From the NCBI GenBank assembly GCA_017525855.1, contig JAFXSE010000005.1, positions 25,916 to 89,915 of the forward strand: 64,000 bases of DNA. The letters are read 5' to 3'. Every line of letters begins with the position of its first letter. Within the stretch, counting starts at the first letter, position 1. Positions 1-64,000 of the stretch are shown piece after piece. A program made the position numbers and the translations under genes. This DNA comes from Bacilli bacterium. GTDB taxonomy: Bacteria; Bacillota; Bacilli; RF39; UBA660. Below the pieces are notes generated by a model. The model ran no database searches. It had not been told where the DNA came from and worked only from the letters and a program-made list of their open reading frames with translations.

Positions 1-1103
1 CTCCTGCTTTTGATCAGACTTATATACCTGATAGGGAGATTTATGAAAATATCGCTAATATAGTAGAGGATATTTTTAATGATTATGTAGTTAAACAAAA
101 TCAGATTCAGCCATATTTTACGAGATATTGTGATGGGAGAAAAACGACATGTGATGGTCTTTCTCAATGGGGGACTGTTACATTGGCCAATCAAGGAAAA
201 ACTCCTCTTGAAATATTAAGATATTATTATGGTAGTGATATTCAAATTAGGTTTGATGCTCCTGTTGGTGATAATATATCAGGCTATCCTGGATATGTTA
301 ATAGACTTGGAAGTGTTGGTAATCCAGTTAGAGCTATTCAAAGAGATTTAGAAAGAATTAGAATCAATTATCCTGCAATTCCTAAAATAGAAGATAATTA
401 TTCAGGCGTTTTTAATAAAGAAACGGAGGATGCTGTAAAAAAGTTTCAGGAAATTTTTGCTTTACCTGTAACAGGTATGGTTGATAAAGCTACTTGGTAT
501 AAGATAAAGTATGTTTATACTAGTGTAAAAAAATTATCTGATTTGTATTCTGAAGGTATTACTCCTCAGGAAGCTAATTTTTTATATAAGGATGAATTAA
601 AGTATGGTGATACTGGGATAGAAATGGAATATGTTCATTACTATTTAGATGCTATATCTTTTGTAGATCCAGATATTCCTCATTTAAAAACTAATTCAGT
701 TTTTAATGATAATACTAAAACTATGGTAATGGCTTTTCAAAAGAAGTATGGACTTCCTGTTACCGGAATAATTACTTATGCTGATTGGAAAATTCTTCAA
801 GAAGTATATAATAAATTATTAAAATCTTTTCCTAGTGAATATGCAACGTATGTAAATGAATTATACCCTGATTATTTTTTAACGCGAGGTATGAGTGGAG
901 ATGATGTTAGAAGGCTTCAAAGATTTCTTTTAAAAATATGTCAATATGATAAGTCTATTCCTGGGGTTAGGGTCAATGGAATATTTGATGAATTAACGGA
1001 AAAATCTATAAAGAAAATACAGACTGATAATAATCTTGATGTGACTGGATTAGTTGGACCATTTTCATGGAGAAAAATAGTGGAACTTTCTAAGAGAACT
1101 TAA
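1..1103 (+). CDS. SpoIID-type / peptidoglycan-binding repeat protein, 5' end missing
   Basis: The frame is open from base 3, so the gene begins before the window and 366 residues are visible. The first part ends in a SpoIID/LytB-like tail (DGLSQWGTVTLANQGKTPLE, then ILRYYYG), the region that in this family follows the catalytic core. Three PG_binding_1-type repeats follow, at about bases 300-510, 600-800 and 880-1080, each ending in LPVTG or DVTG plus a short Trp-containing tail. Clostridial proteins with the same order of domains are known as peptidoglycan-binding proteins, probably of the spore or cell wall. The role in spore cortex or coat is inference. A TTG inside the frame at 183 could be mistaken for a start, but homology continues upstream of it. 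Confidence 0.8.
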   Translation, partial: PAFDQTYIPDREIYENIANIVEDIFNDYVVKQNQIQPYFTRYCDGRKTTCDGLSQWGTVTLANQGKTPLEILRYYYGSDIQIRFDAPVGDNISGYPGYVNRLGSVGNPVRAIQRDLERIRINYPAIPKIEDNYSGVFNKETEDAVKKFQEIFALPVTGMVDKATWYKIKYVYTSVKKLSDLYSEGITPQEANFLYKDELKYGDTGIEMEYVHYYLDAISFVDPDIPHLKTNSVFNDNTKTMVMAFQKKYGLPVTGIITYADWKILQEVYNKLLKSFPSEYATYVNELYPDYFLTRGMSGDDVRRLQRFLLKICQYDKSIPGVRVNGIFDELTEKSIKKIQTDNNLDVTGLVGPFSWRKIVELSKRT

Positions 1104-1183
1104 ACTGTTCTTTTTTTTTCGAAAATTATATTTTATCATCTTGATTATTTGTGGTAATATATATGTAGAATAGGAGAGTTGTT

Positions 1184-1924
1184 ATGAACAATAATAGTCT
1201 AAATACAAATACATCTATTGATGAAAATAGTGTTTTAAGATTAAATAAGAAAGTCAAAAAATGGCCTTTTGTATTACTAATGTTTTTATTTTTATCAGTT
1301 ATAGGTTTTGGAGTGTTTTTGTTAATACAATCTGTAAATAAATATAATAATTATACAGTGGTGGGTGCTGATTTAAAGGATACAAAAAAGATTTTTGAGG
1401 CTGGAAGACCATATTATGTTGGTACTTATGAGTATATTGTAGATGGTAAAAAATATTATTATGATTATCCAAAAAAGTTTGAAGTCAATGTTGATAATGT
1501 TATACAAATTAGATATAATCCTAAAAATCCTAATGAATTATACAAATCTAGTGAATTTGTTATATGTATAATTGTAATATCTGTTGGTGCTATCCTATTT
1601 TTTATTACAATTGGTATACTTATTTCTGTTACTAGTAAGGGTGCGGAAAAAATAGTAAATGTAGTAGTTGAAGATGTTTTAACTTGTGTTGGTGGTAGAA
1701 AAATATATATGAGGACAGTTAATGAAAATGGTGGAGTGTTATCACCAGAGTTGACTGAATATTTTTGCTATTTTACTAATCAATTACAATATTTTCCGAT
1801 AGGTAAAAGAATTAAATTTAATGCATTTAAGTATGGTGAGGCATTATCTACTGAAAGATATAAAGATAAAATAGCATTCTCTGTGAATGAATTTAAAATT
1901 ACTGATTTTATATTTTATAAGTAA
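1184..1924 (+). CDS. DUF3592-like membrane protein
   Basis: This 246-residue protein has a hydrophobic helix at about residues 28-50 and a second at about 125-148. Between them is an extracytoplasmic segment with YIVDGKKYYYDYP and VIQIRYNPKNPNELYKS, the pattern of DUF3592 proteins (a tyrosine-rich strand, then RYNPxNP). The C-terminal 100 residues are soluble and mixed alpha/beta. No function is established for the family. The ATG follows AGGAGAG at a normal distance. The stop codon lies just before the ribosome binding site of the next gene, so the two are probably co-transcribed. The DUF3592 link rests on the local motif only. Confidence 0.6.
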   Translation: MNNNSLNTNTSIDENSVLRLNKKVKKWPFVLLMFLFLSVIGFGVFLLIQSVNKYNNYTVVGADLKDTKKIFEAGRPYYVGTYEYIVDGKKYYYDYPKKFEVNVDNVIQIRYNPKNPNELYKSSEFVICIIVISVGAILFFITIGILISVTSKGAEKIVNVVVEDVLTCVGGRKIYMRTVNENGGVLSPELTEYFCYFTNQLQYFPIGKRIKFNAFKYGEALSTERYKDKIAFSVNEFKITDFIFYK

Positions 1925-1941
1925 TGTTGTTGGAGGTATAT

Positions 1942-3075
1942 ATGGCTCAAAAAAAAGTGTTAAAAATGAAACCTAAAACTAAGTTGATAGTAAGAATAAT
2001 AATGGTTGTTTTAATTTTGTTAATTGTAGTTTTTGGATATTATTATCACGTAATAAATAAACTAGAGAAGGTTGGATATAGTCGTATTGCTAGTAACAAT
2101 ATATTAAAGAATTTTAAACTTGAATATGCTTTAAATAATCCAAATAATAAAACTTTAAACAGGGCTTTTGAAAGTTCTGATTATAAAGAAAAGTATTTAG
2201 ATTATTATAAGCAAATTAAATATCAAGATCATGATAATTTAATTAAAAATATTAATAGTCTTATAGAAAAGAAATATAGTGCTAGAGATATATCTATTAT
2301 ATTGAGTCATGGAAGTGATAAGAGTGTTACTGAATTTAGTAAAAGAGAAAAGGTTAAGTATTTAGAAGAGTTTTATAGTTATGATTTTGCTAAACTAGAT
2401 AATTATGATAGGTATGTTAAATATATGAATGATGAGGGGGATGATGAGGAAACTACTATTATTTTAGTTAATCTTGACTTAGATAAAAAGGATTACGAAG
2501 ATCCTGTAAAAGTTACTGATAAAACTAAAACAGTTTTAGCAAATAAACATCATTATCTTGGAAAAGATTATATTCCTAATAATTTAATTAGTGTTCCTGA
2601 AAAATATACAATAGATGGAGATCTTTCTACTAAAGGTACTAAAGAAGCAGTAGATGCTGCAATTACAATGATTAAGGCAGCTGAGAAGGATGGATTAAAA
2701 CTTTTTGTTAATTCTGGATATCGAAGTTATGATGATCAAAAGGAAGTATATAATACGTATTTATCATTATACGGACAAAGTTATGTAGATAAATATGTGG
2801 TGAATCCTGGATATTCTGAACATCAAACTGGATATGCTTTTGATTTTGCTAGTGGTACTAGTAACATATTTAGAAATTCAAAAGAGTATGATTGGATGAT
2901 AAAAAATAGTTATAAGTATGGATTTTGTTATCGTTATTTGAAGAGCAAGGAGAGTATTACTGGGATTAGAAATGAGGCTTGGCATTTTAGATATGTTGGA
3001 AAAGAAATAGCTAAGGTCATGGATAAGGAAGAATTAAGTTTTGAAGAGTATTATGCAATTTACATTGATAAATAG
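1942..3075 (+). CDS. VanY-family D-alanyl-D-alanine carboxypeptidase
   Basis: A 377-residue membrane-anchored zinc peptidase that trims the terminal D-Ala from peptidoglycan stems outside the membrane. One transmembrane helix lies at about residues 15-36. The C-terminal domain carries the VanY/DacB zinc motifs: SGYRSYDDQ, SEHQTGYAFDF (the SxHxxGxAxD site giving the His and Asp ligands) and EAWHFRYVG (ExWH, the catalytic Glu and third ligand). The start at 1942 is chosen because GGAGG lies 6 bases upstream; an ATG at 1924 overlaps the previous stop and lacks a site. The region between helix and catalytic domain (about 180 residues) is helical and family-specific. Confidence 0.9.
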   Translation: MAQKKVLKMKPKTKLIVRIIMVVLILLIVVFGYYYHVINKLEKVGYSRIASNNILKNFKLEYALNNPNNKTLNRAFESSDYKEKYLDYYKQIKYQDHDNLIKNINSLIEKKYSARDISIILSHGSDKSVTEFSKREKVKYLEEFYSYDFAKLDNYDRYVKYMNDEGDDEETTIILVNLDLDKKDYEDPVKVTDKTKTVLANKHHYLGKDYIPNNLISVPEKYTIDGDLSTKGTKEAVDAAITMIKAAEKDGLKLFVNSGYRSYDDQKEVYNTYLSLYGQSYVDKYVVNPGYSEHQTGYAFDFASGTSNIFRNSKEYDWMIKNSYKYGFCYRYLKSKESITGIRNEAWHFRYVGKEIAKVMDKEELSFEEYYAIYIDK

Positions 3076-3146
3076 TTTTTGTTGATAAAAAAATATGTTA
3101 TAATAAAAAAGTAAGAATAATAAAAGAATAGATGGGAGGTAGTTAT

Positions 3147-5570
3147 ATGTATCCATTAGGTGAACAGTTTTCTGTAGATGTTAGAAAAGCAAAGTCTGAT
3201 CCAAAGGTATGTACTATGGGTAAAAAATTTCGTATTTCTGTAATTACTGAAAGAGTTGTAAGACTTGAATATAATCCTAATGGTATATTTGTTGATCAGC
3301 CTAGTCAATTGGTGCAGAATAGAAATTTAGGTGTACCTGTGTTTACTTTAAGACAGGATGCTACAATGATACAAATAACTACTAAGTATTTTGAACTTAC
3401 TTATCTTAAAGAACAACCATTTGAAGGAAGCAGTATTAATCCATCTAAAAACTTAAAGATAACTTTATTAAGTAATATTGATAAAGATAGACAAAGAGAT
3501 TGGTATTATAAACATCCTGAAGTTAGAAATATGAATGGAAATATTTCTGCGTTTGATGTTCCTTTAAATAATGTATTACAAAGAGGATTATACTCTATTG
3601 AAGGTTTTTCTTCTTTTGATGATAGTAATACTAAATTGTTAAATGCTGATGGTACACTTTTGGATAGACCAGCTGGTTCTTTAGATATTTATGTATTTAT
3701 GTATGATAAAGATTTTAAGGAAGCACTTATTGATTATTTTAAATTAACAGGTTTTCCAGAATTATTACCTAGATATGCTTTAGGTAATTGGTGGAGTAGA
3801 AATATTTCGTATAATAATGAAAGCATTAGTGATCTTTTACATAATTTTGAAAAGAAGAGAATACCTCTTTCTATTTTGGTTTTAGATCATGATTGGCATA
3901 ATAGGGAATATAATTCTAAAAATGATTTAAAAACTGGCTTTACTTTTAATAGTAATTATTTTCCAGCTCCAGATAAGCTATTGTTAAAATTACATAATAA
4001 AAATATTAGAGTTGGATTAGCAACTGATCCTGGTGAAGGTTTTTATCCTTATGATACTTTTTATAGTAAAGCTGCTGAGTATTTAAACATAAATGATAAT
4101 TCTATTATTAATTTTGATCCATTAAATCCTAAAATATTAGATATTTATTTTAAAGTATTTCTTCATCCTTTAGAAGGTTTGGGTGTTGATTTCTTTTGGA
4201 ATGATTATAAGTCTTCAAATATTACTAATATGTGGGCTATGACTAATTATATGTATCATGATTCTGATAGGAATTCTAATAAAAGGGGACTTGTTTTGTC
4301 TCGAGGTTCTATAATTGCTCCACATCGTTATCCTGTAATTTATGGTGGACCTACTGAAATTACATGGGAAGATTTGGCAAAGCAAGTATTTACTTATATA
4401 AATGCTTGTAATATGGGAATATCTTGGTTAAGCTTAGATGTTGGTGGTACACATGGTGGTATTGAAGAAAGTGAATTATATATTAGACAAGTCCAGTTAG
4501 GATGTTTTTCTCCAATATTACGTTTTCATGCTGAAAGGGGTCCTTATTATAAGAAAGAACCATGGGTTTGGGAAGCAAAAACTACTAATATAGTTGCTGA
4601 TTACTTGAGGCTTCGTCATAGAATTATTCCTTATTTATATACTGAGGCATATAATTACTCTAAAGTCGGTATTCCGATAATACAACCATTTTATTATAAT
4701 TATCCTTGGTGTTATGATGATGAACTTTATAAAAATCAGTTCTATTTTGGTTCTCAATTATTGGTTTGTCCTATATTAACTAAAAAGGATTCAGTAATGA
4801 ATCGTACTATTCATAGATTCTATATGCCTGATGGTATTTGGTATGACTTTTTTACTGGTAAGAAATTTCCTGGAGGAAAAAAATATGTTTCTTTCTTTAG
4901 AGAAGAGGATTATCCTGTTTTTGCAACAGCTGGTGGCATTATTCCTCTTTCTAATAAAAGTGATATGAATAACGTTGGATTAGCAACGGAGATGGAGATA
5001 CATATTTTTCCAGGTGTTAGTAACATGTATACTTTGTATGAAGATGATGGAATAACTTCTCTTTATAAGGAAGGATATTATTTAAAGACTTCGATTGATT
5101 ATAATTATTTGAGAAGTAATTATACTGTCATTATTAGAGCTATTGAAGGTAAAAGTGGTATTGCACCTGAAAGAAGAGATTACAAATTGGTATTTAGAAA
5201 TACTAAACAAGCTGATAGTGTTAAAGTTATGTTTAATGATCAGGAAGTAACAGGTGAATATTATATAGATGGAAATGATTTTATTGTTCATTTAAAAGGT
5301 ATTCCTACTGTTGGACAATTAACTGTAAACTGTCGTGGTAAAGATATTGAAATTGATGCTGTACGTGTTATTAATGATGATGTAGACAGTATTTTAATGG
5401 ACTTACAAATCAATACTTATTTAAAAGAAGATATTGCTAGCATAATTTTTGATAGTAATACTACTATTCAAAAGAAAAGAATTGCTATTAGGAGATTAAA
5501 AAGGAAGGGTTTAAGTAAGGAACATATTAAATTATTCTTAAAACTTCTTGAATATATTTCAGAAGTTTAG
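3147..5570 (+). CDS. Glycoside hydrolase family 31 (alpha-glucosidase-like)
   Basis: A cytoplasmic GH31-type protein of 807 residues with no signal peptide. The order is an N-terminal beta-sandwich, a TIM barrel (LGNWWSRN, ILVLDHDWH, DFFWNDYK with the likely nucleophile Asp), the proximal C domain, and an extra helical tail of about 60 residues rich in Lys and Ile. GH31 enzymes usually carry the acid/base Asp in a G-D-[NT] motif after HRYP. Here the equivalent stretch reads HRYPVIYGGPTEITWEDL, with Pro in that position and Glu two residues later. An alpha-glucosidic substrate is plausible, but activity and specificity are uncertain. The start at 3147 is set by GGGAGGT 6 bases upstream. It is a single-gene unit. 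Confidence 0.85.
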   Translation: MYPLGEQFSVDVRKAKSDPKVCTMGKKFRISVITERVVRLEYNPNGIFVDQPSQLVQNRNLGVPVFTLRQDATMIQITTKYFELTYLKEQPFEGSSINPSKNLKITLLSNIDKDRQRDWYYKHPEVRNMNGNISAFDVPLNNVLQRGLYSIEGFSSFDDSNTKLLNADGTLLDRPAGSLDIYVFMYDKDFKEALIDYFKLTGFPELLPRYALGNWWSRNISYNNESISDLLHNFEKKRIPLSILVLDHDWHNREYNSKNDLKTGFTFNSNYFPAPDKLLLKLHNKNIRVGLATDPGEGFYPYDTFYSKAAEYLNINDNSIINFDPLNPKILDIYFKVFLHPLEGLGVDFFWNDYKSSNITNMWAMTNYMYHDSDRNSNKRGLVLSRGSIIAPHRYPVIYGGPTEITWEDLAKQVFTYINACNMGISWLSLDVGGTHGGIEESELYIRQVQLGCFSPILRFHAERGPYYKKEPWVWEAKTTNIVADYLRLRHRIIPYLYTEAYNYSKVGIPIIQPFYYNYPWCYDDELYKNQFYFGSQLLVCPILTKKDSVMNRTIHRFYMPDGIWYDFFTGKKFPGGKKYVSFFREEDYPVFATAGGIIPLSNKSDMNNVGLATEMEIHIFPGVSNMYTLYEDDGITSLYKEGYYLKTSIDYNYLRSNYTVIIRAIEGKSGIAPERRDYKLVFRNTKQADSVKVMFNDQEVTGEYYIDGNDFIVHLKGIPTVGQLTVNCRGKDIEIDAVRVINDDVDSILMDLQINTYLKEDIASIIFDSNTTIQKKRIAIRRLKRKGLSKEHIKLFLKLLEYISEV

Positions 5571-5614
5571 TATACTATGTTTAACTCATTTGAAATATTG
5601 GTAGTAGTAGTAAT

Positions 5615-5793
5615 AAATGTTTCTTTTTAAGAGAATTTGTGGTTGGTGCGAACAAATAAAGAAATTTTATGAACTTGACTATCTTATAGTATATCGGGTA
5701 AGATCGTTAAATCTATTAAGTTGCGCTTTGTGCGAATTAAGGTGGTACCGCGATTAAAATCGTCCTTATGTATTAAGGATGATTTTTATTTTT
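5615..5793 (+). promoter_or_regulatory. T-box leader of the leuS operon
   Basis: A tRNA-sensing leader. The distal stem I loop (GGTTGGTGCGAA near 5641) is followed by GAACTTGA at 5671-5678. Aligned with the tyrS T-box in this window (GAAG-UAC-A), the specifier is UUG, a Leu codon. The T-box core AAGGTGGTACCGCG is at 5739-5752. The terminator hairpin (AAAATCGTCCTTA ... TTAAGGATGATTTT, then T-rich) spans 5757-5793. Uncharged tRNA-Leu should stabilise the antiterminator and switch on the downstream small membrane gene and leuS. Confidence 0.95.
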
Positions 5794-5804
5794 GGAGGAT
5801 TATT

Positions 5805-6230
5805 ATGAAAATAAAACTTATACAAAATTCGATTTTATTTATTTTAACTTTTATAATAGTTTTCATTATTTATGAATTTATATTTGCAAGAGATTATAAG
5901 GATCAAATAAAATTGAAATTAAATAAAAAAAATAGTATTAATAAAAACAGAAAAAAACCAGTTGAAGTTCGACTGTTAGAATCATATTATAAGGTTGATA
6001 TATCAAAACTAAGTTATTCTGCTTTACTTAATAGAATTGCAGTTGTATCTAGTTTAGATATTTCTTTTATAGTTACAGTTGCTTGTATTTCGAATAGAGG
6101 TTATATTCAAATTTTAATTGCAGCTGTACTAATTGTACCTGTTATTTATATTAGTTATTTACTTTTATCAATAGTTTTGAAAAAGAAAATAGAAAGAAGA
6201 AAAAAGAAAGGAAATGATAAGAATGAGTGA
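5805..6230 (+). CDS. Small membrane protein between the T-box and leuS
   Basis: A 141-residue protein I do not recognise. It has an N-terminal helix (about residues 6-26), a basic linker rich in Lys and Asn, and two further helices near residues 85-105 and 108-130, ending in a strongly basic tail ([11 protein letters not shown]). The start ATG at 5805 follows TTTGGAGGAT. A longer reading from TTG at 5721 would begin inside the T-box core and is rejected. Its TGA stop overlaps the leuS start region by 8 bases, so the two are translated together and both are under leucine T-box control. Any function in leucine metabolism would be inference from position alone. Confidence 0.75.
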
Positions 6231-8622
6231 TTATACAAATATTGAAAAGAAGTGGCAAGATTATTGGGATGAGAATGAAACATTTAAAACAGATATAAAA
6301 GATTTTTCTAAACCTAAGTATTATGCTTTAGATATGTTTCCATATCCATCTGGACAAGGTCTTCATGTTGGCCATCCTGAGGGTTATACCGCAACTGATA
6401 TTATGGCTAGAATGAAGAGAATGCAAGGATTTAATGTTTTACATCCTATGGGATGGGATGCTTTTGGTTTACCTGCAGAACAATATGCTGTTTTAACGGG
6501 TAATCATCCAAGTACTTTTACAGAAAAAAATATTCAAACTTTTAAGACACAGTTGAAGATGCTTGGCTTTTCATATGATTGGAGTCGTGAAATATCTACT
6601 GCTGATCCTAGTTATTACAAATGGACACAATGGATATTTAAGCAACTATATAATGATGGACTTGCTACTCATGTAGACATGCCTGTTAATTGGTGTGAAG
6701 AGTTAGGAACAGTATTATCCAATGATGAAGTAATTGATGGTAAGAGTGAAAGAGGAGGATTCCCTGTTGTTAGAAAGAATATGAAACAGTGGGTCATGAA
6801 AATAACTAAATATGCTGATAGATTAATTGATGGATTGGATGAGGTTGATTGGCCTGAGTCTACAAAGGAAATAGAGAAAAACTGGATTGGTCGTAGTTAT
6901 GGTGCTGAAGTAGAGTTTAAGGTTAGTGATACTGATTATAGTTTTATAGTATTTACTACTAGGTGTGATACTTTATTTGGTGCTACTTATTGTGTGCTTT
7001 CTCCTGAACATGAACTTGTTGATCTAATTACTACAGATGATTGTAGGGCTGCTGTTAATGAATATAAGGAAGTATGTAGTCATAAAAGTGAACTTGAAAG
7101 AACAGAATTAAGTAAAGAAAAAACAGGTGTATTTACAGGAAGTTATGCAGTAAACCCTGTAAATGGTAAAAAAATTCCTATTTGGATTGCTGATTATGTT
7201 TTGTCTACTTATGGAACGGGTGCTATTATGGCAGTACCTGCCCATGATGAAAGAGATTTTGAATTTGCTAAGAAGTTTGGTTTAGAGATAATCAAAGTAT
7301 TAGATGATGGTAGTGGAACAGATGTTAGAGAACAAGCAATGGTCGAAGATGGTACACATGTTAATTCAGAATGGTTAGACGGGTTAAATAAAGAAGATGC
7401 CATCAATAAGATGATTGAATGGCTAGAGGAAAATAAGTGTGGTAAGAAGAGAGTTAATTATCGTTTAAGAGATTGGATTTTTGCAAGACAGCGTTACTGG
7501 GGTGAGCCAGTACCTATAATTCATATGGAAGATGGTAGTGTAGAGGTTGTTAAGGATGAAGATTTACCACTTGTTTTGCCGGAGATGAAGGATTATAAAG
7601 CACATGGAGGAATGGCTCCGCTTGATAATGCTGTTGAATGGAAAAACGTTGTTATAAATGGTAAAAAGGGTGTTAGAGAGACTTCTACTATGCCTGGTGC
7701 AGCTGGATCTTCTTGGTATTTCTTAAGATATATAGATCCTCATAATGATCAAGAATTTGCATCAAAAGAGTTACTTGAACATTGGTTACCAGTTGATTTA
7801 TATTTGGGTGGTCCTGAACATGCGGTTGGACATTTGTTATATTCTAGATTTTGGAATAATTATTTATATGATAAGGGACTTGTTCCAGTAAAAGAACCAT
7901 TTAAGAAATTAGTTCATCAAGGTATGATTTTAGGTACTAATGGTGAAAAAATGAGCAAGAGTAAAGGAAATGTTGTTAATCCAGATGAGATGGTCAAATT
8001 GTATGGTGCTGATAGTTTAAGATTATATGAAATGTTTATGGGACCTCTTTCTGCAGATAAGCCTTGGAATCCTAGTGGTATTGAAGGAAGTAAAAGATTT
8101 GTTGATAAAGTATATAGACGTTTTAATGAATTAAGTATAGTTGATAATAATATTAAGGAATTAGAAAAGATTTATCATGAAACAGTAAAAAAAGTTACTA
8201 ATGATTATGAACAGATGAGTTTTAATACTGCTATTAGTCAGATGATGATATTTATGAATTCATTAAATAATAGAGAAGAAATTTCTAGAGAATATGCTGA
8301 AGGATTTATTAAATTATTAAATCCAATTTGTCCACATATAACTGAAGAGATTTGGTCTGTTGTTTTAGGACATAATGAATCAATTGCTTATGAAGAATGG
8401 CCAAAATATGATGAGAAAAAGATTATAACAGAAGAAAAGGAAATTGCTGTTCAAGTTAATGGTAAAGTAAGAGCTACAATTAAAATTAATGTAAATGATA
8501 GTGATGATTCTATTAAAGAAAAAGCATTACAACAAGAGAATGTCATAAATCATACATCAGGAAAAGAAATAGTAAAAGTAATTGTAATAAAAGGAAAAAT
8601 AGTAAATATTGTTGTAAAATAA
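6223..8622 (+). CDS. leuS: Leucyl-tRNA synthetase
   Basis: A class Ia synthetase of 799 residues that charges tRNA-Leu. The HIGH motif is in [16 protein letters not shown] and the KMSKS motif in [10 protein letters not shown]. The CP1 editing domain lies between, with [13 protein letters not shown] (most homologues have Pro rather than this Cys) and the conserved Asp in [12 protein letters not shown]. The C-terminal anticodon-binding helices and a short beta tail complete a normal bacterial length. The start at 6223 gives the usual MSDYTN N-terminus, with GAAAGGA 9 bases before it; the ATG at 6214 sits on the site. It is controlled by the T-box at 5615-5793 and followed by an intrinsic terminator. 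Confidence 0.98.
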
Positions 8623-8631
8623 TTTATACTT

Positions 8632-8664
8632 GGCTACATATTTTAAATATGTAGCCTTTTTTTA
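8632..8664 (+). terminator. Intrinsic terminator after leuS
   Basis: GGCTACATATT and its complement AATATGTAGCC form an 11-bp stem with a 3-base loop (8632-8656), followed directly by seven T residues. Confidence 0.95.
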
Positions 8665-8707
8665 CTTTTTTTAACAAATTTTGTGGATAAATTTATTTAT
8701 ACTAATT

Positions 8708-8890
8708 ATGGTGATAAAAGTGAAAGTAAAATTATTTGATCTAGAAGATGAAAAAGATTTAGAAGATAGTATAAATGATTTTTTAGGGGATATGGAGGGA
8801 GAGCTTTGGGATATAAAATATCAGGTTTCAACTTCTGTATCAGGTGAGGAACAAATTTATTGTTTTTCAGCTATGATTATATATCACTAG
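8708..8890 (+). CDS. Cse60-like sporulation protein
   Basis: A 60-residue soluble protein. The pattern KVKLFDLEDEKDLEDSINDF followed by a C-terminal QIYCFSAMIIYH closely matches what I know of Cse60, a small sigma-E-controlled sporulation protein of Bacillus with no known biochemical role. Two starts are possible: ATG at 8708, or GTG at 8720, which has GGTGAT four bases upstream and would give VKVKLFD. Length and both ends agree with the family. It stands alone after the leuS terminator and ahead of a SpoVB-type flippase gene, which also fits a sporulation setting. Confidence 0.8.
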   Translation: MVIKVKVKLFDLEDEKDLEDSINDFLGDMEGELWDIKYQVSTSVSGEEQIYCFSAMIIYH

Positions 8891-8952
8891 CATTTACCAA
8901 ATATTAGTTTTATGATATCATTTATATAGATGTAGTATAGGAAGTGACTTTT

Positions 8953-10575
8953 ATGAGAAAAAAATTAAATGTTAAAAATAGTTTCTTTCAAAGTGCATTC
9001 ATCAATACTTTAAGTAAAGTTTTGGGAATAATATATGTAATACCATTTTATTATGTTATTAGAGAGCAAGGCGGGGCATTATATGGTTATATATATACAA
9101 TATATTTGTTTTTTGCAGCCATAGCGACTTTTGGGCTTCCTCTTGCAGTTAGAAAAATATGTAGTGAGTATCACTCTAAGGGGTATTATAAAACCGAAAA
9201 AAAAGCATTTATAATGTCTAGAAGAATAGCTTTTTGTATGGGGTTTCTAATGCTTTTATTATTATTTGTATTAGCTCCTTTTTTATCTAAGTTAATTGTA
9301 GGTAATTTAAGAGGAATAAAATATCAAGAGCAAATAACTTTTGTTATTAGATTAATTTCAGTAGCTTTACTTGTTACTCCTGTTTTAAATGTTTATAGGT
9401 CTTATTTAGAAGGGCATAAGTTAGTTAAAGAAAAGTATTTTTCAGACACAATTGAAAGCATTATTAAATTTAGTATTATAATAATAGGAAGTTTTATTTC
9501 TGTTAAGTTGTTTCATTTTTCTTTAAAAACTACTATGGGGGTTTGTGTATTTGGAATAGTAGCGGGAATTATAGGAAGTTATTTTTATATATTAGGAATA
9601 ATTAAGAAAAAAAAGGAAAATTTTGATAATAATGGTATTAAGGTAAAAGAACCTAACTTTTCTAATAAGGTTATTATAAGAAAAGTAATTAATTATGCGC
9701 TTCCTTTTATAATGATTGATTTGTTTAAAGTTATATATGACTTTGTTGATTTGTTAACTGTTGTAAAAACAGTTTCTCACATGAGTGCTTATTCTGTTGC
9801 AGAAGCTGAAAGCATTATTGGAATTTTGCTACTTTGGGGTTCTAACTTTTCAATGATAATTGTATCTATTTCTACCGGAATTATAGTAACTATGATACCT
9901 AAGCTAATAGATTCTTTTACTACAAAAAATATGGAATATACTAACAATAGGGTAAATCAGATTCTTCAATTATTAATACTATTTGTTGTTCCTATTACTG
10001 TAGTAATGAGTATATTATCTAAACCTATATGGATGGTTTTTTATGGCAATAGTAGGTTTGGCTCTTCTATATTTTCATATTACATATTTATTGGTCTTTT
10101 TATGAGTATATATTTAGTTATTACAAGTATTTTATATGTATTAAAAGATTATAAGACCGTTTTTATAAGTTTTATAGTAGGATTTGTTTTAAAATTATTA
10201 TTAAATATATCATTAATGAATAGTTTTAATAAAATGGGACTTCCTCCATATTATGGAAGTATTAGTGCAACTATTATAGGGTATTTTGTAGGAATTATTA
10301 TTTGTCTTTATGTGTTATATAAAAAGTACAATATTACTTATGAATCTACATTGAAAGAGATTATTAATATATTTTTAGCTACTATTTTGATGATTTTATC
10401 TATTTTCTTATTTAGATTAATATTGCCTTATTATACTAATTCTCGAATTTTAAATGTTCTTCTTTTGATTGTTTATGTAACTGTAGGATTTGTTGTATAT
10501 TTTATAACTGTTTATAAAACTAAAACTGTAAATAACATATTAAAAAAGAGTATTAATATAAAAGATAGTATCTAG
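8953..10575 (+). CDS. SpoVB/MurJ-type lipid-linked polysaccharide flippase
   Basis: A polytopic protein of 540 residues with about 14 predicted helices and the N-terminus SFFQSAFINTLSKVLGIIYV, typical of the polysaccharide transporter group of the MATE/MVF superfamily (COG2244), which includes SpoVB and YtgP. These proteins move lipid-linked precursors across the membrane. Candidate cargo is lipid II for wall or spore cortex; I cannot separate SpoVB, YtgP and MurJ roles by sequence here. The start at 8953 follows AGGAAG; a GTG at 8944 overlaps that site. It ends in a hairpin shared with the opposing femAB genes. Confidence 0.85.
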   Translation: MRKKLNVKNSFFQSAFINTLSKVLGIIYVIPFYYVIREQGGALYGYIYTIYLFFAAIATFGLPLAVRKICSEYHSKGYYKTEKKAFIMSRRIAFCMGFLMLLLLFVLAPFLSKLIVGNLRGIKYQEQITFVIRLISVALLVTPVLNVYRSYLEGHKLVKEKYFSDTIESIIKFSIIIIGSFISVKLFHFSLKTTMGVCVFGIVAGIIGSYFYILGIIKKKKENFDNNGIKVKEPNFSNKVIIRKVINYALPFIMIDLFKVIYDFVDLLTVVKTVSHMSAYSVAEAESIIGILLLWGSNFSMIIVSISTGIIVTMIPKLIDSFTTKNMEYTNNRVNQILQLLILFVVPITVVMSILSKPIWMVFYGNSRFGSSIFSYYIFIGLFMSIYLVITSILYVLKDYKTVFISFIVGFVLKLLLNISLMNSFNKMGLPPYYGSISATIIGYFVGIIICLYVLYKKYNITYESTLKEIINIFLATILMILSIFLFRLILPYYTNSRILNVLLLIVYVTVGFVVYFITVYKTKTVNNILKKSINIKDSI

Positions 10576-10590
10576 TGATACTATCTTTTA
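10562..10590. terminator. Bidirectional terminator between convergent genes
   Basis: AAGATAGTATC and GATACTATCTT form an 11-bp stem around a 4-base loop (10562-10587). The hairpin overlaps the stop of the flippase gene and faces the end of the opposing FemAB gene. Confidence 0.85.
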
Positions 10591-10593
10591 AAA

Positions 10594-11892
10594 CTATTTA
10601 TGAATTTTTTTTGAGATGTTTTTAATTTTGTGATACATGGCAAAAGTTAATTTATATGTTTTATATAATGTTTTATTGATTACTAGGTCAAATTCTCCAA
10701 TTAATTCTACTACATGTCCTCCAAAACTTTTTTTGAAGAGATACAATCCATATAGTGGATTTTTTTCATTGAAATCACCTGTAATCCCATAGAAATTATA
10801 TCTTTTAAAATTATTTTCTGCGGCATATTTTATTCCATCAAAATGAACTGTATATGCAGATTGAAATTGCATTAATTTTTCTTCACTTCCACCATAAAGG
10901 GACAATACTTCATTGCCATATACTAAGAATAGTATTCCCCCTAAGGTTGTTTTATTTCCATACTCTTTTTTATACTCTTTAATTTTTTCTAATTGTTTAT
11001 CTAATTGTTTAATTCTTTCTTCATCTTGTTTATTATGTGAATTATATTTTTTTTCATTCATTTTTAATTCTTGATTTTCATATTTTCTGATTCTATCTTC
11101 AAGTGAGTCTTTTATTTCTTGTTGCTCTTTTTTTGTGTTTTCTTCGTAAAGATTAAAGTCGATTTCAGCAATTCTAATTTTTAGAATACCTGCATCATGA
11201 AGAGTATCCCACATTTTTTCATAGTATGAGAATGGTCTATCAACAAATTCTCGTCTGTCTGATGTATGTTTCATTATTTCTTTGAATATTGGTAGTTCAT
11301 CTTTTTCTATTTCATGAGTTATAATTCCACATTTTTCATTTTTCCTTAGAATTTGTCTTGTCTTGGATTCCATATCTTTCATGATGTCGTCCATTGCTCT
11401 ATCTGTGTTGATTACATGCATCCATCTTGGTTGAAGTGTGTCTTGCATTAGGTTGAACCCAAAATGTTTGTAACCTAATTCTTTTAAGTTATCAACAACT
11501 ATACTATTATCAAATCCATTTTCTACTAATTGTCCATTATTATCATGTTCTTTATATGGTACATAAGGATCAATTTTTATAAAGATAGCTCTTTTTTCTT
11601 TTGCAAATTGTTTTATTTTTTCAGTAAATTCTTTTAGAAGTTTTTTGTCTTTGTAGTCAATTAAAAATCCTCTAGGAGAGTAGAACATGTATCTGTTGAT
11701 GACTGGTATTTTTTTTGAAAGTATTAAAGCAGCTCCTTTTATTTTTTTATCGTCAGTCAATCCTACTAAATAACTTGTCCATCCATTACTTTTTTTTAGA
11801 TTTCCCCATGCTTGGGTTTGGTGAAATGTTATTTGTTCATGCTTTTTAGCAAAGTTTTCGAATTCTTTTTCATTTAGTTCTATTAACTTCAT
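10594..11892 (-). CDS. FemAB-family aminoacyltransferase (second of pair)
   Basis: A 432-residue protein of the FemABX fold: two GNAT-like subdomains with a long charged coiled-coil arm at about residues 245-300. Recognisable blocks are FHQTQAWGNLKKS near the N-terminus, MYHKIKNISKK at the C-terminus and FYGITGDFNEKNPLYGLYLFKK. FemABX enzymes use aminoacyl-tRNAs to add residues to lipid II and so build peptidoglycan cross-bridges. Its start lies 23 bases inside the preceding homologue, indicating translational coupling. Which amino acid is added cannot be read from the sequence. Confidence 0.9.
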   Translation of the reverse strand: MKLIELNEKEFENFAKKHEQITFHQTQAWGNLKKSNGWTSYLVGLTDDKKIKGAALILSKKIPVINRYMFYSPRGFLIDYKDKKLLKEFTEKIKQFAKEKRAIFIKIDPYVPYKEHDNNGQLVENGFDNSIVVDNLKELGYKHFGFNLMQDTLQPRWMHVINTDRAMDDIMKDMESKTRQILRKNEKCGIITHEIEKDELPIFKEIMKHTSDRREFVDRPFSYYEKMWDTLHDAGILKIRIAEIDFNLYEENTKKEQQEIKDSLEDRIRKYENQELKMNEKKYNSHNKQDEERIKQLDKQLEKIKEYKKEYGNKTTLGGILFLVYGNEVLSLYGGSEEKLMQFQSAYTVHFDGIKYAAENNFKRYNFYGITGDFNEKNPLYGLYLFKKSFGGHVVELIGEFDLVINKTLYKTYKLTFAMYHKIKNISKKIHK

Positions 11893-13177
11893 TGGTAATC
11901 ACCTTCTTTGATTTCTTTTTTACAATGTTTCTGTAAAGTGGCACTAATTTGGTAAATACAAAATACATAAATGGTTTAGTTACATAGTCAAATTCACCAA
12001 TGAATTCTATATAATCTCCTCCAAATTTTTTCTTGAATTCATGTAAACCCATACGTGGATTGTCTTTTCTTAAATCTCCAATAGTTCCAAATTGATCATA
12101 TATTTTATAACCTTCTTTTTTGCAATATTCAAGATGAGTAAGATATGTATGGTAGTTAGAATATGTTTCAGTTAGTATTGTTTCGTTTCCTGCATATAAT
12201 ACCCAAGCTTTGTCACCATATTCAATTATCATGTGTGCATTAAGAATTATTTCTTCTCCATAATCTTTTAATACTTTAGTGTATTTTGTTATATCATTTT
12301 CTATACTTTCAAGTTGTCTAGTAGTTTCTTTTAATTTGTTTTTACTACTTTTACTCATATTATCTTTTGGAATCTCTTCTATGATTTTGTTTAGTTCTGT
12401 TTTTCTTGTGTTTAATTCATTTAGTATTTCTTGTGGATAAATTTTTCCTAAAAATAAAGTCATTTTATTGTCTTCATTATACATTTTATATAATGTCTTG
12501 TAATAATCACTGCTATAAGATACAAAATCTTTTCTTTCTTCTGTTATCATCATTAGTTTGCAAAAAGTATCTAAATCTTTTTCAGTACCTATTTCTACTT
12601 TAGTACCTAGTTTTAATGATTTATTTATTCTTTGTTTAGTAGTTTTAGAAAAATGATTTTTTATATCATCTATGTTTTGTGTTAAATCTATTCTAAAGGT
12701 ATATCTTGGTTGCATTGTTTCAAAGTTTTTAGTGAATCCTAAATGTTTAAAACCAGCTTTGGTAATCATTTTAAATATTTTATCAAAATCATAGTTATTA
12801 TTTTGTTCTTCATCTAAATAGTTAAATCTTTTTCTAATGATATCAGGATCTATTTTTAGAAATATGCTTTTCTTATTTCTTGTAAAACTTAATACTTGTT
12901 TAGTAAATTCGTTAAATGTTTCTTCGTCTTCATAATTTAGGACAAATCCTCTTGGTGAATAAAAATAACTATATCCTAAAGGTAATTTTTTTTGAAGAAG
13001 TAATGCTGTTCCTACTATTTTGTTTTCTTTTTTTAATCCTAGATAATATGGAATTAAATTTTTCTTTGCTTTAGAAAATTCTCCCCATGCATATGATTGT
13101 AAAAAGTGGGATTTGTATTTATTGGGCTTTACAAAGCTTTCATATTCTTCTTTTTCTAGTTCTACAAGTTTATACAT
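11870..13177 (-). CDS. FemAB-family aminoacyltransferase (first of pair)
   Basis: A 435-residue paralogue of the next gene with the same architecture: FLQSYAWGEFSKAKK near the N-terminus, PLGYSYFYSPRGFVLNYED, a charged coiled-coil arm at about residues 255-300, and DQFGTIGDLRKDNPRMGLHE before the last GNAT strands. It is the promoter-proximal member of the overlapping pair and starts after AGGAGAAATAG. Two enzymes suggest a bridge made of at least two residues or two different positions, as with FemA/FemB or MurM/MurN. That reading is inference. Confidence 0.9.
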   Translation of the reverse strand: MYKLVELEKEEYESFVKPNKYKSHFLQSYAWGEFSKAKKNLIPYYLGLKKENKIVGTALLLQKKLPLGYSYFYSPRGFVLNYEDEETFNEFTKQVLSFTRNKKSIFLKIDPDIIRKRFNYLDEEQNNNYDFDKIFKMITKAGFKHLGFTKNFETMQPRYTFRIDLTQNIDDIKNHFSKTTKQRINKSLKLGTKVEIGTEKDLDTFCKLMMITEERKDFVSYSSDYYKTLYKMYNEDNKMTLFLGKIYPQEILNELNTRKTELNKIIEEIPKDNMSKSSKNKLKETTRQLESIENDITKYTKVLKDYGEEIILNAHMIIEYGDKAWVLYAGNETILTETYSNYHTYLTHLEYCKKEGYKIYDQFGTIGDLRKDNPRMGLHEFKKKFGGDYIEFIGEFDYVTKPFMYFVFTKLVPLYRNIVKKKSKKVITNEVNRTK

Positions 13178-13218
13178 ATCTATTTCTCCTATCTCTTATT
13201 AGTATACCATAAAATATA

Positions 13219-13254
13219 AAAAATAAAAAAAGAGTTATAGATTTATTCTATAAC
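13219..13254 (-). terminator. Terminator of the 74-residue coiled-coil gene
   Basis: Read on the minus strand, GTTATAG pairs with CTATAAC around a 7-base loop (13234-13254) and is followed by TCTTTTTTTATTTTTT. It overlaps the stop codon of the gene at 13248. Confidence 0.8.
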
Positions 13255-13472
13255 ATATATAAGCTACCATCGTTGTTGGCTACATTACTGTTTAAATATC
13301 CTGGAATATCTTTCTTTAATGATTTTTCTTCTAGTTTATTAATTCTTTGATCTAGAGTATTAATTATATTTTTTAGTTTTAATATTTCTTGTTCTAGTGT
13401 TTCAATTTTCATAAGTGATTCATAATTAGGTACCATGGAGTTAAAAGGATTAAAAGGCATATTATAGTTCAT
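13248..13472 (-). CDS. Small coiled-coil protein, unknown
   Basis: A 74-residue protein with an Asn/Met/Pro-rich N-terminus (NYNMPFNPFNSMVPNYESLM), one heptad-repeat helix at about residues 24-52 (IETLEQEILKLKNIINTL) and a tail ending NDGSLYML. I do not recognise a family. The start follows GAGGAGGAACC at good spacing and the gene has its own terminator, so it is expressed as a single unit. The make-up would suit a small spore-coat or structural protein in a spore former, but there is no direct evidence of that. Confidence 0.65.
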   Translation of the reverse strand: MNYNMPFNPFNSMVPNYESLMKIETLEQEILKLKNIINTLDQRINKLEEKSLKKDIPGYLNSNVANNDGSLYML

Positions 13473-13555
13473 TAAAGGTTCCTCCTCTTTATATTGTATG
13501 CCAAATATGAAAAATATGATATCATATATAATGAAAAAAAGTTGAGGTGTAATAG

Positions 13556-14179
<624 letters not shown>

Positions 14180-14216
14180 CATTAAAGTTTGATATAATAA
14201 TAGAGTAGGTGATGGT

Positions 14217-14894
14217 ATGAAAAAGAAAATTATACTTTTAATGTTAATTACTGTAGTATTCATATCTGGTTGTAGTATAACTATTGTTAAATTAGATAAT
14301 ATCGATAATATAATAAATGATGTACTATTAGTGGATAATAAATTAAGTAATGCTTCATTTAATGGATATTCATATTATATTCCTAATACATTAAAGATAA
14401 TAAATAAGGCAGAATATAATACTGTTTTATTAGATGAATTTTCAAATAAATATTATATTTACGTTGATTTAGTTGGATATTTTAATAAAACAAAGAATAC
14501 ATTTTTAGAAGATAGTAGTAGTTATTATTCTAAAAAGATAGTTAATAAGAATAGTAAAAAAGAAGGATATTTAGAAATAAATGAGATAAATAAGAAATAT
14601 TTTGTTGAAGCTGTTTATAATTATGGTAAAATAGAAGTATATACTAAGAAGAGTAATTTAAATAGTGTACTTACTAATCTTAGTCAAATATTATCTTCAC
14701 TAAAATATAATGATAAAGTACTTGCTACTTTAGTTGGAGATAATGTTTTAAATTATAAGGAAGAAAGTTTTAATATATTTACCACGAAAAAGTCTACTAG
14801 TAATTATTTAGATTATATTGAGCAGTATGACAGTCTTAGTGATGATTCAAAATTGCCTGATAGTGATCAGATTGATATTAATAGTGGTGATTAG
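14217..14894 (+). CDS. Putative lipoprotein, unknown function
   Basis: A 225-residue protein with a lipoprotein signal: KKK, a hydrophobic stretch and the lipobox FISGC, giving lipidation at Cys19. The mature part is Asn/Ser/Tyr-rich with a predicted mixed fold (SYYIPNTLKIINKAEYNTVL, then KKYFVEAVYNYGKIEVYTK). I do not recognise a family. It is 11 bases ahead of an acidic protein gene and opens a four-gene envelope cluster that runs to 16705, so a wall or division-associated role is possible but unproven. Confidence 0.7.
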   Translation: MKKKIILLMLITVVFISGCSITIVKLDNIDNIINDVLLVDNKLSNASFNGYSYYIPNTLKIINKAEYNTVLLDEFSNKYYIYVDLVGYFNKTKNTFLEDSSSYYSKKIVNKNSKKEGYLEINEINKKYFVEAVYNYGKIEVYTKKSNLNSVLTNLSQILSSLKYNDKVLATLVGDNVLNYKEESFNIFTTKKSTSNYLDYIEQYDSLSDDSKLPDSDQIDINSGD

Positions 14895-14905
14895 AGAGGT
14901 GTTTT

Positions 14906-15976
14906 ATGAAATTAATAGATAAATTAAAAAATGCACTTTTTGAGGAAGAATATGTAGAGATAGAAGAAAAACCAAAAAAAGTAAAAGAAAAGAGTAAAAA
15001 TAAAAAGGTAGATATTGTTTATAATGACAGTTATGAAGAAGAAAAACCAATCGCTAAAAGAATTGTACCTCAAGAGAAGAAAATTATTGAGCCACTTGAA
15101 GAAAAGGAAGAAGATATAATTGATTCTGGTTTAGGTATTCAACCTGCTTCACAATTTGAAGAATCTAAAATTACTGTTGTTAATGATGAAGATTTAAAAC
15201 CTGATGATGATTATCAAAGTACTAGTATGAATGTAACTAAAAGACGTAGTGATACTTATTCATATGAAGATCCTTTAGTAGAAGTAGAACAAATAACAGA
15301 GAAAATAGAACCTAAACTTTATCAAGCTTCTAAGAAAGAAAGTTATTTAGAAAATTATACACCTCATGAATATGGTAATTATGAAAAGCAAAAAGAAAAG
15401 CAAAGGGAAGGATTTAAGCCGTCTCCTATTATTTCACCAATATATGGTATTGTAGAAGATACAAGGTTTATGAATAAAGAACCAAGAAGAGAGGTTCGTA
15501 TTACAACTGCGGTTAGTCATGAAAAAATGAACTTGGATGCAATAAGAAAAAAAGCCTTTGGAAATTTAAGTGATGATATTGGCGAAAATGTAGGATTAAA
15601 TAATAATACTCAAAAAATAGAAGTTAATGATGATGATAATGATAATGTATTATTAGATTTAAGTAACGATAAAACGCCAGAAGTTAATGAGATAACTGTT
15701 GGTGATGCTGTTGAATATTTTGAAGATTTAGGGTTAGAATATAATGAAGACTATATTGATAGTTCTAAAGTTACTAGGGCTCAAAAAAATGCATCTTTAA
15801 ATGAAGAAGTTGAAGAGGATTTAGATGTTACTGGTAATATCGAAGAAGATTTAGCACTTAAAGATGATAATGCTTCAGTAGATGATCAAGTTATTGTAAG
15901 AGAAGTAAATGATGATAATTCTAGTAGTGGCGATAGTGAAAATTTATTTGATTTAATAGATTCAATGTATGAATAA
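14906..15976 (+). CDS. Acidic low-complexity protein with N-terminal amphipathic helix
   Basis: A 356-residue protein rich in Glu, Asp, Asn and Lys, mostly disordered. The N-terminus MKLIDKLKNALFEEEY is a short amphipathic helix of the kind that binds membranes in SepF and FtsY (compare MGLFKKIKNMF in the ftsY product here). The middle holds GFKPSPIISPIYGIVEDTR, and the C-terminus a conserved-looking patch VGDAVEYFEDLGLEYNED. Similar patches occur in uncharacterised proteins that precede DUF948 genes. It sits between a lipoprotein gene and the DUF948/YtxH-like pair. Membrane association is inference. Confidence 0.6.
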   Translation: MKLIDKLKNALFEEEYVEIEEKPKKVKEKSKNKKVDIVYNDSYEEEKPIAKRIVPQEKKIIEPLEEKEEDIIDSGLGIQPASQFEESKITVVNDEDLKPDDDYQSTSMNVTKRRSDTYSYEDPLVEVEQITEKIEPKLYQASKKESYLENYTPHEYGNYEKQKEKQREGFKPSPIISPIYGIVEDTRFMNKEPRREVRITTAVSHEKMNLDAIRKKAFGNLSDDIGENVGLNNNTQKIEVNDDDNDNVLLDLSNDKTPEVNEITVGDAVEYFEDLGLEYNEDYIDSSKVTRAQKNASLNEEVEEDLDVTGNIEEDLALKDDNASVDDQVIVREVNDDNSSSGDSENLFDLIDSMYE

Positions 15977-15996
15977 AGTATGAAAGGATGATAATA

Positions 15997-16296
15997 ATGG
16001 AACAGTTTATTCCTGTATTACAAATGCTATTATATATGGCAGCTATTGTATTATTAGTTGTATTAATAATTCTTGGAATTAAAGCTATTAAGGTGATGGA
16101 CAAGGCAGATAAAGTAATTGACGATGTGGATTCTAAAATGCAATCTTTAAATGGTTTCTTTGATACAATTGATAAAGTAGGATTAGGTATTGATTCTTTT
16201 ACTAATTCTGTTATTACTAAGGTAAGTAGTATTCTATCTATATTTTCTAAAAATAAGAAAAAAATTAAAAAGAAAGAGGATGATATTGATGAGTAA
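15997..16296 (+). CDS. DUF948-like membrane-anchored protein
   Basis: A 99-residue protein with one N-terminal transmembrane helix (about residues 6-28), a heptad-rich segment AIKVMDKADKVIDDVDSKMQ and a basic tail KNKKKIKKKEDD. This matches the layout of DUF948 (YtxG-type) proteins, which in Bacillus are general-stress or envelope proteins. The start at 15997 has AAAGGATGA upstream; an ATG at 15988 lies within that site. Its stop overlaps the next start by 8 bases, coupling it to the YtxH-like gene, as ytxG and ytxH are paired in Bacillus. Confidence 0.7.
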   Translation: MEQFIPVLQMLLYMAAIVLLVVLIILGIKAIKVMDKADKVIDDVDSKMQSLNGFFDTIDKVGLGIDSFTNSVITKVSSILSIFSKNKKKIKKKEDDIDE

Positions 16297-16705
16297 AAGA
16301 GGATTAACAAAATTTGCTATAGGTACAGCAATTGGTGTTGGAATTGGTTTTTTATTAGCGCCAAAAGAAGGCAGTGAAACAAGAAAAGAATTAAAACAAA
16401 AGATTGATGAGTTTTGTAAAAAAGAAAAAGATCTAAAAAAAGAAGATGTTCAGGCGGAGATTGAAATGAGAGTTGAAAAATTAAAGAAAGAAATTAGTGA
16501 ATTAGATAAGGAAAAGGTATTAAAAATAGCTAAAGAAAAGGGCCAACAAGTTAAGACTGAGGCTCAGAAGTTAGTTGATTTAGCAAAAGAAAAAGGAACT
16601 CCAGTACTAGAAAAGACCGCTACAGAAGTAAGAGAAAAAGCAATAGTTGTTACAAAAAATGTATTAGATAAGTTAGAAAATAAGCAAAATAAAAAAGAAA
16701 ATTAA
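16289..16705 (+). CDS. YtxH-domain protein
   Basis: A 138-residue protein with the YtxH signature: a glycine-rich N-terminal transmembrane helix (FAIGTAIGVGIGFLLAPKEG, then SETRKELK) followed by about 110 residues of Lys/Glu-rich helix. YtxH proteins are membrane-anchored and of unknown molecular function, often stress-induced. The start at 16289 is preferred over 16280 because AGAGGATGAT lies just upstream. It is the last gene of the cluster; the tyrS T-box begins about 50 bases later. Confidence 0.8.
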   Translation: MSKRGLTKFAIGTAIGVGIGFLLAPKEGSETRKELKQKIDEFCKKEKDLKKEDVQAEIEMRVEKLKKEISELDKEKVLKIAKEKGQQVKTEAQKLVDLAKEKGTPVLEKTATEVREKAIVVTKNVLDKLENKQNKKEN

Positions 16706-16749
16706 AAAAATATTGCTAAAATTATAAATGGTGATAAAATATAAATATA

Positions 16750-16952
16750 TTTTTCAGAGATTGATCGGAAGTAGAAAATAATTAATTAGTTATAGAGATT
16801 CTATGGTTGGTGGAAATAGAAAATTATTATTTTTGAAGTACATATCATGAGAAAAAACGTTTATCGCGTTAAGATATTGAGTGCATAGTTTACTATGAAT
16901 TAAGGTGGTACCGCGAATTATTCGTCCTTATTGATGAATAGTTCGTTTTTTT
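16750..16952 (+). promoter_or_regulatory. T-box leader of tyrS
   Basis: The stem I distal loop includes GGTTGGTGGAAA near 16805. The specifier loop GAAGTACATA holds UAC (16839-16841), a Tyr codon. The T-box core AAGGTGGTACCGCG is at 16902-16915, and a terminator stem (CGAATTATTCG region pairing with GAATAGTTCG) runs to about 16946 with a T-run. Uncharged tRNA-Tyr should allow read-through into tyrS. Confidence 0.97.
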
Positions 16953-16973
16953 GTTTTAAGGAGGAGATATAAT

Positions 16974-18203
16974 ATGAGTTTTTTTGAAGAATTAGAGTGG
17001 AGAGGTTTGGTTAAAGATATAGCTGGTGATGATCTTAAAGATAAGCTAGATAATGAGAAAGTTACTTTTTATTGGGGAACTGATCCTACTGCTGATAGTT
17101 TGCATATAGGACATTATTCATCACTTGTTACGGCTAAGAGACTAGCTAGGGCTGGTCATCATCCGATACTTTTAGTTGGAGGTGCTACTGGATTAATAGG
17201 AGATCCAAGACCAACTGCTGAAAGAGAAATTATTTCAAAAGAGACAGTTGAAAAAAACTTAGAAGGAATAAAGAAGCAAGTTAAAGAAATAGTTGGCGGA
17301 GATGTTGAAGTAGTTAATAATAACGATTGGATGAAGGATTTCTCTTTTACAGATTTTTTGAGAGATGTTGGTAAATATATTAATGTTAATTATATGTTGG
17401 ATAAAGATATTATTAGACGTAGACTTGATACTGGAATTACTTTTGCAGAATTTTCTTATACTTTAATACAAGGATATGATTATCTACATTTGTTTAAAGA
17501 AAAGAATTGTATTTTACAGGCGGCTGGTTCTGATCAATGGGGTAATATTACTACGGGAGTAGACTTAATAAGAAAAATGACTGGAAAACAAGCTTATGGT
17601 TTTACTATGCCTCTTATTTTAGATGCTACTGGTAAAAAATTTGGTAAGAGTGAAGGTAATGCTTTATGGTTAAATGAAGATAAAACATCTAGTTATGAAC
17701 TATATCAATATTTAATTAATTCAGATGATTCTAAGGTGGAGGAATATTTAAAAGTATTTACTTTTCTTACACCTGATGAGATTCTTAATGTTATGAAAGA
17801 ACATAATGAAGCTCCTCATTTGAGAATTGCTCAAAAAACTTTAGCTCGCGAAATAATTACTGATTTACATGGCAAAGAAAGTTTTGAAGTTGCCTTAAAG
17901 ATTAGTGAATCTTTATTTAGTGGTGATATCAAAAAACTATCTTTAGAAGAGATTGAACAAGCTTTTAATGGTATTGAACCATATAATATAAGTGAAGATA
18001 AAAATATTGTTGATTTGTTAGTAGAGGCATCTATTTGTTCTAGTAAAAGAGAAGCTCGTGAATTTTTAACAAATGGTTCTATTTATATTAATGGTGATAG
18101 AGTAACTGATTTAGAAACGACTATTGATAGAGGTATTGCCATGGGTGGTAAGTATGTAATCATAAGAAGAGGAAAGAAAAAGTACTTTGTTATTTCTTTT
18201 TAG
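16974..18203 (+). CDS. tyrS: Tyrosyl-tRNA synthetase
   Basis: A class Ic synthetase of 409 residues that charges tRNA-Tyr. The HIGH-type motif is in TADSLHIGHYSSLV and the KMSKS-type motif is KKFGKSEGN. The C-terminal S4 RNA-binding domain begins near residue 340 (SSKREAREFLTNGSIYINGD). The length matches the TyrRS type of Bacilli. The start follows AAGGAGGAGAT. It is controlled by the T-box leader at 16750-16952, and a histidine-phosphatase gene follows after 7 bases, probably in the same transcript. Confidence 0.98.
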   Translation: MSFFEELEWRGLVKDIAGDDLKDKLDNEKVTFYWGTDPTADSLHIGHYSSLVTAKRLARAGHHPILLVGGATGLIGDPRPTAEREIISKETVEKNLEGIKKQVKEIVGGDVEVVNNNDWMKDFSFTDFLRDVGKYINVNYMLDKDIIRRRLDTGITFAEFSYTLIQGYDYLHLFKEKNCILQAAGSDQWGNITTGVDLIRKMTGKQAYGFTMPLILDATGKKFGKSEGNALWLNEDKTSSYELYQYLINSDDSKVEEYLKVFTFLTPDEILNVMKEHNEAPHLRIAQKTLAREIITDLHGKESFEVALKISESLFSGDIKKLSLEEIEQAFNGIEPYNISEDKNIVDLLVEASICSSKREAREFLTNGSIYINGDRVTDLETTIDRGIAMGGKYVIIRRGKKKYFVISF

Positions 18204-18210
18204 GTGAATT

Positions 18211-18762
18211 ATGACGACTTTATATTTAGTAAGGCATGGAGAAACAGATTTAAATAAAGAACACATCATTCAATCTAGTAATGATACTCATTTGAATATG
18301 AAAGGTGTTAATAAAGTTAAACAATTAAGGACAACATTATTAAGTTTAGGAGTTGATGTATGCTATACATCTCCACTTTTTAGAACATTAGAAACAGCTT
18401 TTGGTTTAGTTGGCGACAAAGCATTAATTATTAATGATGAGAGACTTATGGATAGAGCTATGGGTATTTATGAAGGGAAAAAGTGTGATGAGTTTGATCA
18501 TCAGAAGTATTGGGATTACAACCTTAATTGTAGTGATGATGGTGTAGAAAGTATTCATGATATGTTTATTAGAGGAGAAAAATTTGTAAATGAGATATTA
18601 CAAAAACATAATGGAAAAAAAGTATTAATAGTTTCTCATACCGGTATGATAAGGGTACTACATCATATTTTGAAAAACACAGATTTAAAAAAAGAACAAT
18701 TAAGATTTGAAGTTCCTAATTGTTATTTTGAAAAAATAGATTTAAATAAAGAAAAACAATAG
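18211..18762 (+). CDS. Histidine phosphatase family protein
   Basis: A 183-residue phosphoglycerate mutase-like protein. The phosphohistidine motif is LVRHGETDLN at the N-terminus, the second catalytic His lies in LIVSHTGMIRVLHH, and the middle Arg/Glu pair is in TSPLFRTLETA. Such proteins dephosphorylate small metabolites (cobalamin precursors, sugar phosphates, phosphoglycerate). The substrate cannot be told from sequence. It begins 7 bases after tyrS and probably shares its T-box-controlled transcript. Confidence 0.88.
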   Translation: MTTLYLVRHGETDLNKEHIIQSSNDTHLNMKGVNKVKQLRTTLLSLGVDVCYTSPLFRTLETAFGLVGDKALIINDERLMDRAMGIYEGKKCDEFDHQKYWDYNLNCSDDGVESIHDMFIRGEKFVNEILQKHNGKKVLIVSHTGMIRVLHHILKNTDLKKEQLRFEVPNCYFEKIDLNKEKQ

Positions 18763-18780
18763 ATTGTATCTATTGTTTCT
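18754..18780. terminator. Bidirectional terminator, phosphatase gene / rpsD
   Basis: AAACAATAG and CTATTGTTT form a 9-bp stem around a 7-base loop (18754-18778). It overlaps the plus-strand stop and lies just past the end of minus-strand rpsD. Confidence 0.85.
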
Positions 18781-18781
18781 T

Positions 18782-19384
18782 TTATTTATTATAGAATTCA
18801 ACGATTAGTGATTCATCAATATCCATATTTAATTCATTTCTTTCTGGATATCTTACGTATGTACCACTTAATTTGTTAGCATCAAATGTAACGAATTCAA
18901 CACGTTTTGTGATTTTTTCTAGAGATTCTTTAACTGCTTTATGATCATTTGATCCTTCTTTAATAGCTATTACATCTCCTGGTTTACATCTATATGATGG
19001 AATATCAACTTTCTTTCCATTAACAGTTACGTGTCCATGGTTTACTAATTGTCTAGCTCCACGACGAGTAGTTGAGAAACCAAGACGGTAACAAATGTTA
19101 TCAAGACGAGATTCAAGTAATTTTAAGAAATTATCACCATGAATACCGCTCATCTTTCCAGCTTCTTCAAAAGTTTTACGGAATTGTTTTTCGTTTAGTC
19201 CATACATAAAACGAACTTTTTGCTTTTCTTTTAATTGTGTACCATAATCTGATAATTTAGCCTTACGACTTTTACCATGTTGTCCAGGTGCATAAGGACG
19301 ACGAGCTAATTCTTTACCAGTTTCACTAATTGAAAATCCAACGCTACGTGCTTGTTTGTAACTTGGTCCAGTATATCTTGCCAT
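18782..19384 (-). CDS. rpsD: 30S ribosomal protein S4
   Basis: A primary 16S rRNA-binding protein of 200 residues. It has the typical N-terminus [16 protein letters not shown], the [12 protein letters not shown] block and an S4 domain ([20 protein letters not shown] ... [13 protein letters not shown]), ending [11 protein letters not shown]. It is a single-gene unit, as in Bacillus, where S4 represses its own translation through an upstream leader. The start follows AAAGGAGAT. A structured leader candidate lies immediately upstream. The cysteine-free N-terminal region indicates the zinc-independent form. Confidence 0.99.
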
Positions 19385-19560
19385 ATTAATCTCCTTTCTT
19401 TATATATTACACATTTAATTAAACAAATTAGTCACATCTTAGGGAGTTTTTCTTATTTTTTCGCCTAACAGCAAAAGGTTACTAAACCTAATCGAAAAAC
19501 ACTTTAAAATATTCTAATTTAGCTGTTCAAGAAACATGCAATATTAATTATACATAAAAA
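19385..19560 (-). promoter_or_regulatory. Structured rpsD leader, possible S4 autoregulatory site
   Basis: Read on the minus strand, the 175 bases before rpsD fold well: TTTTTCG (complement of 19493-19499) pairs with CGAAAAA (complement of 19457-19463). Inside this stem is a small hairpin, AGGTT-TAGT-AACCT, and conserved-looking single-stranded purines follow. Bacillus rpsD has an S4-binding leader at this position. I see matching placement and extent of structure, but cannot confirm the family consensus. The rest of the gap up to 19699 holds the ezrA promoter region and no other recognisable feature. Confidence 0.45.
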
Positions 19561-19699
19561 TGGCTGAAAGTCAAGATTTTCTACTGTTTTATGGGTATAT
19601 TATATTAATTTTATATTTGTATATATTAATAAAAATTTAAAAAAGGTGGAAATATGATATAGTAATGTGTTAAAATAAATATATAATAGAGGTGATTTT

Positions 19700-21412
19700 A
19701 TGAGTAAAACAATGATATATGTTATTTCTTTTGTAATAGTTCTTGTTTTATTCTTTATAATAACAACAATTTTATATAAAACTAGGAAATTAAAGAAGTA
19801 TAAAAATCTTCTAGATCAATTAGATTTATCTAAAAATTTAGTTTCTAGTATTCCTATTTCTTTAGAATTGTCTAAGGTTGAACCAATCATTAAAAACGAA
19901 GATTTGGAGAGTAAGTATAAGACTTGGACTGACAGAAGTGACGTTTTAAAGAATGAACGTATTCCTAAAATTGACGATATGCTAATTGAAATCGATACTT
20001 ATCTTGAAAAAAAAGATTTTGAAAATTGCAATTATAGAATGGCAAAAACTGAGCTAGAGATATATAGGGTTAGAGAGTCTTGTGAAGCATTACTTGCTGA
20101 AATTAGAGAAATAACTTTAAGTGATGAGAAGTATCGTAGTATTGTTACAAAGTTGAAAACAAAATATCGTAAGTTAAATACTGAATATCAAGAACATGCT
20201 AATCTATATGATGATGTTCAAGAAGCTATTTCACTACAGCTTGAAAATATTGAGAAAAACTTTTTAGATTTTGAAAGAACAATGGAAAATAATGAATATG
20301 AAGAAGTAGTACATATTGTTAAAGCTCTAGATAATATGATAGAACATATGGAACTTGTTGTTAAAGAAACTCCTGATTTAATATTGATGGGAAAAGAGCT
20401 TATTCCTAAGAGGATAAAAGAAGTACAGGATGTAGTGAAAGAGATGGAAAAAGAGGGATATCCTCTTGAGTATTTAAATATTGATTATAATGTAGAAGAA
20501 TCTACTAAAAATATTAGTTCTATTTTAGATAAAGTTAAGGTTCTAAACTTGGAAGACTGTATGTTTGAACTTCGTACTATTTTAGATTATTTTGATTCGT
20601 TATTTATTGACTTTGAAAAAGAAAGACTTAGTCGTAAAGTTTATGAAGAAGCAGAAAAAGATTTTTCTGTTAAGTTAAGTAAGACAAAGAAAGTTTTGGA
20701 TGGCGTTGTTTTAGAATTAGATAGTATTAAGAGTAATTATGATATGAAAGATAAGGATATTGAATCAATTGATGAAAGCAAAAAAACATTAGTTGTGATT
20801 CAAGATGATTATAAACGTTTGATTCAAAAACTTGATAATCATTCTACACCTTATTCTGTTTTACATAAAGAAATTGAAGATTTAACTGTTAGACTTAAGA
20901 ATATGAGTGATGAGTTGGATACTACACTAAGTTCTCTTGGTAATATGTATGATGATGAGCAGAGAGCTCGTGAACAATTAATTGAAATTGAAAACTTTTT
21001 ACAAGAGAGTAAAAAGGAAATACATAGTTATAAGTTGCCTGTTATTTCTGAACAATATTTTGTACAACTTAATGAGGCTAATGAAGCTATTAAGGAAGTA
21101 ATTAAAGAGCTTGAGAAAAAGCCAATTGTGATTGAAACTTTAAATATTAGAGTTGACACAGCAAGAGATTTAGTTTTAAAACTTTATAATACTACAAAAG
21201 AAATGATAAATGATGCTAAAAAGGCCGAAAGTATTATTGTTTATGGTAATCGTTTTAGAAGTAGTTATAAAGAGGTTAATGATGGTTTAAAAGAGGCAGA
21301 AACATTATTTTTTAAGGGGAATTATAAAAAATCTCTTGATCTATCAATAAAGACTATTACATTAGTAAATAAAAGCTTTTATCAGAATTTAATGGAAACT
21401 TACAAAAGTTAA
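19700..21412 (+). CDS. ezrA: Septation ring formation regulator EzrA
   Basis: A 570-residue protein with an N-terminal transmembrane helix (about residues 5-25) followed by spectrin-like helical bundles across the whole cytoplasmic part, as in EzrA, which limits and positions FtsZ rings. Typical blocks are KTRKLKKYKNLLDQLDL, then KNERIPKIDDMLIEIDTYLE with the family's conserved MAKTELEI, and a tail FFKGNYKKSLDLSIKTITLV. The length matches. It stands alone between a new ribosome binding site (GAGGTGATT) and a terminator. The gpsB gene is 20 kb away in the same window. Confidence 0.95.
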   Translation: MSKTMIYVISFVIVLVLFFIITTILYKTRKLKKYKNLLDQLDLSKNLVSSIPISLELSKVEPIIKNEDLESKYKTWTDRSDVLKNERIPKIDDMLIEIDTYLEKKDFENCNYRMAKTELEIYRVRESCEALLAEIREITLSDEKYRSIVTKLKTKYRKLNTEYQEHANLYDDVQEAISLQLENIEKNFLDFERTMENNEYEEVVHIVKALDNMIEHMELVVKETPDLILMGKELIPKRIKEVQDVVKEMEKEGYPLEYLNIDYNVEESTKNISSILDKVKVLNLEDCMFELRTILDYFDSLFIDFEKERLSRKVYEEAEKDFSVKLSKTKKVLDGVVLELDSIKSNYDMKDKDIESIDESKKTLVVIQDDYKRLIQKLDNHSTPYSVLHKEIEDLTVRLKNMSDELDTTLSSLGNMYDDEQRAREQLIEIENFLQESKKEIHSYKLPVISEQYFVQLNEANEAIKEVIKELEKKPIVIETLNIRVDTARDLVLKLYNTTKEMINDAKKAESIIVYGNRFRSSYKEVNDGLKEAETLFFKGNYKKSLDLSIKTITLVNKSFYQNLMETYKS

Positions 21413-21446
21413 AGATGTTAATGTTATATTAATATCTTTTTTCTTG
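21411..21446 (+). terminator. Intrinsic terminator after ezrA
   Basis: AAAGATGTTAAT pairs with ATTAATATCTTT (one G-T pair) around TGTTAT-like loop bases, 21411-21439, followed by a T-run. Confidence 0.85.
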
Positions 21447-21496
21447 CATTTTTACTTTTTTTTGATTACAATAAATTTTCGAAAGGAGATGTTATA

Positions 21497-22234
21497 ATGC
21501 TTCTAGAATATAAATCAGAAGAAAAAAATTTAAATCCATATCAAAAGGCTTCATTACTTATCCAAAAAAAGTTTAATAGAGATACTAAATATACTCAATA
21601 TGATATGATGGAAACTATAGAAAAGGCGCAAAGTTGTTTAAAGCAAATAGATACAATTAAAACTAGATCAAAAATTGAAATGAGTGAATATGGAAACACT
21701 ACTACACCAGCATTTTTATGGCAAGATCAGTATGTTCAAAAATTTTATCTTTTTGCTGTGATGGTTGGATTTATTGATGCAAGAATAGATGATTATAAAA
21801 GAGAAATAGATTTTTATTCTGGATTTCATTCTAATGAAACTCAACAAAATGTTGATAATTATAAGGAATTGCTTGCTAAAGCTTTATTAGATAGAGAAGA
21901 AGTTTTAAGTGATTATGATAGCGTTTTTGAAGAAGATTCTTCGGTTGAATTACCAATGAAAGAAGTGTTGAGTACTTGTCCAAGTTATAAAAATTTTTCT
22001 AAATTATATGAAGATGCATCAAAAGAACTTACTCAACTTTCAATTCAACAACAATTAGTTAGTGCTTATAATATAGGGTATATGGATTATTATGGAGACT
22101 ATGAACAAAAAATGAGTGATTATAGATGCCTTTATGAAGATTTAAAAAAACATATAAATGATAATAAAAGACTATTAATAACAAAAGGCTATTATCTGTT
22201 AAAGAAAAGAAAAAATCAAATAAATGGGAAATAA
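21497..22234 (+). CDS. Uncharacterised helical cytoplasmic protein
   Basis: A 245-residue soluble protein, almost wholly helical by composition, without signal peptide or membrane segment. I see no known catalytic motif. It begins LLEYKSEEKNLNPYQKASLL and contains an aromatic-rich centre AFLWQDQYVQKFYLFAVMVG, then FHSNETQQNVDNYKELLAKA, and a Tyr-rich repeat-like end (YNIGYMDYYGDYEQKMSDYR). The start follows GAAAGGAGATG. It is flanked by terminators on both sides, so it is a single-gene unit between ezrA and thiI. Confidence 0.65.
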   Translation: MLLEYKSEEKNLNPYQKASLLIQKKFNRDTKYTQYDMMETIEKAQSCLKQIDTIKTRSKIEMSEYGNTTTPAFLWQDQYVQKFYLFAVMVGFIDARIDDYKREIDFYSGFHSNETQQNVDNYKELLAKALLDREEVLSDYDSVFEEDSSVELPMKEVLSTCPSYKNFSKLYEDASKELTQLSIQQQLVSAYNIGYMDYYGDYEQKMSDYRCLYEDLKKHINDNKRLLITKGYYLLKKRKNQINGK

Positions 22235-22245
22235 TGTTTGGATAA

Positions 22246-22272
22246 GAAAGTAAATATTACTTTCTTTTCTTT
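22246..22272 (+). terminator. Intrinsic terminator before thiI
   Basis: GAAAGTAA and TTACTTTC pair perfectly around a 3-base loop (22246-22264), followed by TTTTCTTTTT. Confidence 0.85.
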
Positions 22273-22312
22273 TTGTTGTTTGGTATAATTAGTATCAGTT
22301 TTGGAGGTTGTT

Positions 22313-23494
22313 ATGAATAGAGTAATACTTATTAAATATGGTGAATTATCTACGAAAAAAGGTAATAGAAATTTTTTTATTAAAGTTTTAACTAGAAATA
22401 TTGAACATAAATTAACTGGTTTAGATATAGAAATAAAAAAAGATTTAGGAAGAATGTATATATATTTTAATGATTATGATTTGGATGAAATTACTAATAG
22501 ATTAAAGTATATATTTGGTATTCATATGTATCATATAGCATATATTGCAGATACTAATACTGATTCTATTAGTAATGTTGTTTTGGAATTGTTAAAGGGT
22601 ATTTCTTTTAAAACTTTTAAAGTTGATGTTAGAAGAAGCGATAAGAGTTTTGTGTATGATAGTCCTACTTTTTCTAAGAAATTAGGAGGAGTTATTTTAA
22701 AAAATATTAGTGATATTAAAGTAGATGTTCATAATCCTGAATTAATTGTTCATGTGGAAATAAGAAAAGATAATAGTTATATTTATTTAAATTCTTTTAA
22801 GGGTGCTGGTGGTTATCCTGTTGGTAGTCAACCTAGAAGTTTACTTATGTTAAGTGGAGGAATTGATTCTCCTGTTAGTGGATATCTTGCTTTAAAAAGA
22901 GGTGTGAAAGTTGATTGTGTTTATTTTGAAGCTGTTCCACACACTAGTTTAGAAGCTAGGGAAAAGGTTATTAGTTTGGTAAAAAAATTGGTTAATTATA
23001 CTGATAGTATAAATCTCCATATTGTTAATTTTACCCCAATACAGGAAGAAATATACAAGAATTGTGATAATGATTATGTTATTACTATTATGAGAAGAAT
23101 GATGTATAGAATTATGGAAAGACTTACTTATAAGTTTAAAGCAATGGCAATTATAAATGGTGAAAGTATTGGTCAAGTTGCTAGTCAAACTTTAGTAAGT
23201 ATGAATGTTATAAATAGTGTGATTACTACACCAGTTGTTAGACCAGTTGCTTGTCTTGATAAATTGGAAATAATTGATATAGCAAAAAAAATAGATACAT
23301 ATGATATTAGTATTTTACCATACGAAGATTGTTGTACTGTTTTTGTTCCACGTCATCCAGTAATCAATCCTAATAAACAAAGATGTATTGAGATGGAGGA
23401 AAGTTTTGATTATCAAACAATGATTAATGAAGCTATTAGAACTGTTCAAACTATTAAAATTAGTGATATAGAAGAAGTTAATGAATTGCTATAA
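22313..23494 (+). CDS. thiI: tRNA 4-thiouridylation / thiazole sulfur transfer protein ThiI
   Basis: A 393-residue enzyme of sulfur transfer to U8 of tRNA and, in many bacteria, thiamine thiazole. It has an N-terminal ferredoxin-like part, a THUMP domain (about residues 60-165) and a PP-loop AMP-binding domain (LLMLSGGIDSPVSGYLALKR). It lacks the C-terminal rhodanese domain of the enterobacterial form, as is usual in Firmicutes; the conserved ExCC site is in YEDCCTVFVPRHP. The start follows TTTGGAGGTT. No adjacent cysteine desulfurase gene is present, although Bacillus often pairs the two. Confidence 0.96.
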   Translation: MNRVILIKYGELSTKKGNRNFFIKVLTRNIEHKLTGLDIEIKKDLGRMYIYFNDYDLDEITNRLKYIFGIHMYHIAYIADTNTDSISNVVLELLKGISFKTFKVDVRRSDKSFVYDSPTFSKKLGGVILKNISDIKVDVHNPELIVHVEIRKDNSYIYLNSFKGAGGYPVGSQPRSLLMLSGGIDSPVSGYLALKRGVKVDCVYFEAVPHTSLEAREKVISLVKKLVNYTDSINLHIVNFTPIQEEIYKNCDNDYVITIMRRMMYRIMERLTYKFKAMAIINGESIGQVASQTLVSMNVINSVITTPVVRPVACLDKLEIIDIAKKIDTYDISILPYEDCCTVFVPRHPVINPNKQRCIEMEESFDYQTMINEAIRTVQTIKISDIEEVNELL

Positions 23495-23564
23495 ATTACC
23501 AAAAAAAAATTAGTATTATTTTTATAAACCAACACACTCTAATAGTGTAGGAGGTGAAACAATA

Positions 23565-23777
23565 ATGACAAATAGAAGTAACTCTTCAATGAAAATGCAA
23601 GTTCCAGGAGCTAAACAAGCTATTGATAAAATGAAATATGAAATAGCTAATGAGTTTGGTGTTAACTTAGGAGCTGATGCTACTAGCCGTGCTAATGGTT
23701 CTGTTGGTGGTGAAATTACACGTAGACTTGTTCAAAATGGTTTAAATCAAGTTAGTGGAAGTTATTCAAATAAATAA
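23565..23777 (+). CDS. Alpha/beta-type small acid-soluble spore protein
   Basis: A 70-residue DNA-coating spore protein. The two family blocks are [20 protein letters not shown] (with the GPR protease site around NEFG) and [16 protein letters not shown]. These proteins saturate the spore chromosome and protect it from damage. The gene has a strong site, AGGAGGTGA, and its own terminator, as expected for a highly expressed forespore gene. It directly shows that the organism forms or formed endospores. I cannot say which of several paralogues it is. Confidence 0.97.
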
Positions 23778-23793
23778 GTAAAATAACTTATTC

Positions 23794-23820
23794 GATAGGC
23801 GATGAGCCTATCTTTTTTTC
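23794..23820 (+). terminator. Intrinsic terminator after the SASP gene
   Basis: GATAGGC and GCCTATC form a 7-bp stem around GATGA (23794-23812), followed by seven T residues. Confidence 0.93.
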
Positions 23821-23865
23821 TTGATAAAATAAAAAAAATATAGTATTCTCATAATAGGTGATTTT

Positions 23866-24420
23866 ATGGATAGGAAAAATAGAGTGTTAATTATAATATG
23901 TTCATTATGTTTTGTTGTGTTAGCAATAGTTATATATTTTATGTTAACAGATGGTAATGATAAAAAAGAAACTATTAGTGATAAAGATAGAGTGGTTATT
24001 GCTACTAAGGAAGGATTATCATTCATATCTGACTCTTTTAATGTTGTTTCTAATAAGAACTGTAATTCTTCATCTAAAAGGTATAATTATAGTTTAAGTC
24101 TAGAAGATGGTAATGTTTTAGTAAATAATCATGATACTTTTGAAAATTTTATTATTGATAATATTAGTAATATTAAAGCAATTATGAGCATTACTTATAC
24201 TAATAAATGTGAAAATAGTATTTATGTACTTTTGAGTGATAATGGAAGACTATATTATAGTGATGATAATATAAGTAGTTTTGGAAATTTAAGAAAACTT
24301 GATGAAGAGTTTAAAATGCTAAATTCTAAGTACTTTTTTAATGATTTACTAATTGGAAATGATAACAAATTATATTCTAATACTACTACGGGTGAATTTG
24401 TTAACATTAATTTACAATAG
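23866..24420 (+). CDS. Membrane-anchored protein, unknown
   Basis: A 184-residue protein with one N-terminal helix (about residues 6-27) and an extracytoplasmic part rich in Asn, Ser and Tyr. The outer part has repeated beta-type strands (VIATKEGLSFISDSFNVV, YVLLSDNGRLYYSDDN, LIGNDNKLYSNTTTGEFV), loosely like the blades of a propeller, but only about three are present. I do not recognise a family. It has its own ribosome binding site (AGGTGATTTT) and follows a spore gene, which may be chance. Confidence 0.6.
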   Translation: MDRKNRVLIIICSLCFVVLAIVIYFMLTDGNDKKETISDKDRVVIATKEGLSFISDSFNVVSNKNCNSSSKRYNYSLSLEDGNVLVNNHDTFENFIIDNISNIKAIMSITYTNKCENSIYVLLSDNGRLYYSDDNISSFGNLRKLDEEFKMLNSKYFFNDLLIGNDNKLYSNTTTGEFVNINLQ

Positions 24421-24504
24421 ATTTACGTAAATATATATTTTTAATTTGTAAATTATTGACACTTAATTATTAATATGTTTTCCTTATAATAAGGAGTGAT
24501 TGTA

Positions 24505-24807
24505 GTGTTTAAGTTGTCAAGAAAGCAATATGCTAAAGAAAAAAGAAATTACAGAAAAACATATATTGGAAAACAGTTATTATTTTCTAAAATAATTATG
24601 GAAATTTTATTCTTTGTGTTTATCGCTTTTGCTGTATTTGAATGTGTTCAATTTGGTGATGAAATGATTATGAATGTAGCTGTAAATGATATTTTCTTTT
24701 TAGCAATTGATTTAGTATGTTTAATTGGAATTATTGTTGCAATATTACGTAACGAAGGTATTGATTTTGAAATGTTAAATAAATACATAGAAGAAAAAAA
24801 TAATTAA
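24505..24807 (+). CDS. Small two-helix membrane protein, unknown
   Basis: A 100-residue protein that begins with a basic segment (FKLSRKQYAKEKRNYRKTY), then two transmembrane helices at about residues 28-50 and 58-82, and a short acidic tail. The likely start is GTG at 24505, because AAGGAG (24491-24496) lies 8 bases before it; a GTG at 24496 falls on that site. No family is recognised. It is a single-gene unit with a good terminator. Confidence 0.6.
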   Translation: MFKLSRKQYAKEKRNYRKTYIGKQLLFSKIIMEILFFVFIAFAVFECVQFGDEMIMNVAVNDIFFLAIDLVCLIGIIVAILRNEGIDFEMLNKYIEEKNN

Positions 24808-24809
24808 TT

Positions 24810-24834
24810 GATAGGTTTTACCTATCTTTTTTTT
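24810..24834 (+). terminator. Intrinsic terminator
   Basis: GATAGGT and ACCTATC pair around TTT (24810-24826) and are followed by eight T residues. The T-run merges with the -35 region of the next promoter. Confidence 0.92.
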
Positions 24835-24861
24835 GACTTTCTATTTATAAAATATTATAAT
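24833..24861 (+). promoter_or_regulatory. Vegetative promoter of the 24890 gene
   Basis: TTGACT at 24833-24838, a spacer of exactly 17 bases, then TATAAT at 24856-24861: a near-consensus sigma-A promoter about 29 bases before the start codon. Confidence 0.85.
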
Positions 24862-24889
24862 ATATACAGAATAGGAATAGGGTGTTGTT

Positions 24890-25606
24890 ATGGAAGATAT
24901 AGTTATTAGTAGTTATAGACAACAAATTAAAGAATCTGCGCTTAAGGCTCAAGCTGTAAAAGAAGCTGGTTTTGATATAGTTATAGAGGAACTTGAAAAA
25001 AGAGGTGTTAAAACTTCTCAAATCAAAGATTTCTTTAATCAGATAGTTGAATCACATACTATGGAAGATCTTAATAGACTTACTTTAAATACTTTAATAG
25101 ATATTATAAGTGATATTAATCAACAAGTAACTAGATCTTTAATAGCAAAAGTAGAAATAGCTGACGCTTTAATAAGAAAATCTAGATTAGTAGCTCTTTC
25201 TAAAAGTCCAAATGGAAGAGTTTCAGATGATGATAATTATGTTAAGGTAGGAAGTAATTTAGCATCACAAATTAATAAAGATGGAATAGCTATGGGGTTA
25301 GATCTTTGTATACGTAATTATTGTAATCAAAAGATATATCAGGCTAATTATAGAGAAAAAATAGTAGAAAAGCAAAAAGAGTTAGGAATATATGATGAAG
25401 ATGCTCAGATAATTAATAAAAGTATAATAAATCAAAAAATTAGTAGTACACCTAATACTAATGTTGATCCGAAAACAAGACTATTAAGGCAAATATTTAA
25501 TAAAGATGTTACGGTTAATGATGATTTATCATTTGAAGAGGCTTTAGAAAAGTATCGAAACTCTGTTAATGAAAGAATGAAGTTATTAAAGAGTAGAAGA
25601 GGGTGA
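24890..25606 (+). CDS. Uncharacterised helical protein
   Basis: A 238-residue soluble protein with no signal peptide. It is helical and basic at the end (RNSVNERMKLLKSRRG), with a central block VALSKSPNGRVSDDDNYVKV and a distinctive GIAMGLDLCIRNYCNQKIY. I do not recognise a domain or a catalytic motif. It is driven by a near-consensus promoter and followed after 4 bases by a second unknown gene, so the two probably act together. A housekeeping rather than sporulation role is suggested only by the promoter type. Confidence 0.65.
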   Translation: MEDIVISSYRQQIKESALKAQAVKEAGFDIVIEELEKRGVKTSQIKDFFNQIVESHTMEDLNRLTLNTLIDIISDINQQVTRSLIAKVEIADALIRKSRLVALSKSPNGRVSDDDNYVKVGSNLASQINKDGIAMGLDLCIRNYCNQKIYQANYREKIVEKQKELGIYDEDAQIINKSIINQKISSTPNTNVDPKTRLLRQIFNKDVTVNDDLSFEEALEKYRNSVNERMKLLKSRRG

Positions 25607-25610
25607 TGCT

Positions 25611-25880
25611 GTGGAGAATAAAGATTATGAAATACTTATTTCAAAATTTTATGATTTAGGTGTTGAAGATAAGAGAAAAGAAATATTTGAAGAAATAGAA
25701 AAAACAAAAGCTATAATAGATATTGTTCTTCAATTTGAAGAAAATCCAAATAGTAATGAACTGGTAAAATATGATAGTAATAATATGGATAGTGAATCTG
25801 ATAATTTAGTTAAAATATATAATAATATATTGATGGTTCAAGAAAGCTTAATTACTTATTTAAGAGATAAGGGATACTAG
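25611..25880 (+). CDS. Small acidic protein, unknown
   Basis: An 89-residue acidic protein, probably two helices (about residues 3-42 and 62-88) joined by an Asn/Ser/Asp-rich loop. It starts with GTG four bases after the stop of the preceding gene, with GGGTGAT as the site, so it is translationally linked to it. No family is recognised. The pair may form a complex; that is inference from coupling only. Confidence 0.6.
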   Translation: MENKDYEILISKFYDLGVEDKRKEIFEEIEKTKAIIDIVLQFEENPNSNELVKYDSNNMDSESDNLVKIYNNILMVQESLITYLRDKGY

Positions 25881-25904
25881 GCTTTTTTCTTTCTTAAGAT
25901 ATGA

Positions 25905-25933
25905 TTGAAAATGAACTTAAAAATTGTTATAAT
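25905..25933 (+). promoter_or_regulatory. Vegetative promoter of ackA
   Basis: TTGAAA at 25905-25910, a 17-base spacer, and TATAAT at 25928-25933, 33 bases before the ackA start. Confidence 0.85.
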
Positions 25934-25965
25934 ATTAGTTGTTAAAAAGAAATGAGGTTTTATTA

Positions 25966-27150
25966 ATGAAAATAATGTCAATAAATGCTGGAAGCAGTTC
26001 TTTAAAATTTAGTTTATTTGATATGGACAATGAACAAGTTATAGCTTCTGGTATTTTTGAAAGAATTGGTATAGAAGGTAGCTTTTATACAATTAAATTT
26101 AATGGAGAAAAAGTAGAACAGGAAATAGAAGTTGATAATCATGAAACAGCTGTTAAGATTTTAATGGAAAAGCTTGTTTCATTAGAAATAATTTCTTCTC
26201 TTAGTGAAATTGATGGTATTGGACATCGTGTAACAGCTGGTGGTGAAAAATTTGATAAGTCTGTTCTTGTTGATGATCAAGTTATAGCTGATATAATTGA
26301 GATAAAAGATTTTGCTCCTTTACATAATTTAGCTCAGGCTACTGCAGTACAGGCTTTTAGAAATGTACTTCCTGATACACCTATGGTATGTGTATTTGAT
26401 ACTACATATCATCAAACAATGGAGAAAGAACAGTATATTTATCCTACTCCAATGAGATGGTATAGAGATTATGGTGTTAGAAAATATGGTGCTCACGGTA
26501 CTTCTCATCGTTATGTTAGTGAAGAAATTAGTCGTGTACTTGGAAGAGATGATTTAAGAACTATTGTATGCCATATAGGTAGTGGGGGAAGTATTACAGC
26601 TATTAAGGATGGTAAATGTGTAGATACTTCTATGGGATTTACACCTCTTGCTGGTATAATGATGGGAACTCGTAGTGGTGATATAGATCCATCAATACTT
26701 CCTTATGTAATGGAAAAAGATGGCTTAAATATTGGTGAAGCAATAGATGTTTTAAATAAACAATCAGGTTTATTAGGCATGAGTGAAAAAAGTAGTGATA
26801 TGAGAGATGTTATTGAGGGTATGAATAATGGCGATGAAAAATGTTTACTTGCATTTAATAAATATTGTCGTTGTGTTACTAATTACATAGCTCAATATTA
26901 TGTTCTTCTTGGTGGTGTTGATGTAATATGTTTTACTGCTGGTATGGGTGAAAAGAGTATACCTACTCGTAGAAAAATATGTGAAAATCTTGCTTGTTTA
27001 GGAGTAAAAATAGACTTAGAAGCAAATAATGTATATGGAGAGTTTGGAAAAATAAGTACAGACGATTCTAAAATAGCAGTTTATGTTGTTCCTACTAATG
27101 AGGAATTAATGATTGCTAGAGATACATTATTTCTTACTAAGAATAGTTAG
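25966..27150 (+). CDS. ackA: Acetate kinase
   Basis: A 394-residue ASKHA-fold kinase that converts acetyl phosphate and ADP to acetate and ATP, the last step of fermentative ATP gain. It has the motifs INAGSSSLKFSLFD, GHRVTAGGEKF, YGAHGTSHRYVSEE and CHIGSGGSITAI, then GLLGMSEKSSDMRD and FTAGMGEKS near the C-terminus. The start at 25966 fits the family N-terminus and follows AATGAGGT; a TTG at 25939 is inside the leader. No phosphotransacetylase gene is nearby. It fits an anaerobic fermenter. Confidence 0.98.
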   Translation: MKIMSINAGSSSLKFSLFDMDNEQVIASGIFERIGIEGSFYTIKFNGEKVEQEIEVDNHETAVKILMEKLVSLEIISSLSEIDGIGHRVTAGGEKFDKSVLVDDQVIADIIEIKDFAPLHNLAQATAVQAFRNVLPDTPMVCVFDTTYHQTMEKEQYIYPTPMRWYRDYGVRKYGAHGTSHRYVSEEISRVLGRDDLRTIVCHIGSGGSITAIKDGKCVDTSMGFTPLAGIMMGTRSGDIDPSILPYVMEKDGLNIGEAIDVLNKQSGLLGMSEKSSDMRDVIEGMNNGDEKCLLAFNKYCRCVTNYIAQYYVLLGGVDVICFTAGMGEKSIPTRRKICENLACLGVKIDLEANNVYGEFGKISTDDSKIAVYVVPTNEELMIARDTLFLTKNS

Positions 27151-27164
27151 ATAGGTGTGATTAG

Positions 27165-28133
27165 ATGTACAAAGAAATATATAAGTACATAAAGAAATAT
27201 AATAATATAGTAATAGCAAGACATATCGGTGTTGATCCTGATGCTATGGCAAGTCAAATAGCATTAAGAGACTCTATTAAATTAACATTTCCAGAAAAAA
27301 ATGTTTATGCTGTTGGAAATGGTAGTAGTAAGTTTTCTTATATTGGAAAATTAGATAAAGTTGATGATTTAGAAAATGCTTTATTAATTGTTGTTGATTT
27401 ACCAGATAAAAAAAGGGCGGATGGAGTTGTATTTTCAAAGTATGATTTTGTTATTAAGATAGATCATCATCCATTTATTGAGGATTTTGGTGGACTTGAA
27501 TGTATCGATGATACTGCAAGTAGTGCTGCTGAGATTATTATGGATTTAATTCTTAATACTAAATTAGAATGTAATAAACAAATAGCTGAGACTTTATATT
27601 ATGGTTTGGTAAGTGACTCTAATAGGTTTTTGTTTAATACTTGTGGACCTCGTACATTTCAACTTGTTTCTATTTATTTAGAAAAATATAAATTTGATAT
27701 AAAAGAATTATATCAGAAAATGTATGCGAGACCTCTTAACGAGGTTAAATTAGAGGGGTATATTTTAGAAAACATGACTGTTACTGATAATGGTTTAATG
27801 TATGTTGATATTACAGATGATACTATAAATAAATATAAAGTTGATAGTGCAGCAGCAGGTAATATGATTAATAATTTTAATTTTATTAATGAAATTTTAG
27901 TATGGGCTACGATTACAGAAGATGTAAAAAGTGGATTGATTAGAATTTCTATTAGATCTCGAGGACCTGTTATCAATAAAGTTGCTGAAAAATATAATGG
28001 TGGTGGCCATAAGATGGCTAGTGGTGTAAAAGTTCAAACATTTGAGGAAGCACATCTAATAATGAATGAATTGGATAAAGTCGCTGCCTTATATATAAAA
28101 GAAAATAATTTGGAGGCGGAAAATGATAATTAA
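27165..28133 (+). CDS. nrnA: DHH-family phosphoesterase (NrnA-type)
   Basis: A 322-residue bifunctional oligoribonuclease/pAp phosphatase of the DHH/DHHA1 family. Metal motifs are in VIARHIGVDPDAMASQ, VVDLPDKKRAD and the signature IKIDHHPF. The DHHA1 substrate-binding motif is YNGGGHKMASGVK near the end. The length fits NrnA rather than the longer GdpP or RecJ. It begins 14 bases after ackA and its stop overlaps the ysxC start by 11 bases, so the three genes form one unit. Confidence 0.92.
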   Translation: MYKEIYKYIKKYNNIVIARHIGVDPDAMASQIALRDSIKLTFPEKNVYAVGNGSSKFSYIGKLDKVDDLENALLIVVDLPDKKRADGVVFSKYDFVIKIDHHPFIEDFGGLECIDDTASSAAEIIMDLILNTKLECNKQIAETLYYGLVSDSNRFLFNTCGPRTFQLVSIYLEKYKFDIKELYQKMYARPLNEVKLEGYILENMTVTDNGLMYVDITDDTINKYKVDSAAAGNMINNFNFINEILVWATITEDVKSGLIRISIRSRGPVINKVAEKYNGGGHKMASGVKVQTFEEAHLIMNELDKVAALYIKENNLEAENDN

Positions 28134-28716
28134 AAGTGCTGACTTAGAAATACTTGCTACACGTCGTAGTCAATATCCATTAGGAGATGAGAGTGAGTTT
28201 TTATTAGTAGGTCGCAGTAATGTGGGAAAGAGTAGTTTTATTAATACTTTGTTAGGAAGAAAAAATTTAGCCCATACATCTTCAAAGCCTGGTAAAACAC
28301 AAACATTAAATTTTTATAAAATTAATGATAGTTTTTATTTGATAGACGTACCAGGATATGGTTATGCTAATGTTGATAAAAAAACTCAAAGTAAATTTGG
28401 GATGATGATAGAAGAATACTTAGAAACTAGAAGACAATTAAAAAGAGTATTTTTGCTTGTTGATTTTAGAATCAAACCTACTGAAGATGACTTGTTGATG
28501 TACAATTTTTTGAAGTATTATAATTTACCAGTTACTATTATTGCTACTAAATCTGATAAAGTAGGTGGCAGTAAAAAAGAAAGATGTTTAAAACAAATAA
28601 TGGATAGCTTTGATTTAGTAGTTGGAGATGATATAATTGTTTTCTCTAGTGTTACTAAGTTAGGAAGAGAAGAAGTTTTAAAAAAGATGAAAAGCTTAAT
28701 AGGAGAAACTATTTAA
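28123..28716 (+). CDS. ysxC: Ribosome biogenesis GTPase YsxC/EngB
   Basis: A 197-residue GTPase required for late 50S assembly. The P-loop is GRSNVGKSSFINTLLG, the switch/G2 threonine lies in SSKPGKTQTLNFY, G3 is DVPGYGYANV and G4 is TKSD. The start follows GGAGG and overlaps the end of the DHH phosphoesterase gene. Length and N-terminus are typical of Firmicutes. A hairpin in its final codons ends the ackA-nrnA-ysxC unit. Confidence 0.97.
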   Translation: MIIKSADLEILATRRSQYPLGDESEFLLVGRSNVGKSSFINTLLGRKNLAHTSSKPGKTQTLNFYKINDSFYLIDVPGYGYANVDKKTQSKFGMMIEEYLETRRQLKRVFLLVDFRIKPTEDDLLMYNFLKYYNLPVTIIATKSDKVGGSKKERCLKQIMDSFDLVVGDDIIVFSSVTKLGREEVLKKMKSLIGETI

Positions 28717-28725
28717 GCTTTTTTC
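28691..28725 (+). terminator. Terminator overlapping the ysxC stop
   Basis: AAAGCTTAA (28691-28699) pairs with TTAAGCTTT (28713-28721) and is followed by further T residues. Confidence 0.75.
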
Positions 28726-28748
28726 ATATCATATCATAGGTGATAGAT

Positions 28749-29171
28749 GTGAAGGTTGAGATTACAGATGATGGTTTGAGAGTATTTGTGCAAAATGCTT
28801 ATTTTAAGAATGTTGATTTTAATCAAAAAGAGGAAATAGTTTCAAAGATTAAAGATTTGTTTATATCTCTAAAAAAGAGATATCATTTACATATAAAAGG
28901 ATTATATAAAGTTAAAGTGTATCCTCATAAAGTTGGTGTTGTAATAGAGGCAATACTTTTGGATGAAGAAAATTATGGTAGTAGTGATGTTGATCTTAGA
29001 ATTATAATTTTATTTCAGAAAGATTTATATTTAAAAATAGATGATTACTCTTTTATTGAAAATACGTCATTTTCATATTTATATAAGGATGGTTATTATA
29101 TTGATTTGAATGAAATAGATGATATTTGTAAATATATTGAATATGGTATGATAGTGAGTGATTTTTCTTAA
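28749..29171 (+). CDS. Uncharacterised alpha/beta protein
   Basis: A 140-residue soluble protein that alternates strands and helices: VEITDDGLRVFVQNAYF, KIKDLFISLKKRYHLHIKGL, VYPHKVGVVIEAILLDE, then RIIILFQKDLYLKIDD. The start is GTG at 28749, because GGTGAT sits four bases before it, as in the cse60-like gene here. I do not recognise a family. It converges on spoIVA and shares the gap with its terminator. The sporulation neighbourhood is suggestive but not proof of a role. Confidence 0.6.
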   Translation: MKVEITDDGLRVFVQNAYFKNVDFNQKEEIVSKIKDLFISLKKRYHLHIKGLYKVKVYPHKVGVVIEAILLDEENYGSSDVDLRIIILFQKDLYLKIDDYSFIENTSFSYLYKDGYYIDLNEIDDICKYIEYGMIVSDFS

Positions 29172-29189
29172 TTTTATTTATCAAAATAA

Positions 29190-29213
29190 TAAAAAAAGGA
29201 AAGTAAATTTCCT
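29190..29213 (-). terminator. Terminator of spoIVA
   Basis: On the minus strand AGGAAA and TTTCCT pair around the loop AATTTAC-like bases (29197-29213) and are followed by seven T residues. It overlaps the spoIVA stop. Confidence 0.8.
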
Positions 29214-30687
29214 ATATTACAATAGCTATCATGTTGTTTGATCCTTTATTGACTACTTTAGATAGTGTTTGTTGAAGTTTAAATCTTATGTTATCTGGCA
29301 TAAGATTTATTTTTGATTGTATACCTTCTTGCACAATATTATCTAAACTTCTACCAAATATTTCACTTTGCCAAATAGTTGTTGGATCTTTTTTATAGTC
29401 TCTCATTAGATAATCAATAAATTCTTTTGTTTGATTTTCATTACCTATAATTGGTTCAAAAGTACTTTCAACGTCTACTTTAATCATATGAATTGATGGT
29501 GCTATTGCTTTCATTTTTACTCCAAATCTAGGGCCTTGTTTTATTATTTCAGGTTTTTCTAATTTCATATCTTCAAGAGTTGGTACAGCAACGCCGTAAC
29601 CTGTTTGTTTAACCATTTTTAATGCATATTTAATATGATCATATTCTCTTTTTGCGGTAGAGAAGTCTTGAAATAATTTAAGTAGATCAGCTTTATTTTG
29701 GACATCTATGTTAATGATTTCAGATAATGTTTTATTGTATAGTTTACTTGGTGCTGTCAAATTAATTGTTATTGTACCTGTTTTTGGATCTACATTTGAG
29801 ATGTAAGCCTTTTCTATTTCTTCACAATCAGTAAAGCTATTAGTTATTTTTTCTATATCTCTTAATTTATCTACTTCTGTGATGCTTTCTTTGATTGCTT
29901 CTATATATTTCTTTTTTAAAGGGTTATTATAATCTAGAATAGTAATCCATTCAGGCATATTAACTTTTATTTCTAATACTGGGAATTCATATAATGCTTC
30001 TCTTAATATTTTATACATATCAATTTCGGTCATATTATCTACATTCATTGGAATAACAGGGATGTTATGTTCCTCTTTTATTGATTCAGCTAGTCTTTGT
30101 GTTTCTGGTAAAGTAGGGTGAGTTGTATTTAATACTACAATAAATGGTTTATTAATGCTTTTTAATTCGTTTATTACTCTGTTTTCAGCATCTAAATAAT
30201 CTGATCTATTAAACTCTCCAATTGATCCATCTGTTGTTACTACAATGCCGATAGTTGAATGGTCTTTTATTACTTTTTCAGTTCCTATTTCAGCAGCTTC
30301 GATGAATGGTATTTCTTCATCATACCATGGTGTTTTAACCATTCTTGGACCATTTTCATCTTCTAATCCTTTAGCATTATTAATAACATATCCTACGCAA
30401 TCAATTAGTCTTATTTTACAGCTAAAGTCATCTATTTTAATTTTAGCTGCATTATTTGGAACAAATTTAGGCTCTGTTGTCATTACCATTTTTCCTTGAG
30501 CAGATTGAGGAATTTCATCTAGGGCACGTTTTTTTTCATATTCATCTTCCATATTTGGAACAATTAGGGTTTCAACAACACGTTTAATAAAAGTACTTTT
30601 TCCTGTTCTAACTGCCCCAACTATTCCTAAATATATATCGCCACCTGATCTTTCGGCAATATTTTTTATAATTTCTAATTTTTCCAT
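29212..30687 (-). CDS. spoIVA: Stage IV sporulation protein A (coat-basement ATPase)
   Basis: A 491-residue protein that polymerises with ATP hydrolysis on the forespore surface to make the base layer of the coat. The N-terminal GTPase-like domain has the Walker A GAVRTGKSTFIKRVVE, then PNMEDEYEKKRALDEIPQSA with the family's TEPKFVPN, and the Walker B DCVGYV. A middle domain and the C-terminal SpoVM-interacting region follow; the end reads NNMIAIVI. Length matches (about 492). It starts after AAAGGAGAG. No other spoIVA copy is in the window. Its presence means the coat programme is retained. Confidence 0.99.
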   Translation of the reverse strand: MEKLEIIKNIAERSGGDIYLGIVGAVRTGKSTFIKRVVETLIVPNMEDEYEKKRALDEIPQSAQGKMVMTTEPKFVPNNAAKIKIDDFSCKIRLIDCVGYVINNAKGLEDENGPRMVKTPWYDEEIPFIEAAEIGTEKVIKDHSTIGIVVTTDGSIGEFNRSDYLDAENRVINELKSINKPFIVVLNTTHPTLPETQRLAESIKEEHNIPVIPMNVDNMTEIDMYKILREALYEFPVLEIKVNMPEWITILDYNNPLKKKYIEAIKESITEVDKLRDIEKITNSFTDCEEIEKAYISNVDPKTGTITINLTAPSKLYNKTLSEIINIDVQNKADLLKLFQDFSTAKREYDHIKYALKMVKQTGYGVAVPTLEDMKLEKPEIIKQGPRFGVKMKAIAPSIHMIKVDVESTFEPIIGNENQTKEFIDYLMRDYKKDPTTIWQSEIFGRSLDNIVQEGIQSKINLMPDNIRFKLQQTLSKVVNKGSNNMIAIVI

Positions 30688-30763
30688 ATGGTCTCTCCTT
30701 TATTCAATTAAATATATGTAAAAGAAACAAAAAAAAGAACAATATATGTATAATTGTATTATA

Positions 30764-30787
30764 AAGCCTCTATAATTATAGAGGCTT
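30764..30787. terminator. Hairpin between spoVIF and spoIVA
   Basis: AAAGCCTCTATA and its complement TATAGAGGCTTT make a long stem with few or no loop bases beyond AATT (30764-30787). On the minus strand only a short T-rich stretch follows, so it may be a weak terminator between spoVIF and spoIVA; on the plus strand a six-T run follows. Confidence 0.6.
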
Positions 30788-30789
30788 TT

Positions 30790-31029
30790 TTAAAACATTT
30801 TATCTATATTTTTTGGTATATTATCATTTACTATTGTATTTATTATTTTATCTTCTTGTTCTTTAGTTACTTTTTTACCTGTAATAGTACTTAATTCATT
30901 AATTACTTCTTTTAGTGTTTTTTCATCTTTCATGTTTCCATTTTGTATTTTTTTAGCTAGTGACATAATAGTATTTTTATCTACATTAGTTTTTTTTTCT
31001 ACTTTGTTAAAAAAGTTATCTCCAAACAT
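30790..31029 (-). CDS. spoVIF: Stage VI sporulation protein F
   Basis: A 79-residue helical protein. Its sequence matches what I know of SpoVIF (YjcC): a start like FFNKVEKKTNVDKNTIMSLA, then KDEKTLKEVINELSTITGKK and the end KIINTIVNDNIPKNIDKMF. In Bacillus it helps assemble the late spore coat with GerE. The start codon follows AGGAGG at 5 bases, but that site is half of an 11-bp hairpin (see 31035-31063). It lies upstream of spoIVA on the same strand, separated by another hairpin. Confidence 0.88.
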   Translation of the reverse strand: MFGDNFFNKVEKKTNVDKNTIMSLAKKIQNGNMKDEKTLKEVINELSTITGKKVTKEQEDKIINTIVNDNIPKNIDKMF

Positions 31030-31034
31030 AAAAA

Positions 31035-31063
31035 CCTCCTAAAACAATATATGTTTTAAGAGG
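31035..31063 (-). promoter_or_regulatory. Hairpin sequestering the spoVIF ribosome binding site
   Basis: On the minus strand CCTCTTAAAAC pairs with GTTTTAGGAGG (11 bp, one G-U pair) around a 7-base loop. The 3' arm is the spoVIF Shine-Dalgarno sequence and is followed by TTTTTATG, the start codon. The hairpin can act as a terminator for the gene at 31070-31258 and can hide the spoVIF site when transcribed from upstream. Confidence 0.75.
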
Positions 31064-31069
31064 CTTTTT

Positions 31070-31258
31070 TTAACTTTTTCTAGCTATTATTTTTTCTAAT
31101 TTCTCAATTTTTTTTGTTAATGATTCACATTGTATTCTAAATTGATCAAGTGTTATGGTCTTTCTAGTGTATCTTTCATTTAATATTTCATAAGCTTTTT
31201 TTAAACCCTCTAATTCTTTTTCAGCTTGTTCTTTTGTTTTTCCAAAAATGAAAAACAT
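31070..31258 (-). CDS. Small coiled-coil protein downstream of der
   Basis: A 62-residue, highly charged helical protein: FFIFGKTKEQAEKELEGLKK, then a heptad-rich end (QCESLTKKIEKLEKIIARKS). The segment NERYTRKTITLDQFRIQCE resembles the short helical SHOCT-like motif, but too weakly to assign. The start at 31258 is one base after the der stop, with GGATGATG about 8 bases before it inside the end of der. An ATG at 31270 is also possible. The close link to der suggests co-translation. Confidence 0.6.
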   Translation of the reverse strand: MFFIFGKTKEQAEKELEGLKKAYEILNERYTRKTITLDQFRIQCESLTKKIEKLEKIIARKS

Positions 31259-31259
31259 A

Positions 31260-32567
31260 TTAATCATCATCCTTTCTATTTTTAAATTGTATAGTGATTG
31301 GAGTACCAGTCAAATCGAAATTTTCTCTTAATTTATTTTCTAAATATCTTTCATATGAAAAGTGTACTAGTCCTTTATCATTTACTCTAAAAGTAAATTT
31401 TGGAGGTTTAATACCAGTTTGATTAACAAAATATATTTTTAATCTTTTACCTTTATAGCTTGGTGGAATGTTTAATTGATAAGCATCACTTATAACGTCA
31501 TTTAAGATATTAGTTTTTATTTCTTTCTTTATATTTTCTCCAACTCTTACTATTTCTGGCATTAAAGTACTAATTCTTTTTTTTGTTAAGGCAGATAAAA
31601 ATACGATAGGAGCATAAGTTGCAAATTGAAATTCTGCTTTCATTAGCTTAGTGAAATCATTTATAGTTGTATCTTTGATAGTATCCCATTTGTTAACTAC
31701 AAATATTAATCCTTTACCTTTTTCAATGGCATATCCTGCAATGTGTTTATCGTGCTCTTTTATTCCTTCTTCAGCATTTATTACTACTAAACATATGTCA
31801 CTTCTATCAATAGCTCTCATTGAGCGGATTAAACTATATTTTTCAACGGATTCAAATATTTTTCCTTTTTTTCTCATACCAGCAGTATCAATTACTACAT
31901 ATTCTTCTTTATTATATTTAACAACTGAATCTATGGAATCACGTGTGGTTCCAGCAATATTACTTACGACTACTCTTTCTTCATTTAAAAGTGCATTCAT
32001 TAAGCTACTTTTACCAACGTTTGGTCTGCCTATTATACAGAATTTTAATCTTTCATCAATATGATCTTCTTCATTTTTAGGGAAATCCATGCATATATTT
32101 TCTAATAAGTCATGATAGCCAGTGTTATGGATAGCACTAATTGGTATATATGTATCAAATCCTAGTTCATAAAAATCATACATATTTTCTTTTGCTTCTT
32201 TTACATCAATTTTGTTAATGGCAACAATTACTCGTTTATTTGTTCTTCTTAGTAGGTCTCTTACTACAAAATCATTTTTTGTAAGGCCTTCTTTACCATC
32301 TACAACAAATACAATTACATCTGCTTCTTCAATGGCTATTTCAGCTTGAATTTTTATTTCTTCATTGAATACTTGTTTATCAATATCAATACCACCAGTA
32401 TCTATTAAGTTAAATTTATATTTTTCATATGTTACTTCTTCATAAATACGGTCTCTTGTTATTCCTGGAGTATTTTCAATAATAGATATTTTCTTTCCGG
32501 CTATTTTGTTAAATAATGTACTTTTTCCAACATTAGGCCTTCCGATTAAGGCAACAGTATGTTTCAT
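31260..32567 (-). CDS. der: Double-domain ribosome biogenesis GTPase Der
   Basis: A 435-residue GTPase for 50S assembly with two G domains and a C-terminal KH-like domain. The two P-loops are GRPNVGKSTLFNKIAG (about residue 8) and GRPNVGKSSLMNALLN (about residue 178); each domain has DTGG or DTAGMRKKG, and NKID or NKWD. The start follows a GAGGGGATG-like site. In Bacillus der is near gpsA and spoIVA; here spoVIF and spoIVA lie downstream, which preserves part of that order. Confidence 0.98.
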   Translation of the reverse strand: MKHTVALIGRPNVGKSTLFNKIAGKKISIIENTPGITRDRIYEEVTYEKYKFNLIDTGGIDIDKQVFNEEIKIQAEIAIEEADVIVFVVDGKEGLTKNDFVVRDLLRRTNKRVIVAINKIDVKEAKENMYDFYELGFDTYIPISAIHNTGYHDLLENICMDFPKNEEDHIDERLKFCIIGRPNVGKSSLMNALLNEERVVVSNIAGTTRDSIDSVVKYNKEEYVVIDTAGMRKKGKIFESVEKYSLIRSMRAIDRSDICLVVINAEEGIKEHDKHIAGYAIEKGKGLIFVVNKWDTIKDTTINDFTKLMKAEFQFATYAPIVFLSALTKKRISTLMPEIVRVGENIKKEIKTNILNDVISDAYQLNIPPSYKGKRLKIYFVNQTGIKPPKFTFRVNDKGLVHFSYERYLENKLRENFDLTGTPITIQFKNRKDDD

Positions 32568-32746
32568 AGCATCCCCTCCTGCTGATGTAATATTATATCA
32601 CATATTCTAGTAAAATTGTAACAAAATTAATGTTTTTGTACAATCCGTTAAATCTATTTATAGACATAATATGACATTTTAAATAAGATAAAAAGTATAC
32701 ACACTTATATTTAGATGTTATAATTTAATTATATGAGGAGGACGTT

Positions 32747-33430
32747 ATGGAAAATAATAAAAAAATAGAATGGTATGATAATCCTAATATTCTTACAAAT
32801 GTTATTTTAGTTTTAGCAATCATTATAATTATTATTTCACAATCTATGGCAGTTAATAGTGATGTTAGTGGTATTTTAATGCTTAGAAATTTGTTTAATC
32901 ATAATTTTACTTATATAGCCGCAATCATATATTTTGCATTACTTAAAACTAAAATAGGTAGAAGAAATTTTAATTTGATTAATGCCTTATATATATGTTT
33001 GTATATTTTAAATACTGTTGCTAGTGTGTTTACTATATTTCAGTCTTTTAACTTATCTTCAATTATAGGATTTTTATTAAATTTATTAATAGTATGTTAT
33101 ATGTCATATACATTTTTAAGAGATACAAGAGTATGGATTGATTTTAATTTGGATAAGCTTCCTTTTGATGAAGTAAAAAATGATTGGTATTATTATACAG
33201 TATGTGTAATGAGTTTAATTTTACTTTTAATTAATTTAATAAATATAAATGGATTTAATGGTATCGTTACTACTTTATTTGATACAGTTTATATTATTTT
33301 ATTTGGGCGATATATTTATTTGTATAAGAGTTATAATGATAATAAAAGAATAAAACTCTTACAAGAAAAGAGTGATAAAGCTAATAAATCAGATAATGAT
33401 AAAAAATCTAAAAAAAAGGATGATAAATAA
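32747..33430 (+). CDS. Polytopic membrane protein, unknown
   Basis: A 227-residue protein with about six hydrophobic helices (near residues 15-33, 50-66, 78-98, 104-124, 148-168, 172-192) and a very basic, Lys/Asp/Ser-rich tail (KKSKKKDDK). It starts EWYDNPNILTNVILVLAI. I do not recognise a family. The start follows GAGGAGGACG. Its stop TAA overlaps the ATG of the next gene by one base, so the two membrane proteins are translated together. Confidence 0.65.
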   Translation: MENNKKIEWYDNPNILTNVILVLAIIIIIISQSMAVNSDVSGILMLRNLFNHNFTYIAAIIYFALLKTKIGRRNFNLINALYICLYILNTVASVFTIFQSFNLSSIIGFLLNLLIVCYMSYTFLRDTRVWIDFNLDKLPFDEVKNDWYYYTVCVMSLILLLINLININGFNGIVTTLFDTVYIILFGRYIYLYKSYNDNKRIKLLQEKSDKANKSDNDKKSKKKDDK

Positions 33431-33768
33431 TGGATAAGAATATATTTGAACAAATAAATGAAGAGAAACAAGAAATGCCAAAAATAGATAAAACTATTAA
33501 AGAGGTTACAAAATATAAATATAATTTTTATCAAAAGATGGCTATTATTACAATGCTTGTTTGTTTTGTAGTAGGAATTATTTTAGGAAACTTATTTCCA
33601 TCTTGTGTTTCTGGTGGATTGTATAGTCCAACTTGTACACATACTGAATATAATGTTTCACTTACACTTTTGTTTTGGTTTGCATCATTTCTATTTTGTA
33701 TGATGATATATTCCGTTGGTCATATTATAAGTATTTTAGAAAGAATTGAAAAAAACGTTATAAAATAG
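33430..33768 (+). CDS. Two-helix membrane protein, unknown
   Basis: A 112-residue protein with a charged N-terminal region (INEEKQEMPKIDKTIKE), a first helix at about residues 37-57, an outer loop with two cysteines (CVSGGLYSPTCTH) and a second helix at about 74-95. The loop cysteines could form a disulfide. It overlaps the stop of the preceding membrane-protein gene by one base. No family is recognised. Confidence 0.6.
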   Translation: MDKNIFEQINEEKQEMPKIDKTIKEVTKYKYNFYQKMAIITMLVCFVVGIILGNLFPSCVSGGLYSPTCTHTEYNVSLTLLFWFASFLFCMMIYSVGHIISILERIEKNVIK

Positions 33769-33880
33769 TAAAAATCCTGTAAAAATATATGATTTTTGTT
33801 GTAATTTAAAATTAGATGTGATAAGTTATATATGTAAGCATGGTATGCTTAATAAAAATTTGAGGGAGGTAAATATTACT

Positions 33881-34156
33881 ATGAAAAAAGTTGAATTAGT
33901 AGAAGGCGTTGCTGCTAAAGCAGGATTAACTAAAGCTGATGCTACTCGTGCTACTGAAGCTGTATTTGAAGTTATTACAGGAGCTTTAGTAAAAGGTGAT
34001 AAAGTACCAGTAGTTGGTTTCGGAACTTTTGGTGTATCTAAAAGAGCTGCACGTGAAGGACATAATCCAAGAACTGGAGAAAAAGTTAGAATTCCTGCAC
34101 GTAAAGCACCAGTTTTCAAAGCTGGAAGTGCTTTAAAAGAAGCCGTTAACAAATAA
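33881..34156 (+). CDS. hup: DNA-binding protein HU
   Basis: A 91-residue histone-like protein. It has the family start KKVELVEGVAAKAGLTKADA, the GFGTFGVSKRAAREGHNPRT arm and RIPARKAPVFKAGSALKEAV. HU bends and compacts DNA; one copy is often essential in small genomes. The start at 33881 follows GGGAGGT 10 bases upstream. A longer reading from 33818 would add residues unlike the family. It has its own terminator. Confidence 0.98.
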   Translation: MKKVELVEGVAAKAGLTKADATRATEAVFEVITGALVKGDKVPVVGFGTFGVSKRAAREGHNPRTGEKVRIPARKAPVFKAGSALKEAVNK

Positions 34157-34177
34157 GAATAGTAATACTTATTTTTT

Positions 34178-34209
34178 GCAATCTAGAATACTTCTAGGTT
34201 GCTTTTTTT
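34178..34209 (+). terminator. Intrinsic terminator after hup
   Basis: GCAATCTAGAA and TTCTAGGTTGC pair over 11 bases (one T-G pair) around TAC (34178-34202), followed by seven T residues. Confidence 0.95.
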
Positions 34210-34236
34210 GTTAAGTATTTTAAGCTAAAAATGTTA

Positions 34237-34284
34237 TATAATGTGTAAAGGGGATTAACTTCATTTTTAAAGTTAGTCTTTTTT
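34237..34284 (+). promoter_or_regulatory. TATAAT followed at once by a terminator-like hairpin, before dgkA
   Basis: A TATAAT at 34237-34242 is followed 10 bases later by GATTAACTT ... AAGTTAGTC (9-bp stem, 34253-34277) and seven T residues. If the TATAAT is used, transcripts would begin just before or within the stem. It may be an attenuator for dgkA, or a second terminator of hup; no clear -35 is seen. Confidence 0.5.
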
Positions 34285-34311
34285 GTTGTATAATTATATT
34301 GGGTGTTACTT

Positions 34312-34671
34312 ATGAAAAAGTTTCTTAAAGGGTTTAAATATGCCTTTTGTGGAATAGTTTATGCGATTAAAAATGGGGTTAATATGAAAGTACATTTACT
34401 TGCTGTTTTACTTGTTAGTATTTGTGGTTTTATATTTGATATTGGTACTAATTATTTTATTGTTTGTATTATTTTATTTGGTATTGTGCTTTCTGCTGAG
34501 TGTTTTAATACTTCTATTGAAATACTTAATAATATGGTTGTTCGTATGAACAAGGAAGAACGCTATATTGCTGCTGGACATTCAAAAGATGTTGCAGCTG
34601 GAGGAGTATTAATACTTGCTATTAGTGCAGCTATTTGTGGAGTAATTATTTTTATACAAAAAATATTTTAG
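34312..34671 (+). CDS. dgkA: Diacylglycerol/undecaprenol kinase family protein
   Basis: A 119-residue membrane kinase with three helices. The signature is in NMKVHLLAVLLVS and in SAECFNTSIEILNNMV (the family's E-x-N-T-x-[IV]-E site), and HSKDVAAGGVLIL holds the K-D-x-A-A-G-[AG]-V motif. In Firmicutes this family mostly phosphorylates undecaprenol, which feeds wall synthesis. The start at 34312 is preferred over GTG 34303 by position of GGGTG. Its neighbours are usually ybeY, cdd and era; here it precedes cca. Confidence 0.93.
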   Translation: MKKFLKGFKYAFCGIVYAIKNGVNMKVHLLAVLLVSICGFIFDIGTNYFIVCIILFGIVLSAECFNTSIEILNNMVVRMNKEERYIAAGHSKDVAAGGVLILAISAAICGVIIFIQKIF

Positions 34672-34680
34672 GAGGGTATA

Positions 34681-35784
34681 ATGTTAGATATAGCATTAAA
34701 AGTTATAGAAAAAATAGAAGAGCATGGTTTTAAAGCTTATATTGTCGGTGGTTTTGTAAGAGATCATATTTTGGGAATTGAATCTAATGATGTTGATATA
34801 TGTACGAATGCTAAACCTAAAGAATTAGTTAAAATATTTGAAGGTGCTGTTCTGCCTAGAGAAGATTATGGCTCTGTAAAAATATCTTCAAATAAATGTA
34901 GTTTTGAAATTACTACTTTTAGAACTGAAATTGATTATTTGGATTATAGGCATCCTGAAGAGATAGAATATGTTAATGACTTACGAGAAGATCTTAATAG
35001 GCGTGATTTTACTATTAATACTATTTGTATGGATAAAGAAGGAAATATTGTTGATAAACTTGGCGGAATGGAAGATTTAAAGAATAAAATTATTAAAACA
35101 GTTGGAAATAGTTATGATAGATTTCATGAAGATGCTTTAAGAATTTTAAGAGCAGTTAGATTTGCTACTAAGTTAGGTTTTAAATTAGATGAAGAAGTGG
35201 TACAAGGTATTAAAGAAAATAAGGAATTACTTAGAAATATTTCTTATGAAAGACGAAAAGAAGAGCTTGATAAAATATTTACTTGTAGTAATGCTAGTGT
35301 TGGTATTAAGTTATTAATTGATTTGGGATTAGATGATGTGTTGGAGCTTGATAATCTAAAGGATATAAAAGTAACTGAGTCATTAATAGGAATTTGGAGT
35401 ATTCTTAATGTTAAAGAAGGAACTTATACTTTTACTAATAATGAGAAGGAACTTATTAAGGGAGTTAAAAAAGCATTGGATTGTGATATATTAGATCCAT
35501 ATAATTTATATATTAATGGATTGTATGCTAGTAGTACAGCTGGAATACTTAAAGGTATATCTAGAGAAGATGTTTCTAAAGCATATGAAAACTTAGTTAT
35601 TCATTCTAGAAAAGAGCTTGATGTTACTAGTAACGAAATAATTAATGTTCTTAATATATATCCTGGACCATTTATGAGTCAAATATATGAAAGTTTAGAG
35701 AAGTCTGTTTTATATAAAAAAATAGATAATTCAAAAGAACAGTTGTTAAACTATTGTGTAGAAAATTTTTCTAGTTATATTTAA
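34681..35784 (+). CDS. cca: CCA-adding tRNA nucleotidyltransferase
   Basis: A 367-residue class II enzyme that builds or repairs the 3' CCA of tRNAs. The nucleotidyl site is GGFVRDHILG ... NDVDIC (the two catalytic Asp), then DFTINTICMD, and the R-D-A-L-R-type motif HEDALRILRAVRFATKLGF. It is somewhat shorter than the Bacillus enzyme (about 400), with a divergent C-terminal body. The start follows AGGAGGGTATA, which overlaps the dgkA stop, so the two are co-transcribed. Confidence 0.95.
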   Translation: MLDIALKVIEKIEEHGFKAYIVGGFVRDHILGIESNDVDICTNAKPKELVKIFEGAVLPREDYGSVKISSNKCSFEITTFRTEIDYLDYRHPEEIEYVNDLREDLNRRDFTINTICMDKEGNIVDKLGGMEDLKNKIIKTVGNSYDRFHEDALRILRAVRFATKLGFKLDEEVVQGIKENKELLRNISYERRKEELDKIFTCSNASVGIKLLIDLGLDDVLELDNLKDIKVTESLIGIWSILNVKEGTYTFTNNEKELIKGVKKALDCDILDPYNLYINGLYASSTAGILKGISREDVSKAYENLVIHSRKELDVTSNEIINVLNIYPGPFMSQIYESLEKSVLYKKIDNSKEQLLNYCVENFSSYI

Positions 35785-35821
35785 GAAAAAAAGTTATAAT
35801 ATATAAACAAAGGAGGTACAT

Positions 35822-36487
35822 ATGGATAAAAAAATTATTGAACTATATAAATGTGGTAATTTAACTATTCCTTTATATTTATTAAAGAATAGAGATAAAT
35901 TTAAATTGAAATTTGATGAATTTATATTTCTTATGTACTTGTATAATATTGGTGATAAAAGTTTATTTGATCCTGGTAAAATAGTTGAAGATTTAGGTTT
36001 ATCATTGAAGGAAGTTATGAATTATATTTCTATACTTACTGAGAAAAGGCTTATTTCAGTTGATGTTTCTCGTAGTGATAAAGATATTTTAGAAGATAGA
36101 ATAGATTTAAGTAATTTCTATGGTAAAGTATCTTTGATAATGGTTGAAGATATTAACTCTTCAAAAGAAGAATTTGACAGTAGTGTTTTTACTTTTATAG
36201 AGAAAGAATTTGGTAGGACGTTAAGTCCTATGGAAGTTGAAATAATCAAATCTTGGCTAGAGAATGGTAGTGGTGAGGAATTAGTAAGAGAAGCTGTTAA
36301 AGAGGCTGTTTTTAATGGAGTTAGTAATTTAAGATATATTGATAAAATTTTATATGAATGGCAAAAAAAAGGTATTAAAAATAAGGAAGACGTAGAAAAA
36401 AATAGAGAAATTCATAGAAAAAAGGAAAGAGAAGAACCTCAAGAAGAGATTTTTGATTATAATTGGTTTGAAGATGATGATGAATAG
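35822..36487 (+). CDS. dnaD: DnaD-family replication initiation protein
   Basis: A 221-residue protein with an N-terminal winged-helix domain (LKFDEFIFLMYLYNIGDKSL ... LGLSLKEVMNYISILTEKRL) and a C-terminal DnaD/DnaB domain ending LRYIDKILYEWQKKGI, then an acidic/basic tail. DnaD acts with DnaB and DnaI in loading the replicative helicase at oriC and at stalled forks. It overlaps nth by 8 bases; the dnaD-nth-recU-ponA neighbourhood is conserved in Bacilli. Confidence 0.93.
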   Translation: MDKKIIELYKCGNLTIPLYLLKNRDKFKLKFDEFIFLMYLYNIGDKSLFDPGKIVEDLGLSLKEVMNYISILTEKRLISVDVSRSDKDILEDRIDLSNFYGKVSLIMVEDINSSKEEFDSSVFTFIEKEFGRTLSPMEVEIIKSWLENGSGEELVREAVKEAVFNGVSNLRYIDKILYEWQKKGIKNKEDVEKNREIHRKKEREEPQEEIFDYNWFEDDDE

Positions 36488-37103
36488 TATTTTAGAAATA
36501 TCTAAAGGGTTAGATACTGTTATACCTAATGCTAGGTGTGAACTTAATTATAACTGTGATTATGAACTTTTGATTGCTATTGTTTTAAGTGCTCAAACTA
36601 CTGATAAAAGGGTTAATCAAGTAACAAGTGTATTATTTAATAAATATAGTGATTTAAGTGCTTTAAAAGATGCTGAAATAGGTGATTTAGAGAATATACT
36701 TAGACCATTAGGTTCTTATAGAAAAAAAGCTCAATATGTGTCTTTAATCGCTAAGATATTGGTAGATAGTTATGATTGCAAGGTTCCTAAAGAAAGAAGA
36801 ATTCTTGAGAAGATGCCTGGAGTTGGTAGAAAGACAGTTAGTGTTTTTTTAAGTGAGTTTTATGATTATCCGGAATTTGCTGTTGATACGCATGTAACTA
36901 GAGTTTCTAAACGACTTGGATTAGAAAAAGAAAATGATGATGTTATAAAAATAGAAGAGAAGCTTAAAAGGAAGTTTAAACGAGAAGAGTGGTCTAAAAG
37001 GCATAAACAGATGGTTCTTTTTGGAAGGTATTATTGTAAAGCTATAAATCCTATGTGTAGTGATTGTATATTTTTTAATATATGTAAAAAAAATAAGGTT
37101 TAA
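36480..37103 (+). CDS. nth: Endonuclease III
   Basis: A 207-residue DNA glycosylase/AP lyase that removes oxidised pyrimidines. The helix-hairpin-helix is LEKMPGVGRKTVSVFL with catalytic Lys, followed by the catalytic Asp in FAVDTHVTRVSKRLGL. The [4Fe-4S] cluster ligands are visible as C-x6-C-x2-C-x5-C in CKAINPMCSDCIFFNIC. Several ATGs are clustered at 36474-36480; the last gives the usual N-terminus (NSILEISKGLD). It overlaps dnaD. Confidence 0.95.
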   Translation: MNSILEISKGLDTVIPNARCELNYNCDYELLIAIVLSAQTTDKRVNQVTSVLFNKYSDLSALKDAEIGDLENILRPLGSYRKKAQYVSLIAKILVDSYDCKVPKERRILEKMPGVGRKTVSVFLSEFYDYPEFAVDTHVTRVSKRLGLEKENDDVIKIEEKLKRKFKREEWSKRHKQMVLFGRYYCKAINPMCSDCIFFNICKKNKV

Positions 37104-37118
37104 TTAAACCTTATTTTT
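37088..37118. terminator. Bidirectional terminator between nth and the PBP gene
   Basis: AAATAAGGTTTA and TAAACCTTATTT pair over 12 bases (37091-37116), with A and T runs on both sides. It overlaps the nth stop and faces the end of the minus-strand PBP gene. Confidence 0.93.
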
Positions 37119-39988
37119 TATTGCGTTTTTACTGGGTATGTAACAGTAATTGTTGTATTATTACTTATAGTACCTGGAATACTGGTACCTGGAATATTAG
37201 TACTAATAGTTCTTCCTGTTGTTGTACATGTTGCTGGTATTTTGGTTGATTCTGGTATATCGGTTGCTTTTAAGTAATAACTATCAGATGTAGTTGATAC
37301 TTCTTTTTGTGATTGTTCAATTAGTGTTGTTCCACAATAATACTTAATAGTATATTTTATTGTGTTTTTATTGTTGGTTTCTTGATTTGATGATTCTTGT
37401 TTGTTTTCTTCTTTTTGTTTTTCTTCTTCTTTTAATGTATATGTTGCAGCTTGACTAGTTAGACCGCTATAGCTTTTATATGTTGCTACTACTTTATAAG
37501 TTCCATATGGGTTAGCTAATTGTTTTGTAAATGATGTTGATTCTGTGAATCCTAATAATGTATTACCAAAGTATACATTATATCCAAAAGTTCCATATTC
37601 ACTGTATGGATTTTCAACTGCTTTCCAAGATAGGGTAACAGTTCCATTTTCATATGTCGCTTTTAAGTTTCCTGGTGTATTTAATTTATCGTCTTTTGTT
37701 GATGCAGTTGGTTGTGCATTTTTCTTGAAGTATTCATATACTACATTTCCACTATAGCCTGAAGGTGCAATTTTTGCTGGGTTGCTACCACTAATAATTG
37801 GAAGTTTTACAACGCTGTCAGGCATTCTAAATTCTTCTCTGTTATCTTCTATAGCTGCATTTACTAATCTTCTATATAATTTATCTTTTTCAACAGATGC
37901 AGGCACGTTTCTCATGCAATATTCACTGCTGATTTCGTTATATCCATACCACATGGCAAGTACTGTTTTAGTAGAGAATCCAACTGCCCATGAATCACGA
38001 ATTGCATCTCCTGGTAAGCCTCTTGATTGAACAGTTGCGTCGTCATAGTTTGTAGTACCAGTTTTTACAGCGTAATTAACAATTTTTCCGCCACCATTTA
38101 ATTGTACATCTTGTAATACACTTGCTATCATAAAGGCCGTTGAATCACTCATTGCTTTTTTCTTTTCAGATTTATGTTCAACGGTATTATTTGTTTCACG
38201 ATATGTAAATTTTGAAACTGTATATGGTTCATTATAGTATCCACCATTAGAGAAGGCCGCATATGCTGCACTCATTTGTACTGGGTTAACACCTGTGAAT
38301 GCTCCAATTGCGTGTGCTTCATGTATTGAGCCATTTTCGATTTCAGGTTTTATTCCTAGGCTTGTAACAAATTCGATTATTTTAGATTTATCAACTTGTT
38401 GGAATGCTTTTAAAGCTGGTATATTACGAGATAATGCAAGGGCTCTTCTTAAAGTTAATTGACCCATATATCCGTTATCCCAGTTGGAAATTTTTCTTCC
38501 TCCTGTATATGTATATGGTTCATCAACAAATTGTTCATATGTTGACCAATTATTATATTCAATACCTGGACCATAATCAAATAGTGGTTTTGCAGTTGAT
38601 CCTGGTTGACGTTTGTTTTGAGTTGCAAAATTCCAACCACTTATTTTTCTGTTACGCCCAGCTCCTATAGCTAGTATTTTTCCTGTTTGAGAGTCTAATA
38701 CAGAAACTCCTGATTGTATTTTATCGTCTACCCATGTGTAATCTTCTCCGTTAAATATTTTGTTAATTCCATCTTGTTTTGATCTATCCATATTTGTATA
38801 AATTAATAATGATGTTTTGTAAGGATTTACATTATATTTTTTATCTAGTTCATCAACTACAGTATCTATATATCCTTGATAAGGATTAGTTCCATTTTTT
38901 GATGATGCACCAGATGCATCTTTTGTTAATGATTCAACTGGAATACTGTTTGCCATTTCTTGTTCTTCTTCTGTTATATATCCGTGCCTTCTCATTAAAT
39001 ATAGAACAGTTCTTCTTCTTGCTTCGGCGTTTTCTGGGTGAAGTGTAGGACTGTATCCTCCTGGGTTTTTGAACATACCTGCAATAATTGCTGCTTCACT
39101 TAGATTTAGTTCTCCTACACTTTTATTGAAGTATGCCTGACTTGCTTCTTCAACTCCATATATATTTCCACCTAAATAGTGGTTATTTACGTAGAATTCA
39201 ATAATTTCTTCTTTTGAATAGTTTTTTTCAAGCTTAAATATTGCAAGATATATATCTGTAAATTTTCTGATAATACCTTTCATACCAGAATCGAGCGTTG
39301 CGTCTGTAAAACTATTTTTTACAACTTGCATAGATAATGTTGAAGCTCCTCCAGCACTACTTTTTCCTAGTATTTGTTTTAATGTTGCTTGAATGAATCT
39401 TGGAGCATCAAATCCGTTATGTTGATAGAATCTTGAATCTTCTGTTGAAATAATAGCATCAATTAATACTTGTGGTAGTTCATCATAAGTTACTTTTTCA
39501 CGTTTTTCAGCTCCTAATTTTGCTATTATTTCGCCATTTGTATCATACATTATTGATAATTCTTGTGTTGCTAGACTATCGGGGTCAAAAGTTGGAGCTG
39601 ATGCTGTTACATAAATTAAAAAGGCAGAAAATGCAACTAGGCCAATAATTCCTAATGTTAGTATTATGATAAATACTATGTTAATTATTTTTCTTTTTTT
39701 TCTGGACATCGATTTGCTTTGCAAAAGTAGGTATACAGATAATATAATAACTATTCCTAACAATAGTATTCCAGTACAAGCTAGACCAAATTTGATGTAA
39801 CTAAGTATTAGTATTACTAGTAATACAAAAGCTATAATACCATCTACTATTAAAGCTTCTTTAGGTATTTTTTCTTTCTTATCAAAAGTTATGACTTCTA
39901 CTTTTTCATCTTTTTTGCGCTTAATTCTAATTGGTAATTGTTTTGTTCTTTCAGTAATATTTTTCCTTTTAATTCTTTTCTGTTTCAT
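37118..39988 (-). CDS. ponA: Class A penicillin-binding protein (PBP1)
   Basis: A 956-residue bifunctional glycosyltransferase/transpeptidase. Three hydrophobic helices lie in the first 130 residues (about 47-66, 68-90, 103-128), where most class A PBPs have one. The GT51 domain has STEDSRFYQHNGFD and ASTLSMQVVKN; the transpeptidase has PGSTAKPL (active-site Ser), SRN and VKTGTTN. A fibronectin-III-like domain (about 770-860) and a Ser/Thr/Asn-rich tail with an Ig-like YTIKYYCGTTLI block follow. Its start overlaps the recU stop by 4 bases, the conserved recU-ponA operon. Confidence 0.95.
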   Translation of the reverse strand: MKQKRIKRKNITERTKQLPIRIKRKKDEKVEVITFDKKEKIPKEALIVDGIIAFVLLVILILSYIKFGLACTGILLLGIVIILSVYLLLQSKSMSRKKRKIINIVFIIILTLGIIGLVAFSAFLIYVTASAPTFDPDSLATQELSIMYDTNGEIIAKLGAEKREKVTYDELPQVLIDAIISTEDSRFYQHNGFDAPRFIQATLKQILGKSSAGGASTLSMQVVKNSFTDATLDSGMKGIIRKFTDIYLAIFKLEKNYSKEEIIEFYVNNHYLGGNIYGVEEASQAYFNKSVGELNLSEAAIIAGMFKNPGGYSPTLHPENAEARRRTVLYLMRRHGYITEEEQEMANSIPVESLTKDASGASSKNGTNPYQGYIDTVVDELDKKYNVNPYKTSLLIYTNMDRSKQDGINKIFNGEDYTWVDDKIQSGVSVLDSQTGKILAIGAGRNRKISGWNFATQNKRQPGSTAKPLFDYGPGIEYNNWSTYEQFVDEPYTYTGGRKISNWDNGYMGQLTLRRALALSRNIPALKAFQQVDKSKIIEFVTSLGIKPEIENGSIHEAHAIGAFTGVNPVQMSAAYAAFSNGGYYNEPYTVSKFTYRETNNTVEHKSEKKKAMSDSTAFMIASVLQDVQLNGGGKIVNYAVKTGTTNYDDATVQSRGLPGDAIRDSWAVGFSTKTVLAMWYGYNEISSEYCMRNVPASVEKDKLYRRLVNAAIEDNREEFRMPDSVVKLPIISGSNPAKIAPSGYSGNVVYEYFKKNAQPTASTKDDKLNTPGNLKATYENGTVTLSWKAVENPYSEYGTFGYNVYFGNTLLGFTESTSFTKQLANPYGTYKVVATYKSYSGLTSQAATYTLKEEEKQKEENKQESSNQETNNKNTIKYTIKYYCGTTLIEQSQKEVSTTSDSYYLKATDIPESTKIPATCTTTGRTISTNIPGTSIPGTISNNTTITVTYPVKTQ

Positions 39989-40557
39989 TTTATTCCTCCG
40001 ATATTATCTATAACTTCTAAATAATCAACTCTAGGATTAAATTTGTGTTTAATTATGTATCCTTTTTGTTTAAAGTATTCTAAAGGTATGGATTTTCTTT
40101 TTGTATTAATTATAAAACTTTTAATTTCTTTTTCAAATAGTAAATATGTTTCGTCTAGATGATTAAATCTTACAATGATAAAGGCAATTCCTCCATGTTT
40201 TTCAATATTTTCTAAATGTAGTAATTGATGTTTGTGAATATTGCTTAATGGAAAAGATGTATTAGAATTTGTTTCTTTTGCTTCAAAATCAATATATTTT
40301 CCTTTATAAATTCCGTTGTAGTCAGTGGTAGACGGTGTGTCAAAAAAAGCTTCTGTTATAGTAACGTTACTTCTTGATACATAGTTTACTTTAGTGACAT
40401 TTACTGGTGTAGGTTTTTTGTAAATATATGCTTTATCAATATCTCTGTAATAATTATTTGTGATATTTAAATCATCTTCTAATTTCATACCGCGATTAGC
40501 ATAATTAACAAAAACTTTATCTTGTTTTTTTCTTTTTATACCACCTGGATAATTCAT
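39985..40557 (-). CDS. recU: Holliday junction resolvase RecU
   Basis: A 190-residue PD-(D/E)XK-type nuclease that cleaves four-way DNA junctions and works with RuvAB and RecA. It has NYPGGIKRKKQDKVFVNYAN near the start, the nuclease core GIYKGKYIDFEAKETNS (Asp, Glu and Lys of the active site), then HKHQLLHLENIEKHGGIAFI. The ORF overlaps ponA by 4 bases (ATGA), as in many Bacilli. The length is typical. Confidence 0.95.
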   Translation of the reverse strand: MNYPGGIKRKKQDKVFVNYANRGMKLEDDLNITNNYYRDIDKAYIYKKPTPVNVTKVNYVSRSNVTITEAFFDTPSTTDYNGIYKGKYIDFEAKETNSNTSFPLSNIHKHQLLHLENIEKHGGIAFIIVRFNHLDETYLLFEKEIKSFIINTKRKSIPLEYFKQKGYIIKHKFNPRVDYLEVIDNIGGIK

Positions 40558-40656
40558 CTAATCACCTATTTTATATTATACAATATAATTAGATGTTTTT
40601 CTACTTGTTTTTTGCATATTTTTTATGTTGAAAATATTCTTCTTTTGTCGAAAACA

Positions 40657-40684
40657 TTGAATATAGGAAAAAAATATATATAAT
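40657..40684 (+). promoter_or_regulatory. Promoter of the 34-residue ORF
   Basis: TTGAAT at 40657-40662, a 16-base spacer and TATAAT at 40679-40684, 15 bases before the ATG at 40700. Confidence 0.6.
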
Positions 40685-40699
40685 GTACTTGGTGATTAT

Positions 40700-40804
40700 A
40701 TGCAATATTTAGAGGTTATATTTTCTATTAATAAAATGATAGATGATGTTAAATATTTAAAATTAGAAGAAAGACTAATTAATATTTCAAAAAAAGTAAA
40801 ATAA
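40700..40804 (+). CDS. Very small ORF, 34 residues
   Basis: ATG at 40700 follows GGTGATT and opens a 34-residue frame reading QYLEVIFSINKMIDDVKYLK and ending ISKKVK. It is a single amphipathic helix. It has a plausible promoter (40657-40684) and lies alone in the gap between divergent recU and gpsB. It is faintly like the Spo0E-type helical motif but lacks the S-x-x-L-D core. Expression is likely from the signals, function unknown. Confidence 0.45.
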   Translation: MQYLEVIFSINKMIDDVKYLKLEERLINISKKVK

Positions 40805-40833
40805 AAATACCATATTTATTTCTCTTACAATAA

Positions 40834-40862
40834 TTGACAAAACTGTTAATATTTGTGATAAT
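40834..40862 (+). promoter_or_regulatory. Vegetative promoter of gpsB-rnpB
   Basis: Consensus TTGACA at 40834-40839, a 17-base spacer and GATAAT at 40857-40862, 28 bases before the gpsB start. Confidence 0.88.
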
Positions 40863-40889
40863 ATTATCGTAAGGGATTGGTGATAAAAG

Positions 40890-41273
40890 ATGTATCAAAA
40901 TAAGATAAAACTTACACCACAAGAAATACTAGAAAAATCATTTAAGATTGATACAAGAGGTTATAGACTTAAAGAAGTAGATCAGTTTTTAGATGATATT
41001 ATTACAGACTATGAACAGTTCTATAGAATAATTAATAGTATTGAACAGGATAAGAATGATCTTATAGCGGAAAATATGAGATTAAAGCAAGAACTTCGTA
41101 ATGCAAGAATGAATGTTGAGATTGTTAAAAAGAATGATGCACCTGAAGTTACTAATGTAGATATTATAAGAAGATTATCTAGGTTAGAAAAGATGGTTTA
41201 TGGTTCTTCAAAGACAGAAAGAACTAGTTTAAATTCTAGTAGTTATGAAGAAAATGATTTTAGAGAGGAATAA
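40890..41273 (+). CDS. gpsB: Cell-cycle protein GpsB
   Basis: A 127-residue DivIVA-related protein. The N-terminal domain reads KIKLTPQEILEKSFKIDTRG, with the membrane-binding YRLKEVDQFLDDIITDYEQF helix; then the coiled coil and a short helical C-terminus (IIRRLSRLEKMVYG) that trimerises or dimerises it. GpsB docks PBP1 (encoded next door, opposite strand) and EzrA to the division site. As in Bacillus, it is directly followed by rnpB; their ends overlap. Confidence 0.96.
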   Translation: MYQNKIKLTPQEILEKSFKIDTRGYRLKEVDQFLDDIITDYEQFYRIINSIEQDKNDLIAENMRLKQELRNARMNVEIVKKNDAPEVTNVDIIRRLSRLEKMVYGSSKTERTSLNSSSYEENDFREE

Positions 41274-41636
41274 TATTTGACAAACGCGATTTTTCCACTT
41301 TTAGTGTCTGAAAAATTGAGGAAAGTCCATGCTCACACAAACTGTGATGTTTGTAGTGTTTGTGCTTAGGAAAAAAATAACCTAAGGTAGAGAAATCTAA
41401 CGACAAAAAAGAAGTCTAAGTCAAATGATATGACTTCTTTTTATAAAGTGCCACAGAGACGAATAGAGCGAAAGCTTGAAGTGAAACGAGGTAAACTCCG
41501 CAAGTGAGAAACCCAAATTTTGGTAGGGGAGCTTTAATGAGGTAATTAAGAACTGAGTTAGGGACCGAATTTTCGGTAGATAAATGTTTGTCACTCCATT
41601 TGGAGAACAGAACATGGCTTATAAATATTATTTTGT
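41269..41636 (+). ncRNA. rnpB: RNase P RNA, Bacillus class (type B)
   Basis: The catalytic RNA that matures tRNA 5' ends. The conserved 5' core GAGGAAAGTCCATGCTC (near 41319) and 3' core AACAGAACATGGCTTATA are present, as are GACGAATAGAGCGAAAGC-type P10/P11 sequences near 41458 and GAGTTAGGGACCGAATTTTC-type loops. P1 forms from AATAATATTT (41269-41278) and AAATATTATT (41623-41632), and GACAAAC pairs with GTTTGTC to extend it. P12 is AAGAAGTCTAAGT-ATGACTTCTT-like. The 5' end overlaps the gpsB stop. Confidence 0.97.
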
Positions 41637-41653
41637 TTTAATGAGGTGTAAAC

Positions 41654-42148
41654 ATGAAAGAATTAGGTGATTATTTAAGGAAAACACGTATTGATAATGG
41701 TGTTAACTTAGAAGAGGCAGCAGAAGATATGAATATTTCTGTTACACAACTTGAAAATATAGAGAGTGGTAATGTAAGAGCTTTTAAGGATATATATAAG
41801 TTAAAACAATATGTTAAGTTTTATGCTAAATATTTAGGATTAAATCCAGATAAGGTTATTGATCAATTTAATGAGTTCTTATTTGAACATACTTCTAAGA
41901 TATCATTAGAAGATATTAAAAATGCTAGAGATAATTCTAATGATAAAGAGGAAAGTAGTAAAATAAAATCACCATATACTATTATTCATGAACCTAAAGA
42001 GAATGTTTTGCCTATTTTTGTACCAATTGTTGTTTTAATAATAATCCTTATTATTGCAGTTTTGGTTTTGATTGGAAGGGCATCAAGAAAATCACCACGT
42101 ACAAGTGAATTAAAGAGTAGTAAAATTGAGATTGGAGAGTTGTTATGA
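41654..42148 (+). CDS. rodZ: RodZ-like HTH membrane protein
   Basis: A 164-residue protein with an N-terminal Cro/C1-type HTH (LGDYLRKTRIDNGVNLEEAA ... ISVTQLENIESGN), a linker and one transmembrane helix at about residues 119-140. It is the short RodZ/YmfM type, with only a small outer tail. RodZ tethers MreB to the wall machinery; in Bacillus ymfM precedes pgsA, as here. Its last four bases overlap the pgsA start. The start follows GAGGTG. Confidence 0.88.
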   Translation: MKELGDYLRKTRIDNGVNLEEAAEDMNISVTQLENIESGNVRAFKDIYKLKQYVKFYAKYLGLNPDKVIDQFNEFLFEHTSKISLEDIKNARDNSNDKEESSKIKSPYTIIHEPKENVLPIFVPIVVLIIILIIAVLVLIGRASRKSPRTSELKSSKIEIGELL

Positions 42149-42747
42149 ATTTACCTACTAAGTTAACTGTTTCTAGAATTATTATGACTTTTATAATAAT
42201 ATTTTTATTATTGTTTCCTTTTTATTCAATAGGAATTGAATGGACTACTTTTAAAGTGGGGAATGTTATTATTAGTTTACAATATATAATTAGTGGCATT
42301 TTGTTTATAATTGCTAGTCTTACAGATTTTGTAGATGGCTATTTAGCTAGAAAAAATAATGAAGTTACTGATTTAGGAAAAATGCTTGATGCTATTGCTG
42401 ATAAAATTCTTGTAAACTCTGTTCTTATTATACTAGCTTATAAAGGTATGATTCCAATTGTTGTTCCTGTTGTCTCTGTTTTAAGGGATACAATAGTAGA
42501 TGCTATAAAAATGCAAGCTGCTAGTCGTGGTAAAGTAGTAGCAGCTATTAAAAGTGGTAAATTGAAGACGGCTACTTTAATGGTAGGTACTACACTTGCA
42601 TTCTTTTATAATCTACCATTTGAGTTATGGTCACTTAGAGTATCTGATTTGTTACTTATAGTAGCTACAGTATTCTCAGTTATAAGTGGAATACAATATT
42701 ACTTATTAAATAAGGATTTATTATTTAAAAAAGAAGAAACTATATAA
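42145..42747 (+). CDS. pgsA: Phosphatidylglycerophosphate synthase
   Basis: A 200-residue integral membrane enzyme that joins glycerol 3-phosphate to CDP-diacylglycerol, giving PGP. The CDP-alcohol phosphotransferase signature D-G-x2-A-R-x8-G-x3-D-x3-D is intact in DFVDGYLARKNNEVTDLGKM, then LDAIADK. Five or six helices. The N-terminus NLPTKLTVSRIIMTF is typical. Start overlaps rodZ by 4 bases. In Bacillus cinA and recA follow; cinA is absent here. Confidence 0.97.
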   Translation: MNLPTKLTVSRIIMTFIIIFLLLFPFYSIGIEWTTFKVGNVIISLQYIISGILFIIASLTDFVDGYLARKNNEVTDLGKMLDAIADKILVNSVLIILAYKGMIPIVVPVVSVLRDTIVDAIKMQAASRGKVVAAIKSGKLKTATLMVGTTLAFFYNLPFELWSLRVSDLLLIVATVFSVISGIQYYLLNKDLLFKKEETI

Positions 42748-42789
42748 ATATGACTAAGCTCATATTTATTTTTGATTTAAGAGGTTTTT

Positions 42790-44214
42790 ATGATTAAGAA
42801 AAAAATAACTATATATTTATTAATATCTATAGCATTTGTTTTGTTTTTTTCATATTCAACAGTTCTTTTTATTGGACATAATGATTCAATAGTATTTTTA
42901 ACAATTGGTAAACTTTGGAGTAAAGGTGTTTTACCTTATAAAGAATTATTTGATCATAAGGGACCACTTGTTTTTTTTATTAATATGGTTGGATATAAAA
43001 TTGGTAATAATGTAAGAGGAATACTAATAATACAAATAATATTTATGTTTTTTACAACGTATTTTTTAGATAAAATAGCTACTTTAGAATTAAAAAATAA
43101 GAAGAATAGTGTTTTATATGTAGTTATTACATTGTTTTTTCTATCTGTTATATATTCTGGTGGTAATTTAGTAGAAGAGTATTGTTTACCTTTTTTGATA
43201 GCGACATTATATTATAATTTAAAATATATTAATAATTATAAAACTAATAATATAGTTTATCATCCACTAAAGTATTCATTTTTATATGGTATATCATTTG
43301 GAGTTTGTTTTCTTACTCGTTTAACTAATTCTATAAGCATATGTTTAGGTTTGTTTGTTATTCTTGTAATATTAATTAAAAAAAAGAGAATTCTTGATAT
43401 ATTTAAAAACCTAATTTTATTTATATGTGGTTTTGCGGTTATTAGTTTGCCTTTTGTTATATATTTTTGTTATCATAACATATTTTTTGATTTTTTATAT
43501 GGTACTATTTTGTATAATTTTGACTATATAATTAAATCTAGATTTCAATTTGATGGATTATTAACATATATTTTATGTTTTGCTCCTAGTTATTTGATAT
43601 TTATTTCTAGTTATATACATTTTAGAAAAAAAGATAAATATAAAGGATTATTATATTTATTATTAGGCTTATTTGAAAGCTTTTTGTTCATTTCTGGTTT
43701 AAAATATCCACATTATGCAGTAATTAGTTTGCCTAATTTACTTATTTTACTAGTTGATTTTGATAATTTAGTTCATAAAAAAACAATTAGAAAAGTATTT
43801 TTTGTTTTGGTTGGTATTTGTTTTATATGTTCAATTATTTTTAATGTTATGAGAATAAATAGTAGTAGAAACAGAAGTTTAACTAACTATGTTGATAAAT
43901 TACTTAAAAGTATTGGAGAAGATGGTAAAAAGTCGCTTATAGTTTTAAATATGAATGAATATAAACAAATATATATTAATAATAATATTGTTCCATATTA
44001 TAAATATTTTAATTTACAAGATTGGCAAGCTAGTAATTCTAAGAGTTTAAAAGATGATATTTCTAAAGTATTTAGTGAGGGAAATGTAGAGTATATACTA
44101 AGTGTTAATCCCAAGGAAAGTATTTTATATCCTGTTATTTTGGAGAGATATGATATAGTTACTAGTCATAATATAGATGGAGATAATATTGTGTTATATA
44201 TAATAAAACAATAG
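42790..44214 (+). CDS. GT39-like polytopic glycosyltransferase
   Basis: A 474-residue membrane protein with about 10-12 helices. After the first helix it has the outer motif IGHNDSIVFLTIGKLWSKGV, then LPYKELFDHKGPLVFFINMVG, which matches the GT-C (GT39/PMT-like) pattern: an Asp in the first loop followed by P-Y-x-[DE]-x-F-D-x-K-x-P. Such enzymes move sugars from lipid phosphates to outer acceptors. The C-terminal 100 residues are soluble. Donor and acceptor are unknown. It sits between pgsA and recA, where cinA would be expected. Confidence 0.75.
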   Translation: MIKKKITIYLLISIAFVLFFSYSTVLFIGHNDSIVFLTIGKLWSKGVLPYKELFDHKGPLVFFINMVGYKIGNNVRGILIIQIIFMFFTTYFLDKIATLELKNKKNSVLYVVITLFFLSVIYSGGNLVEEYCLPFLIATLYYNLKYINNYKTNNIVYHPLKYSFLYGISFGVCFLTRLTNSISICLGLFVILVILIKKKRILDIFKNLILFICGFAVISLPFVIYFCYHNIFFDFLYGTILYNFDYIIKSRFQFDGLLTYILCFAPSYLIFISSYIHFRKKDKYKGLLYLLLGLFESFLFISGLKYPHYAVISLPNLLILLVDFDNLVHKKTIRKVFFVLVGICFICSIIFNVMRINSSRNRSLTNYVDKLLKSIGEDGKKSLIVLNMNEYKQIYINNNIVPYYKYFNLQDWQASNSKSLKDDISKVFSEGNVEYILSVNPKESILYPVILERYDIVTSHNIDGDNIVLYIIKQ

Positions 44215-44272
44215 GTAAAAATTGCAAAAATGGGTATCAAAAGTTAATTTTCAGGGTGTTTTTACAAATTTG

Positions 44273-44286
44273 CGAAAATTTGTTCG
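44273..44286 (+). promoter_or_regulatory. LexA (DinR)-type box before recA
   Basis: CGAAAATTTGTTCG matches the Firmicutes SOS operator CGAAC-N4-GTTCG in 9 of 10 fixed bases. It ends 8 bases before the -35 element of the recA promoter. Confidence 0.75.
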
Positions 44287-44294
44287 AAAAAGTC

Positions 44295-44323
44295 TTGCTT
44301 TTTCAAAAAAAGTTAGTTACAAT
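44295..44323 (+). promoter_or_regulatory. recA promoter
   Basis: TTGCTT at 44295-44300, a spacer of 17 bases, TACAAT at 44318-44323, 30 bases before the recA start. Confidence 0.8.
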
Positions 44324-44353
44324 TAATATGTAGGAAAAAAGTAGGAGGCTTTA

Positions 44354-45370
44354 ATGAAAAAGGTAGAAACACAATCAAAAGATTTAGATAAAGTTTTAAG
44401 TGATATAGAAAAACAATTTGGAAAAGGTTCAATTATGAGACTTGGTGAAAATACTCATATGAAAGTTGATGTTGTATCTTCAGGTTGTTTATCATTAGAT
44501 ATTGCTTTAGGAGTTGGAGGATATCCAAGAGGAAGAATAGTTGAAATATATGGACCAGAATCAAGTGGTAAAACAACATTTGCTCTTCAAGCTATTGCAT
44601 CTGTGCAAAAACAGGGTGGTAGAGCTGCGTTTATTGATGCTGAACATGCACTTGATCCAGTTTATGCTGAAAAATTAGGAGTTAATATTAATGAATTATT
44701 ACTTTCTCAACCTGATACAGGAGAACAAGCTTTAGAAATTTGTGATGCTTTGGTTAGAAGTGAAGCTATAAGTATCATTGTTATAGATTCAGTTGCTGCT
44801 TTAGTACCTCAAGCTGAAATAGATGGTGAAATGGGAGATTCTCATGTAGGCCTTCAAGCAAGACTTATGTCTCAGGCATTAAGAAAACTTTCTGGTACTA
44901 TTAGTAAAACAAATACTATTGCAATATTTATTAATCAATTAAGAGAAAAAGTAGGAGTTATGTTTGGAAATCCAGAAACTACTACTGGTGGTAGAGCATT
45001 AAAATTCTATTCAACTATTCGTCTTGATGTAAGACGTAATGAAGCATTAAAAATGGGCGATGGAATTGTTGGTAATAAAACTACTATTAAGGTTGTAAAA
45101 AACAAGGTGGCTCCACCATTTAAAACTGCTGTTGTTGATATAATGTATGGTGAAGGTGTAAGTCGTGAAGGAGAACTTGTTGATTTGGGAGCTGAAGCTG
45201 GTGTAGTTGATAAAACTGGTGCTTGGTATAGTTATAAAGGTGAAAAATTAGGTCAAGGTAAGGAAAATGTTAAATTACTTTTAAAAGAAAATCCTGCACT
45301 TGCTGATGAAATAGAACAACAAGTAAGGGAATTCTATGGAATTTCTAATACTAATAATGGGGAAGCGTAA
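44354..45370 (+). CDS. recA: Recombinase A
   Basis: A 338-residue strand-exchange ATPase and LexA coprotease. The Walker A is [13 protein letters not shown], Walker [12 protein letters not shown], and loops L1/L2 include [20 protein letters not shown], then [20 protein letters not shown]. The C-terminal domain ends shorter than in Bacillus. Start follows GTAGGAGGC. The SOS-type box and promoter upstream suggest DNA-damage control. A short hairpin overlapping the stop ends the transcript. Confidence 0.99.
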
Positions 45371-45383
45371 TCTTCCTTTTTTA
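45361..45383 (+). terminator. Terminator overlapping the recA stop
   Basis: GGAAG and CTTCC pair around CGTAAT (45361-45376), then TTTTTTATTTT. The stem is short, so it may be partly read through. Confidence 0.65.
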
Positions 45384-45430
45384 TTTTAAAAGATATATGT
45401 CAAAAAATGTTTTTTTTCATAGTTTATAGT

Positions 45431-46846
45431 ATGAAGAGGTTAAATAAATTAATAAAATGTAAATATGATACACCTATATATGGTGTTAAAACAAATTCTA
45501 AAGAAGTGGAAAAGGGAGATTTATTTATTGCAGTACATGGATTTAATGTAGATCATCATGATTATATAATTGATGCTATTGAAAGAGGAGCAGTAGCAAT
45601 AATAAGTGAGAAAAAAGTTGAGACATTAATTCCAGTTGTAATAGTTAAAAATACAAATAAAACAGCTAAAAAAATATTAAAAAAATTTTACGAAAATATA
45701 GAAAAGGACTTTAGTTTTATTGGTGTTACTGGAACAGATGGTAAAACTACAACTAGTACTATAATTTCATATATTTTACAAGATGTGTATAATTGTTGTA
45801 ATATTGGGACCAATGGTTTGATTTATAAGGATTATAAAGAAACTCTAGATAATACAACTCCAAGTTGTGAAAAAATGTATAATTATTTATTAGAACTTAA
45901 TAAAAATGGTTGTAAATATGTATCGATGGAGGTGTCAAGTGAGTCCTTACTACACAAAAGATTAGATATGATTAAATATAATGTCGGAATAATGACTAAT
46001 ATTACAGAGGATCATTTAAACATTCATAAGACTTTAGACAACTATATTGAGAGCAAAGGGCAACTATTTGAACAGATTAAGAAAGATGGTTTTTCAATAT
46101 TAAACATTGATGATAAGTATTATGATAGGATAAAAAAGAGGTGTCATAGTAAAGTGTTTACATATGGCAAAAATGTAAAAAGTGATTTTAGAATAAGTAA
46201 AATAAAATGTCAAAATATGTCGACTATATTTAATATTTTACATAAAAACCGTGTGTTTACTGTTAATACTAAATTAATGGGTGTCTATAATGTCTATAAT
46301 ATCACTGCTGCCTTTGCATGCTGCTATCTGATGGGTGTAAACTGTGATTATATTTTAGAGAGAATCAGGGAAGTTGAACAAGTAAGTGGGCGAGGAGAAT
46401 ATCTGGATTTTGGTCAAAAATTTAAAATTGTTCTTGATTATGCTCATACTAGCAATGCTATTGAAAATGTTTTATCCGCATTATCTGTTGATAAAATAGG
46501 AAGGATTATAACCGTTACTGGTAGTGCTGGAGGAAGGGAAAAGGAAAAAAGAGTTAAAATGGGAGAAATTGTATCTTTATATTCTGATGTTGTAATATTT
46601 ACAACAGATGATCCGAGATATGAAGATCCTTTAAATATTATTCATGATTTAGCGAAAAATATAACAAAAAATAATTATCAGATTATTTTAGATCGAAAGG
46701 ATGCAATTCATAAAGCATTATCAATGGCAAATAAAGATGATATAGTTGTAATACTTGGAAAAGGTCGGGATGATTATATGGCAGTTTTAGATAAAAAAAT
46801 AGGTTATTCTGATTATGAGTCAATATCTTCCTATTTTATCAATTAA
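45431..46846 (+). CDS. murE: UDP-MurNAc-tripeptide synthetase (MurE)
   Basis: A 471-residue cytoplasmic Mur ligase that adds the third residue to the peptidoglycan stem. The N-terminal MurE-type domain (VKTNSKEVEKGDLFIAVHGF) precedes the ATP site GVTGTDGKTTTST and the C-terminal domain. The amino-acid-selecting loop reads DDPRYEDP; the Arg is that of meso-DAP enzymes (DNPR), whereas Lys enzymes usually have DNPA or similar. The start at 45431 (KRLNKLIK) suits the family, though neither it nor 45407 has a good site. The third residue is thus unsettled. Confidence 0.9.
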   Translation: MKRLNKLIKCKYDTPIYGVKTNSKEVEKGDLFIAVHGFNVDHHDYIIDAIERGAVAIISEKKVETLIPVVIVKNTNKTAKKILKKFYENIEKDFSFIGVTGTDGKTTTSTIISYILQDVYNCCNIGTNGLIYKDYKETLDNTTPSCEKMYNYLLELNKNGCKYVSMEVSSESLLHKRLDMIKYNVGIMTNITEDHLNIHKTLDNYIESKGQLFEQIKKDGFSILNIDDKYYDRIKKRCHSKVFTYGKNVKSDFRISKIKCQNMSTIFNILHKNRVFTVNTKLMGVYNVYNITAAFACCYLMGVNCDYILERIREVEQVSGRGEYLDFGQKFKIVLDYAHTSNAIENVLSALSVDKIGRIITVTGSAGGREKEKRVKMGEIVSLYSDVVIFTTDDPRYEDPLNIIHDLAKNITKNNYQIILDRKDAIHKALSMANKDDIVVILGKGRDDYMAVLDKKIGYSDYESISSYFIN

Positions 46847-46856
46847 TATCTTTACC

Positions 46857-46885
46857 TTGACACAAAACGAAATGGCCACTAAAAT
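46857..46885 (+). promoter_or_regulatory. Promoter of rny
   Basis: Consensus TTGACA at 46857-46862, a 17-base spacer and TAAAAT at 46880-46885, 65 bases before the start codon. Confidence 0.8.
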
Positions 46886-46949
46886 ATAATTAGATTATGA
46901 TTTAAATATTGATAATATTTTAAATATATTCTAAGAAGTGGAGGAAAAG

Positions 46950-48506
46950 ATGAAAGATAGTATTGCACTTTTCACTTTACTTATTCTGATTGGTTTAATT
47001 ATTGGCTTTTTTCTATGTATTTTAATTAACTACATTAGAAAAAATAGAACATCTAAACTTGTTAAAGATATGATTGATAAGGCACGTCGTGATGCTGAAA
47101 AATCAAAAAGAGAAATTATTCTTGAACAAAAAGAAGAGTCACATAGACTAAAATTAGAACTTGATAAGGAAATAAAAGAAAAGAAAAATGAAATAAAAGA
47201 AAATGAAGAGCGTCTTCTTCAAAGAGAAAAGAATATGGATAAAAGAGATGAACTGTATCAAAAAAGAGAATCTCTTTTGGATGAAAAGGAAGAACGTTTA
47301 AATGTCAAGTTAAGTGAAATTCAAGAAGAAAAAAGTAAAGTTGAAGAAATTAAAAATGAACAAATTGAATTATTAGAAAAAATATCAAAATTTAGTAAGG
47401 AAGAAGCAAAAAAAACATTAATGGAGCAAGTAAAAGAAAGCATGAGTAAGGAAGTTTCTGCTTATATAAAAGAGCAAGAACAAGAGGCTAAGTTAGTGGC
47501 TGATAAACAGGCTCAAGAATATATTATTACTGCTATGCAGAGATATGCTTCTGATATTGCTAATGATCAGACTGTTACTGTTGTTGATTTACCTAATGAT
47601 GAAATGAAGGGTAGAATTATAGGTCGAGAAGGTCGTAATATACGTACTATTGAAGCTATTACAGGTGTTGATTTAATTATTGATGATACTCCTGAAGCAG
47701 TAGTTTTATCTAGTTTTGATCCATTACGTCGTGAAATTGCTCGTGTAACTTTGGAAACGTTAATTAAGGATGGTAGAATTCATCCGACTAGAATTGAAGA
47801 GATATATGATAGAGTTAGTAAGGATATGAAGCAGAAGATAATGGAGTTTGGTAATGATGCTTTATTCCAATTAGGACTTACTAAGATGGACAATGAATTA
47901 ATAGAATTGGTTGGTAAACTTCATTTTAGAACAAGTTTTGGTCAAAATGTTTTAGCTCATTCAATTGAAGTAGCTCAACTTTCTGGACTTCTTGCTAGCG
48001 AATTTGGTGAAGATGTAACTCTTGCTAAAAGAGCAGGACTTTTACATGATATTGGTAAAGCTATAGATCATGATGTTGAAGGTAGTCATGTTGAGTTGGG
48101 GGCTGAAATAGCTCGTAAATATCATGAAGATTTAGTGGTTATAAATACAATTGAATCTCATCATGGCGATAAGCCAAGTGAAAGTATAATAGCTAGCATT
48201 GTTGCTATTGCTGATAGTTTAAGTGCTTCACGTCCTGGTGCTAGAAATGATTCTTTAGAAAACTATATTAAGAGACTTACTCAACTTGAAGAAGTGGGAA
48301 ATAAAGTTGAAGGTGTAGAAAAAGCTTTTGCTGTTCAGGCTGGTAGAGAATTAAGAGTTATAGTTAAACCTGAAGATGTAGATGATTTAGGTGCACATAC
48401 AATTGCTAGAGAAATAAAAGAGCAAGTTGAAAGTACTATGAAATATCCTGGTACTATAAAAATAACTGTTGTAAGAGAGATAAGAGCTCAAGAAGAGGCA
48501 AAATAG
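46950..48506 (+). CDS. rny: Ribonuclease Y
   Basis: A 518-residue membrane-bound endoribonuclease that starts bulk mRNA decay. It has an N-terminal helix (about residues 4-28), a long coiled coil (30-200), a KH domain (KGRIIGREGRNIRTIEAITG) and an HD domain (LAHSIEVAQLSG ... HDIGKAIDHDVEGSH). The start at 46950 is chosen because GTGGAGGA is the ribosome site; a GTG at 46938 lies within it. The recA ... rny order is conserved in Bacilli. A terminator overlaps the stop. Confidence 0.98.
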   Translation: MKDSIALFTLLILIGLIIGFFLCILINYIRKNRTSKLVKDMIDKARRDAEKSKREIILEQKEESHRLKLELDKEIKEKKNEIKENEERLLQREKNMDKRDELYQKRESLLDEKEERLNVKLSEIQEEKSKVEEIKNEQIELLEKISKFSKEEAKKTLMEQVKESMSKEVSAYIKEQEQEAKLVADKQAQEYIITAMQRYASDIANDQTVTVVDLPNDEMKGRIIGREGRNIRTIEAITGVDLIIDDTPEAVVLSSFDPLRREIARVTLETLIKDGRIHPTRIEEIYDRVSKDMKQKIMEFGNDALFQLGLTKMDNELIELVGKLHFRTSFGQNVLAHSIEVAQLSGLLASEFGEDVTLAKRAGLLHDIGKAIDHDVEGSHVELGAEIARKYHEDLVVINTIESHHGDKPSESIIASIVAIADSLSASRPGARNDSLENYIKRLTQLEEVGNKVEGVEKAFAVQAGRELRVIVKPEDVDDLGAHTIAREIKEQVESTMKYPGTIKITVVREIRAQEEAK

Positions 48507-48514
48507 CCTCTTTT
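48493..48514 (+). terminator. Terminator overlapping the rny stop
   Basis: AAGAGGC and GCCTCTT form a 7-bp stem around AAAATA (48493-48512), then TT. The T-run is short. Confidence 0.65.
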
Positions 48515-48523
48515 AGTTTAGTC

Positions 48524-48925
48524 ATGGAAGAATTAATTAGTGTAATTAAAATTTTAGATTTATGTAGTGATGATGAGTATTTTCAACTTTTAATTAAATG
48601 TATTAAATTTATTGATATTAATAATATAGAATTTTTTGGTATTTATGAAAAATGTGGTGATATATCATTAATTGTACCTGAGGTTATAAATGACTTAACT
48701 ATGTCTATTGCAATTCATGAAGCGGGACATTTATATGATTATTATAAAACGGGTTCTATATTAGAAAGTGAAGCAACAGCGCTTGAATGGGAATTTTGTT
48801 TTTTAACTTATAGAAAGCAATATGATATTTTAAATGATAGGTTGAAAGAAATTAAAAGTAATCCTGATTCATTAAAGTATAAGAGTATAAAAAAAGAAGC
48901 TAAATGGTTTCAACTTCAATTTTAG
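48524..48925 (+). CDS. Small HExxH (HEAGH) protein, putative zinc metallopeptidase
   Basis: A 133-residue soluble protein. It carries IAIHEAGHLYDYYKTG: HExxH with the following conserved Gly before the second His, then SILESEATALEWEF, whose Glu residues are placed as in gluzincins, which take a third zinc ligand from a downstream Glu. There is no signal peptide, so it would act inside the cell. It lies 17 bases after rny and its last 26 bases overlap the convergent rnj gene. Substrate unknown; a regulatory protease is one option, not shown. Confidence 0.7.
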   Translation: MEELISVIKILDLCSDDEYFQLLIKCIKFIDINNIEFFGIYEKCGDISLIVPEVINDLTMSIAIHEAGHLYDYYKTGSILESEATALEWEFCFLTYRKQYDILNDRLKEIKSNPDSLKYKSIKKEAKWFQLQF

Positions 48926-48936
48926 CTTCTTTTTTG
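48891..48936. terminator. Bidirectional terminator inside overlapping gene ends
   Basis: AAAAAGAAGCTAAA (48891-48904) pairs with TTTAGCTTCTTTTT (48921-48934). It lies wholly within the overlapping 3' ends of the HEAGH gene and rnj and can end both transcripts. Confidence 0.85.
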
Positions 48937-50603
48937 ATATCTAATATTATTGGAAGTACAATTGGTCTTCTTCCTGTTAATTCATTTATGTATGGTATTA
49001 ATTCGGCTGTTAATTCTGATTTTATCATAGCAAATGTAGAATGTGAATTTTTTAGTTGTTCTTTTACGATGTTTTCAGCATAGTTTTCAATTTTTTTCAA
49101 TAATTCTTCATTTTCATTTACTTGAATAAAACCTCTTGTAGTTATATTTGGCTTGATTAATAATTCATGTTTTTTCATATCTACATTAATTATTACAACT
49201 AATATTCCATCGTTTGCCATTATTTTACGGTCTCTAAGAACTGCTCCACCAATTTCTCCAATTCTATTACCATCTACATAAATATCATTTCCTGAGTAAC
49301 TTTCTCCTTTTGTTACAACATGGTTGTTTAAGTTTAGAGAATCTCCATTTTTGATTACAAAAGTGTTTTCTTTTGGTATACCACATTCTATACCTATATT
49401 GGCATGGTGTTTTAGCATTCTATAATCTCCGTGAAATGGCATTAAGTATTTTGGTTGAATTAGTCTGATCATTAGTTTTAATTCTTCTTCGTTAGCATGT
49501 CCTGATGTATGTAGGTCACTAAATGATTTATTTGTATATACGCTTACACCGTTTAAACATAGCCTATTAATTATTTTTGAAATGCTTAAAGCGTTACCAG
49601 GAATGGCACTTGATGAGAATATTACAATATCATCTGGTCTTAATTTAACGTATTTATGTGTGCCATTTGACATGCGTGAAAGCGCTGCAAGTGGTTCTCC
49701 TTGAGTACCAGTACATAGTATAGCTACTTCACCTGGTTTGTAATTATTTAGTTCTTCTGGTTCTATAATTATTTCTTTATGGTTAATATATCCACCTTGA
49801 ATAGATATTTTGATATTGTTTTCCATACTTCTTCCGAATAGGCAGACTTTTCTGTTGTGTTTATAACACGTATCAAAGATATGTTTTACACGATATACGT
49901 TTGATGCAAAAGTTGCAATTATTATTCTTTGACTAGGATATTGATCGAACATATCATTTAGGGCATTATCTACTTTTGATTCACTAGTTGAGAATCCTTC
50001 GTTTAAGGCATTAGTTGATTCACTTATAAGTAAGTCTACGCCTTCATGTCCTAGAGTTGCGATTTTGTATAAGTCAGCCATTGGTCCAATAGGAGTTAGG
50101 TCAAATTTAAAGTCTCCTGTTGTAACTATTCTTCCATCTGGAGTAGTTACGCTTATACCATGCGAATCTGGTACGGAGTGAGTAATTAGGAAAAACTCAA
50201 CTTCTATATCATCAAACTTTAATTTTGTATTGCCATCATATGCATAAAGTGTATCATAACGAATATTTCTGTCTTCAAGTTTTACAGCAATTAATTCTTT
50301 AGCATGGCGTGGAGCATATATAGCAGGTATATTTAGACTTTGTACTAAAAAAGGAATGCTACCTATATGATCTTCATGACCATGGGTAATTAATAAAGCT
50401 TTTATTTTATCTTCGTTTTCCTTGAGAAAAGTAAAATCAGGAAGGACATAGTCTACTCCCATAAGTTCACTTTCTGGAAAACTAACACCGGCATCAATAA
50501 TAACAATAGAGTCGTTATGCATTACACAATACATATTTTTTCCGACTTCACCTAAACCTCCTAAAACAACAACTTTTGTTCCATTAGGTTTATTTTGATT
50601 CAT
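48900..50603 (-). CDS. Ribonuclease J
   Basis: A 567-residue metallo-beta-lactamase/beta-CASP nuclease with 5'-3' exo- and endonuclease activity. The metal site is LLITHGHEDHIGSIPFL, with the later His/Asp in THSVPDSHGI and TTGDFKFD; beta-CASP motifs are STNALNEGFSTSE and FHGDYRMLKHH. The C-terminal domain contributes to dimers. It may be RnjA or RnjB; sequence alone does not decide for me. The start follows AAAGGAGAA. The gene is a single unit. Confidence 0.96.
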   Translation of the reverse strand: MNQNKPNGTKVVVLGGLGEVGKNMYCVMHNDSIVIIDAGVSFPESELMGVDYVLPDFTFLKENEDKIKALLITHGHEDHIGSIPFLVQSLNIPAIYAPRHAKELIAVKLEDRNIRYDTLYAYDGNTKLKFDDIEVEFFLITHSVPDSHGISVTTPDGRIVTTGDFKFDLTPIGPMADLYKIATLGHEGVDLLISESTNALNEGFSTSESKVDNALNDMFDQYPSQRIIIATFASNVYRVKHIFDTCYKHNRKVCLFGRSMENNIKISIQGGYINHKEIIIEPEELNNYKPGEVAILCTGTQGEPLAALSRMSNGTHKYVKLRPDDIVIFSSSAIPGNALSISKIINRLCLNGVSVYTNKSFSDLHTSGHANEEELKLMIRLIQPKYLMPFHGDYRMLKHHANIGIECGIPKENTFVIKNGDSLNLNNHVVTKGESYSGNDIYVDGNRIGEIGGAVLRDRKIMANDGILVVIINVDMKKHELLIKPNITTRGFIQVNENEELLKKIENYAENIVKEQLKNSHSTFAMIKSELTAELIPYINELTGRRPIVLPIILDIKKEAKIEVETI

Positions 50604-50768
50604 AAATTATTTTTTCTCCTTTCTTGTTAATTTTACTCGTAAAAGAACTAACGCTAACATTATACTATATAAAAGTTATTTTGTCTAGGTGGTAAAATTT
50701 TGAGACAAAAATTTGCAAAAAACATAAAAATAATATATAATATGTGCTATTCAAAGGGGGATTTTGTA

Positions 50769-51473
50769 ATGTTTGGAATTAATGAAATACTAGGAAAAGT
50801 GCTTTCTAAAAAGCCACTAACCGAAGAAGAAAAATTTAGAATATTACATTCTAAAAGAATTGATTCTAAAGTTATAGAGTATTTAATGCAAAAACTTAAT
50901 AATTTACATATTGAAGTTTTAGGTGATTATGAAGGTTCATTATTTCAATTAATGCCTGTTGGAAAACTTATGGGTTGGTGTTGGCAGACAACTGAATCAG
51001 TTATAGTATTCTTAAATGATAATGATTATATTGAACGAGGTAATTTATATTTTGATGAAAGAACTCCAGAATATTATCACTCATGGATTTGTTTTAATTA
51101 TAATGGAATAGAATATGTTTTAGATCCTTGTTTAAGTTTTTTGTGTAAAAAAGATGACTACTCTAAAATATTTGAAGTAGATGTTAAAGGAAAAGTTTCT
51201 GCTAAAGCTGTAAAAGAAGAATTAATAAGACAAATTACTGCTCCAAAAGAAGAAGATAGTTCAGAAGAACATAAAAGTTTTGAAAGAGTTATGAGAGCAA
51301 TTTTTGGTGAAGCATATGATAAGTTCAAAGAAGAAAAGAAAGGTGAAGTTATTGTTGATGCTCCAGAGGATGTAAATACACCATTATATAGAAATGGTGC
51401 AGGATATAAAACGGAATTAGAAGATGGTAAGATTAAAAAATTAACGGTACATTATTACTATACAGATTGTTAA
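50769..51473 (+). CDS. Putative transglutaminase-like fold protein
   Basis: A 234-residue soluble protein that I do not recognise by name. It has GWCWQTTESVIVFLNDNDY, then YYHSWICFNYNGIEYVLDPC: a Cys in a G-x-C-W setting, a His followed by a beta strand and an Asp at its end, spaced as in papain/transglutaminase-like Cys-His-Asp triads. The rest is helical and charged. The start at 50769 is given by GGGGG 8 bases before. It diverges from rnj and ends in a palindromic terminator. The fold assignment is tentative. Confidence 0.55.
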   Translation: MFGINEILGKVLSKKPLTEEEKFRILHSKRIDSKVIEYLMQKLNNLHIEVLGDYEGSLFQLMPVGKLMGWCWQTTESVIVFLNDNDYIERGNLYFDERTPEYYHSWICFNYNGIEYVLDPCLSFLCKKDDYSKIFEVDVKGKVSAKAVKEELIRQITAPKEEDSSEEHKSFERVMRAIFGEAYDKFKEEKKGEVIVDAPEDVNTPLYRNGAGYKTELEDGKIKKLTVHYYYTDC

Positions 51474-51477
51474 ATTA

Positions 51478-51510
51478 AAAAACAATTACAAATTTGTAAT
51501 TGCTTTTTTC
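51478..51510. terminator. Palindromic bidirectional terminator
   Basis: CAATTACAAATTTGTAATTG (51483-51502) is a perfect 20-base palindrome, with six A before and CTTTTTTC after it, giving a hairpin with a U-tract on both strands. Confidence 0.88.
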
Positions 51511-51524
51511 TTTGAAATAAAAAT

Positions 51525-51616
51525 GATGGGTACCCCAGGCGAGATGAATGCTCACATATATAAATATGCTTACTGGCATTGCCAACACATCGTTAATCCT
51601 TCACAAGTAACCCATC
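51525..51616. ncRNA. Unassigned structured element
   Basis: GATGGGT (51525-51531) pairs with ACCCATC (51610-51616), and after a one-base bulge AC (51532-51533) pairs with GT. Inside, GATG (51543-51546) can pair with CATC (51588-51591), CATAT with ATATG (51555-51568) and TGGC with GCCA (51574-51584). The result is a closed multi-branched fold of 92 nt. It is far more GC-rich than the sequence beside it. It is not SRP RNA, tRNA or a T-box by motif. The strand is undecided: on the minus strand the palindromic terminator would follow 15 bases later. The rest of the 370-base gap (51617-51842) holds only AT-rich sequence and the ftsY promoter region. Confidence 0.5.
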
Positions 51617-51842
51617 TACAAATATATTATAACATAATAATATAAATTATTCATCCTTTTTTTGCTTTTTATTTTCTTCGACAAATATAACCTGTAGATA
51701 ATTTTGATGTTCAATTGTTTTTTTGTAATGACATATAATATGTATTTTTTCAAGAAAATGATGTTGATAAATTTATATAATTTGTTTTTTTAATTCTTTC
51801 TTTGTGATACAATAGTAAAGAGTTACTTAAGGAGATGAGATA

Positions 51843-53024
51843 ATGGGATTATTTAAAAAAATAAAAAATATGTTTTCAAAAGAAGAAGATAAAGAAGTCG
51901 AAGAAAATGAAGCATATGAACAGGAAGAAAGTATTGAAGAAAAAGATGATGATTACGAAATAGATAGTCAAGATGAGTTAGAACAAAAAGATGATAATCA
52001 AGAAAATGAAAAAGTTTATGAAGAAGAGAAGGTTTCTAAAAAAGAATTAAAGAAAAAGAAAAAGGAAGATAAAAAGAAAAATAAGAAACAACAGCAATTA
52101 GAGGAAGTTAGAATATATGAAAAAGGTCTTACTAAATCAAGAGAGGGCTTTGTAAGTAAACTTGCATCTCTTACTAATAAATATAAAAAGATAACTGATG
52201 ATTATTTTGATGAATTAGAAGAAATACTTATTATGGCTGATATTGGTGTTAATACAGTTATGTCTTTTATAGATAGATTAAGAAATCGAGTTAAACATGA
52301 AAAAATAGAATCTACAGAAGATTTAAAAGAAATAATAATTGATGAGTTGTTTATAATATATGTTAATGAAGATGTTTTGGTTAATAAAATTAATTTCAAT
52401 GAATCTGGCCCAACAGTAGTGTTATTTGTTGGAGTAAATGGAGTAGGAAAGACTACTACTATTGCTAAAATTGCATCTAAAATGAAAAAAGAAGGAAAGA
52501 AAGTATTACTTGTTGGTGGAGATACTTTTAGAGCTGGAGCTGTTTTACAATTGGAAGATTGGGCAAAAAGAATAAATGTTGATTTTTATGGTAAAGATCA
52601 AGGTTCAGACCCTGCTAGTGTAGTTTTTGATGGATTAGTAAAAGCAAAGAATGAGAATTATGATGTTGTTTTAATAGATACTGCTGGTAGATTACAGAAT
52701 AAGGTTAATTTAATGAAAGAATTGGAAAAAATTAATAGAGTAATTGGTACTCAAATAGAGGATGGACCTCATGAAACACTTTTGGTGATTGATGCTACTA
52801 CTGGTCAAAATGGTATTAGTCAAGCAAAAAATTTTAAAGAAATTACAAATATTACAGGAATTGTACTTACAAAACTAGATGGAACAGCTAAAGGAGGCAT
52901 TGTTCTGGCAATAAAAGATGAAGTAAATATACCAGTTAAATATATTGGGCTTGGAGAAGGCGAAGATGACCTACAGGTATTTGATATAGAAAAATATATT
53001 TATGGTTTATTTAAAGATCTTTAG
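51843..53024 (+). CDS. ftsY: Signal recognition particle receptor FtsY
   Basis: A 393-residue SRP GTPase that brings ribosome-SRP complexes to the Sec translocon. It starts with a membrane-targeting helix (GLFKKIKNMFSKEED), then an acidic A domain (to about residue 85), the N domain and the G domain: P-loop GVNGVGKTTTIAKIA, DTAGR, TKLDGTAKGG and a closing GLGEGEDDLQVFD. The start follows AAGGAGATG. ylxM follows after one small membrane gene. Confidence 0.98.
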   Translation: MGLFKKIKNMFSKEEDKEVEENEAYEQEESIEEKDDDYEIDSQDELEQKDDNQENEKVYEEEKVSKKELKKKKKEDKKKNKKQQQLEEVRIYEKGLTKSREGFVSKLASLTNKYKKITDDYFDELEEILIMADIGVNTVMSFIDRLRNRVKHEKIESTEDLKEIIIDELFIIYVNEDVLVNKINFNESGPTVVLFVGVNGVGKTTTIAKIASKMKKEGKKVLLVGGDTFRAGAVLQLEDWAKRINVDFYGKDQGSDPASVVFDGLVKAKNENYDVVLIDTAGRLQNKVNLMKELEKINRVIGTQIEDGPHETLLVIDATTGQNGISQAKNFKEITNITGIVLTKLDGTAKGGIVLAIKDEVNIPVKYIGLGEGEDDLQVFDIEKYIYGLFKDL

Positions 53025-53033
53025 GAGGTAATT

Positions 53034-53351
53034 ATGAAAAGAGAAAAAAAACAAAATAGTAATTTAGATAAAAATGTAAATATAGAAAAGACAATTATAA
53101 ATGCAAAAAAACATATTGTGGTAACACTTTTTGTTCAATTTATTTTATCTGTTATTACTTTAGTTTTCTTGATTATATATTTCTTTAATAAAAATTTTAT
53201 GTCAGCCTTACAAATAAGTTTGGGGTTAACTATGCTTATTACAGGATATAATAATTATTATGTATATAAAAGAAAACTTTTAACTCTTGTATACTTTGTA
53301 TTAGGTTTATTATTACTAGCTTTAGCGGTTATTACAATTATAGGTATATAA
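53034..53351 (+). CDS. Small membrane protein between ftsY and ylxM
   Basis: A 105-residue protein with a basic, Asn/Lys-rich N-terminus, then three helices (about residues 29-52, 58-77 and 82-104). It begins 9 bases after ftsY and is one base from ylxM, so all three share a transcript. I do not recognise a family. Its place in the SRP operon hints at membrane insertion, but that is only positional. Confidence 0.65.
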   Translation: MKREKKQNSNLDKNVNIEKTIINAKKHIVVTLFVQFILSVITLVFLIIYFFNKNFMSALQISLGLTMLITGYNNYYVYKRKLLTLVYFVLGLLLLALAVITIIGI

Positions 53352-53352
53352 A

Positions 53353-53643
53353 ATGGATGAGTTAGTATATTACAATAGTTTATATGATTTGTATAAAAAT
53401 CTTTTAACAGAAAAGCAATGTGAGTATTTTGAGGATTATTATTTTAATAATTTATCACTTAGTGAGATGAGTGAAAATTATAATATTAGTCGTAACGCGA
53501 TTTCTAAACAATTGAGTACTATAAGAAGCAAGTTAGATGAGTATGAGTTAAAATTAAACTTATATAATAAAAATAATAAAATATTAGAGTTAATAAAAGA
53601 TGAAAAATTAAAAAATGAGATTATGGATATTTTGTTTCCATAA
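53353..53643 (+). CDS. ylxM: YlxM-type SRP-associated HTH protein
   Basis: A 96-residue UPF0122 protein with a sigma-70 region 4-like HTH: LLTEKQCEYFEDYYFNNLSL, then EMSENYNISRNAISKQLSTI. YlxM stimulates the SRP GTPases in Streptococcus and is encoded next to ffh in most Firmicutes. Here ffh is separated from it by a large ATPase gene. It starts with ATG one base after the preceding stop and lacks a strong ribosome site, consistent with coupling. Confidence 0.92.
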   Translation: MDELVYYNSLYDLYKNLLTEKQCEYFEDYYFNNLSLSEMSENYNISRNAISKQLSTIRSKLDEYELKLNLYNKNNKILELIKDEKLKNEIMDILFP

Positions 53644-53655
53644 TCTTATTTTTTC

Positions 53656-53684
53656 TTGCAAGTTTTTTTTATAAATAGTATAAT
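53656..53684 (+). promoter_or_regulatory. Promoter of the HerA-like ATPase gene
   Basis: TTGCAA at 53656-53661, a 17-base spacer and TATAAT at 53679-53684, 38 bases before the start. Confidence 0.82.
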
Positions 53685-53721
53685 TATGATATGGTAAAAG
53701 AGAGTAGAAAGAAGGGCTTAT

Positions 53722-56049
53722 ATGTTTGATAAAATCGTATATATTAGTGATAGATGTGCAAATGTAAAATTAAGAGAAGATGCTGATATAACATTTAATT
53801 TAATGAACTTACATGTTATTTTTGAAGATCAAGAAAAAAAGATTTTAGGAGAAGTAGACGATTTAGATGGAGATTTAGTTAAGATTAGATTTTTAGGTGA
53901 AATAAGGGATGGAAAGTTAATTGGTGGAACTTTAAGAAAACCTACTCTTGATGCTAGTTGTCGTGTGATATCACAAGAGGAAATACCTTTAGTTACTGGT
54001 AAAAATGATAATGGTTATATGCTTCTTGGTAATAGCCCTTTTTATAATGATAGAGAAGTGTTTATGGATGTAAATGGGTTCTTTAGTAATCATTTTGCCA
54101 TATTTGGTAATAGTGGTTCTGGTAAGAGTTGTGGTGTTACTAGAATATTTCAAAATATGTTTGAAGATCAAAGATTGTTTCCATATAAATCTAATATAAT
54201 TATGTTTGATTCTTCTGCTGAATACTATAATGCTTTTAAAGATTTATCTAGTATTAATTCAAATTATAGTTATAGATTTATATCTACAAATGAGATAGAT
54301 CCATTTGCAGAGAAATTAAGAGTACCAATTTATTTGCTTAATGAACAAGATTTGGCTTTACTTTTAAATGTTACAAGTCATTCTCAATTACCAATAATTG
54401 AAAGAATGTTAAAATTAGCTAGAATATTTTCTGAAGAAGAAACAGATGCTAATCAATATAAAAATCATTTAATAGCTAAAGCTATCATGACAATTCTTTA
54501 TACAAATGAAACAGCACCTAATAAAAGAAATGAAATATTTTCAATAATTGCTTCTTGTTCTACCCCAGAATTTAATTTGGAATCTGTAATTCAAGGTGTT
54601 GGGTATACAAGAAAGTTTAGAGAATGTTTTTTAATTGATCAGTTTGGTAATTTTACTGAAAGTGTACTTATGACTGAGTATTTAAATAAATTTATAAAAG
54701 AAGAATATGATGATTATGAACCCAAAGGTAATGTATTCTTTGATTTAAATACGTTAGAGAAGGCTTTAAACTTTACTTTAATTAGTGAAGGTTGGTTAAG
54801 AAATGAAAATACTTATGGTGATGGTGTAACTATTAAAGTAAGATTACATGAATTAATTGTAGGTAATAATGCTAAATATTTTGATTATCAATCCTTTGTT
54901 ACTTTAGAGCAATTTGTTTCGTCATTATTAATTACTAATGGAAAGAAATATCAATTTGTAAATATTAATTTAGATGATGTTGATGATGTTTTTGCTAAAG
55001 TTATTGTAAAAATTTATTCTAGACTTATATTTAGTTTTGCTAAAGGTTTGTCTAATAGAGCTAGTATTCCTTTCCATTTGATAGTTGAAGAAGCTCATAG
55101 ATATATTCAAAATGATACAGATACTTTCTTAATTGGATATAATATATTTGACAGAATAGCAAAAGAGGGGCGTAAGTATGGTGTTATATTAGGTCTTATT
55201 ACACAAAGACCAGTTGAAATGAGTGATACTGTTATTTCACAATGTTCTAATTTCTTAATATTTAAGATGAATCACCCTGCTGATGTTGATTATATTAGAA
55301 AAATGGTGCCTAATATTAGTGATGAAATAGTAGAGAAACAAAAAACGTTACAGTCAGGTACTTGTCTTGCATTTGGACAAGCATTTACTATACCATTAAT
55401 TGTAAGACTTCAAATGCCTAATCCGGCTCCTAAGAGTGGTAACTGTGATGTTGTATCTATTTGGAATGGTGGAAGTAATAAGCAAACTTATCAACAACCT
55501 CAAAATATACCTAAAATTCAATCGCAAAATATAGGGCCTCAAATGGTTGTTCAGCCTCCAATTCAGCAAACTAATAATGCACCAGTTATGATGGAAAAAA
55601 CTACAGATACAGTAGTAAGTATTCCTCAAGTTCCATCTGTTCCTAGTCAGCCTGTACAGCAAGGACAATCTTTTCAATTTATTAATCAACCTGACGAAGT
55701 AGAAAAAACTGAAGCAAAAGAAGATAATAAACCTTTGTTCATGAATTTGACTAAACTGGCTGAAGAAGATGATTCTAAAAAAGATGGTATGAATGAGTAT
55801 AATAGTGTGGAAAACTATAATGCTAATGTAGATGATGGAAGTTTACATCCAAACGAAACACCTCAGATTCCTATTAATAGTAGTATTATTAATATTCCTA
55901 AAACTCAAAGTCTTATTAATACAGAAGTTGGTCTTACACCAAATATAGAAATGCCTCAAAAACAGCCTGATATTATTATTCCTGCAGGACAGAATGTAAC
56001 ACCTAATTTGATGGAAGGTTTTGGAGATAATACAGTTGTTGAACAATAG
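53722..56049 (+). CDS. HerA/FtsK-type ATPase (DUF87 family)
   Basis: A 775-residue cytoplasmic ATPase. An N-terminal HAS-barrel-like domain (residues 1-100) is followed by the Walker A GNSGSGKSCGVTRIFQ, Walker B FHLIVEEAHRYI, and the sensor/arginine-finger block GRKYGVILGLITQRP with EMSDTVISQCSNF. This is the HerA helicase pattern; in archaea HerA works with the NurA nuclease in end resection. No NurA gene is near. The last 200 residues are Pro/Gln/Asn-rich and probably disordered. It has its own promoter and terminator between ylxM and ffh. Confidence 0.88.
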   Translation: MFDKIVYISDRCANVKLREDADITFNLMNLHVIFEDQEKKILGEVDDLDGDLVKIRFLGEIRDGKLIGGTLRKPTLDASCRVISQEEIPLVTGKNDNGYMLLGNSPFYNDREVFMDVNGFFSNHFAIFGNSGSGKSCGVTRIFQNMFEDQRLFPYKSNIIMFDSSAEYYNAFKDLSSINSNYSYRFISTNEIDPFAEKLRVPIYLLNEQDLALLLNVTSHSQLPIIERMLKLARIFSEEETDANQYKNHLIAKAIMTILYTNETAPNKRNEIFSIIASCSTPEFNLESVIQGVGYTRKFRECFLIDQFGNFTESVLMTEYLNKFIKEEYDDYEPKGNVFFDLNTLEKALNFTLISEGWLRNENTYGDGVTIKVRLHELIVGNNAKYFDYQSFVTLEQFVSSLLITNGKKYQFVNINLDDVDDVFAKVIVKIYSRLIFSFAKGLSNRASIPFHLIVEEAHRYIQNDTDTFLIGYNIFDRIAKEGRKYGVILGLITQRPVEMSDTVISQCSNFLIFKMNHPADVDYIRKMVPNISDEIVEKQKTLQSGTCLAFGQAFTIPLIVRLQMPNPAPKSGNCDVVSIWNGGSNKQTYQQPQNIPKIQSQNIGPQMVVQPPIQQTNNAPVMMEKTTDTVVSIPQVPSVPSQPVQQGQSFQFINQPDEVEKTEAKEDNKPLFMNLTKLAEEDDSKKDGMNEYNSVENYNANVDDGSLHPNETPQIPINSSIINIPKTQSLINTEVGLTPNIEMPQKQPDIIIPAGQNVTPNLMEGFGDNTVVEQ

Positions 56050-56057
56050 TTATAATT

Positions 56058-56086
56058 AAGCATACTTAAATGGTATGCTTTTAATT
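56058..56086 (+). terminator. Intrinsic terminator after the HerA-like gene
   Basis: AAGCATAC and GTATGCTT form an 8-bp stem around TTAAATG (56058-56080), then TTAATTT. Confidence 0.82.
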
Positions 56087-56155
56087 TATTATAATACCTG
56101 TTTTTTTTCTTTTAAAATTAAGTGTTTTCTTATATAATAATAGGTGGTGATATAA

Positions 56156-57463
56156 ATGTTTGAAAATTTAAGTGATAGATTACAGAGTGCAATACATAAG
56201 ATTAAAGGTTATGGAAAAATAACTGAGGATAATATTAGTGAAGTAATGAGAGAAGTGCGTCTTGCTTTACTTGAGGCTGATGTAAATTATAAAGTTGTTA
56301 AAGAATTTACTAGTCAAGTAAAAGAAAAGGCTTTAGGTGAAGAGGTACAGAAGAGTATTAATCCAGGGGATTTGTTTGTTAAAATTGTTAATGACGAACT
56401 AAAAGAATTGCTTGGTGGCGAAAGTGCTCCTCTTAATATGAAGGGAAACCCTGCAGTACTTATGTTAGTAGGACTTCAAGGTAGTGGTAAAACTACTACT
56501 ATTGGAAAACTTTCTAATCTGCTTAGAAAAAAGCATAGTAAGAAACCTCTTCTTGTTGCTTGTGATGTGTATAGACCTGCTGCAATTGATCAATTAAAAC
56601 AAATAGGTAAGCAATTAAATATTGAAGTTTATGAAGAAGGAAAGAATAATCCTGTTGAAATAAGTCGTAACGCCATTGGTTATGCTAAAGAGAATGGGTA
56701 TGATTATGTATTAATAGATACTGCTGGTAGACTTCATATAGATGATAACTTGATGGAGGAATTAGATAATATTTATAATGAAATTAATCCTCAAGAGGTA
56801 TTGCTAGTTATTGATTCTATGATGGGTCAAGATGCTATAAATGTTATTGAAGGGTTTAATGACAAACTTAAGTTAACTGGTGTTATTCTAACTAAATTAG
56901 ATGGTGATACTAGAGGTGGTGTTGCTTTATCTGTTAGACATTTAACTAATGTTCCTATAAAGTATATTGGTGTTAGTGAAAAACTAGATGGACTTGAGTC
57001 ATTTGATCCTGAGAGAATGGCAGGAAGAATTCTTGGCATGGGGGATATTGTTTCTCTTGTGGAAAAAGCTCAAGAAGCAATTGATGAAAAAGAGGCTGAA
57101 AAAACAGCAAAAAGATTACAGCAAGGGAAATTTGATTTGGAAGACTTTTTAGCAACTATGAAACAGATGAAGAGATTAGGACCACTTGAGAATTTATTAA
57201 AGCTTATACCAGGTGTTTCTAAAATGGGACTTAATAATGTTAAGATTGATCCTAAACAAATGGCTCATGTAGAAGCAATTGTTTTATCAATGACACAGGA
57301 AGAAAGACGTCATCCTGAAATAATCAAAGCTAGTCGTAAGAGTAGAATTGCTAAGGGATGTGGTTTATCGGTACAGGAAGTTAATAAATTATTGACTCAA
57401 TTTGATCAAATGAAAAAAATGATGAAACAGATGAAAAACGGTAATTTTAAGATGCCATTTTAG
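56156..57463 (+). CDS. ffh: Signal recognition particle protein Ffh
   Basis: A 435-residue SRP54 homologue. N domain, then G domain with P-loop VGLQGSGKTTTIGKLS, DTAGRLHID, TKLDGDTRGG and GVSEKLDGLESFDPERMAGR, then a methionine-rich M domain (MKQMKRLGPLENLLKLIPG ... FDQMKKMMKQMKNGNFKM) that binds SRP RNA and signal peptides. Length is normal. The start follows ATAGGTGGTGAT. I find no SRP RNA gene in the window. A 169-residue unknown gene follows after 11 bases. Confidence 0.98.
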   Translation: MFENLSDRLQSAIHKIKGYGKITEDNISEVMREVRLALLEADVNYKVVKEFTSQVKEKALGEEVQKSINPGDLFVKIVNDELKELLGGESAPLNMKGNPAVLMLVGLQGSGKTTTIGKLSNLLRKKHSKKPLLVACDVYRPAAIDQLKQIGKQLNIEVYEEGKNNPVEISRNAIGYAKENGYDYVLIDTAGRLHIDDNLMEELDNIYNEINPQEVLLVIDSMMGQDAINVIEGFNDKLKLTGVILTKLDGDTRGGVALSVRHLTNVPIKYIGVSEKLDGLESFDPERMAGRILGMGDIVSLVEKAQEAIDEKEAEKTAKRLQQGKFDLEDFLATMKQMKRLGPLENLLKLIPGVSKMGLNNVKIDPKQMAHVEAIVLSMTQEERRHPEIIKASRKSRIAKGCGLSVQEVNKLLTQFDQMKKMMKQMKNGNFKMPF

Positions 57464-57474
57464 GAGAAAAATAT

Positions 57475-57984
57475 ATGATTAATGAGAAAATAGTTTTTAT
57501 ATATGGAAAAGAAAAAACTGAATCTGGAATAATTGAAGGTAAAATAGAGCGTATTGGTAAAATAAAAGATGGAAATTTTCATGCTACATACTTATTGGAT
57601 TTTGCTAAAGATAATTATCCTGAAGTTCCTATTTTTAAAAGACTTAGTAGGAGACATACTCCTGAATCTATTGCGTTTTTCTATTGTTATTATTTTAATC
57701 ATATTGTTTTCTTAAACACTACTAGTTTTAATGATAAAGGTGAAATAACGCATGGGAAGACTGGAAGATTTTTGTTACCTAATAATATTTCATCAAAGCA
57801 AAAAGAAGCTCTTTATAATTTCTTAGAGATGTTAGATGATTATTCAATTATAATTTTATATGATTTAAAAATAGATGAAGGAATTTTTGGTGGAAAAGAA
57901 CTTCATTCTGTTTATTTAGATACTCCTATTACTTTATTTAACAAATATTTTGAGAAAAATAATAATACTTCTAAAACTAAGTAA
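57475..57984 (+). CDS. Uncharacterised protein downstream of ffh
   Basis: A 169-residue soluble protein with mixed strands and helices. It starts NEKIVFIYGKEKTESGIIEG and contains KRLSRRHTPESIAFFYCYYF and NTTSFNDKGEITHGKTGRFL. No family or catalytic site is recognised. It begins after TAGGAGAAA, 11 bases from ffh, and is probably co-transcribed with it. The gap before the CotD-like gene has no clear terminator. Confidence 0.65.
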   Translation: MINEKIVFIYGKEKTESGIIEGKIERIGKIKDGNFHATYLLDFAKDNYPEVPIFKRLSRRHTPESIAFFYCYYFNHIVFLNTTSFNDKGEITHGKTGRFLLPNNISSKQKEALYNFLEMLDDYSIIILYDLKIDEGIFGGKELHSVYLDTPITLFNKYFEKNNNTSKTK

Positions 57985-58054
57985 TATTATAGGCTTTTAT
58001 ATTATTACACTTTATATTTCCTATCATATAATAATTTAGATAGGAGGATATGTG

Positions 58055-58387
58055 ATGTTTCAAGATCAAAATTTAAATAGTACTATGGACTTTGATTCTA
58101 GTATTAATGGTAATAATAATTTTTCTTATAATGATGTTGATTTCAATTTGAATCAAAGTAATATGGGAATGAATCAACCTATGGATATTGGTATGCCTGC
58201 TTGTGAAGCACCTCGTGAAAGATGTATTCACAGAACTTTTGTGCATGAAGTACCCCATGTATGTCCAATAAAAACAAGAATAATTAATCATCATGTATAT
58301 AAACATACATATAGACCTGAATATTCTTGCTGTGAAGAAAATGTAGTAAGTAATGTTCAATGTGGTTCTTGTTCACAATTTCAATAG
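58055..58387 (+). CDS. cotD: CotD-like spore coat protein
   Basis: A 110-residue protein with an Asn-rich N-terminus (FSYNDVDFNLNQSNMGMNQP) and a Cys/His-rich C-terminal block: CIHRTFVHEVPHVCPIKTRI, NHHVYKHTYRPEYSCCEEN. This His-pattern (H-x2-PH-x-[HC]P ... NHHxYKHxH) matches the CotD coat proteins of Bacillus, which lie in the inner coat. The start at 58055 follows AGGAGG 7 bases before; a GTG at 58052 is less likely. It ends in a good terminator. Confidence 0.75.
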   Translation: MFQDQNLNSTMDFDSSINGNNNFSYNDVDFNLNQSNMGMNQPMDIGMPACEAPRERCIHRTFVHEVPHVCPIKTRIINHHVYKHTYRPEYSCCEENVVSNVQCGSCSQFQ

Positions 58388-58399
58388 TAGTTTTAATAG

Positions 58400-58436
58400 A
58401 AACATGAGTTACAATTAATTCATGTTTTATTTTTTT
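58400..58436 (+). terminator. Terminator after the CotD-like gene
   Basis: AAACATGA and TCATGTTT pair around a 12-base loop (58400-58427), followed by ATTTTTTTTATTTT. Confidence 0.85.
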
Positions 58437-58453
58437 TATTTTAAAAGGAGTGA

Positions 58454-58657
58454 ATTAAGTTCTTCAAGATAAGTACAGATATTGATATAGATATTGGTTC
58501 TTTTGCAATGAACGTAGGAAAAATGGTTGTTGTTGGAAGTAGTGGTATGACTCAAGGTATTTCTAATTCATCAAAACAAGTGTCAATCGTGTTTTCTTTA
58601 GATAATAAATATAATGAAAAATTTACAATTAGTGATTTATTTGGAAACATTGTTTAG
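58454..58657 (+). pseudogene. Small ORF with Shine-Dalgarno but ATT in place of a start codon
   Basis: AAAGGAG (58444-58450) is followed by an open frame of 67 codons that begins ATT AAG TTC TTC AAG and ends TAG at 58657. With ATG instead of ATT the product would begin MKFFKISTDIDIDIGS and contain FAMNVGKMVVVGSSGMTQGI and NEKFTISDLFGNIV. The frame has no good ATG or GTG in the right place (first inner ATG at 58509, no site). Either ATT is used, as in infC of other bacteria, or the start has been lost and the gene is decaying. No family is recognised. Confidence 0.5.
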
Positions 58658-58697
58658 TAAACAGTATCAAAATATCATTGTTTCTTCTTCATAGCTC

Positions 58698-58811
58698 AAA
58701 GGTGGTGAAATAAATAGGTAATACACTATCAGAATGAGTGAAAATTATAGTAATATAAGTGATAATCAAAAAGAAAAAGAAACAGAAGATGGTAGTAAAG
58801 TTGTTTTGTAA
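58698..58811 (+). pseudogene. Second degenerate small ORF before rpoZ
   Basis: A purine tract AAAGGTGGTGA (58698-58708) is followed at the right distance by ATA GGT AAT ACA CTA and then TGA at 58735. One base out of frame, ATG at 58734 opens 25 codons (SENYSNISDNQKEKETEDGS, KVVL) to TAA at 58811. This looks like a small hydrophilic gene with a lost start and a frameshift. The bases from 58812 to 58922 hold only the rpoZ promoter region (TTGATT ... TATACT, 15-base spacer). Confidence 0.35.
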
Positions 58812-58922
58812 AACAAAATGTGAATTGTTTAGATTTTTTTGTCAATTAAAATGTCTAATTTTGTCGATTTACTTGATTGCGTGTAAATAATGGTATACTA
58901 TTAACATAGGGAGTGTGATACC

Positions 58923-59129
58923 ATGATTTATCCATCAATAGATAAATTGCTTAATATCGTCGATTCAAAATATGAACTTGTGCATATAGCGGCCAGACGA
59001 AGTAAGGAAATCTCTAAAACAAACTACTATCAAATGCCTGAAGGGGAATATAAATGTAAAAAGAATATTGGTAGAGCATTAGAAGAATTAGAAAAGGGAT
59101 TACTGAAAGTTACAAAAAAACATTCATAG
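58923..59129 (+). CDS. rpoZ: RNA polymerase omega subunit
   Basis: A 68-residue protein. It has the omega pattern MIYPSIDKLLNIVDSKYELV, then HIAARRSKEI (the A-A-[KR]-R block) and RALEELEKGLLKV near the C-terminus. Omega helps assemble RNA polymerase by holding beta-prime. It is usually encoded between gmk and priA/coaBC; here it stands alone after the spore coat region. The start follows GGGAGTGTGAT. It has its own terminator, overlapping the stop. Confidence 0.88.
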   Translation: MIYPSIDKLLNIVDSKYELVHIAARRSKEISKTNYYQMPEGEYKCKKNIGRALEELEKGLLKVTKKHS

Positions 59130-59143
59130 TGAATGTTTTTTTG
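59113..59143. terminator. Bidirectional terminator after rpoZ
   Basis: AAAACATTCA and TGAATGTTTT pair around a short loop (59117-59139) with A and T runs on either side. It overlaps the rpoZ stop and faces the end of the ABC permease gene. Confidence 0.88.
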
Positions 59144-59148
59144 TTTAA

Positions 59149-59934
59149 TTATCTTGTTATTTTGCTTTCAATTTTTGTAATTAATTCATACATTAAAAAG
59201 GCTATAACCCCTAAAATAAATACACTAGTGATTACTAAATTAATATTAAATACTTGTGATCCATACATTATTAAATAACCTAATCCTTCTTTGGATACTA
59301 ATAGTTCTCCCATTATGATTCCTATTAAAGTCATACTAATATTAATTTTTGTACAACTTATTAAGTTTTTCTTATTACTTGGTATTATTACTTTTATAAA
59401 TATATCTTTTTTTGATGCGTTTAGTGATTTTAAGAGTGTTATATAGTTTTTATTTACTGATGTAAATCCATTGTATATATTAATAATAGTAATGAATAAG
59501 GAAATAAGAAGTGCCATACATATTATAGAGTTTGTGCTCGCTCCAATCCAGATAATAATTAATGGGCCTAAAGCTACTTTAGGTAAAGCATTTAAAATTG
59601 TGAGATATGGGTCTATTATTTTAGATAGTTTTTTAAAAAACCACATTGTTGTTGCGATTAAGAAACCAAATGTTGAAGTTATTATAAAACTTATTAATGT
59701 TTCGTATAATGTTATTGATATGTGTTTGAAAAGAGTTTTATCTTGTATTAGACTTATTATTGTTTTTATTACTTCTTTTGGTGATGATGAAAGGAAAGAA
59801 TTAATTAAGTGAAAATCACTTAATAGTTCCCAAATTAATAAGAATGAAATTATAATTAAAATTTGAAAAAAAGTAATCAATTTTTTCTCTTTTTTTATTT
59901 TGTTAAGATATATTTCATGTTCAGTTAATTTCAT
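59149..59934 (-). CDS. ABC transporter permease (SsuC/TauC/ThiX-type)
   Basis: A 261-residue inner-membrane permease with six helices. The cytoplasmic EAA-like loop contains ITLLKSLNASKKDIFIKVII, and TILNALPKVALGPLIIIWIG is the typical block of the nitrate/sulfonate/taurine and thiamine-pyrimidine importer family. Its start overlaps the end of the ATPase fragment by 14 bases, so both belonged to one operon. No substrate-binding protein is in the window. Because the ATPase is truncated, import through this permease is probably lost here. Confidence 0.9.
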   Translation of the reverse strand: MKLTEHEIYLNKIKKEKKLITFFQILIIISFLLIWELLSDFHLINSFLSSSPKEVIKTIISLIQDKTLFKHISITLYETLISFIITSTFGFLIATTMWFFKKLSKIIDPYLTILNALPKVALGPLIIIWIGASTNSIICMALLISLFITIINIYNGFTSVNKNYITLLKSLNASKKDIFIKVIIPSNKKNLISCTKINISMTLIGIIMGELLVSKEGLGYLIMYGSQVFNINLVITSVFILGVIAFLMYELITKIESKITR

Positions 59935-60346
59935 GATTTAAGTCCTTCCATATTTTGTCATAGTATTCATTGTAGTTTTTTTCTTTTCTTGTTGTTAGTG
60001 TGCTTCTCTTATTTTCAAATTGTATTTCATAAATATTTAGGACTGTTGATGGTCTTTTGGATAAGACGATTACTCTTTCTGATAGTGTTATTGCCTCGTT
60101 TATATCATGTGTTATCATTATGGCTGTCTTGTGTTCATTTTTAATTATTTTATATACATCTTCACTTACTTTTAATCTTGATTGTGAATCAAGTGCAGAG
60201 AACGCTTCATCTAATAGTAAGATATCTGGTCTAATTGCAAGTGTCCTTATTAAAGCAACTGTTTGAATGTAGTTAAGACACTTATCATTTCCCTTAAAAC
60301 TTTCAAAGTAATGGAAGGAGGGGGATATATTTATTAAAAATTCCAC
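59921..60346 (-). pseudogene. ABC transporter ATPase, 5' half removed by the recombinase element
   Basis: Only the C-terminal half of an SsuB/TauB-type ATPase is left. Homology begins at QTVALIRTLAIRP (from about 60265), the end of the ABC signature, and continues with the Walker B ILLLDEAFSALD, switch His in ITHDINEAI and SERVIVLSKRP. The Walker A, Q-loop and first residues of the signature are missing, and no such half is found elsewhere in the window. The first 29 residues of the frame (from ATG 60346) are encoded by element DNA and overlap the recombinase end. The fragment is not expected to hydrolyse ATP. Confidence 0.88.
60255..60290. other. Left junction (att-like) of the recombinase element
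   Basis: The break between unrelated sequence and ABC ATPase homology falls between about 60262 and 60275 (minus strand ACATTCAAACAGTTGC). It lies 44-70 bases from the recombinase stop, the usual place of an attachment site for large serine recombinases. The core dinucleotide cannot be fixed without the other end. Confidence 0.5.
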
Positions 60347-61923
60347 TTAATTTGAATGTCTCTTGTGTTTGCTTTTTTGTTTAACTTTCCAATATAGATT
60401 TTATCTATAAACTCATCAATGATAACTCTGTTTAAATTTTCTAATTTTTGATATTTACTAAATATTTGTTTATTATTATTTAAAGATTTTTGTTTCATTT
60501 TATAATAGGTAATTTCTTCATTGATACTTTTGATTTCATTGCTATAATCATCTTCATTTTTATTATAATCAGTAATTAAATCTTTAAATTGTTCTTTTGT
60601 AATAATACCATTAACCTTATCTTCATACAAACTCTTTAAATAATTCCTAGTTTTAATAACTTTCTTTTCATAATCTACTCGTTGTTTTTCTAATGATTTA
60701 ATCTTGTTATTAAATCTTTTGTCTTTCTTTTTAGAATCTATATTATTTAATTTTTCTTCATCGTAGAATATTTTTATTTTTTTGTTAATTGTTTGTAAAA
60801 CTAAATCAGCCAGTAAATCATATCTAATTGAAGATTTGTTTATACAATCATCATATCCATCACGATTATTAGAACATACTAGATATTCGTGCTTAGATGA
60901 GTTCTTTTTTCGCATATAGTGTTTACATTCTAAACAAAATACCTTACCAGAGAAGATATGAATTTTTCCTGTTGTACTTATAGCTTTTGTTCTTTCTTTC
61001 ATAGCGATTTGTATTTTACTAAATGTCTCTTTATCAATGATAGCTTCGTGAGTGTTTAGGACTCTTATCCATTCACTTTTGTTTTTGTTTTTGATTTTAT
61101 GGTTTTTATAACTAACTGTAGTTCTTTTGCCTTGTATTAAATGTCCTAGATAAACTTCATTAGTTAAAATTGTCTTAATTGCATTTATATTCCATTTTAT
61201 TTCTTCACGTGGTCTATTACTAATTATATTTAATTTAATGCCTTTTTGGTATTTATATAGTGATGGACAAGGTGTTTTTTTACTATTTAAATATTTAGCA
61301 ATACCTGTAAATCCTAGTCCTGTTAGATATAAATTATAGATGTTTTTTACAATTTCAGAAGCAACGGGATCAACTGTTAGTTTGTTATTATTATTTGAGT
61401 CAATTTCATAACCAAATGGGGCGAAGGGAGAAATAAATTCACCTTGCTTCATTTTAGTATGAAAAGCACTTCTTATATTATTTGAAACATCTTCTAAGTA
61501 CCATTCATTAACTAGGCCGTTTATTTGTCGTGATTTTTTATTACCTAGAATTGTAGTATCCGCATTATCAGATAATCCGATAAACCTGATATTCCATTCT
61601 TTAAATTTGTTATTGATATATTTCTCAACTATTTCCATATCTCTTGAAAACCTTGATTGGCTTTTGCATAATACAATATCAAGTTTTTTGCTTTCACAAT
61701 CTCTAATTAGTCTTTCAAATTCAGGTCTATAAGTTCCGGCACCAGATAAATCTTCATCACAATATTCATCTGTTAGTGCAAATTCAGGATGTCTATTAAT
61801 ATATTGGGTGAGCATATTCCGTTGATTTTTAATAGATTCGCTGTCATCTTTTCTATTCCTTTTATCTCTGTCTTCATTAGATAGTCTTAAATAAATACCA
61901 ACTCTTAATATTTTTTTATTCAT
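60334..61923 (-). CDS. Large serine recombinase
   Basis: A 529-residue site-specific recombinase of the TnpX/TndX/phage-integrase type. The N-terminal resolvase domain has IYLRLSNEDRD (catalytic Ser), GTYRPEFERLIRDCESKK and LCKSQSRFSRD; then a Recombinase domain (FAPFGYEIDSN ... IAKYLNSKKTPCPS), a zinc ribbon (FCLECKHYMRKK ... CSNNRDGYDDC) and a coiled coil. It excises and integrates DNA circles at att sites. It lies at the edge of a truncated ABC gene. A 41-residue ORF lies 56 bases upstream. The start has only a weak site. Confidence 0.95.
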   Translation of the reverse strand: MNKKILRVGIYLRLSNEDRDKRNRKDDSESIKNQRNMLTQYINRHPEFALTDEYCDEDLSGAGTYRPEFERLIRDCESKKLDIVLCKSQSRFSRDMEIVEKYINNKFKEWNIRFIGLSDNADTTILGNKKSRQINGLVNEWYLEDVSNNIRSAFHTKMKQGEFISPFAPFGYEIDSNNNNKLTVDPVASEIVKNIYNLYLTGLGFTGIAKYLNSKKTPCPSLYKYQKGIKLNIISNRPREEIKWNINAIKTILTNEVYLGHLIQGKRTTVSYKNHKIKNKNKSEWIRVLNTHEAIIDKETFSKIQIAMKERTKAISTTGKIHIFSGKVFCLECKHYMRKKNSSKHEYLVCSNNRDGYDDCINKSSIRYDLLADLVLQTINKKIKIFYDEEKLNNIDSKKKDKRFNNKIKSLEKQRVDYEKKVIKTRNYLKSLYEDKVNGIITKEQFKDLITDYNKNEDDYSNEIKSINEEITYYKMKQKSLNNNKQIFSKYQKLENLNRVIIDEFIDKIYIGKLNKKANTRDIQIKWNF

Positions 61924-61979
61924 CTTTAATGTAATAATTATGTTTAAAGCTGCTCTTATAGTAAATAATGTTATAACGT

Positions 61980-62105
61980 TTATTCATAATAATTAACATT
62001 AAACTCCAAAAATTCAATAATTTTGTATAATTTTTTATTAACTATTTCTTTTAGTTTAGTTTCTGTCAAATCTTTATTTATAATATCAATAATATTATAT
62101 TTCAT
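61980..62105 (-). CDS. Small ORF upstream of the recombinase, 41 residues
   Basis: ATG at 62105 follows GAAAGGAGCGAAAACA, a strong ribosome site, and opens a 41-residue frame (KYNIIDIINKDLTETKLKEI ... IIEFLEFNVNYYE) ending TAA. It is helical and Ile/Lys-rich. It lies 56 bases before the recombinase on the same strand, and is probably co-transcribed. A TATAAT-like box sits about 65 bases upstream. No family is recognised; small factors that direct excision are often encoded beside such recombinases. The rest of the 61924-62337 gap is AT-rich. Confidence 0.6.
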   Translation of the reverse strand: MKYNIIDIINKDLTETKLKEIVNKKLYKIIEFLEFNVNYYE

Positions 62106-62271
62106 TGTTTTCGCTCCTTTCTTATTTAAGAAGGTTTAACTTGCTTCTAAAATTGTAGGTTAGTATCATTTGCTATCATTATAGTATATTTTATTCTCTT
62201 TTGATTTATATATGATATTATTTATTAATAAAAAAATAATATAGTAATGGTAATATCCTAAACTTTTTCAT

Positions 62272-62304
62272 ATAAAAAAAGAAGATTATCTTCTTTTTTT
62301 TTGT
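62272..62304. terminator. Bidirectional hairpin with A/T tracts
   Basis: GAAGA and TCTTC (62281-62293) are extended by seven A before and nine T after, forming a long stem with U-tracts on both strands. It can end the transcript of the gene at 62338-63198. Confidence 0.75.
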
Positions 62305-62337
62305 TTGTATTAGTATTATAAATAAAAGTGTGATTAA

Positions 62338-63198
62338 TTACTTCTTTTCTTTTATAGAATATGTATCTCTTCTGATATAAATATCAAATTTAGTCTTTTC
62401 TCCATCAGGTGATTCTAACACAAATTCAGTTTTACCTGCTTTCTTAAATTCTGCATGAACCATCCAAGCTTCAAGACTATCTTCATATTTTATGCTCAAA
62501 TCTCCATATTTATTATCCACTAAATAAACCTTATATGAATCATCAAATTGATATTTTTCACCATCATATAATATATCTGTACTATATATAGGTGGATTTA
62601 TAAAACATATAACAGACATAATAATAATTATAATTACACTTATTGTTTCTCCAACTATTTTTATTTTTTTATTTTTAAAAATAGCTAATGGATAAATAAT
62701 TAGTGCACTTATACAAAAAATAGTAGTTACGATATGTCTTGGAAAAGAAAACATAGTTTTTGAGAAATACCCGGCACATTCTTTTCCAGTTAATAATAAC
62801 ATTGGAATAAGAATTAATAATCCCCACCATTTATCTTTTTTCATATAATATCCAATAAAGCCCATAGGAATTGTTGCTATTGTCCAAGGAATCCAAAATC
62901 TATAATAAGTCATAAATAAGTTACTATTTTTAATCATGTCTTGAATCAGATAAACTAATGGTTGACTTATAAGAAAGAATATAAAACACTTTAATGCTGA
63001 ATCTATTGCTGATTTACTATTTATAATAATAAATATCCCTAAAAATATCCATACTTCAAATGTAACTGTCAAATCACTAAATGATGTATCTTTAACTATA
63101 GGTATCATTGCCATTATAGCTGTATAAATTCCTATAATGATAGCCATAACAATTACCTTTGGCCAACTTAAATTAATTCCTCCAAATATTTTTTTCAC
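62338..63198 (-). CDS. Polytopic membrane protein with extracytoplasmic tail, unknown
   Basis: A 286-residue protein with about seven helices in the first 200 residues (from INLSWPKVIVMAIIIGIYTA) followed by a soluble, probably outer domain of 85 residues (DDSYKVYLVDNKYGDLSIKY ... KTEFVLESPDGEKTKFDIYI) that looks like an Ig-type sandwich. I do not recognise a name for it. It is probably cargo of the recombinase element. The start follows GATGTGATATTG-like bases without a strong site. Confidence 0.65.
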   Translation of the reverse strand: MKKIFGGINLSWPKVIVMAIIIGIYTAIMAMIPIVKDTSFSDLTVTFEVWIFLGIFIIINSKSAIDSALKCFIFFLISQPLVYLIQDMIKNSNLFMTYYRFWIPWTIATIPMGFIGYYMKKDKWWGLLILIPMLLLTGKECAGYFSKTMFSFPRHIVTTIFCISALIIYPLAIFKNKKIKIVGETISVIIIIIMSVICFINPPIYSTDILYDGEKYQFDDSYKVYLVDNKYGDLSIKYEDSLEAWMVHAEFKKAGKTEFVLESPDGEKTKFDIYIRRDTYSIKEKK

Positions 63199-63601
63199 AA
63201 TATCACATCCATTTCAACAGAATTATATCATAAATAGTATTTTTTTTATCAATAAATATTAGTCAATGATATAAAATTTTTAAATAAATATGTAATTTCT
63301 GCTATTTATATGTTATACTCATAGAGTAATATAGATAAGTTTATGAATATGAAAAATATTATTAAGAAATTAAAATTATAATATTAATACTTAGTGATAA
63401 AGAATTGTTTTTAATGTTTTATTTAGTTTTATTATATATGTTTTCTGCGAGGTTAGAAGATGTACTTTCATTTAAAGATCATTTACAAACGTGATAATAA
63501 AAATGTTAAACTTGTTCATATAATAGAATATTAAACATTGGTTAGTCTACTGTAAGGATATGTAGTTAGTTTAGTGGGTTTAGTGAATAAGGAGAAGTTT
63601 T
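63199..63601. other. Intergenic region between divergent accessory genes
   Basis: About 400 AT-rich bases. TATACT near 63313 may be a promoter -10 for rightward transcription and TATAAT-like boxes near 63383 and 63518 could also serve. I see no tRNA, riboswitch, repeat or convincing ORF. Confidence 0.4.
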
Positions 63602-64000
63602 ATGAAAAAAAGATATAGTGTTAAAAATAAATATGTAAAATTAGTAATTCCAGTAATTTTATTTGTAGTTGTATTTTTAACAATTTGCTATTCAGCTTTT
63701 TCTAACAATTTAGGAATATATGGAATTAGTGCAACTGTTAGAGTTCATAAGGATGTTAGAATTGGAGGAATATTTTTATCAAATGCTACTAATGATGGAA
63801 TATCACATTATGAAGATTATAATGTAAAAGATATTTATAGTAGTGTAACTTTACCAAATGCTAATTCATCAATAACTTATGATGTCAAAGTTCTTAATTT
63901 AGGTAATGTTGAAATGGGTATTTTAAATATTTCTGGTCTTCCGAATAATCTAACATATTCTATAAGTAATTATAATTTAGAAGACCCATTATGTGACGAT
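63602..64000 (+). CDS. N-terminal part of a secreted surface protein
   Basis: The first 133 residues of a longer protein that runs off the window. A basic start (KKRYSVKNKYVK) precedes a hydrophobic signal or anchor (LVIPVILFVVVFLTICYSAF) and then a beta-rich part: YGISATVRVHKDVRIGGIFL, a Y-E-D-YNV segment, and TLPNANSSITYDVKVLNLGN. This matches the pattern of large cell-surface proteins common in gut Firmicutes, in which the strand after SATVRV begins Ig-like repeats. The start follows AAGGAGAAG. Ligand or anchoring mode cannot be seen. Confidence 0.75.
   Translation, partial: MKKRYSVKNKYVKLVIPVILFVVVFLTICYSAFSNNLGIYGISATVRVHKDVRIGGIFLSNATNDGISHYEDYNVKDIYSSVTLPNANSSITYDVKVLNLGNVEMGILNISGLPNNLTYSISNYNLEDPLCDD

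Follow-up and report, generated by a model that had tools for sequence, protein, structure and literature searches.

In the window, the 64,000-nucleotide stretch of DNA analysed here, the ATPase gene of an ABC importer is split directly past its signature motif by an element that carries a large serine recombinase. The element is probably excised by its own recombinase; this is predicted to occur in sporulation alone, within the terminal mother cell, where it would restore the ATPase gene. A split at the signature motif had been read in the first-pass annotation and is confirmed on the minus strand, where the ORF with the C-terminal half (59921–60346; Table 1) contains CLNYIQT followed by VALIRTLAIRPDILLLDEAFSALD. 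The break falls between LSGGMRQ and RVALIRT, and the ATPase frame re-enters at VALIRT. When this ORF is compared with intact relatives, at most 126 of its 141 residues align, starting at about residue 13–28. The Walker A half, previously reported missing from the DNA to the right of the break, is found nowhere in the 64 kb (tblastn with the N-half of L002 as query; best of six matches, E 0.071); the window shows one end of the element only, and its own N-half lies off the contig. No match among the 120 listed represents an unbroken ATPase from the window's species. The 41-aa ORF of Table 1 starts at position 62105, where the interval first singled out ends.

Table 1 Features of the split importer locus and its host context, in window coordinates
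Feature	Position	Strand	Remarks
Permease, ABC importer of NitT/TauT type, intact	59149..59934	-	Pfam PF00528, E 2.3e-24
ORF with ATPase C-half	59921..60346	-	V codon at 60259 to stop is ATPase; preceding part is element DNA
attR	60255..60281	-	Element arm GTGTCTTAACTACATTCAA, core GT at 60258-60259, gene next
Large serine recombinase, 529 aa	60334..61923	-	Resolvase, Recombinase, Zn ribbon, DUF4368
41-aa ORF, 5' of recombinase	61980..62105	-	Putative recombination directionality factor
Element cargo, 286-aa membrane-like protein	62338..63198	-	No Pfam or PHROGs match
Element cargo, protein start with signal-like N-terminus	63602..64000	+	Extends past the window; no Pfam or PHROGs match
SpoIVA (host context, outside the element)	29212..30687	-	Pfam PF09547 (E 1.2e-107), PF20438, PF20439

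The importer operon has the order binding protein (NMT1/SsuA-like), ATPase, permease, and Rfam models at gathering thresholds detect no riboswitch in six importer loci. At locus L001, whose ATPase is intact, a group II intron (RF02005, 98 bits; 11411–11649, plus strand) lies about 0.6 kb 3' of the permease.

With an alignment of 24 permease sequences, relatives were retrieved from species-representative genomes, mainly metagenome bins and one per species; the best 80 of 563 loci were kept, and are recorded as uncultured Bacilli, Erysipelotrichaceae, Tenericutes, Clostridia and similar. Among these best 80, Walker A and the end of the ATPase share a single unbroken frame at 47 loci, and the C-half begins at the window's codon at 26. 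The break lies elsewhere at six (L009, L015, L021, L047, L052 and L061), and at L077 the frame is otherwise disrupted. L047 is additionally broken at the window's site, and the genome of L021, G029, also holds a full-length ATPase frame of 252 aa. The comparison of related genomes proposed in the first-pass annotation also locates the missing half: the N-half is found in 28 of the 32 genomes searched, including 23 of the 26 genomes that share the window's break, at a single place in each and with no stops. Where both ends lie on one stretch (13 genomes), the two gene parts have the same orientation and are otherwise intact. A second sample consisted of 193 genomes from the family of G017, a relative with the window's break, 137 of which gave 138 N-half rows. 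On manual inspection and from the length of the frames, 97 rows are intact and about 26 are broken at the window's site (one, from G152, less certainly); eight are broken near residue 200, three elsewhere, and four are ended by contig ends. None of the 138 rows contains an internal stop.

Junctions were compared at the 23 loci with an N-half, 21 of which gave a left junction, 20 of these with a matching right junction. A core dinucleotide is common to both att sites. It is GT in 19 of the 20, and G016 has AC at either end; the arms form inverted repeats (on average 16.0 of 24 positions match, against 6.8 when shuffled). The absence of a core repeat, or a deletion scar, had been named as observations that would speak against an inserted element; a shared core is present in the relatives, and none of the 21 left junctions bears a scar. 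The attR pattern, which derives from relatives that include the window's own site, matches once in the window and never in 100 shuffles. The recombinase gene had been placed 44–70 bases from the break; the distance measures 53 bp to the outer limit of attR (60281) and 75 bp to the core GT. Taken together, the N-half, shared core and inverted-repeat arms of the relatives strongly support insertion by a serine recombinase at its att site.

The Resolvase, Recombinase and zinc-ribbon domains of the window recombinase all exceed Pfam cut-offs, and among four window proteins compared with PHROGs it alone has a match (integrase family phrog_95, E 4e-100). Of the 26 split genomes, 19 have a recombinase 56–84% identical to it, which in 16 cases lies on a contig with an ATPase half. 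An ATPase fragment with no recombinase beside it had been named in the first-pass annotation as counter-evidence; in the other seven genomes no recombinase of at least 50% identity was found. One of the seven, G006 (L028), carries another serine recombinase (24% identity) at its junction, with the core shared and arms that do not match (4 of 24). Elements measure 3.0–17.6 kb in the 13 genomes with both ends, and their cargo varies widely, including a collagen-repeat protein (L017 6180–7406), a Listeria-Bacteroides-repeat protein (L051 4347–5855) and a replication initiator (L044 5641–6525). A small ORF similar to the 41-aa ORF lies upstream of the recombinase in 14 of 17 regions; the 41-aa ORF has no PHROGs match, and its product may be the recombination directionality factor. 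Scans of viral contigs with the permease and the recombinase found no relative, and all relatives in phage and plasmid records are below 60% identity. Among them is the large serine recombinase TndX of Tn5397-like elements (H30, a plasmid record), which is distant (31.0% identity over 94% of the query). The best NCBIfam match, NF041201 (XisF of the fdxN element), scores 109.6 bits, far under its curated cut-off of 375.

Several features place the importer in a sporulation context. The mother-cell sporulation gene spoIVA is present in the window (Table 1) and in 25 of 27 split hosts, and a SigK model matches in 103 of 117 genomes, in 39 of them over the cut-off. In the family genomes the presence of the ATPase tracks SpoIVA (129/163 against 8/30) and not Ffh. 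The promoter scans used consensus motifs for sigma-E, sigma-K and sigma-A; PMC517825 gives the lengths and spacing of the sigma-K elements. A sigma-K-like box, CATANNNTA, lies 20–45 bp 5' of the operon at 28 of 33 usable loci, where sigma-A is also possible, and occurs at 1 of 24 ffh and 0 of 21 spoIVA genes. In one relative, G022, spoIVA is itself split at about residue 120 by a 13.4-kb stretch (L147, contig 49; 1453–2574, 2654–4186 and 16012–16374), with a 528-aa serine recombinase adjoining the C-half. This was the one spoIVA case read in detail; two SpoIVA matches occur in 12 of the 163 family genomes, an upper bound on such splits, and in G130 and G170 they end at contig ends. The likeness to the skin element in sigK that the first-pass annotation had drawn is upheld by the host spoIVA and sigK-like genes, the split spoIVA and the sigma-K-like importer promoter.

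Six genomes (G010, recorded as Candidatus Onthousia excrementipullorum, G011, G014, G017, G020 and G021) form a clade that shares one element; in G020 the N-half ends at 113 residues owing to a contig end. In the three genomes compared at length the element is colinear, with blocks of about 85–91% DNA identity, and encodes two P-type ATPases, ArsR, Sua5, the recombinase and a Bro-N protein. In pairs with G017, dS is 0.28–0.61 for element genes (up to 0.90 for Bro-N), and for host genes 0.61–0.74 (ffh), 0.32–0.42 (permease), 0.56–0.80 (binding protein) and 0.20–0.76 (one flanking gene). Divergence of element genes below or near that of host genes fits shared descent of the element. Between G010 and G011, divergence is low for ffh, permease and recombinase (0.03–0.09) and high for the N-half, binding protein and P-type ATPases (0.34–0.45), so the locus recombines within the clade.

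Both halves of the ATPase are under strong purifying selection in this clade. The N-half has a median dN/dS of 0.12 and the C-half one of 0.11 (dS above 0.3; 11 non-independent pairs each). No stop is seen, where about six would be expected over 249 codons if a lineage had evolved neutrally to 0.2 substitutions per site. Pairs of intact genes (medians of 0.36 and 0.25, 174 pairs) were rejected as a control for these values, being more diverged and therefore unmatched. The clade C-halves have no in-frame ATG, GTG or TTG ahead of them, and the first start codon lies 15–25 residues inside. The stretch before it is nonetheless conserved, which argues that the joined ATPase gene is used. Moreover, each of the six genomes has a single match for sua5 (threonylcarbamoyl-AMP synthase), located in or with the element (L112 8827–9345, for example); two comparison genomes have no sua5 match.

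These observations would be accounted for if the recombinase joined attL to attR so that the element leaves, with the 41-aa protein acting as directionality factor, and if excision were confined to the terminal mother cell, where the restored ATPase would let the importer serve late sporulation. Recombination between attL and attR is predicted, as is a role of the importer late in sporulation; confinement to the mother cell is inferred from two features, the sigma-K-like box before the operon and sua5 as cargo. We hold mother-cell excision to be probable, and not more, because the clade locus recombines and two comparison genomes have no sua5 match.

The strongest competing explanation, which we consider unlikely though well ahead of the others, is that these are ordinary mobile elements for which a conserved ATPase codon serves as attB in a dispensable importer, the split genes being recent knock-outs whose halves have not yet decayed. 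The trees of recombinase and host are congruent as long as the clade is part of the comparison (Mantel r 0.71, 16 taxa), and this congruence is lost once five of its members are left out (r 0.19, p 0.24, 12 taxa). Because the recombinase tree departs from that of the host outside the clade, the element family is mobile and some insertions may be inert; elements outside the six-genome clade look horizontally acquired and could be inert. The differences in cargo among elements, the recombination within the clade, and the unbroken Walker A-to-end frame at no more than 47 of the best 80 of 563 loci point the same way. Against this explanation stand the 138 N-half rows free of stops and the dN/dS of about 0.1 for both halves in the clade, where element and host genes have diverged to a similar extent. 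Nor does a dispensable target suit spoIVA, which a spore former cannot spare and which is split likewise in G022.

The first-pass annotation had raised the possibility of a reversible switch for nutrient import, which would act in growing cells through phase variation or stress-induced excision. We regard such a switch as improbable, and as less likely than excision in the mother cell alone, because the only sua5 detected in the clade is borne by the element. A functional split ATPase, formed from two separately translated halves with no need of excision, is very improbable: the GTG at 60346 does open a frame containing VALIRT in the window, and N-halves stop a few codons beyond the junction in frames mostly of 141–148 aa, but the reading fails for want of a start codon (ATG, GTG or TTG) before VALIRT at 19 of 26 loci, all six clade genomes included.

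These are likely gene-intervening elements of the skin, SPbeta and gin kind. One of the closest counterparts is gin, which splits gerE in Bacillus cereus ATCC10987 and has a serine recombinase and a short shared core within inverted repeats (PMC5595907). As with gin, the gene that is split belongs to a spore former (a presumed one here, judged by its sporulation genes), and the present element is not a recognised prophage, going by the four window proteins compared with PHROGs. The target of gin, however, is a sporulation regulator, whereas here it is the ATPase of an ABC importer, with several recombinase types at the site. Excision of gin with GirC and GirX has been demonstrated in vivo and in vitro (PMC5595907); for the present element it is predicted. 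Skin in sigK (B. subtilis and C. difficile) and SPbeta in spsM are large serine recombinase elements (PMC5595907) that split a mother-cell gene, a role that is predicted for the importer. The elements described here differ from them in occupying another host gene, in being smaller (3.0–17.6 kb, as above) and in recurring in many uncultured Bacilli species. In 14 regions scanned, the recombinase module shows no sporulation promoter on its 5' side; the recombinases of SPbeta and C. difficile skin are constitutive too, sporulation controlling the directionality factor instead (PMC5595907).

A wider reading, which we advance tentatively and at somewhat less than even chances, covers the uncultured spore-forming Bacilli family and the elements in ATPase, binding protein and spoIVA. 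An importer not known for sporulation would belong to the sigma-K mother-cell programme, and several unrelated elements would have parked in it and in spoIVA because a gene that serves the terminal mother cell alone offers a safe harbour. The importer would be restored when the element leaves in that cell, and capture of the only sua5 would lock the element into the germ line in one clade. Gene-intervening elements described so far occupy known sporulation genes (PMC5595907), and a search of the open-access literature by titles, term counts and the starts of abstracts found none in an ABC importer or in spoIVA. In one family, about one-fifth of the ATPase genes of a single importer operon (26 of 138 rows) are broken at one shared codon, and recombinases of more than one type are involved, which provides a large natural collection of serine recombinase/att pairs on a single target. 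If excision is developmental, such breaks are natural labels of terminal-cell genes, and a survey of uncultured spore formers for split genes could bring new sporulation functions to light, beginning with this importer.

The operon is also broken at other places. A second ATPase site near residues 192–203 is used at L047, L052 and L061 and in eight family genomes, with inserts that give shorter or partial recombinase matches of about 23–29% identity. The binding-protein gene is broken at L109, L151, L148 and L061, near residue 147 in G011 and G085, where a recombinase of the 520-aa class adjoins, and near residue 193 in G030 and at L061. At L047, in G030, both ATPase sites and the binding protein are broken. 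G036 has the ATPase in a 254-aa frame together with a second N-half cut at 142 aa (C7:24077-24481, C12:25567-25971), which adjoins a recombinase of 77% identity; either two operon copies or mixed strains would give this arrangement. In the window itself, positions 58052–58387 of the plus strand encode a small protein rich in cysteine and histidine, which has no Pfam match and by eye resembles a CotD-like spore coat protein.
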